Virus record (IMG/VR): IMGVR_UViG_3300034071_001399
Location: 1-31,138 of that record
Reading direction: 5' to 3' (one strand)
Length of the DNA stretch: 31,138 nt
Source: a virus
Shown here in pieces: positions 1 through 31,138 of the stretch. The notes under the pieces are model-generated. The model was not told the origin of the DNA and searched no databases. It saw only the letters and a program-made list of their open reading frames with translations. Position 1 is the first letter of the stretch. Each line of letters begins with the position of its first letter. Both the position numbers and the translations under genes were made by a program.

Positions 1-130
1 AGCCGTAGCCGTAGCCGTAGCCGTCGCCGTCGCCGTAGCCGGTGCCGTCGCCGTCGCCGTAGCCGTAGCCGTAGCCGTAGCCGTAGCCGTAGCCGTAGCC
101 GTAGCCGTAGCCGTAGCCGTCGCCGTCGCC
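1..130. repeat. Hexanucleotide tandem repeat (AGCCGT/CGCCGT)
   Basis: About 21 consecutive 6-bp units of GCCGTA or GCCGTC, with one variant GCCGGT near position 40. On the minus strand these read GGC TAC or GGC GAC, giving Gly-Tyr or Gly-Asp. The array continues beyond the left edge of the window. Confidence 0.95.
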
Positions 131-169
131 GGATAGGATTGCCCCGCGCAAGACTGTCAGCTTTTCCAT
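1..169 (-). CDS. Gly-Tyr/Gly-Asp dipeptide-repeat protein, 3' part outside window
   Basis: The leftward frame starts at ATG 169 with MEKLTVLRGAILS and then becomes an almost pure run of Gly-Tyr and Gly-Asp dipeptides, with one Gly-Thr, up to the window edge (56 codons visible). The start lies inside the last codons of the upstream DUF6948-like gene (13-nt overlap), so translation is probably coupled. The repeat comes from a 6-bp DNA unit, so slippage would change length without breaking the frame. From memory, similar Gly-rich repeat proteins sit beside DUF6948-type genes in other phages; their function is unknown. The true length and C-terminus cannot be seen. Confidence 0.7.
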   Translation of the reverse strand, partial: MEKLTVLRGAILSGDGDGYGYGYGYGYGYGYGYGYGYGDGDGTGYGDGDGYGYGYG

Positions 170-552
170 GGTGAGGCTTCCCATGCCTTGGCTGCATCGT
201 CAGACACGGCGACAACGCTGGTGATATTGCGCAACTGGATATTGGCGGGCGGGCCGACGCGGCAGTTTGCATTCGGACCTTTGGTCGCAAGGCCGACAAA
301 GCCCTTCACATCAGCGGACCAATAAAGGCAGTTGCGTCCGGCCCTGAGCGTAATCGTCTCGCCGTCAATGTCGCTGGTATATCCGAAGAACACGCCGCGA
401 TGGGCGGTAGTGACCAGAACGGCTATCTCTGGTCCGGACTCTTTGACTGGTGTCTGCGGAGACGCCAGAACACCGGAAAAAAGCGCTGCAATCTCGCGCG
501 CCTCACCGATTGTCAGTTTTTCGATGTTGGTCACTTTGGTTTGCTTTTTCAT
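157..552 (-). CDS. DUF6948-like phage protein
   Basis: 131-residue protein of unknown function. The central part (GVFFGYTSDIDG, then a Trp in LYWSAD, then the Ile-rich LRNITSVVAV) resembles the DUF6948 family of small phage proteins, recognised from memory rather than a search. A predicted beta-rich fold fits the alternating hydrophobic pattern. The start at 552 has a GAGG ribosome site seven bases upstream. It follows the Rad52-family gene after a 90-bp gap with three stem-loops, and its end overlaps the Gly-Tyr repeat gene by 13 nt. It is probably the penultimate visible gene of the PL operon. Confidence 0.75.
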   Translation of the reverse strand: MKKQTKVTNIEKLTIGEAREIAALFSGVLASPQTPVKESGPEIAVLVTTAHRGVFFGYTSDIDGETITLRAGRNCLYWSADVKGFVGLATKGPNANCRVGPPANIQLRNITSVVAVSDDAAKAWEASPWKS

Positions 553-573
553 TTCAAAACCTCGTTATGGGAA

Positions 574-651
574 CCCTCCCGACTGCGGGCATGGATACAG
601 CCGGGAGGGGTAGCCAGCGTCATTGCTGGCATTCGGGGCCGCTTATGCGGC
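574..651. other. Three consecutive stem-loops between the Rad52-like and DUF6948-like genes
   Basis: Perfect arms are CCCTCCCG at 574-581 with CGGGAGGG at 602-609, GCCAGC at 613-618 with GCTGGC at 625-630, and GCCGC at 638-642 with GCGGC at 647-651. The last includes the Rad52-family stop codon in its loop. No T-run follows on either strand, so these are not ordinary intrinsic terminators; they could be mRNA stability or processing structures within the leftward operon. Confidence 0.6.
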
Positions 652-1299
652 TTGTCTTTCAAAGCTGGCGAGTTTCTGTTTCTGCGCTTCCGCAATGCGC
701 TCCAGGTCATCCTCTGACATACCGGCCATGGCGTCTAAGACCTTTCCCGACGCCATCCATTCACCCAATTCAATGGCATCCGAGGCTCGGCCAATCATGG
801 TGAGAACGCGGTCAACTGCGGGCGCTGCGGGCGCTGCGGGCGCTGCGGGCTTGGCTGGCGTGTTCGCTACTTCGCGCTGTTCCTTATCGTAAAGCGCAAG
901 ACCGAACGGGTTGCCGAACGTCATCAGGGCGCGTTTCATCGCGTCCGTTTCGGCTTCTTTCAGCGCGCTTTCATGGGCAGAGCCTAGATCGCGATCAATG
1001 CCAGAACCGTAGCCCGTTCCGTCGCGAACCACTGCGCCGCCCTCGACCGCAACTGTTATGCGGACTGTCGCCATATAGGCGACACGCCATTTCCCATCGA
1101 CTTCGCGCGGTTCGCCAAGCTGGCGAATGTCTCTCAATTCGCGCGCCCATTCTGCAAAGCCAAAAATCCGGTTTGCTTCTGCGATGGCGTGCCAGCCTTC
1201 GATATAGGAAAGCTGACGGCCCGCTTGCGCACGTTGCTTGACGTGGCTGCGATCAAGTGGTGCTTTCAAAAGCGCGATTTGATCCGGTGCAAATTTCAT
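643..1299 (-). CDS. Rad52/Rad22-family single-strand annealing protein
   Basis: 218 residues. The N-terminal part (about 10-140) shows the Rad52/Rad22 pattern: LSYIEGWHAIAEANRIFGF, then a beta region ending in a Gly-rich GTGYGSG, then HESALKEAETDAMKRAL, typical of the helix that closes the DNA-binding domain. Such proteins coat and anneal complementary single strands in phage recombination, like lambda Red beta. Residues about 145-160 form an Ala-Pro linker encoded by a 9-bp repeat (three units at 821-847), followed by a helical tail that may contact a host partner. Its start overlaps the Gp157-like stop by ATGA. No partner exonuclease is visible in the window; it could lie further left. Confidence 0.88.
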   Translation of the reverse strand: MKFAPDQIALLKAPLDRSHVKQRAQAGRQLSYIEGWHAIAEANRIFGFAEWARELRDIRQLGEPREVDGKWRVAYMATVRITVAVEGGAVVRDGTGYGSGIDRDLGSAHESALKEAETDAMKRALMTFGNPFGLALYDKEQREVANTPAKPAAPAAPAAPAVDRVLTMIGRASDAIELGEWMASGKVLDAMAGMSEDDLERIAEAQKQKLASFERQAA

Positions 1300-1802
1300 G
1301 TGATCCTCACAATTGGCTGGCCTCGCACAAGCGACGCGCCGGGCATCTTTTCTCCGGCTTCCAATGCTGCTTTGATGGCGGCATTATCCGGCGTGATCTT
1401 GGCCCGCGTGTAGCCTTGCGGCGGGTTGAAATCGGGATCGAGATGAAGCGACAACCGCCCGTCTTGGATCGATATCGAGCCTTCCGGCACCTTGAACCTG
1501 GGCAAGCCCGCTGCTTCCAAAACAGCCCGGATCATCCGGTCTGCGGCCTCTTCCTCCCGCTCGGCAATAGCTATGCGGCGGTCGTAATAGGAGCCAGCCT
1601 CTTGCTTTGCTACTGCCGCACCAATCTGGTTATGCCGGGCGCGAAGGCGCGCTCTGGCAAGGAGGGAAAGCACTTCGTCAATCGTCGTACTGCCTTCAAG
1701 CATATCCGCACGGAATGTTTCGTCCGCGTCGTCATCCGCCATCTGTTCCCGGACGGCGGCTATCATGCCTTTCAAGGTCGCAAGGGTCTGCGGGCTGATC
1801 AT
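1296..1802 (-). CDS. Siphovirus Gp157-like protein
   Basis: 168 residues from ATG 1802. A helical, charged N-terminal half (coiled-coil-like, EREEEAADRMIRAVLEAAG) is followed by the diagnostic C-terminal pattern: GLPRFKVPEGSISI, a short strand segment, then PDNAAIKAALEAGEKMPGA. This matches the Gp157 family, found in many phages and originally tied to Streptococcus thermophilus phage resistance; its biochemical role is unclear, but it often sits beside single-strand annealing genes, as here. I prefer ATG 1802, with GAGG five bases upstream and ATGA overlap with the preceding short gene, over the GTG at 1859. Confidence 0.85.
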   Translation of the reverse strand: MISPQTLATLKGMIAAVREQMADDDADETFRADMLEGSTTIDEVLSLLARARLRARHNQIGAAVAKQEAGSYYDRRIAIAEREEEAADRMIRAVLEAAGLPRFKVPEGSISIQDGRLSLHLDPDFNPPQGYTRAKITPDNAAIKAALEAGEKMPGASLVRGQPIVRIT

Positions 1803-1927
1803 CCGAACCTCGCTACGCCCACAGACGCCATCATCAATAGAAGAGCGATAATGGCGCACACCATATCGCGCGTTGTGCTGCGCCCATCGTTAAAAGACAA
1901 AACAAATCCGAATGTAAGAGCTATCAT
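1799..1927 (-). CDS. 42-residue single-pass membrane protein
   Basis: A very short gene fits exactly between its neighbours: ATG at 1927 overlaps the upstream stop as ATGA, and its TGA overlaps the Gp157-like ATG, again as ATGA. A GAGG ribosome site lies five bases before the start. The product begins MIALTFGFVLSFNDG, has a charged loop (RSTTRD), and then a strongly hydrophobic segment MVCAIIALLLMMASVGVA, so one or two membrane spans are likely. Double translational coupling is the main argument that it is real. Function unknown. Confidence 0.7.
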   Translation of the reverse strand: MIALTFGFVLSFNDGRSTTRDMVCAIIALLLMMASVGVARFG

Positions 1928-2127
1928 GGAAGCCTCGGAGCATCTGACGTTGCGGCGAGCCGGATATGCCAGCGGGCGGTGTCTTTCATGCGGGCCGCTT
2001 CCGCCAAATCGACGTTCGCGTACCTCGGATATTCAATGGCGCTGGCCTTGTAGTTAGCCGCCAGCTTTCGGAACGTGCCAGCGGCGTTCAACGCAGCAAA
2101 GGCAACCTTGACGCTGTGAAACCTCAT
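1924..2127 (-). CDS. Hypothetical protein, 67 aa
   Basis: Small protein starting MRFHSVKVAFAALNAAG, with a mixed hydrophobic N-terminal half and a charged middle (NVDLAEAARMKDTARWH). No family recognised. It is coupled on both sides by ATGA overlaps, to the 114-residue gene before it and the 42-residue membrane gene after it, which supports it as a genuine member of the leftward operon. No predicted membrane segment or metal-binding motif is evident. Confidence 0.7.
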   Translation of the reverse strand: MRFHSVKVAFAALNAAGTFRKLAANYKASAIEYPRYANVDLAEAARMKDTARWHIRLAATSDAPRLP

Positions 2128-2468
2128 GACGCCACCGCCTTGCTATCGACAAACAATCCGGGAGGGTTGCTTTCGATAATGTCGGCGATTTCAGAGAAGG
2201 AAGTGCCGCCGTCGTTTATCAAAGCAAGGCAACCCCCATCAAAATCTCCAAGCCTATCAGAAAGCCCGGCCTTGCTACAAACGGGAGGACCAACGCCTTC
2301 CACTTCAAACCCCGGTTCCATCCCCGTGACGACATGATGAAGAACGCCAAGGCAGCACATTGAGCCATCGCGGTTGCGCAAATACGTTTTCCCCTGCCTG
2401 TATTTTCCGCTCCGCAGCGCGGCGATCCATTCCCGGCGAATGTCTGCGGGCGTTCTTGTGTCGGTCAT
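2124..2468 (-). CDS. Phage hypothetical protein with MCCLGVL motif, 114 aa
   Basis: The pattern WIAALRSGKYRQGKTYLRN, then SMCCLGVLHHVV, and near the end ALINDGGTSFSEIADIIE matches a widespread group of small phage proteins I know from memory (Cys-Cys-Leu-Gly-Val core and an L-N-D-x-G-x-S/T-F-x-x-I-A-D tail). Their function is unknown. The two adjacent cysteines might bind metal, but no further clear ligands are visible. ATGA overlaps tie it to both neighbours in the leftward operon. Confidence 0.8.
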   Translation of the reverse strand: MTDTRTPADIRREWIAALRSGKYRQGKTYLRNRDGSMCCLGVLHHVVTGMEPGFEVEGVGPPVCSKAGLSDRLGDFDGGCLALINDGGTSFSEIADIIESNPPGLFVDSKAVAS

Positions 2469-2752
2469 GACATGCTCCTACGGTTTGCGGCATATGCTCT
2501 GATCCCGTCGAGATACCGGGCGAAGGCGCTGGCTCGGTAGCCGGACTGGATTAGCGCAGTCGTCGCGTCGGCATTCGTGTTGAGCGGCCATGGGCTATCG
2601 GCAATGGTAATCGCCGCGCTTCGCCATTCGGCAGGAAGCCGGGTTGCCTGATCAAGCGCAAAGCTGTCCGGCCCGTGCAGATAGTTGTAAAGCTGGCGCG
2701 TTGCCCGATGCTTGTTAATCTCAAGAGCGCGGTGAGCTATGGTGGAGGCCAT
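2465..2752 (-). CDS. Hypothetical protein, 95 aa
   Basis: Starts MASTIAHRALEINKHRATRQ, with a helical, Ala- and Arg-rich make-up. No recognised domain. ATG at 2752 shares one base with the stop of the repeat protein upstream (TGATG), and its stop overlaps the next ATG (ATGA). Likely expressed only as part of the PL operon. Function unknown. Confidence 0.7.
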   Translation of the reverse strand: MASTIAHRALEINKHRATRQLYNYLHGPDSFALDQATRLPAEWRSAAITIADSPWPLNTNADATTALIQSGYRASAFARYLDGIRAYAANRRSMS

Positions 2753-3672
2753 CAGGAAACCTCCACCAACTTGAGGCCCTTGGCGCGATACCAGGTATCC
2801 GTCTTTTCAATCTTGCCTGTAGCGAAACCAATGCATTCGCCCGCGTCGTTGTATTCAGCTATGGCAACATGCGTGCCGACTGCGCCCTTGACGTGTGTAT
2901 CTTTGCCAGCGCTGGCGATGACGGAATTTTTGCCGCTGGCCTCAATCTGCGTCCAGTCGCCCGATGCGCCGATCTGCGTCCAGTCGCCCGATGCGCCGAT
3001 CTGCGTCCTGTCGCCCGATGCGCCGATCTTCGTCCCGTAGCCCGATGCGCCGATCTTCGTCCCGTAGCCCGATGCGCCGATCTTCGTCCTGTCGCCCGAT
3101 GCGCCGATCTGCGTCCTGTCGCCCGATGCGCCGATCTTCGTCCTGTCGCCCGATGCGCCGATCTGCGTCCTGTCGCCCGATGCGCCGATCTTCGTCCAGT
3201 CGCCCGATGCGCCGATCTTCGTCCAGTCGCCCGATGCGCCGATCTTCGTCCCGTAGCCCGATGCGCCGATCTTCGTCCTGTCGTTTTTGCCTTTTGTCGC
3301 AGCAATAACGGCGGCTACGGCCCGGCGAATAAAATCGGGCAGGGTGATTTTTGCTTTGATGGCAATTGACGCTGCGGCTATCTTCGTCCCGCCTTCTGAG
3401 CGCTGCTGTTGCGTCTTGCCAGAAAGCTCAACATCAGCGTAGCGAGACGGTGACCCGTTATCATCAATGATCGGATAGAAGTCCCAAACGTGGAACGGGT
3501 CAGCGGGATCAACCGCGTGGAACCCACGTTCACAGACCTTGACCGAGCCGTCGATTGCGTAGGTTTTGCCAACCTGGAATTGAAAACCACGGCAGCTTAA
3601 ATCCTTGTCAAAGGCCTTAATCGCGGGGATGGTGGCGGGAGCATCCGCCTGCTTTTTCGATGTGCGGGCCAT
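2752..3672 (-). CDS. DUF7666-type protein with 9-residue tandem repeats
   Basis: 306 residues. Residues about 15-90 (AIKAFDKDLSCRGFQFQVGK, CERGFHAV, HVWDFYPI, YADVELSG) match the N-terminal domain I know as DUF7666 in phage proteins. After a linker rich in Ala, Ile and Lys, residues 133-249 form 13 copies of a nonapeptide with consensus T-K/Q-I-G-A-S-G-D/Y-x; a degenerate copy follows and then a short C-terminal domain ending near KLVEVS. The regular Ile and Gly spacing suggests a beta-solenoid. Function unknown. The start abuts the preceding stop (TAA directly before ATG), with GGAAG upstream. It is the second gene of the PL operon. Confidence 0.8.
   Translation of the reverse strand: MARTSKKQADAPATIPAIKAFDKDLSCRGFQFQVGKTYAIDGSVKVCERGFHAVDPADPFHVWDFYPIIDDNGSPSRYADVELSGKTQQQRSEGGTKIAAASIAIKAKITLPDFIRRAVAAVIAATKGKNDRTKIGASGYGTKIGASGDWTKIGASGDWTKIGASGDRTQIGASGDRTKIGASGDRTQIGASGDRTKIGASGYGTKIGASGYGTKIGASGDRTQIGASGDWTQIGASGDWTQIEASGKNSVIASAGKDTHVKGAVGTHVAIAEYNDAGECIGFATGKIEKTDTWYRAKGLKLVEVS
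2926..3276 (-). repeat. 27-bp tandem repeat, 13 units, coding
   Basis: Thirteen contiguous 27-bp units encode the nonapeptide repeat of the DUF7666-type gene. Units differ mainly at the codons for the Lys/Gln position and the last two residues (Asp-Arg, Asp-Trp, Tyr-Gly, final Lys-Asn). Several units are identical, which points to recent expansion by recombination. Length is a multiple of three, so copy-number change keeps the frame. Confidence 0.95.
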
Positions 3673-4149
3673 TTACGCGGCTTCCTTCTGGCTGTTGCGG
3701 GATGCCTGTTCGGCGCGAAGCGCGGCGAGCTTGATGCGATTGTCGGACTTGGCCTGCCAGTCGCTCAGGAAGCGCTTGTCGCAATAGAGCGGGTCGTCAT
3801 TGCGCTCGGCATCGAAGGTGGCGGAAAGAAGCTGGCCGTCGTTCAACTGCCTCGCCCAAGCGATGCAATTCGCGCGGTGAGCGTCATCCCGCGCCGCAAC
3901 GGCGGCGGCGCAAGATGCATGCCATTCCGCAGCCCTGCGCGCCCTGGCCCGGTCTTCTGCGCCGTAAAGCCCGAAACGCTTGCGCAATGCTTCCGACTGC
4001 CATGCATCGCGTATGGCCGTCGTGAAAAGCTGCCGATAGGTCATCACTTCGGAACCGGCGCAATACCTGCCGCCAGAAAAGCGAAGGCATCCCCGCGCCG
4101 TCGTGTGAGCCCATTGAAACAATCCAGATTTGTCGGCGGCGGCAAGCAT
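3673..4149 (-). CDS. First gene of the PL operon, hypothetical, 158 aa
   Basis: The start at 4149 has a strong AGGAG seven bases upstream and lies about 17 nt downstream of the expected PL transcript start. The protein is helical and rich in Ala, Arg and Asp, with scattered cysteines and the stretch AIRDAWQSEALRKRFGLYG. No family recognised. Its place corresponds to that of the antiterminator N gene of lambda, but nothing in the sequence shows an antitermination role. An internal Met at residue 36 is a weaker start because the strong ribosome site belongs to 4149. Confidence 0.75.
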   Translation of the reverse strand: MLAAADKSGLFQWAHTTARGCLRFSGGRYCAGSEVMTYRQLFTTAIRDAWQSEALRKRFGLYGAEDRARARRAAEWHASCAAAVAARDDAHRANCIAWARQLNDGQLLSATFDAERNDDPLYCDKRFLSDWQAKSDNRIKLAALRAEQASRNSQKEAA

Positions 4150-4172
4150 CGCGTCTCTCCTTGTGTGGAGAG

Positions 4173-4202
4173 ATAGTGCTTCACAATCACCATTCCTGTC
4201 AA
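4173..4202 (-). promoter_or_regulatory. PL-type early leftward promoter
   Basis: On the minus strand TTGACA (4202-4197) is followed by an 18-bp spacer and CACTAT (4178-4173). The same two hexamers with the same spacing occur at the rightward promoter before the Cro-like gene. A repressor operator (4176-4190) lies between -35 and -10 and overlaps the -10. Transcription would start near 4166. Confidence 0.7.
4176..4190. promoter_or_regulatory. Operator, OL1-like
   Basis: GTGCTTCACAATCAC, an imperfect 15-bp palindrome differing by one base from the operator at PR (4915-4929). It covers the PL spacer and the edge of its -10. Confidence 0.7.
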
Positions 4203-4210
4203 CAGAAAAA

Positions 4211-4225
4211 GTGCTTGGTAGTCAC
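4211..4225. promoter_or_regulatory. Operator, OL2-like
   Basis: GTGCTTGGTAGTCAC, a third copy of the operator type, more diverged in the right half. It lies 20 bp beyond OL1, upstream of the PL -35, a spacing that would allow cooperative repressor binding. Confidence 0.6.
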
Positions 4226-4261
4226 TTTATTTTTTTGGCTGAAAATCGGGACGGGGGTGTT

Positions 4262-4531
4262 TTAAATCGGCCTAGCCCTGCCGGTAGGGACCAGGCCGTT
4301 CATCGTGCGACAGGAAATCAAAAACGCGGTCCCCCGCGTAGTTTGACTAGCCAGGGCCAGAGCATCCGCACGGCATTCTTCTAGCGTGCCTCGTGGCAGC
4401 GCTCTTAGCCAGTAGCGCCCGTCAGGCGCATTGAACCCAACTTCGGCGGCATGCTTCGCGGGCGGCATGGATAGCCAAAGGGAAAAAGAGAAGATGGCGA
4501 TGAAAACCAGCGCCAAGCGGATTAATATCAT
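4262..4531 (-). CDS. Small secreted or membrane-anchored protein in the rex position
   Basis: 89 residues. The first 22 (MILIRLALVFIAIFSFSLWL...) form a signal peptide or membrane anchor; the rest is a short, presumably periplasmic, domain with two cysteines (EECRAD and LISCRT) that could form a disulfide. The start overlaps the repressor stop as ATGA, so it should be made together with the repressor in lysogens. In lambda this slot holds rexA/rexB. The sequence does not resemble Rex; superinfection exclusion or another lysogenic-conversion role is an inference from position and the signal sequence. No terminator is seen before PL. Confidence 0.7.
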   Translation of the reverse strand: MILIRLALVFIAIFSFSLWLSMPPAKHAAEVGFNAPDGRYWLRALPRGTLEECRADALALASQTTRGTAFLISCRTMNGLVPTGRARPI

Positions 4532-4863
4532 GACGCCTTACTAAGCGTAAATTCGATAAATCGGGTGATTTGTTGGCGCTGGTCGGGCGTTGCCGATTTC
4601 AGAGCCTCGAAAACAAGTCGGGGTGGCGCTGGTTTCATCGGGTTTGTGTTAAGAATGTCAGCGGGCTCGCAACCATAGACCAAAGCCGCCCGCTCAAGAA
4701 AGTCCTGATTGTAGGGCAGGAGCCGCCTTTCAATCTTGCTCAACGTCGTTCGATCAATTTCAAGCCTGTCTGCGACCTCTTCTTGGCTTAGGTCGCGAAA
4801 ATCCCGCCATTCCCGTAGGAATGTGGGGGATCGGCTATGCAAGGGCTTCTTTACAGGGGCCAT
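4528..4863 (-). CDS. HTH (XRE-type) prophage repressor
   Basis: 111 residues with an N-terminal XRE helix-turn-helix at about 20-46 (LSQEEVADRLEIDRTTLSKI) followed by a helical tail. It is divergent from the Cro-like gene across the operator region, the classic CI position. There is no LexA/CI-type self-cleavage domain (no Ala-Gly site with Ser/Lys dyad), so SOS induction by RecA-driven self-cleavage is not expected; another inactivation route or antirepressor would be needed. No ribosome site is seen before ATG 4863, and a putative -10 lies about seven bases away, so the mRNA may be leaderless. Confidence 0.85.
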   Translation of the reverse strand: MAPVKKPLHSRSPTFLREWRDFRDLSQEEVADRLEIDRTTLSKIERRLLPYNQDFLERAALVYGCEPADILNTNPMKPAPPRLVFEALKSATPDQRQQITRFIEFTLSKAS

Positions 4864-4869
4864 TCGTTC

Positions 4870-4897
4870 ATTGTGTCAAAATTTCAAAAAATTTGAA
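4870..4897 (-). promoter_or_regulatory. Putative PRM promoter of the repressor
   Basis: Minus strand TTCAAA (4897-4892), 16-bp spacer, CACAAT (4875-4870), placing the transcript start at or next to ATG 4863. A perfect-armed palindrome (TTCAAA, AAA centre, TTTGAA; 4883-4897) overlaps the -35 and may be a further operator. Both assignments come from pattern only. Confidence 0.45.
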
Positions 4898-4899
4898 CG

Positions 4900-4943
4900 G
4901 CATCGGGCGCACAAGTGCTTGACAATCACCGTGCGCCCGATGC
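4900..4943. repeat. Perfect 13-bp inverted repeat around the PR operator
   Basis: Left arm GCATCGGGCGCAC (4900-4912) and right arm GTGCGCCCGATGC (4931-4943) are exact reverse complements, separated by 18 bp that contain the 15-bp operator. The right arm ends at the first base of the proposed -10. Confidence 0.95.
4915..4929. promoter_or_regulatory. Operator at PR
   Basis: GTGCTTGACAATCAC, a near-perfect palindrome with mismatches only at the fourth pair and the centre. It contains the -35 hexamer TTGACA of PR, so a bound repressor would block polymerase directly. Related copies lie at PL. Confidence 0.75.
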
Positions 4944-4948
4944 ACTAT
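4919..4948 (+). promoter_or_regulatory. PR-type early rightward promoter
   Basis: TTGACA (4919-4924), 18-bp spacer, CACTAT (4943-4948), the same hexamers and spacing as PL. The expected start of transcription falls at about 4955, at the Cro ATG (4956), implying a leaderless first cistron; no ribosome site is visible upstream. Confidence 0.65.
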
Positions 4949-4955
4949 TCCTTCC

Positions 4956-5180
4956 ATGGAACTCGCAAAGTACATGACTGCCCACGGGCTGACTGACAGC
5001 GCCTTCGCCGCGAAGATCGGCGTTGACCGATCCGTTGTCAGCAAATTGCGCGTCCGCACGCTGGGGGCATCGATTGAGACGGCGGTCAAGATCATTGATG
5101 CAACTGGCGGGGCCGTGACTGCCCATGATTTGGTCCCCGTCAATCGCAAGCCCGTTCCCTCACCGGAGAAAGCAGCATGA
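4956..5180 (+). CDS. Cro-like HTH regulator
   Basis: 74 residues. A helix-turn-helix at about 10-32 (LTDSAFAAKIGVDRSVVSKL) is followed by a helix and the DLVPVN end typical of small Cro/YdaS-like regulators. It is the first gene rightward of the switch and diverges from the repressor. It is expected to repress PL, PR and the repressor promoter during lytic growth. There is no Shine-Dalgarno sequence before ATG 4956. Its stop overlaps the next start as ATGA. Confidence 0.85.
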   Translation: MELAKYMTAHGLTDSAFAAKIGVDRSVVSKLRVRTLGASIETAVKIIDATGGAVTAHDLVPVNRKPVPSPEKAA

Positions 5181-5473
5181 CCGCCATGGGGCACAACCTT
5201 GGCCCTCACGCGCGGGACGCGCGTGAGACGGATATGAACCCGCAGACTGCCGGGCAACTAAAATCCCTCGTCGAAAGAATTGAGCGACTTCACGAAGAGA
5301 AGCGCGCGCTCGAAGAGGATATCAGGGAGATTTACGCTGAAGCTGGCGGCAGCGGCTTCGACAAGAAAATCATCCGCGAAGTTGTGAAACTTCGCCGCAA
5401 GGAAACCGCTGAGCGTGTCGAGTTCGACAGCTTGGTTGACCTCTATCTTTCCGCCGTCGGGAGCCGCGATTGA
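5177..5473 (+). CDS. GapR/DUF2312-family nucleoid-associated protein
   Basis: 98 residues. From about residue 20 the sequence follows the GapR (DUF2312) family: LKSLVERIERLHEEKRALEE, DIREIYAEAGGSGFDKKIIR, EVVKLRRKETAERVEF and LVDLYLSAVG. Host GapR of Caulobacter binds overtwisted, AT-rich DNA ahead of replication and transcription and stimulates topoisomerases. Phage copies are common in alphaproteobacteria; they could assist phage replication or compete with the host protein. The start at 5177 is coupled to Cro by ATGA; a second Met (5235) would give a protein closer to the family core. Confidence 0.88.
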   Translation: MTAMGHNLGPHARDARETDMNPQTAGQLKSLVERIERLHEEKRALEEDIREIYAEAGGSGFDKKIIREVVKLRRKETAERVEFDSLVDLYLSAVGSRD

Positions 5474-5875
5474 TGGCCCCTGCATCTCACCTTCCCCCGT
5501 CGCATTTGCCTACCCCACACCCGCGACGGTCACTGGCGGGCGCTCCGGCGCTCGCCTCTTTCTCTTCGACGCGCGGCGGTTTCTCACTCCCGCCTCCCAC
5601 TCTGGCCGGGGGAGTCGCGCGCCGAACCCGGCAACCATCTTCGCGCGACGGCGCGGCTGCAATGTCGGCATTGCCGACCGGGTATTCTTTCCCCGAGGGG
5701 TTGCTGCCGCATCCGGCAACCTCTAGCCGGGGAGAGGGTCGCGGTGAAGCCCCGGCACCTTCTTTGTTGTCATTCGCCGCCCTCAAGTCCGCCAAGACGC
5801 GGGCTGCGATTGATCCAATCCGTTCCATTCCTGTCTCCTTCCGACGCCAACAGCATCGAACAGGAGACAGCCAAG
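5474..5875. other. Hairpin-rich region without a convincing gene
   Basis: About 400 bp between the GapR-like gene and the next gene. It is rich in inverted repeats: GGCGGGCGC with GCGCTCGCC near 5537, GTCGGC-ATT-GCCGAC near 5663, GGTTGC with GCAACC near 5699, and CCTCT with AGAGG near 5721. Open frames cross it on both strands, including one from ATG 5473 that overlaps the GapR stop, but their translations are low-complexity Pro/Ser/Gly/Arg sequence. The part around 5700-5760 resembles chromosomal intergenic palindromic repeats. It may hold a structured RNA, a host-type repeat, or debris. Confidence 0.5.
5831..5870 (+). promoter_or_regulatory. Stem-loop that masks a ribosome binding site
   Basis: CTGTCTCCT (5831-5839) pairs perfectly with AGGAGACAG (5862-5870) across a 22-nt loop. 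The 3' arm contains the AGGAG ribosome site of the gene starting at 5876, so folding would hide it. Opening by translation, protein or RNA could regulate that gene. Confidence 0.6.
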
Positions 5876-6265
5876 ATGTCGGAAATCTCACCCAAGGACT
5901 CGGAAATGTCAGCCACGGCTAAAGCGGAAGCGCGCGGCCTGTTTGCCGTTTGCATCGAGTATTTTGCGCCTCGCCAGAGGCTCAAGACGGCCATTCCAGC
6001 CGTTGCGCATCGTGTCGGCATTACTTCGCCGCGCCGCGCCCGCGCAATCTACGCCGGGGAAGCCCGGCGCATCGAATCTTACGAACTGGACGGGCTTCGC
6101 GCGGCGGCTGCGAAGGCTGAGGCCCTGAGAACAGCCGCGCAACTGGACGGGGCGGCCCATGCGCTTTTGGCTATCGACGCTGATTTTCACAGGCCGGAAA
6201 TTGATCGCCTTCGGCGGCTCGCTTGTGAGCTTAGGGGTATCGCTGATCAAAAGAGGCCAGCGTAA
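5876..6265 (+). CDS. Hypothetical early protein, 129 aa
   Basis: Starts at ATG 5876 (MSEISPKDSEMSATAKAEA) with AGGAG nine bases upstream. The frame is open further upstream, but that part is low-complexity and lies in the hairpin region. The middle (RRARAIYAGEARRIESYELD) suggests a small HTH-like or helical DNA-binding domain, as seen in phage proteins that follow GapR-like genes; this is inference. The C-terminal half is helical and charged. Its TAA overlaps the RusA-like ATG by one base. Confidence 0.7.
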   Translation: MSEISPKDSEMSATAKAEARGLFAVCIEYFAPRQRLKTAIPAVAHRVGITSPRRARAIYAGEARRIESYELDGLRAAAAKAEALRTAAQLDGAAHALLAIDADFHRPEIDRLRRLACELRGIADQKRPA

Positions 6266-6651
6266 TGGCTAAGGCTGTCGCAATAACATTGCCTTGGCCG
6301 GATAAGCTTTTGTGGCCGCGTTCCCGGCCTCATTGGGCCGTAAAGGCGCGAGTAACTTCTGTTGCCAAGGCGCTGGCATTCTATACCGCGAAAGCGAACA
6401 AGCCGACGCTTTATGGCTCTTCCGAGTTGGTCGTTAAAGTCGTCGGCAATGCGCCTAGCAAGCGCAGCTATGACGGCGACAATCTGCAAGCAGCTTGCAA
6501 GGCCTATTTCGATGGCATCGCTGCGGCCATCGGCATTGATGACAAGCATTGGCGCTTCGATGGCGTCACGAAAGGCGATCCTGTCAAAGGCGGGCAAGTC
6601 GTCATTATCATTGCGCCCATCGACCCGGAAGCCATGGCGAGGGCCGCATGA
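6265..6651 (+). CDS. RusA-like Holliday junction resolvase
   Basis: 128 residues, close to E. coli RusA (120). The core SYDGDNLQAACKAYFDGIAA carries Asp70 and Asp72, followed by Asp92/Asp93 in GIDD, matching the catalytic Asp trio (70, 72, 91) of RusA. The N-terminal LPWPDKLLWPRSRPHWAVKA is also typical of alphaproteobacterial phage members. RusA dimers cut four-way junctions and would resolve recombination or replication intermediates before packaging. It probably works with the Rad52-like protein of the left operon. ATGA overlap to the next gene. Confidence 0.85.
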   Translation: MAKAVAITLPWPDKLLWPRSRPHWAVKARVTSVAKALAFYTAKANKPTLYGSSELVVKVVGNAPSKRSYDGDNLQAACKAYFDGIAAAIGIDDKHWRFDGVTKGDPVKGGQVVIIIAPIDPEAMARAA

Positions 6652-6851
6652 AGCTTTCGCATCAATCCATCCGCCACGACGGCAAGACCTGGACCGTAGG
6701 GCAACACGTCCGCATTCCATCGCTGGAATACAAAGGGCTTATCACAAGCCTATGGCCCGCTACGGGGACAAAGCCTGCTTTCGCCCATGTGAAACGCGAA
6801 GGCGACATTTATCCAAGGGCGGTCACTCTCGACAAGTTGGAGGCCCTATGA
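6648..6851 (+). CDS. Hypothetical protein, 67 aa
   Basis: Starts MKLSHQSIRHDGKTWTVGQH at ATG 6648, overlapping the RusA-like stop (ATGA); the longer upstream frame is antisense-like noise. The short beta-rich sequence (TWTVGQHVRIP, YKGLITSL, FAHVKREGD) looks like a small SH3- or KOW-like barrel, but no family is recognised. It is coupled to the next gene by ATGA. Function unknown. Confidence 0.7.
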   Translation: MKLSHQSIRHDGKTWTVGQHVRIPSLEYKGLITSLWPATGTKPAFAHVKREGDIYPRAVTLDKLEAL

Positions 6852-7216
6852 GCGATATCTCTCTAACGCCAAATCAGGCTCAAGCCTTTCGTGCCCTTTG
6901 CGCCGCTTCCCCAGGTTCGGTCCCTTCCGCTTCTTTGGTCGGCATAATGTCGCAAAGCGCGTTTTATGTGGCGATAGCAGGATTGCAGGCAATGTTCAGG
7001 GAACGCCGCTTGCCGATCATTATTGATCGAACGTCCTACGGCTTTCACGTCGCCGGGCGGATCGACGCTATTCATGCCGTTTATCACATGGCGACCGAGG
7101 CCGTAGTGGAAGAAGCCAAAGCCGACACGTTGTCCGCTAATCAGGACCGGATGGCTGAGTTTGTCTTGCCATTCGTCCGCGCCACGCCGTCAACAATGAT
7201 CGGGCTGGGAGCGTGA
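6848..7216 (+). CDS. Hypothetical protein, possible winged-helix fold, 122 aa
   Basis: ATG 6848 overlaps the preceding stop. The first 75 residues (LTPNQAQAFRALCAASPG, then SQSAFYVAIAGLQAMFRERR, then TSYGFHVAGR) follow the order helix, helix, recognition helix, beta hairpin expected of a winged-helix DNA-binding domain. The rest is helical. A regulator or replication accessory role is possible; no specific family recognised. Its stop overlaps the methyltransferase GTG start (GTGA). Confidence 0.7.
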   Translation: MSDISLTPNQAQAFRALCAASPGSVPSASLVGIMSQSAFYVAIAGLQAMFRERRLPIIIDRTSYGFHVAGRIDAIHAVYHMATEAVVEEAKADTLSANQDRMAEFVLPFVRATPSTMIGLGA

Positions 7217-8001
7217 CCTTCCGCGAAGAATGGCTATCGGATGACGTGCGGCTAATCCTTGGCGATTGCAGGGAGGTGCTACCGACGCTCGGCAAGGTGG
7301 ATGCGGTGGTGATGGACCCGCCCTATTGCAGCGGCGGTTTCAGTGAGGCTGCCAAGCAGGCCGCAAAAGGCATGGGCCTCCGCTCCGAGACTATCCGGGA
7401 TAGTGGGTGGTTCGTCAATGACAACATGACATCAGCCGGGCTGTGCTGGCTAATGAGCCATATCGCAGGATGGTGTCGTCGCGCGCTCGTTAAAGGTGGC
7501 ACGCTTACAGCCTTCACCGACTGGCGGATGGCGGGACCGCTCGCCCCGGCAATTGAAGCGGCGGGCTTCCGGTATCAAAACCTGATTGTATGGAAAAAGC
7601 CATCTGCCGGGCTCGGCTCAGGGTTTCGCGCGCAGCATGAACTGGCGCTGCACTTCTCAAACGGAACGCCAAGCTACTTTAGCGCGAGCCATGGCAACGT
7701 ACTTAGCGCAGGTCGGGTACACCCTTCTGAGCGCGAGCACCAGACCGAAAAGCCGGTCGACCTAATTGTTTGCATTGTCGAAACAGTTAGCGACGTTGGC
7801 GGGGTTGTTCTCGACCCCTTCATGGGCAGCGGAACCACCGGAGTAGCCTGCGTCCAGCTAGGCCGCAAGTTCATCGGCATAGAGCTAGAGCCCGAGTATT
7901 TCGACATAGCCTGCCGTCGCATCTCTGACGAATTGCGCCGCCCCAGGTTGCCCCTTGATGAGCCAGAACGCAAGCAGGTGCAGGAGGCGCTAGCGATATG
8001 A
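7213..8001 (+). CDS. DNA methyltransferase, N4/N6 type (beta class)
   Basis: 262 residues, GTG start coupled to the gene before. The catalytic motif DPPY is at 35-38 and the cofactor motif DPFMGSGTT at 201-209, with HQTEKP at 176-181 between them. This order (catalytic first, S-adenosylmethionine site last) defines the beta class, to which CcrM also belongs. No restriction enzyme is adjacent, so it is an orphan methylase that may protect phage DNA from host restriction or mark it for regulation. The product may be N6-methyladenine or N4-methylcytosine; the target site cannot be read from sequence. Confidence 0.92.
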   Translation: MTFREEWLSDDVRLILGDCREVLPTLGKVDAVVMDPPYCSGGFSEAAKQAAKGMGLRSETIRDSGWFVNDNMTSAGLCWLMSHIAGWCRRALVKGGTLTAFTDWRMAGPLAPAIEAAGFRYQNLIVWKKPSAGLGSGFRAQHELALHFSNGTPSYFSASHGNVLSAGRVHPSEREHQTEKPVDLIVCIVETVSDVGGVVLDPFMGSGTTGVACVQLGRKFIGIELEPEYFDIACRRISDELRRPRLPLDEPERKQVQEALAI

Positions 8002-8690
8002 GCGTTTCCGCCCTCATAGCTGATATGGTGCGCGCTGGCGTGTCTGCGGACATCATTGGACGCACTGCGGAGCTATTAGCGCAACGTGAGCCTGTTGCCC
8101 TGATTGATGAGCAAGCCGAGCGCCGTCGAGAGGCCGATAGGGAAAGAAAGCGTCTGCGGAAATCTGCGGAAATCTGCGGAATCCCTTCCCCCCTTTGCCC
8201 CCCCCTTGTTCCCCCCACACCCCCCTTGAATCCCCCCCCTATATCCCCCCATCCCCAAGCTGCTGCTGCTATCGCGGGCGATGCCATCGAAATTGCCGAC
8301 AGGTGCATTGAGGCCCTTGGACCGGCAGCAAGCCCAATCAGCATCGGATTGCAATCGTCTTGCCCTGCCAGCCGATGGATTGCGGATGGCGCGGACTTGG
8401 AGGCCGATATCCTACCCGTCATGCGGCGGTACGCGGCAACGAAGCCCCCCGGCAGCATTCGAGCTTGGCAAGCATGGATGGGGCAAGACGTTGCGAACCA
8501 CCGGGCCCGACGACTGCAGCCGTTGCCAGAGGGACGCGCCACCGGGCCTCCAGCGCGCCAAACCCGGACAACCGCCGCAGATTTCGCCGCCGAACTTGAT
8601 GCCCTGACCCGAGGCCACCATGACCACGACAATTCCCGAGAGCCTAGCCCGCCTGTCCCGCGCCTGGCCTACAGCGCCGGTCACGGCTGA
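7998..8690 (+). CDS. Putative replication protein (O position) with poly-Pro linker
   Basis: 230 residues. The N-terminal 60 (MSVSALIADMVRAGVSADII, AELLAQREPV, ERRREADRERKRLRK) is a helical, strongly basic region seen in alphaproteobacterial phage proteins of the replication region. Residues about 62-90 form a Pro-rich linker encoded by runs of C. The C-terminal part contains a possible small domain (RWIADGADLEADILPVMRRY, RAWQAWMGQDVANHRA), similar to ends of phage replication initiators. Function as initiator is inferred from place, just before a loader-like gene. ATGA overlap with the methylase. Confidence 0.6.
   Translation: MSVSALIADMVRAGVSADIIGRTAELLAQREPVALIDEQAERRREADRERKRLRKSAEICGIPSPLCPPLVPPTPPLNPPPISPHPQAAAAIAGDAIEIADRCIEALGPAASPISIGLQSSCPASRWIADGADLEADILPVMRRYAATKPPGSIRAWQAWMGQDVANHRARRLQPLPEGRATGPPARQTRTTAADFAAELDALTRGHHDHDNSREPSPPVPRLAYSAGHG
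8161..8257. repeat. C-run tract with short direct repeat
   Basis: Inside the O-position gene, an 11-bp repeat (GAAATCTGCGG, two tandem copies, beginning about 8159) precedes a 70-bp stretch of seven or more C-runs of five to eight bases on the plus strand. It encodes the Pro-rich linker. Such runs are prone to slippage and can form unusual structures. Confidence 0.8.
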
Positions 8691-9186
8691 GGCCAAACTT
8701 GGCTATGCTGAGGCCTGCATGGGTTACGATCCTCGGGACGTGGCAGACGCCGTGCAGCGGTTTGTCAGGGGGCAGGTGCAGCGCGCCTATCCCGAATTGA
8801 TGCCGCCACCTGCGGCTCTTGCGTTGGAAATCCGCAAGAGCCGGGATGCCCGCTTGGACGAAGAGGCCCGGAACAGACCGCGACTTGCGCCCCCTCCCCT
8901 GCCATCACGCGAAGAGATGGAAACCCGCAAGGAGTTCATTGCCCGCCTGCGGGCTGAAGGCGGCGGATTGGTCCTGAAGCGCATCCCAAGCGACCTTTAC
9001 ATCACGCCAGCGGAGCACGAGGCGGCGAAAGCCCGCGCTATCAAGGAAGCGATGGAAGCCCACAGGGCCGATATCATCCTTCGCGCTGCTGATGGTGATC
9101 CCGCCGCAATCGCAGAGTGGCGAGCGCAAAATGAAGCGGACGGCATTGCAGCGCGCAATATCGAGCAGAAGGATCAGGCCGCATGA
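8620..9186 (+). CDS. Putative replication accessory or helicase-loader-like protein
   Basis: 188 residues. The first 75 (LARLSRAWPTAPVTAEAKLG, then YAEACMGYDPRDVADAVQRF, then AYPELMPPPAALALEIRKSR) resemble the N-terminal helical domain of phage helicase loader/inhibitor proteins (G39P-like), which monitor a short helical bundle followed by a disordered, charged tail. The remainder is charged and helical, without a Walker motif. It overlaps the preceding gene by 71 nt, has GAGG before ATG 8620, and sits in the P position. The assignment is inference; no catalytic motif supports it. Confidence 0.6.
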   Translation: MTTTIPESLARLSRAWPTAPVTAEAKLGYAEACMGYDPRDVADAVQRFVRGQVQRAYPELMPPPAALALEIRKSRDARLDEEARNRPRLAPPPLPSREEMETRKEFIARLRAEGGGLVLKRIPSDLYITPAEHEAAKARAIKEAMEAHRADIILRAADGDPAAIAEWRAQNEADGIAARNIEQKDQAA

Positions 9187-9590
9187 CAATCATTCAATTT
9201 CCTAGACGCGCCCAACGAGGCACAATTCTTAACAGCTATACTGCGCAAGAGGCATCGCAAAACATCATCAATGAGGCGTCATTGGGGGGCATTCCTGAGG
9301 AATGTTCAAACTTAATCACGGCGCACATCGAAAAAACCAAATGCCCCGGAAAGGTTTCTGATATATGGCAGGCCCTTTTGCTTGATGCGGCTATCAATAG
9401 CGAGTTGATCCTACCAAAAGATAATGAGGAAGAGCGGGCGCATGAACTTGTGATGGACGCTGCATCTTTCGTCTATTCAAGCATGGGCGGGTTTGGGGAG
9501 ACGGTAGTTTATCCCAAATTGGTTGAATTACTGGAAATTGCAGTGACAAATATAATTATTCACGGGCAACAGACGCACGGCAACTGTTAG
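9183..9590 (+). CDS. Hypothetical protein, 135 aa, AT-richer
   Basis: Starts MTIIQFPRRAQRG, overlapping the previous stop as ATGA. The helical sequence includes EASQNIINEASLGGIPEEC and FVYSSMGGFGETVVYP. No family recognised. Base composition is visibly more AT-rich than its neighbours (for example the 3' end AAATATAATTATTC), hinting at a recently acquired gene. Function unknown. Confidence 0.7.
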   Translation: MTIIQFPRRAQRGTILNSYTAQEASQNIINEASLGGIPEECSNLITAHIEKTKCPGKVSDIWQALLLDAAINSELILPKDNEEERAHELVMDAASFVYSSMGGFGETVVYPKLVELLEIAVTNIIIHGQQTHGNC

Positions 9591-9599
9591 GAGATTAAA

Positions 9600-9827
9600 A
9601 TGCAAGTGAAAATTCAAATGCTCGATCAGGGTGCGGTAGTTTATGGGAACCCCGAAGGCGCTTCAATGCGGCGGATTGGGGCATTCTCAACCGTTGAGGA
9701 AGCTGTGATGTTCGCACAAAACAAACTTCGTGAAATGGTTGAGAATTATCCTCAAATTCTTGCCGAACAAGAGCGCCGGCATAATGAAATGCGCGCCCGC
9801 ATGGCAGGCTGGCGGGAAGCGCCGTAA
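9600..9827 (+). CDS. Hypothetical protein, 75 aa
   Basis: ATG 9600 has GGAG six bases upstream. The sequence begins MQVKIQMLDQGAVVYGNPEG and ends with a charged helix (LAEQERRHNEMRARMAGW). The FSTVEEAVMFAQNKL part is reminiscent of small beta-alpha phage proteins, but no family is recognised. The stop overlaps the next ATG by one base (TAATG). Confidence 0.7.
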   Translation: MQVKIQMLDQGAVVYGNPEGASMRRIGAFSTVEEAVMFAQNKLREMVENYPQILAEQERRHNEMRARMAGWREAP

Positions 9828-10378
9828 TGGGGAAAGCCAAGCGCAAGCACGCAATCGCCCTTCCTGAGCGGGAAGGCAATGGACGCCACAAGCGGCCTAG
9901 CCCCGCTGAATTGAAGCGGCTACAGAAGGAGGCCCTGCTTCGTGAAGCGCGCCGCGTGATTGGCACCGTCCTAGACCAGCCCCACCGCAGGGGAAACCGT
10001 GATCAGCTTTGCGAAAACGCGCTAGGCCGATTTGTTATCAACCGCAAGCTGGCGCGTGAGCTTTATGACGCGGGGCAGGAATATGCGGGCATCGTCTATC
10101 AGCACAAACGCCTCATGGGCCTGCCGGGAACCTATTCCAATGGCCCAGGTATGGGGCACAGTCATGATGACCCGGAAATAGCCCACAAGATTGAGCGCCT
10201 TCGCGTTCGGCAGCGTGACGCCTATTCGTGTATGAGGCCAAGCGACGCTGCGCCAACCCGCTGGCTGTGTGTCGAAGCCGGGCCGATGGACGATGTGAAT
10301 CTGGACGATTTTATCCGATGCGAGCGGATAACCTATGGCCTTGCCGCCATCGCAAAACATTTCGGAATGAGGGGTTGA
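9827..10378 (+). CDS. Basic hypothetical protein in the late-regulator (Q) position
   Basis: 183 residues. A Lys/Arg-rich N-terminus (MGKAKRKHAIALPEREGNGR) leads to a helical body with ALGRFVINRKLARELYDAGQ and EYAGIVYQHKRLMGLPG, and a C-terminal helical part (LDDFIRCERITYGLAAIAKH). I have seen similar proteins at the end of early operons of alphaproteobacterial prophages. Its place, last large gene before the late genes, is that of lambda Q or RinA-like late activators, and its basic, helical character would fit nucleic-acid binding. No domain proves this. Confidence 0.6.
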   Translation: MGKAKRKHAIALPEREGNGRHKRPSPAELKRLQKEALLREARRVIGTVLDQPHRRGNRDQLCENALGRFVINRKLARELYDAGQEYAGIVYQHKRLMGLPGTYSNGPGMGHSHDDPEIAHKIERLRVRQRDAYSCMRPSDAAPTRWLCVEAGPMDDVNLDDFIRCERITYGLAAIAKHFGMRG

Positions 10379-10448
10379 CCGACCCGGCGAATCATGCCAT
10401 GCGTCAGTTACCCACAATCGCATTATTGCGACTGAAAAGAGTTACGCC

Positions 10449-10592
10449 ATGTTGGAGCGTGAAAACTTCCCAATCCTCATCGTTGCCGGGTTTCTTGTCG
10501 GAATTGTCACTTTATCGGCAATGACAGGGCAGCAAGGCTTTCGCGAGCCTTGCGCCTCTCACAAGATCACTGGCAAAAAAAATTGCCAGTAG
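10449..10592 (+). CDS. 47-residue small membrane protein
   Basis: Reads MLERENFPILIVAGFLVGIV, then TLSAMTGQQGFREPCASHKI and a Lys-rich end with a second Cys. Residues 8-24 form one hydrophobic segment, so an inner-membrane protein with a short outside tail is expected. The two cysteines could form a disulfide. The ribosome site is weak. Its last codons lie in a perfect 8-bp stem. Size and form are compatible with a spanin-like or accessory lysis protein, but no lysis genes are nearby and this remains unproven. Confidence 0.5.
   Translation: MLERENFPILIVAGFLVGIVTLSAMTGQQGFREPCASHKITGKKNCQ
10569..10590. repeat. Stem-loop between convergent genes
   Basis: ACTGGCAA and TTGCCAGT are perfect 8-bp arms around a loop of six A. 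It ends in the stop codon of the 47-residue gene and lies 12 bp from the end of the leftward island, so it may act as a terminator for converging transcripts. It lacks a T-run after the stem on either strand, which weakens that view. Confidence 0.6.
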
Positions 10593-10601
10593 GCCGCTGC
10601 A

Positions 10602-10778
10602 TCACTGCGACTGGCGATATCCCTTCTTTCGTTCCGGCTTTTGTTTTTGCGCCGCTCCCAATGCGGCCATGACGGAATCGAGCTTGGCTTTCGCGTCTTG
10701 GCCTTCCGCCCGCGCATCCTGAATAGCCTCATCAATCGCGGCTTTCAGCGCTTCAAGCGCCCTTTCGATCTTTGTCAT
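10602..10778 (-). CDS. Small coiled-coil protein, last gene of the leftward island
   Basis: 58 residues from ATG 10778, with a GGGGAAG ribosome site. The sequence IERALEALKAAIDEAIQDAR and AKAKLDSVMAALGAA is a regular amphipathic helix, then a basic tail (KQKPERKKGYRQ). It probably forms a coiled coil. The longer frame upstream runs into the HTH gene region and is not used. It follows the HTH gene by 58 bp and is likely co-transcribed with it. Function unknown. Confidence 0.6.
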   Translation of the reverse strand: MTKIERALEALKAAIDEAIQDARAEGQDAKAKLDSVMAALGAAQKQKPERKKGYRQSQ

Positions 10779-10836
10779 TGCATCTTCCCCTGTTTGACAC
10801 GGGAAGGAAGCACAAGGCTTGGCCGGGCGCAAGCCG

Positions 10837-11019
10837 CTATTCAGGCGGAAGGCCCCACATATCGATGCACTTGCACGCCAGCTTGAAATGACGCGGGATT
10901 TTCGCATCGGGCTTTCGATACCGCTGGATCGTCAATGGCGAGCATCCTAGCGCAGCCGCAGCGCCACGGACGGTAAGACCATGGCGCTGCATCCAGGCGG
11001 CGAAGTCAGGGCCGGTCAC
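10837..11019 (-). CDS. Small HTH protein, Aca-like candidate
   Basis: 60 residues, GTG start overlapping the preceding stop (GTGA). The sequence FAAWMQRHGLTVRGAAAALG, then CSPLTIQRYRKPDAKIPRH is a complete XRE-like helix-turn-helix with the recognition helix at about 28-36; little else is present. It is the fourth gene of a leftward operon of short unknown genes whose promoter carries an 18-bp palindrome. That arrangement and size (about 60-80 residues) match anti-CRISPR-associated (Aca) autorepressors, which bind such palindromes. Membership in a named Aca family cannot be decided here; it could be a plain Cro-like autoregulator. Confidence 0.7.
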   Translation of the reverse strand: MTGPDFAAWMQRHGLTVRGAAAALGCSPLTIQRYRKPDAKIPRHFKLACKCIDMWGLPPE

Positions 11020-11246
11020 TGGCCGGTTGCCTTTTGTTCAAACGTTGGTGCTGGCACAAATTCGGCTTGGCAATGCTGCACTGGGCGGGCAGCCAAATGA
11101 GTGACCGAGTAAGTTCCGTCATCATTCCTGTCGATGCGCGACCCTGATGATGTGCTAAACGGGCGGTCCAACTCGCGGCGGCACTCCTCAACAGCGGACT
11201 GCCAGTCGGGGAAATGATTGATTTGAGCGCGCATGTAGTGGGCCAT
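11016..11246 (-). CDS. Hypothetical protein, 76 aa, leftward island
   Basis: Starts MAHYMRAQINHFPDWQSAVE with a strong GAGGAG ribosome site. The protein is acidic and polar, with SRIDRNDDGTYSVTHLAARP in the middle. No family recognised. Its own ribosome site and coupling to the HTH gene support expression. In the acr-aca reading it is a candidate effector. Confidence 0.65.
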   Translation of the reverse strand: MAHYMRAQINHFPDWQSAVEECRRELDRPFSTSSGSRIDRNDDGTYSVTHLAARPVQHCQAEFVPAPTFEQKATGQ

Positions 11247-11273
11247 TTTTCTCTCTCCTCTTGATGCTTGCGG

Positions 11274-11573
11274 GATGATCAGGCGGCAATCTTATAGCTG
11301 ACAAGCGGCGGGTTAGTCACAGAGTTTCCGTTTGCGGTCAGAAGATAGATATCGCCGCTATCGAGCGTGACAATCGCTGCTGGCGAGCTGTCGTTTTTCC
11401 AAGTGTCAAGCGTGGCATGGTATCCAGCCGCAGAACACGCGGGTTTCGAATGAATGTAGTTTGCAATGGCAAACGGACTGCGGATGCTGACTTCCGTCCA
11501 GTTGGAATGACCGAAAACGTCTGACCACATATCGTTGCGCATTTTCTTTCTCCTGTCGATGATCAGGCGGCAA
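11274..11573. repeat. 16-bp direct repeat at the 3' ends of two neighbouring genes
   Basis: GATGATCAGGCGGCAA occurs at 11274-11289 and again at 11558-11573. Each copy contains the stop codon and the last Ala-Ala codons of the gene read leftward. The duplication suggests gene gain by recombination between short repeats in this island. Confidence 0.8.
11279..11542 (-). CDS. Hypothetical protein, 87 aa, leftward island
   Basis: Starts MRNDMWSDVFGHSNWTEVSI, with an AGGAG ribosome site eight bases upstream. The sequence is beta-rich with aromatic residues (AGYHATLDTWKND, IVTLDSGDIYLLTANG). No family recognised. Its end carries the 16-bp repeat shared with the gene upstream. In the acr-aca reading it is a candidate effector. 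Confidence 0.65.
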   Translation of the reverse strand: MRNDMWSDVFGHSNWTEVSIRSPFAIANYIHSKPACSAAGYHATLDTWKNDSSPAAIVTLDSGDIYLLTANGNSVTNPPLVSYKIAA

Positions 11574-11799
11574 ATGCAGAAAGCGGCATGGCAAAAAGCT
11601 CGTATTGATTGCGAGCGGCATATTCAGGCATCGGATAGCGAGCCAATACTTTCTGCCGATTGCAGTCGGTCGTAATTGTCAACTCGCCAGTCCATGGCAT
11701 ATCGCGGCTGATGCGCTTGTAGATGGCCCTGACAAAGCCGCCCGTTGTGCGCTCGAAACGAACGGGCTGGCCTTCAATAAACTGTTCAACCGTTGTCAT
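11563..11799 (-). CDS. Hypothetical protein, 78 aa, first gene of the leftward island
   Basis: Starts at ATG 11799 (MTTVEQFIEGQPVRFERTTG) with GAGGAG nine bases upstream; the frame is open further upstream but crosses the promoter. The sequence is short and beta-rich (RAIYKRIS, GELTITTDC, QYELFAMPLSAFAA). No family recognised. It is directly under the palindrome-controlled promoter, the usual place of an anti-CRISPR gene. Confidence 0.65.
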   Translation of the reverse strand: MTTVEQFIEGQPVRFERTTGGFVRAIYKRISRDMPWTGELTITTDCNRQKVLARYPMPEYAARNQYELFAMPLSAFAA

Positions 11800-11833
11800 T
11801 CCCGTCTCTCCTCTGTGCCTGCCTGGCAATCCT

Positions 11834-11862
11834 TTTGTGCCACATGTAGCACATAGCGTCAA
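11834..11862 (-). promoter_or_regulatory. Leftward island promoter with 18-bp palindromic operator
   Basis: On the minus strand TTGACG (11862-11857), 17-bp spacer, CACAAA (11839-11834), then about 28 nt to the ribosome site and ATG 11799. A palindrome TGTGCCACATGTAGCACA (11836-11853 on the plus strand; 16 of 18 bases symmetric) covers the spacer and most of the -10. A protein bound here would block transcription; the HTH protein of the same operon is the natural candidate. The gene at 11890 diverges from the same gap, but its promoter is not clear. Confidence 0.65.
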
Positions 11863-11889
11863 CAGGCAATGCGAAAATAATTCAAGAAA

Positions 11890-12141
11890 ATGATCCGCCT
11901 TGATCCGCCCATCCCGGTTCGCACGCCACTAGGCGACGGCCACGCCTATTTCGTATCCAACCCCGGCAAGGGTCATCATCTTGAATGGACAGTCGCTCAG
12001 GATGAAACCGGCGAGTTTTGGACGTTCCCCAATCCCCAAGTCAGGCGTCAAACCTCAATCTCCGATGGATGGTTGAACGTGTCGCCTTGGCGAGAGGAAG
12101 ACAAAGAAGCCTTCCCATGGTCCCCGGAGTTTCAGGAATAG
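11890..12141 (+). CDS. Phage hypothetical protein, 83 aa
   Basis: The sequence MIRLDPPIPVRTPLGDGHAY, then HHLEWTVAQDETGEFWTFPN and PQVR belongs to a small-protein type common in phages (a short beta domain with L-D-P-P-I-P start and a W-T-F-x-N-P-x-V-R core), known from memory; function unknown. It is the first gene rightward of the divergent gap and probably begins the late region. Confidence 0.75.
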   Translation: MIRLDPPIPVRTPLGDGHAYFVSNPGKGHHLEWTVAQDETGEFWTFPNPQVRRQTSISDGWLNVSPWREEDKEAFPWSPEFQE

Positions 12142-12145
12142 CCAA

Positions 12146-12409
12146 GTGAGCGACGACGTATGCAAACGAAAGGTTTGTGCGGTGTTGGAAGAGCTTCCTG
12201 ACGGCGCTGAAATTGTCCGCTCAACCGGGCCGGGCGGTGTGGAATATGTTTCGATCAAAATTGGCAATCTTTGTGTCGGTCATTTTACCAAACATTATGA
12301 CGCCGTTGCCGATGAACAAAAATGGGAACGCATCATCGCGCCGTCCACAAAGGCGCTAGAGAACCGACTGCTAACAGAAACCAAAACAGATGAAAGACCA
12401 TCTCTTTAA
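12146..12409 (+). CDS. Hypothetical protein, 87 aa
   Basis: GTG start at 12146, with AGGA upstream inside the previous stop region. The sequence (MSDDVCKRKVCAVLEELPDG, then VEYVSIKIGNLCVGHF) has three cysteines. No family recognised. Its 3' end overlaps the small terminase start by 20 nt, so it is translated with the packaging genes. Confidence 0.6.
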   Translation: MSDDVCKRKVCAVLEELPDGAEIVRSTGPGGVEYVSIKIGNLCVGHFTKHYDAVADEQKWERIIAPSTKALENRLLTETKTDERPSL

Positions 12410-12701
12410 GCCCGGCCAGAGCGGCAACCCTAGCGGGCGTCCAAAGACCAACAAGCGCATTGTGGAGCTTGCCCAAGCGCAGACAGAAAGCGCCATCGCA
12501 ACGCTTGTCGGCATTATGGAAGACAAGGGCGCAACGCCTGCCGCGCGAGTGTCCGCAGCCAGCACCATCCTTGATCGCGGCTGGGGCAGGCCACCGCAAG
12601 AAATCACGGGCGATGATGAGAATCCTTTGCATGTCGTCACTCAAGTTCTCTTGCGCGGCGTGAGGGCTGATGCAGACGCAAGCCGAGATACTGATACCTG
12701 A
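12390..12701 (+). CDS. Putative small terminase subunit (DUF5681-like start)
   Basis: 103 residues. The opening FKPGQSGNPSGRPKTNKR is the DUF5681-type motif often found on phage small terminase or DNA-packaging proteins. A helical part (IVELAQAQTESAIATLVGIM) and a second conserved stretch (ARVSAASTILDRGWGRPPQE) follow. Small terminases recognise the packaging site and regulate TerL. The large subunit starts 32 nt before its end, in another frame. The short length and place make this the best candidate; no pac site was identified. Confidence 0.75.
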   Translation: MKDHLFKPGQSGNPSGRPKTNKRIVELAQAQTESAIATLVGIMEDKGATPAARVSAASTILDRGWGRPPQEITGDDENPLHVVTQVLLRGVRADADASRDTDT

Positions 12702-13983
12702 CAAGCTCGTTCCCGTTTTCCAAGGGGAGGCTGACGTTAGGGCAAGTTTCGGCGGACGCGGTTCGGGAAAGACCCGGACATTCGCCAAAATGACCGCCGT
12801 GCGGGCTTATATGTGGGACATGGCGCTTCGCGAAGGAATTATCCTTTGTGGACGCCAGTTCATGAACAGCCTGGACGAAAGCTCGCTAGAGGAAGTGAAG
12901 GCTGCGATCCGATCCGAGCCATGGCTTGCCGAGGCTTTCGAGATTGGCGAGAAATACGTCAAGACGAAAAGCGGGCGCATCTCGTACAAGTTCACGGGCC
13001 TTGACCGGAACATCGATAGCGTCAAGTCAAAGGCGCGCATCCTGCTTTGTTGGGTTGACGAAGCGGAGCCTGTAACCGAGGGCGCGTGGCAAACGCTTAT
13101 TCCGACGCTGCGTGAGGAAGATAGCGAGCTTTGGGTTACGTGGAACCCAAAGAGCAAAAAGAGCGCCACGCATAACCGCTTTCGGGCGACGAGCGATCCC
13201 CGCGTCAAGATCGCTGAAATCAACTGGCGAGACAACCCATGGTTTCCGGCCATTCTTGAACGGACGCGCATTCGTGACGAAGAGCAGCGCCCGGATCATT
13301 ACCGGCACATATGGGAAGGCGACTTCGCTACCGTTGTGGAAGGCGCGTACTTCGCCCAGGCGATGAACAAGGCCAAAGCCGAAGGGCGGATTGGTCATGT
13401 AGCAGCCGATCCTCTAATGGCCATCCGGCTCTTTTGGGATTTGGGCGGGCGTGGTCAAAAGTCGGATGCAACCGCGATATGGGCAGCGCAGTTCATCGGC
13501 AAGGAAGTCCGCGTACTCGACTATTATGAAGCGGTAGGCCAGCCTCTTTCGGCGCATGTCGCTTGGCTCAAGGGCCATGGCTACGGGCCTGACAGGGCAA
13601 GCATATGGCTTCCGCATGATGGCGAGCCGATGAACCCGGTAGCTGATGCTAGCTGGCGCACGGCGCTTGAAGGCGTTGGATACGATGTGACCGTCATCCC
13701 CAATCAGGGCGCGGGCGCGGCAATGCAGCGGATTGAAGCCGTCCGCCGTCTGTTCCCCGCGATATGGTTTAACGCGGCCACGACGGAAGCCGGGCGGGAC
13801 GCCTTGGGCTGGTATCACGAAAAGCGCGACGAAGAGCGCCAGATTGGCCTTGGTCCTAACCATGACTGGGCAAGCCATTGCGCGGATGCGTTCGGGCTTA
13901 TGGCCGTTTCCTATGAAGAACCCCGGATCAAGAGAACCGAAAAACGTCGTCACGCTCCACAGGGCGGATGGCTAGGAGCCTGA
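12670..13983 (+). CDS. Terminase large subunit
   Basis: 437 residues. The ATPase domain has Walker A FGGRGSGKT at 27-35 and Walker B ILLCWVDEAE at 124-133 with acidic pair D130-E131. A coupling-type stretch WVTWNPKS is at 155-162. The nuclease domain shows D257 (FWDLGG), D266 and the C-terminal D399/D406 cluster (DWASHCADAFG), giving the acidic site expected of an RNase H-like fold. It translocates and cuts DNA into the prohead at the portal. PBSX/Terminase_3-like type. The end comes four bases before the portal start. Confidence 0.95.
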   Translation: MQTQAEILIPDKLVPVFQGEADVRASFGGRGSGKTRTFAKMTAVRAYMWDMALREGIILCGRQFMNSLDESSLEEVKAAIRSEPWLAEAFEIGEKYVKTKSGRISYKFTGLDRNIDSVKSKARILLCWVDEAEPVTEGAWQTLIPTLREEDSELWVTWNPKSKKSATHNRFRATSDPRVKIAEINWRDNPWFPAILERTRIRDEEQRPDHYRHIWEGDFATVVEGAYFAQAMNKAKAEGRIGHVAADPLMAIRLFWDLGGRGQKSDATAIWAAQFIGKEVRVLDYYEAVGQPLSAHVAWLKGHGYGPDRASIWLPHDGEPMNPVADASWRTALEGVGYDVTVIPNQGAGAAMQRIEAVRRLFPAIWFNAATTEAGRDALGWYHEKRDEERQIGLGPNHDWASHCADAFGLMAVSYEEPRIKRTEKRRHAPQGGWLGA

Positions 13984-13987
13984 CACA

Positions 13988-16300
13988 TTGGCGAAGAAAC
14001 CGAAAAGCGCGGTCGCCTCAAAGGGCGATGGCGACGAAGCTGCATTTCTCGAAAAGATGCGCCTTCGCGCCCAGCGTGCGAGAGAAGCTGACAGGGACAA
14101 TCGCAGCGAAGCAACCCGCGATATGGAGTTTCGCGTCGGCGTAGGGCAGTGGCCGAAAGAAGCGCTAGAGGCACGCCTTGCATCGGACCGTCCCGCCCTG
14201 ACGATCAATAAGATACCGCAGTTCATCCGTCAGGTGACGGGCGACATTCGCCAGATGAAGCCTGCACTGAAAGCCTACGGTGTTGACGATAACGGCGACA
14301 AGGAGCGCGCTGAAGTTGTCACTTCCTTGCTGCGCTATATCGAGAACCGATCCGATGCGACCGACGCTTATTTCAGGGCCGTCGATAGCCAGGTGACGAG
14401 CGGGATCGGGCATTGGCGCGTCGATACAGAAGTTTGCGACGAAGACACGGGCGAACAAGATATTACGATCAGGACGGTTGACGATCAAATCAATGTCTTG
14501 TGGGACCCTGATACGGTCAAGGCGAACAAAGAGGATGCGCAGTTCTGTTTCGTCCCCGTCGATATGACGATGGACGCATTCAGGGAGAAATATCCGAATG
14601 CTTCCGCCGCAGGGTTTGATACGGCGGCTGATTATCGCGGATCAATGTCCGGTACTTCCGCCGATGGCGAATGGTGGTCGCATAACGACACGATCCGCAT
14701 AGCCGAGTATTGGGAGCGCAAGGAATCCAAGGGCGGTGTAGAGGTATGGCGTTCGGTCGTTTCGCATTCCGAGACATTGGAGCCAGCGGAAAAGCGCCCC
14801 GGCAAATACATCCCGATCATCCCCGTCATTGGCGAAGAGATCAGGATCGGGCCTAGGGTCTATCGGCACGGGATGGTGCGCTTTTTGCGTGATCCGCAGC
14901 AGCGCTACAATTATTGGGTGACGGCTGAAACCGAGATAGTGGCGCTTCAACCCAAGTCGCCCTATCTTGTTACGGAAACACAGGTTGAAGATCACCTTGA
15001 CCAATGGACGCGCGCCAATCAGGACAATCTGCCCTTCCTGACATACACGCCTGATGCGCAAGCGCCGCCCCCGCAGCGGGTACAGCCGCCCGTGTCATCG
15101 CAGGGCTTTTCAGAAGGCATTGCCCAGGCGGCGGAAGACATGAAAGCCGTGACGGGCATTTATGATGCTTCCCTTGGCCAGCGTTCCAATGAAACGAGCG
15201 GCAAGGCCATCATGGCGCGGCAGCGCGAAGGCGATGTCGGAACCTATGTTTATGTTGACAACTTTCTTCGGGCGATCAAGCACACGGGGCGGGTCATTCT
15301 CGATTTGATCCCGTCGATATATGACACCACGCGAACCCTCCGCATTATCGGGGAGGATGGTGCGGTTGATGAGATGAAAATCAATCAGCCGGTCGGCGCT
15401 GCGATAGAGGGTGAAGACGCGGCATATGACAATGATGTTCGCATTGGCAAGTACGATATCTTTGTTCAGGCTGGGCCGTCCTACACGACCAAACGTGAAG
15501 AAGCCCGCGAAGGCATGATGGCCTTTATTCAGGCATTCCCGCCAGCCGGGCCGATCATTGGCGACCTGATAGCGACTGCCCAGGATTGGCCGCACGCCGA
15601 TAAGATTGCGGAGCGATTGAAGAGCCTCTTGCCACCCGCCATTGCGCAGAAGGAAGCGGAGGAAGAGGGCGCTAAGGATGGGATGCGGGCTCCGCAGCCG
15701 CAAGTCCCGCCACCGGAAGTTATAGCGCAAGAGGTTGCCGCGCGCGTGATGCAAGGTCTTGATGCGCAGGTAAAGCAAGCGGAAATCGCCACTAAATCCG
15801 CGCAGGCCCGCAAGGCGGAAGCCGACGCGAACAAAGCCGAACTTGAATTGCAGATGATGGTGATGCAGGCCACGCAACCGCAGCCGCAACCGCAGCCGAT
15901 GCCAATGGAAGAGTCGCAGCCAGACCCGATGCAGGCTATCGAGCTTGAGGCGTACAAAGCCGCACGTCTTGGCGAAGTCAATCTTGCTCTTGAGGCCCGG
16001 CGCAAGCAGATGGACCGGGATGATTTGGTCGCATCAGGCTCTATGGAAGAAGGCGCGGACGGCAACTTGGCTCCGCAAGGAACGCAAGCAATGGCTCAGG
16101 TTCTTGATGCAGTCCAGACGTTGGCTCAACAGGTCCGCGACATTGTAATGGCGCAAAATGCGCCCAAGCGCATTGTCCGTGATCCGAAGACTGGCAAGGT
16201 TTCGGGCGTCGAAACTGTCGGATTAACGCAAAATATATCCAGACGTGTAGTCCGCGATCCGACGACAAATGAGATTGTCGGCGTCGAAACTGTGCAATGA
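13988..16300 (+). CDS. Portal protein, P22 gp1 family
   Basis: 770 residues (P22 gp1 has 725). The N-terminal part (RPALTINKIPQFIRQVTGDI, RQMKPALKAYGVDD, then YIENRSDATDAYFRAVDSQV and GIGHWRVDTE) is characteristic of the P22-type portal. It forms the dodecameric DNA gate. TTG start with AGGAG nine bases upstream. The C-terminal third holds a coiled-coil region, a Gln-Pro tract (QPQPQPQPMPM), and two copies of a motif with pattern R-V/I-V-R-D-P-x-T, then G-V-E-T-V, at the very end. Confidence 0.93.
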   Translation: MAKKPKSAVASKGDGDEAAFLEKMRLRAQRAREADRDNRSEATRDMEFRVGVGQWPKEALEARLASDRPALTINKIPQFIRQVTGDIRQMKPALKAYGVDDNGDKERAEVVTSLLRYIENRSDATDAYFRAVDSQVTSGIGHWRVDTEVCDEDTGEQDITIRTVDDQINVLWDPDTVKANKEDAQFCFVPVDMTMDAFREKYPNASAAGFDTAADYRGSMSGTSADGEWWSHNDTIRIAEYWERKESKGGVEVWRSVVSHSETLEPAEKRPGKYIPIIPVIGEEIRIGPRVYRHGMVRFLRDPQQRYNYWVTAETEIVALQPKSPYLVTETQVEDHLDQWTRANQDNLPFLTYTPDAQAPPPQRVQPPVSSQGFSEGIAQAAEDMKAVTGIYDASLGQRSNETSGKAIMARQREGDVGTYVYVDNFLRAIKHTGRVILDLIPSIYDTTRTLRIIGEDGAVDEMKINQPVGAAIEGEDAAYDNDVRIGKYDIFVQAGPSYTTKREEAREGMMAFIQAFPPAGPIIGDLIATAQDWPHADKIAERLKSLLPPAIAQKEAEEEGAKDGMRAPQPQVPPPEVIAQEVAARVMQGLDAQVKQAEIATKSAQARKAEADANKAELELQMMVMQATQPQPQPQPMPMEESQPDPMQAIELEAYKAARLGEVNLALEARRKQMDRDDLVASGSMEEGADGNLAPQGTQAMAQVLDAVQTLAQQVRDIVMAQNAPKRIVRDPKTGKVSGVETVGLTQNISRRVVRDPTTNEIVGVETVQ

Positions 16301-16318
16301 TGCTAGGAGCTAAATGAC

Positions 16319-16765
16319 ATGAGCGCCACTAACGCCTTTGAAACCAGTTTGCTTTCGCTGATTTTCAACAATGCAAACATTGCCAACATTGGCGATGCCA
16401 CGGGCTTGCGAGGGTCAACCACGGCGGGTTCATTGTATGTGAGCTTGCATACGGCTGATCCGGGCGAAGCGGGCACGCAAACCACGTCAGAGGCTAACTA
16501 CACCGGTTATGCGCGGGTGGCTGTCGCCCGATCCGGCGCGGGCTGGACCGTCTCTGGCAATGCCTTCTCGAATGCCGCCGCAGTGGCGTTCGGTCCATGC
16601 ACGTCAGGTTCAAACACGATCACGCATTTCGGCATTGGCACCGATGCGAGCGGCACAGGCAATCTTCTGTTCAAGGGTGCGCTGACGGCATCTATTACCG
16701 TTACCAGCACATCAAACCAGACGCAGACTTTCGCGATTGGCCAGCTTAGCGGCACAGCGGACTAA
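16319..16765 (+). CDS. Gp80-like fibre or decoration protein
   Basis: 148 residues. The sequence NAFETSLLSLIFNNANIANI, then LYVSLHTADPGEAGTQTTSE and YTGYARVAVARSGAGW is typical of a widespread phage family often called tail fibre protein (Gp80-like), recognised from memory. It is all-beta in look. GGAG ribosome site. First gene of the extra cassette between portal and scaffold, which suggests a head-associated fibre or decoration rather than a true tail part; this is inference. Confidence 0.75.
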   Translation: MSATNAFETSLLSLIFNNANIANIGDATGLRGSTTAGSLYVSLHTADPGEAGTQTTSEANYTGYARVAVARSGAGWTVSGNAFSNAAAVAFGPCTSGSNTITHFGIGTDASGTGNLLFKGALTASITVTSTSNQTQTFAIGQLSGTAD

Positions 16766-16776
16766 GGAGCGAGATC

Positions 16777-17076
16777 GTGGCGACTCTTGAGCAATTAGAC
16801 GCGCTCATTGTGGGCAATCCGCTATTGCGGCAAAGGTTCCGCGCCGCCCGGATCAAGGCGGCTTGGAATGTGGTCAATGAGAGTGCAGCGACGGCCAATC
16901 ACGCGGCGCGCCTGACGTGGGCCAATAAAATACTTGGCGACTATGAAGCGGACTTGGACGAAGAATACCGCTGGTTGTGCAGCAATGCCACGGTCCAGTC
17001 CAATCCTTCGGCCACGACCGACAACGATCTTGAGTTCGTTGTTGCCTCCTTTCTGAACCAGTGGGCGGGGGTCTGA
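16777..17076 (+). CDS. Hypothetical structural-region protein, 99 aa
   Basis: GTG start with AAGGAG seven bases upstream. The helical sequence (LDALIVGNPLLRQRFRAARI, then WNVVNESAATANHAARLTWA, then LDEEYRWLCSNATV) resembles small helical phage proteins that accompany Gp80-like genes. No function known. It is 11 bp after the fibre gene and 3 bp before the next one, so it is clearly part of the cassette. Confidence 0.7.
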   Translation: MATLEQLDALIVGNPLLRQRFRAARIKAAWNVVNESAATANHAARLTWANKILGDYEADLDEEYRWLCSNATVQSNPSATTDNDLEFVVASFLNQWAGV

Positions 17077-17079
17077 TAA

Positions 17080-17496
17080 ATGGCAATCGCAAGATGGGCA
17101 GCGCCCTCCGCCCGCATTACCATCGCCGCGACGGCGATCAACTCGCTGGCCAATGGGTCTGCCTCAGCCGCGATCACCTATGACAACAGCACCAATCGCG
17201 ACCTGTACGCCATTGTCACGATCAAGCTGGGATCGATCACGCCAGCGGCTGGCGGATCGGTATCGCTTCGGGTGTACAGCGGCGACGGGACCGACACCCC
17301 GGACTTGAACGGCGGGGCTTTCGACACATACGTTGCGCCGCTGGCCACAGGCGCGTCCGCCAAGGTGGTGACGTTCCCGATGGTGCGGCTTTACCCCTTC
17401 CCCTTGCGCTTTCAGATCGTGAACAACGCGGGCGTCAGCACGGCCGCAAGCGGGAACGAACTCTACGTCCGCCCCTACAACGAGGAGATCACCTGA
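17080..17496 (+). CDS. Hypothetical structural protein, 138 aa
   Basis: Beta-rich, Ala/Thr-rich protein (ITIAATAINSLANGSASAAI, then RDLYAIVTIKLGSITPAAGG, then SAKVVTFPMVRLYPFPLRFQ). The strand pattern suggests a jelly-roll or Ig-like decoration domain, but no family is recognised. Its stop overlaps the next ATG by one base (TGATG). Confidence 0.7.
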   Translation: MAIARWAAPSARITIAATAINSLANGSASAAITYDNSTNRDLYAIVTIKLGSITPAAGGSVSLRVYSGDGTDTPDLNGGAFDTYVAPLATGASAKVVTFPMVRLYPFPLRFQIVNNAGVSTAASGNELYVRPYNEEIT

Positions 17497-18233
17497 TGCC
17501 GCGTGGTGTTTCTCGATATGATGAGGCAAAAATACAAGGCAGGCTTTGGGAACCTAAATCGTTGCCAATTAAGGCATGGTGGATAGCAGACCAACAAATA
17601 ACCACATCTAGTGGAGCTGTGACGCAGTGGATTGATATTCTTGGTAATGCGGTGGCATCACAAGGGACTGATGCCAATAGGCCCAGATTGACTTCTATTA
17701 ATAATAAACAGGCATTACTTTTTCGCGGGTCAGATGGCCTTGTTTTGTCTCCTAATTTGAGCAATCACCGTGGAGTGGCAATTGTATACAGGGATACTAG
17801 CACTGCATCTTGGAGCACATTTTTAGGCTCTGTTTATAACGGCACAACTGCGGCTTATCATGGAGCAACAACAAACGCTGCAATATTTGATGCACTTTAT
17901 ACCGCATCTGAAACGCGTAACGGAGTAAACCGGCGCAATGGCGTATCAATTGGAAACGGTTTATCAACTGCGCGCCCATCTCAAAATTGCGTACAAATTC
18001 ATATCCCCACTGCATTGTTTACTGATCGCAATATAAGCACTATAGGTTACGATCCATTTAGTTTAGCACGAGCTATTACAGGTGCTATTGGTGAAATAAT
18101 TGTTTTTTCTGGTGCTCTTAATAATTCACAGATCGAATTAGTTGAGGGTTATTTAGGATGGTCATGGGGATTGCAAGATTTACTACCCGCCGCGCACCCG
18201 TTTCGTAATCGCCCGCCGCTGATCGGAGACTGA
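17496..18233 (+). CDS. Lectin-like (concanavalin A fold) structural protein, AT-rich
   Basis: 245 residues. The pattern IKAWWIADQQITTSSGAVTQ, then a W-I-D-x-x-G-N element, NRPRL, and at the end IELVEGYLGWSWGLQDLLPA with HPF is the signature I know from LamG/ConA-like lectin domains of phage and bacterial surface proteins. Such domains bind glycans. The gene is much more AT-rich than its neighbours (roughly 40 percent G+C by eye), so it was probably acquired recently. It sits in the head-gene cassette and may sit on capsid or tail surface. Confidence 0.7.
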   Translation: MPRGVSRYDEAKIQGRLWEPKSLPIKAWWIADQQITTSSGAVTQWIDILGNAVASQGTDANRPRLTSINNKQALLFRGSDGLVLSPNLSNHRGVAIVYRDTSTASWSTFLGSVYNGTTAAYHGATTNAAIFDALYTASETRNGVNRRNGVSIGNGLSTARPSQNCVQIHIPTALFTDRNISTIGYDPFSLARAITGAIGEIIVFSGALNNSQIELVEGYLGWSWGLQDLLPAAHPFRNRPPLIGD

Positions 18234-18234
18234 C

Positions 18235-19110
18235 ATGCTGCGCGTCCGCGTTCCGCGCATTGCGCCTGCGGCGGGGGGCGGCAGTGCCGCAGCATCCGGC
18301 GCTACAAGCCTGTCATTCACCACGACAGGAACGCTTGCGGGTAATGCGGCTATCGTCGGCCCGACAAGCCTCACGCTTGCCACGACTGGCGCTCTTGCCG
18401 GGACGGCGGGGATTGTCGGTTCAACGAGCCTGATATTTGCCACCACTGGCACACTTGCAGGCCCTAGTGGCGTTTCAATTACGGGCTCAACCGCCCTGAC
18501 CTTTACTACGGCGGGAACGCTCAGAGGCAACGCGCCAGCCAATGGCGCAACCGGGCTTACCTTTGCGACTTCGGGCGCATTGGCCGGGATGGCTGGCATC
18601 GTCGGAAGCACATCGCTTGCGTTCACGACAACCGGAACGCTCACGGGCGCGTCTCCCGGCGCTATTGTCGGCAGCACATCGCTGTCATTCGCCACGACCG
18701 GCACGCTTGCAGGGCAGGGGTCTATATCAGGCGCAACCGGGCTGGCGTTTACGGTAACCGGCACTATCGATGATGAAGCGGCGCAGCAAGCCTTTAGCGC
18801 AGGCGGCATTGCCCGGTCATCGTACCAGCTAATTCGGCGGATTGAACGCAAGCCGGACAAGGCCGCGATTGAGGCTATTCGGGAAGCCGCCGAGGCCGCC
18901 AGACAGGCGGAAGACGTTCAGGCTTTGGCCGCAATCGAGCGGTCCATTATTGAGGCCGCAGAGCGCGTGAGGGCGCGCGAAGTGAATACCAGATTGGAGC
19001 GGCAAGCCTCGGAAGCGGCGCTCGCCCCTATCGTGGCATTGCTTACTGAATTTGAAGAATTGAGGCGCGACCAAGAGGAAGCGGAAATCGCTATCTTGCT
19101 CGCGCTTTAA
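18235..19110 (+). CDS. Beta-repeat protein with C-terminal coiled coil
   Basis: 291 residues. After a short basic start, residues about 19-178 form eight repeats of 19-22 residues with consensus G-S/A-T-S-L-x-F-A/T-T-T-G-T-L-A-G, a pattern that would stack as beta strands. The rest (KPDKAAIEAIREAAEAARQA onwards) is a long charged helix, likely a coiled coil. This is the build of a fibrous or stalk protein. No family recognised. It is the last gene before an intrinsic terminator and the scaffold gene. Confidence 0.7.
   Translation: MLRVRVPRIAPAAGGGSAAASGATSLSFTTTGTLAGNAAIVGPTSLTLATTGALAGTAGIVGSTSLIFATTGTLAGPSGVSITGSTALTFTTAGTLRGNAPANGATGLTFATSGALAGMAGIVGSTSLAFTTTGTLTGASPGAIVGSTSLSFATTGTLAGQGSISGATGLAFTVTGTIDDEAAQQAFSAGGIARSSYQLIRRIERKPDKAAIEAIREAAEAARQAEDVQALAAIERSIIEAAERVRAREVNTRLERQASEAALAPIVALLTEFEELRRDQEEAEIAILLAL
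18289..18768 (+). repeat. About 60-bp degenerate repeats, eight units, coding
   Basis: Eight related units of 57-66 bp encode the G-S-T-S-L-x-F-x-T-T-G-T-L-A-G repeats. Units differ at many third positions, so the array is older than the identical repeats in the leftward operon. Confidence 0.8.
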
Positions 19111-19163
19111 CCCGTTCGCAAATGCTGGCGCATGAAGCGCTGGCGTTAGAGCGATGAACCGGA

Positions 19164-19189
19164 CCCGTCCTTTCGAGGGCGGGTTTTTT
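19164..19189 (+). terminator. Intrinsic terminator before the scaffold gene
   Basis: CCCGTCC (19164-19170), loop TTTCGA, GGGCGGG (19177-19183), then six T (19184-19189). One G-T pair in a 7-bp stem. It follows the repeat-protein gene and ends 12 bp before the scaffold ATG, so read-through or a promoter elsewhere must feed the scaffold and coat genes. Confidence 0.85.
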
Positions 19190-19201
19190 GTTGGAACAAT
19201 C

Positions 19202-20017
19202 ATGACAGAGGATGACAACCTTAACGCTATTGCTGGCGAAGGCGCTGGCGAGAATGTTCAAACGTCTGAGGCGAAGGCGCAAGCTGTCGCTGATAAGGAC
19301 GAGACGGCTCTTTCTGATGACAAGAGCGCAGAAAATGAAGGCGGGGAACCCGCTGGCGAAGACGCTGGCGAAAAACCCCGGAAGCAGTCAGGATCGGCCC
19401 GCAAGGCCGAACGCATCAGGGAATTGGAAGCCAAGGTTGCGGAACTTGAAAGCAGGGGCGTAAAGCCCGGCGATCAGGCCGCTATGCCAAAGCTCGAAGA
19501 CTTCCCTGATTGGGATTCGCATCAAGCCGCGCTGATAAAATATGCGGCGCGGGAAGCGATCAAGGAAGCCGCAAAAGCGACAACCGACGAAGACTTGCAA
19601 GAGGCCCGTAAAAGCCTGTTTCAGGAGCAGTTGGACAGTCACAATTTGCGGATGGCCGAGGCGCGGCAGCGCATCCCCGATTACGACAAGGCGCTGGCCG
19701 AATACCGGGACAAGGGTAATCCAGCCCCTACCTTCGCCGTCGAAGCTATCGTTCTCGAAAGCGACAAATCTGAACTGCTTGCCTACCATTTTGCGACGCG
19801 GCCTGAATTGGTCCGGGAACTTAACCGGATGAACCCAATCGCCGCAGCGCGCCGCATTGGCCAGATCGAATCCCGTCTCTCCTACGCGCAACCCAAGAAG
19901 CAGACCGATGCACCCCCGCCCGTCTCAGGGCTCAGGGGCGGCGCTTCCCCATCGAAAGACCCTGCGACCATGGGCCATGACGAGTTCAAGGCCATGTTCG
20001 CGCGCAAGAAAGGATGA
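19202..20017 (+). CDS. Scaffold protein, P22 gp8-like in position and make-up
   Basis: 271 residues from ATG 19202; the longer frame begins inside the terminator. The N-terminal 70 are acidic and low-complexity (Glu/Asp/Ala/Gly), followed by a basic stretch, a coiled coil (RIRELEAKVAELES) and a helical body. The C-terminus is short and Lys-rich (MGHDEFKAMFARKKG), which fits the coat-binding end of P22-type scaffolds. It assembles the coat protein into a procapsid and then leaves. Immediately before the coat gene, as in P22. Confidence 0.8.
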   Translation: MTEDDNLNAIAGEGAGENVQTSEAKAQAVADKDETALSDDKSAENEGGEPAGEDAGEKPRKQSGSARKAERIRELEAKVAELESRGVKPGDQAAMPKLEDFPDWDSHQAALIKYAAREAIKEAAKATTDEDLQEARKSLFQEQLDSHNLRMAEARQRIPDYDKALAEYRDKGNPAPTFAVEAIVLESDKSELLAYHFATRPELVRELNRMNPIAAARRIGQIESRLSYAQPKKQTDAPPPVSGLRGGASPSKDPATMGHDEFKAMFARKKG

Positions 20018-20023
20018 TAGGCT

Positions 20024-21268
20024 ATGCCTAATCAACAGCTTACTACCAGCATCATCACGAAGGCTGCGCTCGCCATTCTCGACAACGAGCTTGACGTTCT
20101 CGGCACTTTCTACCGTGCTATCGAGCCTGAATTTGAAAAGAAGGTGAATGGCTACGAAGCTGGCTCTACCGTCGACATTCGTCGCCCCGCCGACTTCACG
20201 GTTCGCAACACTATCGTATCGTCCGCACAGGACGCGATTGAGGGCAAGGTTCCGCTTACCATCGATCAGGTGCGCGGCGTGGACTTCTCTTTCACGTCAA
20301 CCGAACTCACGCTAAGCATTGATGAACTTGGCGAGCGTGTTATCAAGCCCGCCGTGATCAACATTGTGAACGAGATTGCGCGCGACTGCATGGTCGAGGC
20401 GTATCGCGGGACGTACAACTTCGTTGGAACTGTTGGCCAAACGGTCAACTCGTTCAATGATTTTTCGCGCGCTCCAGAGCGTCTTGACGAAAACGCGGTT
20501 CCGACCAGTATGCGCTATGCCGTCCTCAACCCAGGGGATTATTGGGCCATGGTCGGTTCGCAGACTGCGCTCTTCGCTCCCGCCCTTGTCGGCTCGGCAT
20601 GGCGTGACGGTGGTCTCGGCAACATCGGCGGTCTCGAAACGCTGATGACGCAGGTCATGCCGACGCACGTTGTCGGTGTGGCGACTGGCACGCCACTTGT
20701 CAACGGCGCTTCGCAGAACGTGACGTATGAAACGGCGCGCAACACATGGTCTCAGTCTCTCGTAACTGACGGCTGGACCAACTCTACCGCTAACATTCTT
20801 CGCGCTGGGGATATCTTCACCATTGCGGGCTGCTCCGCGGTTAACCCGAAGACGCGGGCGGTTCTCCCGTTCCTTCAGCAGTTTGTTGTGCTGGCGGATG
20901 CTACTTCGGGCGCGACGACCGGCCCTGCAACCCTGTCTATTAGCCCGCCGATCATCTCTTCCGGTCCTTACCAGACCGTAAGCGCGGCCCCGGCTGATAA
21001 CGCGGCAATTACCGTGGTCGGCACGGGCGGCGCGTCCATTCGGCAGAACCTTGCATACCACAAGAACGCCTTCGCGCTTGCGATGGTGCCTATGGTTATG
21101 CCGCCCGGTTCTGTCGATGGCGCACGCGAGAGCAAGAACGGGATAAGCATTCGCATCATCCCGTACTATGATGGCGTGAACGACCGTTCGACGTATCGTA
21201 TGGACGTTCTTTATGGACGCCGCCTGATCGATCCGCGTCTGACGACCCGCTTCGCCGGATCGCCGTAA
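20024..21268 (+). CDS. Major coat protein, P22 gp5 family
   Basis: 414 residues (P22 gp5 has 430). The start (ITKAALAILDNELDVLGTFY, then KVNGYEAGSTVDIRRPADFT) and the body (GVDFSFTSTELTLSIDELGE, ERVIKPAVINIVNEIA) match the P22 coat family of HK97-fold proteins. It builds the icosahedral head around the scaffold. It is followed by a very strong terminator, which would keep coat mRNA abundant relative to downstream tail genes. Confidence 0.93.
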   Translation: MPNQQLTTSIITKAALAILDNELDVLGTFYRAIEPEFEKKVNGYEAGSTVDIRRPADFTVRNTIVSSAQDAIEGKVPLTIDQVRGVDFSFTSTELTLSIDELGERVIKPAVINIVNEIARDCMVEAYRGTYNFVGTVGQTVNSFNDFSRAPERLDENAVPTSMRYAVLNPGDYWAMVGSQTALFAPALVGSAWRDGGLGNIGGLETLMTQVMPTHVVGVATGTPLVNGASQNVTYETARNTWSQSLVTDGWTNSTANILRAGDIFTIAGCSAVNPKTRAVLPFLQQFVVLADATSGATTGPATLSISPPIISSGPYQTVSAAPADNAAITVVGTGGASIRQNLAYHKNAFALAMVPMVMPPGSVDGARESKNGISIRIIPYYDGVNDRSTYRMDVLYGRRLIDPRLTTRFAGSP

Positions 21269-21274
21269 TCGTGA

Positions 21275-21312
21275 TGGGGCGGGACTTCGGTTCCGCCCCA
21301 TTCTTCTTTTTT
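21275..21312 (+). terminator. Strong intrinsic terminator after the coat gene
   Basis: An 11-bp stem with a TTCG tetraloop (TGGGGCGG at 21275-21282 pairs with CCGCCCCA at 21293-21300; inner GAC-TTCG-GTT extends it with one G-T pair) followed by TTCTTCTTTTTT. Confidence 0.92.
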
Positions 21313-21325
21313 GAGAGGCGAGCCA

Positions 21326-21682
21326 ATGCCCAAAACCGTTGATCAGGTAAAGTTGCGGGCGCTTCAAATCCTTGGGGTGGCTTCTAGCGGGCAGTCCATC
21401 ACAGCAGAGGATTCGGAGACCATTGACGTTGCGGCTACAGCGGAAAGATTGAATGCTGAGCGCACTATTGACCTAATTGGTTATGTTCAAGGGGATGATA
21501 TCCCGGACGAAGTTTTTGTTCCTTTTGCGGAAGTTATCGCAAGGGATCATGCCGCAATTTATGGCGCGAGCCTTGCTGAAATGGAAGCGCTCGGAATGAA
21601 GGCGGAAGATCGTCTTTGCAAAATTGTGCGCCGCACGCGCCCCGTTGTTCAATCCAGAATCCCGAAGATCGTCGGATGGTAG
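21326..21682 (+). CDS. Tail accessory factor, P22 gp4-like in position
   Basis: 118 residues from ATG 21326 with AGAGG upstream; the TTG reading five codons earlier overlaps the terminator. The start (VDQVKLRALQILGVASSGQS) and helical body follow the pattern of P22 gp4-type head-tail adaptors (166 residues in P22), though shorter. It would bind the portal and seal the packed head. Overlaps the gp10-like start by 7 nt. P22 gp4 also has muramidase activity; no sign of a catalytic site is visible in this shorter form. Confidence 0.75.
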   Translation: MPKTVDQVKLRALQILGVASSGQSITAEDSETIDVAATAERLNAERTIDLIGYVQGDDIPDEVFVPFAEVIARDHAAIYGASLAEMEALGMKAEDRLCKIVRRTRPVVQSRIPKIVGW

Positions 21683-23094
21683 CCGTTCCATTCCCCTCCC
21701 TTTCATCGCCCGGCAAGTTTGCCGAGAGCGGCGGGAGGTTGATCAATGCCTATCTGGAAAAGCTGGACGATGGACGCATTGCGCGCCGCCGCGTTCCGGG
21801 GTTGAAAACATTCGGAACCGCGCTTGCCAATGCCGGTTGCCGGGGGTTTCTGTTTGTATCAAACCAGCTTGTGGTGGCGATGAAGGACCGGCTCTATAGC
21901 GTCCAAATATCTGGAACAACCGTCACGTCAACCGATCTTGGCGTGCTGGGCGGGATGGGGACGGTGTTCTTCGCCCGGAACAATAAGCTACCCACGCCTG
22001 ATATCGTCGCCGTCACCGAGGGGACGGCCTATGTCATCAGTCTCAGCACGGGCGCAAGCGCTTACCCTGATGTGGACGTGGGCTCGCCCAACAGCGTAAT
22101 TTCCCAAGGCGGCTATTTCATCTTCACTTATGGCGATGGAAGGATGCGCCACACTGCGCTGAACGATACGGCAATCAATACGCTGGACAGCGCGTTTGCC
22201 GAAAGCCGCCCGGATGGACTGTTGCGGGTAGTGAACTATCGCGGCGACATTCTGGCGATGGGGACAACCTCAATTGAGATTTGGCGCAACACGGCCAATG
22301 CAACCGGGTTTGTCTATTCCTACACTGACACAATTGAAGTTGGCTTGGCTACGGCCAATGCCGTGTCTGGCAATGAGCCGGGCTTTTCGGATTACGGTCC
22401 CCGATGGCTAGGCGATGATGGCGTTGTATATACACTGGACGGCTATCAGAAGCGCCGGATATCGACGCACGCCATTGAGCGCGAGATTGCCGCCGTAGTG
22501 GACAAAACGAAATTCGAGGCGCTGTCCTATATCCACAACGGTCATCCTTGCTGGGCGCTGTCCTGTGACGAATGGACGTGGGAACACGATATCACAACCG
22601 GGGTTTGGTACGAGCGCCAGAGCCATCAGGAGGCGCGCTGGCGCGTTCGCGCGACATGCCGGGCATTCAACCGTTGGATAGCCGGGGACGCCATCACGGG
22701 GCAGCTATACGAGATTGACGCGTTGACGAAGACAGAGGGTGCATCGCCGCTGGTTGCCACCATCATCAGCGCCACCATGTCTCCCTTCCCTACCCGTGCG
22801 AGATGGAAGCAGCTTGATCTTGATATCATGGCTGGCGTCGGTCTGGCGACGGGCGCTGACCCCATTGCAACGGCCCCGCGCGTTGCCGTTTCGTGGTCGC
22901 TTGACGGCGGGGTTTCCTTCGGAAACTCGCTGCAACGCGAGATCGGGCGTCAGGGTCAATATACGGAAGAGGTGAAGATTAGTAACCTGGGCATTGTCTC
23001 CAATCGCGGGGCGCAAACTCGGATTGATATTTCCGATCCGGTCGATTTCACTCTGTTTGGCGGCGATGCTGCTTTTGAGAGATTGGCAAGCTGA
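21676..23094 (+). CDS. Packaged-DNA stabilisation protein, P22 gp10 family
   Basis: 472 residues from ATG 21676, the same length as P22 gp10. The start AVPFPSLSSPGKFAESGGRL with INAYLEKL and the Trp/Gly-rich beta-propeller-like body are typical of this family (VNYRGDILAMGTTSIEIWRN, DYGPRWLGDDGVVYTLDGYQ, then WEHDITTGVWYERQS). It forms the second ring of the tail below gp4 and holds in the DNA. I place the start at the MVAVPF Met because of the 7-nt overlap with the gene before. Confidence 0.9.
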   Translation: MVAVPFPSLSSPGKFAESGGRLINAYLEKLDDGRIARRRVPGLKTFGTALANAGCRGFLFVSNQLVVAMKDRLYSVQISGTTVTSTDLGVLGGMGTVFFARNNKLPTPDIVAVTEGTAYVISLSTGASAYPDVDVGSPNSVISQGGYFIFTYGDGRMRHTALNDTAINTLDSAFAESRPDGLLRVVNYRGDILAMGTTSIEIWRNTANATGFVYSYTDTIEVGLATANAVSGNEPGFSDYGPRWLGDDGVVYTLDGYQKRRISTHAIEREIAAVVDKTKFEALSYIHNGHPCWALSCDEWTWEHDITTGVWYERQSHQEARWRVRATCRAFNRWIAGDAITGQLYEIDALTKTEGASPLVATIISATMSPFPTRARWKQLDLDIMAGVGLATGADPIATAPRVAVSWSLDGGVSFGNSLQREIGRQGQYTEEVKISNLGIVSNRGAQTRIDISDPVDFTLFGGDAAFERLAS

Positions 23095-23303
23095 TGCCCA
23101 AAAGAATTGCGCCTATTCCGGCTTCGACAAACAGCCCGATCATGCGGACGACGGCGAGCTATGATCCGAATTTCTATGCCTATTTGAAATCGCTGGAAGC
23201 CGTCGTTGTTGAATTGCAGAAAAATCTCGAAACCAACCGCGTTGCGGTCAATGAGACAAGGGCCAGCCCGGCCACTGTCTTTCCGCCTATAGCGCCTTTC
23301 TAG
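23094..23303 (+). CDS. Short protein in the tail-needle (gp26) position
   Basis: 69 residues starting MPKRIAPIPASTNSPIMRTT, with a helical middle (FYAYLKSLEAVVVELQKNLE) that could form a short coiled coil. It follows gp10-like by a one-base overlap, where P22 has the 233-residue tail needle gp26. No needle-like repeat is visible, so this may be a reduced plug, an adaptor, or unrelated. Function unknown. Confidence 0.65.
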   Translation: MPKRIAPIPASTNSPIMRTTASYDPNFYAYLKSLEAVVVELQKNLETNRVAVNETRASPATVFPPIAPF

Positions 23304-23314
23304 GAGATCATCAC

Positions 23315-24022
23315 ATGGCATCGGCAAAAGGCGCGCGCAACGCTGCGATTTGGGGCACAAACCAGATTCAGCAAGGCGAACAGCGCACGCTTGGCGAGTT
23401 GGCGCAGGGCTATGAAGCCGCGAAGGGCTCCCTCAATCAGGCTCAGGATTTCTACAAGCCGTATGCGCAGCGGTACGATGCCGGGTCACAGATGTATTCA
23501 AACGCGCTCGGGCTTGGCGGCGCGGATGGCAATGCGCAGGCCATGGGCGCGTTTCAGGCCGGGCCGGGCTATGATTTCCAGATGCAACAGGGCCTTGAAG
23601 GCTTGATGCGCAAGCGCGCTGCGGGCGGGATGCTGAACAGCGGGAATGCCGATGCTGATACTTTGCGCTTTTCGCAGGGCCTTGCGGATCAATCATGGAA
23701 CAGTTGGCTTGACCGGCTAATGGGGCAGGATCAGCGCGGGCTTGCCACGGCGGGCGCGCAAGCTGGCGTTGCGGGGCAACAGGCCGGGCTTGCCACGAAT
23801 TATTACGGCAATCGCGCGGGCATCATCAATGACAATGTGAACAGCATTGCGGGCCTCGGCATTGGCGCTCTAAAAGCGGGCGATGCTGCGAAGGCCGCGA
23901 ACCAACAGGCGCTTATGGGCGGTCTGTCGCTTGGCGCGCAACTCCTTGGCGGCGGCATGGGCGGCGGCTTTACTAGCTTGTTCGGTGGTGGCGGCGCGCG
24001 CAGCACGCCAACAATCTATTGA
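23315..24022 (+). CDS. Ejection/internal virion protein, P22 gp7-like
   Basis: 235 residues (P22 gp7 has 229). Gly/Ala/Gln-rich, with the pattern YKPYAQRYDAGSQMYSNALG, then GAFQAGPGYDFQMQQGLEGL and AAGGMLNSGNADADTL, then SWLDRLMGQDQRG, as in phage DNA-transfer or ejection proteins. Two hydrophobic or Gly-rich segments near the C-terminus (LSLGAQLLGGGMGGG) may enter membranes after release. It follows GGAG at 23303-23306. Predicted to leave the capsid with DNA and help cross the cell envelope. Confidence 0.75.
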   Translation: MASAKGARNAAIWGTNQIQQGEQRTLGELAQGYEAAKGSLNQAQDFYKPYAQRYDAGSQMYSNALGLGGADGNAQAMGAFQAGPGYDFQMQQGLEGLMRKRAAGGMLNSGNADADTLRFSQGLADQSWNSWLDRLMGQDQRGLATAGAQAGVAGQQAGLATNYYGNRAGIINDNVNSIAGLGIGALKAGDAAKAANQQALMGGLSLGAQLLGGGMGGGFTSLFGGGGARSTPTIY

Positions 24023-24031
24023 GGATATCAC

Positions 24032-25993
24032 ATGCCGCTTCGCATCGCTGATCTCACGACCGATTATGGCAATATCGGCCCGCAGATTGCCAATCTTGGC
24101 AATCAGTTTTTTGCCGGGTTCAATAACGCCCGCAAGATGGGGATGGACCAGCAGCGCCAGCAAACTCTTGCAGGATTGGCTGAAAGCTTCAAGCAGGGTC
24201 AAGACCCGGACTGGCGGGGCGCGGCTCAAAAGCTGATGAGCGCTGGCGATGTCGAGGGTGGCCTTGGAATGCTCAAGCTGGGCGAGGCCGTGAAGCAGCG
24301 CCGTGATACGCAGGCAGGACAGCAGCGGACTGAATCAATGTTGTTCGGCGGCGGTATGGGCGGCGGACAACCGCCGCGTCCGATGTCATCCGGCTCGCCT
24401 ATGGCCGAAAGTTCAATGCCCAGCAATGCGGCGGTTTTCCCAACCCCGGAAGAGGGGCGCGGCGTTATCAGCTACAATCTGGCTAATGCGACCCGCAATC
24501 GTCCGCTTGCTCCGCAACTCGCCACCAATATCGAACAGGCGGTTTCCGAGGTTTACGGCCCCGGCTACAAGGTCCAGGTTTATTCCGGTGGCCAAGGCGG
24601 GGTTGACGAAGGCGGGCCGCGCGTCGGCTCTACCCGTCATGATCACGGCAACGCGGGCGACGTGTATATCATCGGGCCTGACGGGCAGAAGGTGACGGGC
24701 GACCGGCTGGCTCCGCTGGCGCAATATTGGCAGGCCAAGGGCCTTGGCGGCACTGGCCTTGAAATGGCGAGCGGTGGCATTCACCTTGACGGCGACAGGC
24801 GCGGCGGCGCTTGGAACTATGCCGATCAGGGCGGGCGCTACACCCCGGCACAGGCTGCGGCGGTTGAGCAAGGTCAAGCGGGCGTTATGCCGACAATGGC
24901 GCAGCGGTCCATGACGGCTTATGCTGGCGTTCCTAGGCCAATGACGGCCCCTGACGGAACGCCTATCGTCAATGCACAGGCAAGCCAGCCGCAGCCCGCG
25001 CAAGCGCCTCGCCAAGCGCCGCAGCGCGCAACGTCATCCCTTCCGCCTGATGATCCGTTCCCCAATGCCACCAATCAGCAGCTTATGGCGGCGATGGGCG
25101 ATGCCAAATGGGGCGATGCTGCAAAGATGGCTTTGCAGAAGCGCTATCAGTACGCCGAAAGAATGGACGCCCGCAACGCGCCTACGGAAGCGCAGAAAAA
25201 TTACGAGGCGGCAAGGCGCGACGGATTCCAAGGGACGTTTTTCGAGTATCAGCGGGCCATGCGTGAAAAGGAAGTCGTCTCAGGCGAAAGCGAAGAAAAC
25301 AGAGCTATTGGCAAAAAATCCGGCGAAGCTATTGCCGCAATGGCTGAAGCGGCGGGCAGTGCGCCGAACAACCTTTCTCGGCTGTCTCGTATTTCGACCA
25401 TGATGGAACAGATAGGGACCGGCAAACTTACGCCAAGCCGCATGACGGCAGCACAATGGGGCCGCGCTCTTGGCGTCTCTGATGACACGCTTAAAGGCAT
25501 CGGCCTAGACCCGCGCCAAGCGGCGACAGGCGAGGCATTGCAGGCAATGATAAATCAGCTCGTGGTCGGGCAAATCGGCGCGGGCGGCTTTCCTGCAAAC
25601 AACTTTTCGGATGCTGACAGGGCATTCCTTGTGCAAACCATGCCGGAACTTTCCAAAGACCCGCGCGCAAACGAAATTGTCATCGAAGCGCTCCGCAGGA
25701 CAGAACAGAGCAAGGTCGATAAAGCCAAGGCGTATCGCGAATGGAAACAGGCCAATCCAAAATCGACGTTCTTTGATTTCGAGACGGAATGGTCCGACAA
25801 GCAGGCCAGCGTTAACAAAATGGACGACCTTGCCGCGCGTGCGAGCCAGCTTATACAGGGCGGCAATCCGCAGATGCCAGAAGCAAACAAGATTGGGGCG
25901 TCAGTTGCTCCACAGGTCGGAACAGTTTCCAAAGGGTATCGCTTTAAGGGTGGCGACCCGGCTAATCAGGCTTCATGGGAGAAGGTCAACTGA
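24032..25993 (+). CDS. Ejection protein with M15-type zinc motif
   Basis: 653 residues. Residues 1-130 are helical and Gln/Gly-rich, as in gp7/gp20-type ejection proteins. Residues about 145-260 form a small domain with TRHDHGNAGD at 201-210 (H203 and D210 as in the S/T-x-H-x-x-G-x-A-x-D motif of M15 zinc peptidases) and a second histidine in GGIHLDG (H251). M15 enzymes cut peptidoglycan stem peptides. The usual glutamate three residues before the last His is absent (Gly248), so activity is uncertain. The C-terminal 300 are helical. GAGG precedes the start. Confidence 0.7.
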   Translation: MPLRIADLTTDYGNIGPQIANLGNQFFAGFNNARKMGMDQQRQQTLAGLAESFKQGQDPDWRGAAQKLMSAGDVEGGLGMLKLGEAVKQRRDTQAGQQRTESMLFGGGMGGGQPPRPMSSGSPMAESSMPSNAAVFPTPEEGRGVISYNLANATRNRPLAPQLATNIEQAVSEVYGPGYKVQVYSGGQGGVDEGGPRVGSTRHDHGNAGDVYIIGPDGQKVTGDRLAPLAQYWQAKGLGGTGLEMASGGIHLDGDRRGGAWNYADQGGRYTPAQAAAVEQGQAGVMPTMAQRSMTAYAGVPRPMTAPDGTPIVNAQASQPQPAQAPRQAPQRATSSLPPDDPFPNATNQQLMAAMGDAKWGDAAKMALQKRYQYAERMDARNAPTEAQKNYEAARRDGFQGTFFEYQRAMREKEVVSGESEENRAIGKKSGEAIAAMAEAAGSAPNNLSRLSRISTMMEQIGTGKLTPSRMTAAQWGRALGVSDDTLKGIGLDPRQAATGEALQAMINQLVVGQIGAGGFPANNFSDADRAFLVQTMPELSKDPRANEIVIEALRRTEQSKVDKAKAYREWKQANPKSTFFDFETEWSDKQASVNKMDDLAARASQLIQGGNPQMPEANKIGASVAPQVGTVSKGYRFKGGDPANQASWEKVN

Positions 25994-28023
25994 TGGCCGG
26001 ACCTTGGGAAGATTATCAGAAAGCGCCAGCCACACAAAACGGGCCGTGGGCTGACTATGCGCCAGCAAAGCCTTCCGTCGCAACGGATGTTGCGAAGGCC
26101 GTTCCATCCGGCTTGGCAAAAGGCGTCATTGGTCTAGCTGGATTGCCAGGCGCAATAGAGGACGGGACCAACTGGCTCACACGTCAGACCGTGGGCCGCG
26201 TTGGCAATGCTATTCGCGGGGAAGGGTTCACCGCTCCCACATTTGCCGATATCGAACAGCGCCGCGCTGCGGCAGGGCTTGGCTCGCAAAAGGCATTGCC
26301 ATCCGCCGATACCATCCGCCAATCGGTTGAACAAAACATCACCGGCCCGCTTTACGAGCCTCAGACTGTGCCCGGTCAATATGCCGGGACCGTAGCTGAA
26401 TTTCTTCCAAGCATGGCTCTGCCGGGCGGCACTATGGGGCAACGCGCCGCCATGGCCGTAGTCCCCGCGCTTGCCAGCGAAACCGCTGGACAGGCCACAA
26501 AGGGGACGCCCGCCGAACCTTACGCCCGTGCTAGCGCTGGCATTGTCGCAGGGCTCGGGACGGCAGGCGCGCAAGCCGTGGGAAGACAGCCGGTCAATCG
26601 CGTTTTGCGCGAGGCATCCGGGCCTAGCCTTAACCGTCAGGCGGTCGAGAGTGCCGCTACCTTGATAGATGATGCCGCAGCCCGTGGGATAACTCTCACA
26701 TGGGATGAAGCGCTTAATCAGGCGACGGGCGGCGCGGTCAATCTTTCCGCCGTCAGGCAGGGCGCGCAAGGCAATGCTCAAGGTGGCATCGCGCTTACCG
26801 AGGCCATGGCGCAAAGGCCAGGTCAGATTGATGCAGCGGCCCGGCAGCAGTTCGGGCAAGTTGCGCCGCAGACCAATGCGCCATCATCTATTGGTCGGGC
26901 TGTCGGAACCGCTGCGGAAGATAGCATCGATGGCGTTCGGCAAAACATCAACCGGGTCAGTGAGCCATACTATTCCGCTTCCGAAACGGTTCTCTTGTCG
27001 CCGCCCGAAATGGCAAAGGTCCGGGCGCTCCCCGGATACAAGGAAGCGGCTGACGCGGTACGTAGCGACCCGCAACTTATGCGGAACATCCAGGGCCTTC
27101 CCGAAAATAGCGTCGGCTTTTTGAATCAGGTCAAAATCCAGCTTGACACTATGGGGAAGAACGCAGCGGGGAAATTTAACCCGGAGCGGAACCAGACCGT
27201 GGCAAGTGGGCTAGGGTCTGATGCCGCAGCCGTCCGGCAAGCCGCCGTTGATGCCTCGCCTGAATATGCACAGGCGCTCGCAATCCAACAGGCTGGGCGA
27301 GAAAAGGTGTTGCAACCCATCCTTGACGGCCCGCTCGGTAAACTGGCGAACAAGGACCAAACTACGCGAGACGCCATAAACGCTTTGTTCCCGAAGAGCC
27401 CGATTGCCGGGACTGCGGATGAAGTAGGGCGGGCAACCGCAGCCTTGGCGCAAAAGAACCCGCTCGCCGCTCGCCAGCTTGTCCGCGCCCATGCTGAGAC
27501 GGTATTCAACGAGACAACGCGCGATCTTGTGGCCGGGGCAAACCAATTCGGCGGCGCTAAATTCGCCGTGGCGATCAAGGGGAACAAGCAACAGGCGGAG
27601 AACCTTGAGGCATCCGTTAAGGCGCTCCCAAATGGCGATCAAGTCTGGACCGGGTTTAACCGCTTTCTGGAGGTGTTGGAAGCCACCGGAAAGCGGCCCG
27701 CAGTCGGCTCAAACACTGCCGAAAAGCTGGCAATGCAAAAGGAATTGCAGACGGGTGGGTTTGTTGGCGAAACCGCAAACGCCATCAGCACGGGTGGTCT
27801 GACAATCCCGCGCCGGTTGCGCGATTGGTATCAGCAAATGCAGGGCGGGAAGAACTCAGCGAAGCTTGCGGATATTCTGCTTGATCCGAAGTCGGTCAAC
27901 ATCTTTCGCGCTCTCGCCAGTGAGAAGACGGGCATCCCCGCTTCCGTCGCCCTCGCTACCCGTTTGACCTACATGGGAGAACGGGCGGGGTCTAAGCCAA
28001 ATGGCAATCCGCCCGCAAAGTGA
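25993..28023 (+). CDS. Large ejection protein, P22 gp16-like in position
   Basis: 676 residues from ATG 25993, which overlaps the preceding stop by one base (TGATG). The start (MAGPWEDYQKAPATQNGPWA) is typical of phage injection proteins that carry repeated P-W-x-D-Y motifs: here GPWEDY and GPWADY. A hydrophobic/Gly-rich part near 40-150 (LAKGVIGLAGLPGAIEDG) is followed by long helical regions. P22 gp16 (609 residues) enters the host membrane and aids DNA entry. Homology is inferred from place, size and make-up. Confidence 0.75.
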   Translation: MAGPWEDYQKAPATQNGPWADYAPAKPSVATDVAKAVPSGLAKGVIGLAGLPGAIEDGTNWLTRQTVGRVGNAIRGEGFTAPTFADIEQRRAAAGLGSQKALPSADTIRQSVEQNITGPLYEPQTVPGQYAGTVAEFLPSMALPGGTMGQRAAMAVVPALASETAGQATKGTPAEPYARASAGIVAGLGTAGAQAVGRQPVNRVLREASGPSLNRQAVESAATLIDDAAARGITLTWDEALNQATGGAVNLSAVRQGAQGNAQGGIALTEAMAQRPGQIDAAARQQFGQVAPQTNAPSSIGRAVGTAAEDSIDGVRQNINRVSEPYYSASETVLLSPPEMAKVRALPGYKEAADAVRSDPQLMRNIQGLPENSVGFLNQVKIQLDTMGKNAAGKFNPERNQTVASGLGSDAAAVRQAAVDASPEYAQALAIQQAGREKVLQPILDGPLGKLANKDQTTRDAINALFPKSPIAGTADEVGRATAALAQKNPLAARQLVRAHAETVFNETTRDLVAGANQFGGAKFAVAIKGNKQQAENLEASVKALPNGDQVWTGFNRFLEVLEATGKRPAVGSNTAEKLAMQKELQTGGFVGETANAISTGGLTIPRRLRDWYQQMQGGKNSAKLADILLDPKSVNIFRALASEKTGIPASVALATRLTYMGERAGSKPNGNPPAK

Positions 28024-28170
28024 CGACAAAAACGCAGTCGCGGCCCACGTGACTATAATCATGACGAAAAACACCGGGAAAATCATCTTCGGCCCTTCGT
28101 CATAGGCGGCAAAAGCCGTCACTGAAACGATCACGCTGCCCTGAAGCAGCATTATCAAAAGCTGAGCCAT
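27856..28170 (-). CDS. Two-span small membrane protein on the opposite strand
   Basis: 104 residues, antisense to the end of the gp16-like gene and to the gap after it. ATG 28170 has GAGG four bases upstream. Residues 3-22 (QLLIMLLQGSVIVSVTAFAA) and 29-52 (IFPVFFVMIIVTWAATAFLS) form two membrane segments; the tail is polar. The first 49 codons lie in DNA without a plus-strand gene. Size and topology would fit a holin-like protein, but no endolysin is nearby. The opposite orientation makes this uncertain. Confidence 0.45.
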   Translation of the reverse strand: MAQLLIMLLQGSVIVSVTAFAAYDEGPKMIFPVFFVMIIVTWAATAFLSSLCGRIAIWLRPRPFSHVGQTGSEGDGSGDARLLTGESAKDVDRLRIKQNIRKLR

Positions 28171-28219
28171 CTCACCTCACAACCCGCCCCAACAGGCGGG
28201 TTTTTCATGCGGAAAACAC
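28024..28219. other. Gap after the ejection genes
   Basis: About 200 bp with no plus-strand gene. It holds the 5' part of the opposite-strand membrane gene and an intrinsic terminator near its right end. Confidence 0.6.
28183..28205 (+). terminator. Intrinsic terminator after the ejection genes
   Basis: CCCGCC (28183-28188), loop CCAACA, GGCGGG (28195-28200), then five T. Rightward; it separates ejection genes from tail fibre genes. Confidence 0.85.
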
Positions 28220-29149
28220 ATGTCCACTTCACTATCCCGTCTTTCCAATCAGATAGAAGAACCAGGGGCGAAGGCGTACCATTACATCCCCGCGACGACA
28301 ACGCCGCTCGTGGTGTTTCAAGACCCATTTGCGACGACGCCTCATCCTTTTCCGATTTCAGCGGACTCGACCGGCAGATTCCCTGCCATATACGTACCCT
28401 ATGGCACATACAAAGAACGGGTAACGCGCGCCTCGGGCGTTGTCCTTTACGAAAACGATCAAATCCCCAACCCCGCGCCCGTCACCATTACAAGCGGCGT
28501 ATCTCCCGCTGAACAGCTTATCACCACGGGCGATATCAAATTCCGCATGATGGCCGGTTCGCTTGCCGGGTTTGTCCGGTTGAACGGGCGCACGATTGGC
28601 AGTGGCGCATCTGGCGCAACGGAAAGGGCGAATGATGATACGAACGCGCTCTTCGCCGCCTTGTGGGCTGCGCTTGCCAATGCGGAGGCGGCGGTAAGCG
28701 GCGGGCGCGGCGCATCGGCTGCGGCGGATTGGGCTGCGGGCAAGACGCTGACGCTTCCCGACTGGCGGCGCTCCGGGCCTCTCGGCCTTTACGGCATGGG
28801 CAATACCGCGCTCACGCCGAATGCGAAGGCCACGATTCCGAGCGGGAAATCCGACACGCCCGGCGCGGCAGTCGGCGCGGAAGTCCATACCATCACGACG
28901 GCGGAACTGGCGGCGCACCCTCACACAGCGTCATCAGTCGTCATCGATCCAGGTCACAGCCATACAGTGCAGGGCGCAACAAACGGATCGGCAGGGCCGG
29001 GCGTTATTTTTGCAAGCGAAGCCACCCGCACAACGTCAACCGCCACAACCGGCATCACGGTTGCCACAACGGTTAATTCCGCTGGCGGTGGCGAGGCTCA
29101 TAACAACCTTCCACCTGCAATTCTCGGAACATGGTTCATCAAGCTATGA
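28220..29149 (+). CDS. Tail fibre protein with C-terminal collar-type domain
   Basis: 309 residues. Residues 1-100 look like a particle-anchoring domain (PATTTPLVVFQDPFATTPHP, IPVYVPYGTY-like pattern, VVLYENDQIPNPAPV). Residues about 110-210 hold the collar-type start (GFVRLNGRTIGSGASGATER), and the end has histidine-x-histidine motifs (HPHTAS, HSHTVQ) and the closing AHNNLPPAILGTWFIKL, typical of tail-collar domains. These bind metal ions in long fibres and contact the host surface. First gene after the terminator at 28183. Confidence 0.8.
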   Translation: MSTSLSRLSNQIEEPGAKAYHYIPATTTPLVVFQDPFATTPHPFPISADSTGRFPAIYVPYGTYKERVTRASGVVLYENDQIPNPAPVTITSGVSPAEQLITTGDIKFRMMAGSLAGFVRLNGRTIGSGASGATERANDDTNALFAALWAALANAEAAVSGGRGASAAADWAAGKTLTLPDWRRSGPLGLYGMGNTALTPNAKATIPSGKSDTPGAAVGAEVHTITTAELAAHPHTASSVVIDPGHSHTVQGATNGSAGPGVIFASEATRTTSTATTGITVATTVNSAGGGEAHNNLPPAILGTWFIKL

Positions 29150-29481
29150 GCATCAATTTTACCCCTACGTCTACTGCGCAGGACTGGCGCGATGCTGTCG
29201 ATTGCGTGATCGACGGGACAAACGAAACCTATGATCTCGCAGGCTCTTTGGTCGAGATGGAATTGCGTGATCAGATCGGCAACGTCGGCATTATCGCAAG
29301 CACTGCCGATGGCCGAATTACCATCACGGCTGACGGCTTCGCCTTCGTCATTCCCGCCTCTGCGATGCGCAATCTTATCGCCGGAACTTACGCGGTGTAT
29401 GGACGCATAACATTCCCCGGTGGCGAAGTCGCACAGCCCTTTATTTCAAACATTTCCATCCTTGAAGGAGGCTACCGTTGA
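29146..29481 (+). CDS. Tail-associated beta protein, 111 aa
   Basis: ATG 29146 overlaps the preceding stop (ATGA). The sequence (TAQDWRDAVDCVIDGTNETY, LAGSLVEMELRDQIGNVGII, then FAFVIPASAMRNLIAGTYAV) is a small all-beta domain of the kind found in phage baseplate or fibre-linked proteins (BppU-like pattern). No function is known beyond that. A GAAGGAG near its end serves the next gene, whose start overlaps its stop. Confidence 0.65.
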   Translation: MSINFTPTSTAQDWRDAVDCVIDGTNETYDLAGSLVEMELRDQIGNVGIIASTADGRITITADGFAFVIPASAMRNLIAGTYAVYGRITFPGGEVAQPFISNISILEGGYR

Positions 29482-31136
29482 GTACTCCCGCCCTGCGCTT
29501 GCGCGTTTCCCCGCGATTGCCGATCAAAGTCACGGCTGATGCCGGGCTTGCCGCTTCAATTTCCCAAAACACCCTCACCATCAGAAATGATTGGGCCAGC
29601 ATTGCCGAGACATCTCCCCCGTCACTGACGAATTACTCCCGGCTTGTGTATAATGAAACGCTCGGCACCTATGAGCGAATATCCGAGCTAACCACCTTTG
29701 CAGGCGGTACGCTCACCACTGCGCTGAACGAGGCCGCGCCCGTCACGTTGGCCTCCGCTTCTGTCGTCAATATCGGCGCTGCCAATGCAAACACGATTAC
29801 CATTACAGGGGTAACGGCCATCACGGGGTTTGACACAATCACCGCAGGCGCGGTTCGTAGGCTGATATTCGCCAGCGCATTAACGCTCACTCACAATGGA
29901 ACATCGCTGATCTTGCCCACGGGTGCAGATATCACCACGGCGGCGGGTGATGCGTTCGTATTCCTGTCTCTTGGTTCGGGCAACTGGCGGTGCATCGATT
30001 ATCAACTTGCATCGGGCGCGGCACTAGCCCTGAGTATTCCAGATAATTCGATCACATCGGCAAAAGTGGCCGACAACGCGATCACACCGGCAAAGGTCAA
30101 CGACGGTGCGATCACATCGGCAAAAGTGGCCGACAACGCGATCACATCGGCAAAAGTGGCCGACAACGCGATCACACCGGCGAAGCTTTCGTCCAGCGCG
30201 CTTTCTATCGCCCGAACGCAAAACCGCGTAATCAACGGCGCAATGCAGCACAGCCAGGAGAGAGGGAATGCTCTTGTCGATGTGACGACAGGCGTGGCTT
30301 ATGTCGTTGACCAATGGCGGGCGCTTTTGTCCACAACGCCGGGCGGGACATTGAGGGCGCAGCGCGTCCAGTCTGTAACGCCCGCTGGCGCACTGAACAG
30401 GTTGCGGTTCACGGTGCAGGTGGCCGATGCCAGTATTGCGGCGGGTGATTTTTACGCCATAAGCCAACCAATCGAAGGCAGCATGGTCGCGGATGCGCTG
30501 TTTGGTTCGGCATCAGCGCGGACTATCATCGTCAGACTGGGCGTCAGCTCCAGCCAAGCGGGCACGTATACCGTGGCGCTTCGCAACGGTGCCTCAAACC
30601 GTTCATGGCTCGGCAGCATCACCATTGCTCCCGGCGAGATCAACATTGATCTGGTTCGCACGGTGGTCCTCACCGGCGATACGACCGGAACGTGGCTTAC
30701 CGATACCGGGCTAGGCATGGACCTGTCGATCTGTCTTGCGGCGGGCTCAACATTTCAAGGCGCGGCGGGATGGTCGGCTGGCAACTTCCTCGCGACATCT
30801 TCTCAGACTAATTTCATGGCAACTGGCGGCGCGACTTTCGAGCTGTTCGATGTCGGGCATTACGTTGACGTTAACGCTGTCGGAATTGCCCCGACTTATG
30901 AAGTTCCGAGGTTTGACGATGATTTGCGGCTCTGCCGCCGTTACTGGAAAAACTTGCGGGCGGCGGTTCAATCCTCGTTTTCTATGACCATCGTCCATGA
31001 CCCGCAGCTAGTCAGTGTTCCCGCCGTTTCAGGCGGCGGGGCGGGGTTTGCATTGACGTGGAATTTTACGAACTCGTGTGGTTTCTCGCAAACGACAGCC
31101 GCGCAACAAGATTTAGTCTTTAATTCTAGGTACTGA
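29478..31136 (+). CDS. Tail fibre protein with decapeptide repeats
   Basis: 552 residues. The TTG start overlaps the preceding stop (TTGA) and has GAAGGAG seven bases upstream. The N-terminal part is beta-rich with short hydrophobic strands. Residues about 192-241 form five decapeptide repeats (consensus I-T-S-A-K-V-A-D-N-A), likely a trimeric shaft. The rest carries the fibre-tip pattern NRVINGAMQHSQERG at about 247-261, seen on many phage receptor-binding proteins, then a beta domain. It would recognise the host surface. The stop is at the window edge (31134-31136). Confidence 0.8.
   Translation: MSTPALRLRVSPRLPIKVTADAGLAASISQNTLTIRNDWASIAETSPPSLTNYSRLVYNETLGTYERISELTTFAGGTLTTALNEAAPVTLASASVVNIGAANANTITITGVTAITGFDTITAGAVRRLIFASALTLTHNGTSLILPTGADITTAAGDAFVFLSLGSGNWRCIDYQLASGAALALSIPDNSITSAKVADNAITPAKVNDGAITSAKVADNAITSAKVADNAITPAKLSSSALSIARTQNRVINGAMQHSQERGNALVDVTTGVAYVVDQWRALLSTTPGGTLRAQRVQSVTPAGALNRLRFTVQVADASIAAGDFYAISQPIEGSMVADALFGSASARTIIVRLGVSSSQAGTYTVALRNGASNRSWLGSITIAPGEINIDLVRTVVLTGDTTGTWLTDTGLGMDLSICLAAGSTFQGAAGWSAGNFLATSSQTNFMATGGATFELFDVGHYVDVNAVGIAPTYEVPRFDDDLRLCRRYWKNLRAAVQSSFSMTIVHDPQLVSVPAVSGGGAGFALTWNFTNSCGFSQTTAAQQDLVFNSRY
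30051..30200 (+). repeat. 30-bp tandem repeat, five units, coding
   Basis: Five contiguous 30-bp units; units 1, 3 and 4 are identical, units 2 and 5 diverged. They encode the decapeptide repeats of the tail fibre. Copy number can change without frame loss. Confidence 0.95.
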
Positions 31137-31138
31137 CC

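Follow-up and report, generated by a model that had tools for sequence, protein, structure and literature searches.

The two arms of a perfect 13-bp inverted repeat at the PR promoter of this phage very probably represent the outermost members of a tandem of three 15-bp operators for the phage repressor, and probably also for Cro. The window, by which we mean the whole stretch of 31,138 nucleotides analysed, carries divergent repressor and cro-like genes with these operators between them. The evidence for this reading lies in sequence, geometry, operator motif, conservation and protein–DNA co-variation. The features of the switch region are listed below; motif ranks are among the ~31,000 window positions.

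4173–4178, minus strand: PL −10, CACTAT, from sequence
4176–4190: PL operator over the PL spacer and −10, motif rank 2, pair spacing 35
4197–4202, minus strand: PL −35, TTGACA, from sequence
4211–4225: PL operator upstream of the PL −35, motif rank 12, pair spacing 35
4528–4863, minus strand: repressor, 111 aa, HTH by domain matches, Arg38 opening the recognition helix
4870–4875, minus strand: proposed PRM −10, CACAAT, from sequence; A-rich AAT there in most relatives listed
4892–4897, minus strand: proposed PRM −35, TTCAAA, abutting the left operator, from sequence only
4898–4912: left operator, CGGCATCGGGCGCAC, containing the left arm (4900–4912); inverted right operator at 13 of 15 positions, motif rank 115
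4915–4929: central operator, GTGCTTGACAATCAC, overlapping the PR −35, motif rank 1
4919–4924, plus strand: PR −35, TTGACA, from sequence; TTGAC conserved here among the chosen relatives
4931–4945: right operator, GTGCGCCCGATGCAC, containing the right arm (4931–4943), over the PR spacer and −10; motif rank 7, at the family-wide offset
4943–4948, plus strand: proposed PR −10, CACTAT, 18-bp spacer, from sequence; PL has the same spacer and hexamer
4956–5180, plus strand: Cro-like HTH protein, 74 aa

A GapR-like gene follows the cro-like gene directly, and the window also encodes P22-like portal and Terminase_3 genes.

The inverted repeat and its three probable operators

The arm GCATCGGGCGCAC at 4900–4912 and its exact complement at 4931–4943 pair at 13 of 13 positions across 18 nt, and the central operator sits between them. 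This is the arrangement that the original prediction had described, including the reach of the right arm to the proposed −10: it ends at 4943, the first base of CACTAT. The window has no second perfect 13-bp inverted repeat whose loop is 30 nt or shorter. Among simulated windows of matched dinucleotide make-up, 8 of 300 contained such a repeat anywhere (mean 0.037), so that its chance occurrence at the PR position is very unlikely, as had been argued from the 13 matching bases.

The right operator corresponds to the right arm plus two bases and has the GTG...CAC ends common to the central and PL operators. The left operator is the same sequence inverted, with the two outermost bases altered. 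Since the left and right operators are near-identical copies facing opposite ways, their arms make up an inverted repeat. Successive operators are separated by 2 bp (left to central) and 1 bp (central to right).

Several observations count against the operator reading. As a whole operator, the left arm scores poorly (2.8 bits), and the outer half of the left site shows no co-variation in relatives; the inner arm letters, GCCCGAT, are unlike those in the central and PL operators; and the 13 of 13 identity, inner letters included, exceeds what operators would need. The left operator is weak, with a single good half-site that points toward the centre, but its position is conserved in relatives.

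As single-stranded DNA, the inverted-repeat stretch has a strong predicted fold (−19.7 kcal/mol, z −6.6), which would suit a structural role, either as a hairpin or cruciform, as had been suggested earlier, or as a terminator in RNA. In relatives, however, the arms do not preserve complementarity of this length; it averages 8.7 of 13 and reaches at least 11 in only 5 of 48 loci; besides the 13 of the window, one locus has 12 and three have 11. The predicted PR transcript begins downstream of the repeat, the 18-nt loop is itself the operator, and the T-run that a leftward terminator needs directly after the stem is found 8 nt further on. We rejected the hairpin, cruciform and terminator readings on the lack of conserved complementarity, and consider a structural role extremely improbable.

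Elsewhere in the window, positions 2945–3283, within a DUF7666 gene (2752–3672, minus strand), consist of a 27-bp unit repeated 12.6 times in tandem (95% matches). The unit and the operator arm have the 10-mer CGCCCGATGC in common, a match that we judged to be probably due to chance.

Operator layout among relatives

Relatives were collected by scanning viral and genome contigs with repressor-family profiles, and from phage and plasmid records. The resulting set comprises 73 distinct loci besides the window; in each, CTTGAC precedes an open cro-like frame, and neither arm guided the choice. Alignments were required to find them: scans with the repressor or Cro as single-protein queries gave no matches. 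A tblastn search with Cro against phage records also gave none, and 397 and 385 genomes sampled from one order and one class held few close relatives. The closest repressors found are ~52–53% identical to that of the window, and no near relative with the same arm sequence was seen. Exact scans were also set aside as a source of relatives. Searching viral contigs for the arm adjoining GTG returned 27 loci that lacked both a second arm and any sign of kinship, and searching for the central operator sequence returned 50 loci, with a repressor or Cro relative detectable in none. At one of the latter (L070, positions 260–310), the central operator sequence lies between other inverted arms (ACGCTAA/TTAGCGT) ahead of a different HTH gene, to which BLAST shows no relationship; the layout may have arisen there independently.

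A palindromic operator motif fitted on 33 relatives, with the window excluded from training, reads roughly RTGCATG-N-CATGCAY. In the relatives the left site is likewise weak, with one good half oriented to the centre. The start of the right site mostly follows that of the central position by 15 or 16 bp (16 in the window). Where both outer sites are clear, the distance between their starts is 33 or 34 bp in 35 of 41 loci (33 in the window). Operator pairs at PL, to the left of the repressor gene and outside OR, are spaced 33–35 bp apart in 33 loci, the window with 35 among them, and peak sharply at 34; 28 of these 33 pairs enclose TTGAC on the minus strand, as expected of a PL promoter.

The PL pairs and the outer pair at PR are thus equally spaced around a −35, indicating one layout common to both promoters: operator, −35, operator. 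Since the PL pairs have the same spacing as the arms, the counterparts of the PL operators at PR are the arms, with the central site as an addition. The central operator is present in only part of the family and is missing at PR in 22 of 54 loci. As the sequences read, the arms are the common pair and the nested operator is the addition, which reverses the first reading of the repeat. The original prediction that the PL operators have no such arms is misleading, because the PL pair itself flanks the PL −35. The asymmetry proposed between PR and PL is borne out in the layouts, with three operators at PR versus two at PL; this difference makes an asymmetric response plausible. The window, with spacings of 33 at PR and 35 at PL and with Arg38 and G, belongs to the family as we define it here, namely short repressors with operator pairs around the −35.

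Two groups of loci deviate at PR. Seven (L029, L030, L097, L139, L146, L173 and L180) carry tandem TTGACTGAA direct repeats instead of palindromes, and this subfamily has Thr or Val at repressor residue 38. Five others (L123, L133, L148, L176 and L181) have an extra palindromic operator-like site close to where the repressor gene starts, ~52–54 bp left of the central position; a clear central operator is absent there.

Co-variation of the arms with the recognition helix

Repressor residue 38 lies at the start of recognition helix 3 (model helix 38–45, mean pLDDT 80.6), and in the window the Arg38 that opens this helix is found with G as the outer base. We take residue 38 to be the counterpart of Gln28 in the 434 repressor, by our own alignment; BLASTP of the window repressor against the 434 repressor gave no alignment. 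In the 434 repressor, Gln28 touches the first base of its half-site.

We compared this residue with the operators in 54 loci that have Arg, His or Gln at position 38. The outermost base of the right site is G in 37 of 40 loci with Arg or His and A in all 14 with Gln (Fisher p=2e-10; this and the p-values that follow are overstated because the loci are related). The three exceptions (L120, L219 and L196) look like ambiguous site picking. Co-variation extends to the far half of the right site (p=9e-10) and to the left arm, with G in 32 of 40 Arg/His loci versus A in 12 of 14 Gln loci (p=1e-5). The central site follows the residue as well (far half p=1e-5, near half p=1e-3), and the outer half of the left site does not co-vary with it (p=0.48). 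A repressor tree built without the recognition helix shows at least 8 changes. At the right site, independent pairs agree in direction in 3.7 of the 4 supported cases and are opposed in none, numbers too few for significance on their own.

The corresponding residue of Cro agrees with that of the repressor in all 48 readable loci, which suggests that the two proteins share their sites.

The original prediction had offered the outer pair as the site of a second regulator. Half-sites for a host protein, the GapR-like protein or another phage protein, placed around the operator of the repressor, would account for perfect 13-bp arms whose inner letters differ from those of the central operator, and the GapR-like gene adjoins cro. 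Against this, the arms match the operator motif of the repressor family and lie at family-wide operator positions; PL carries the same pair; and the outer bases of the arms track the recognition residues of repressor and Cro even in loci that lack the central operator. GapR prefers A+T-rich, overtwisted DNA, while the arms are G+C-rich, and GapR as the binder was rejected for lack of support. We regard a different regulator at the arms as very unlikely, and prefer to read them as operators for the repressor and probably for Cro.

Comparing the arms across relatives was a check proposed beforehand, and its outcome is positive. Complementarity between the two arms of one locus averages 8.9–9.0 of 13 (8.9 without the window) versus 7.4 between loci, a difference not reached in any of 20,000 permutations. 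Within one specificity class the values are 8.7 and 7.4 (0 of 10,000 permutations). Better complementarity within a locus is expected if both arms are sites of one protein.

The exactness of the match in the window goes beyond this. Its inner 7 arm letters pair 7 of 7, compared with averages of 4.3 within a locus and 3.3 between loci, and a 13 of 13 match between loci of one class occurs in 1 of 1346 pairings. Because the window was picked for its 13 of 13, a separate function for the exact match is unnecessary; recent operator copying or selection for equal strength are both possible sources. We consider it somewhat less than an even chance that the match records a recent copying of one operator onto the other, by duplication or repair, that has no functional meaning of its own. 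The inner letters speak for such an event, although a close relative with the earlier state was not found. Copying would be a rider on the three-operator explanation and does not conflict with it. An unlikely elaboration is that identity of the outer operators is selected: dimers bound to the arms, 33 bp apart and on about the same face of the DNA, would join in a clamp over the −35 at PR and PL, with the central operator added later so that the responses of PR and PL differ.

The proposed switch and its relation to known phages

From the layout we infer the binding itself, the order in which the sites fill, activation of PRM and both transcript starts. The promoters are assigned by reading the sequence, since a strict promoter scan listed none of PR, PL and PRM. 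With the right and central sites occupied by repressor, the −10, spacer and −35 of PR would be covered and lytic transcription switched off. Bound at the left site, repressor may help RNA polymerase at the repressor gene, whereas Cro on the left site could block RNA polymerase there and close PRM. In lambda, repressor at OR2 activates PRM, and the position of OR2 is comparable to that of the left site. The centre of the left site lies 42–45 bp from the repressor ATG among the 15 loci listed, and ~42 bp in the window.

Transcription from PR is predicted to begin at about the cro ATG (4956), and from the proposed PRM at about that of the repressor. Across much of the family, both divergent transcripts, that of the repressor and that of cro, are predicted to be leaderless (4863–4956 in the window, and in relatives). 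The PL transcript has AGGAG ahead of its ATG (4149).

The switch would work like lambda OR, with the operator count of N15/phiKO2. As in lambda (OR1-OR2-OR3), three tandem palindromic operators lie between divergent repressor and cro genes, both encoding HTH proteins here; by sequence, the right and central sites score well and the left is weak but at a conserved position. Two of them overlap the predicted PR, the central operator its −35 and the right one its spacer and −10. As with lambda OR2, one operator has its centre near −42 of PRM, and a leaderless repressor transcript is predicted here as well. Unlike in lambda, the operators are 15 bp long and 16–17 bp apart from centre to centre, and the outer pair flanks the PR −35. 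In two tested respects the switch does not appear to be lambda-type: no operator over the PRM core was seen between the left site and the repressor ATG in the window, and no self-cleaving C-terminal domain was found in the 111-aa repressor, which matches HTH families only.

In the immB region of N15/phiKO2, the prophage repressor has three operators at OR and two at OL (PMC4997575), the same count as in the window. The phiKO2 Cro binds OR3 only (PMC4997575), while the identical recognition residues of Cro and repressor in our family suggest shared sites. In PY54, the outermost operator base pairs decide Cro specificity and transcripts are leaderless (PMC4488713). Both features recur here; PY54 has a single operator, and its distinction is G versus T, not G versus A. 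Rhizobium phage 16-3, also a temperate alphaproteobacterial phage with OL and OR operators, has oL1, oL2, oR1 and oR2, as far as it is cited in PMC12429752, and thus two OR sites on that account. In the open-access papers found, the layout reported here is not described. Operators could not be found in BiPBO1, a phage of a related host (PMC4729917), or in phiLM21-like prophages of related hosts (PMC12429752).

From a single odd inverted repeat, a general layout emerges that can be tested across a large group of short phage repressors, many of which are found in alphaproteobacteria. PR and PL would each have two operators, spaced by ~34 bp and flanking the −35, and at PR a third may lie on the −35 itself. 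The recognition rule common to repressor and Cro, in which Arg or His at residue 38 goes with G and Gln with A, predicts which phages should share immunity.
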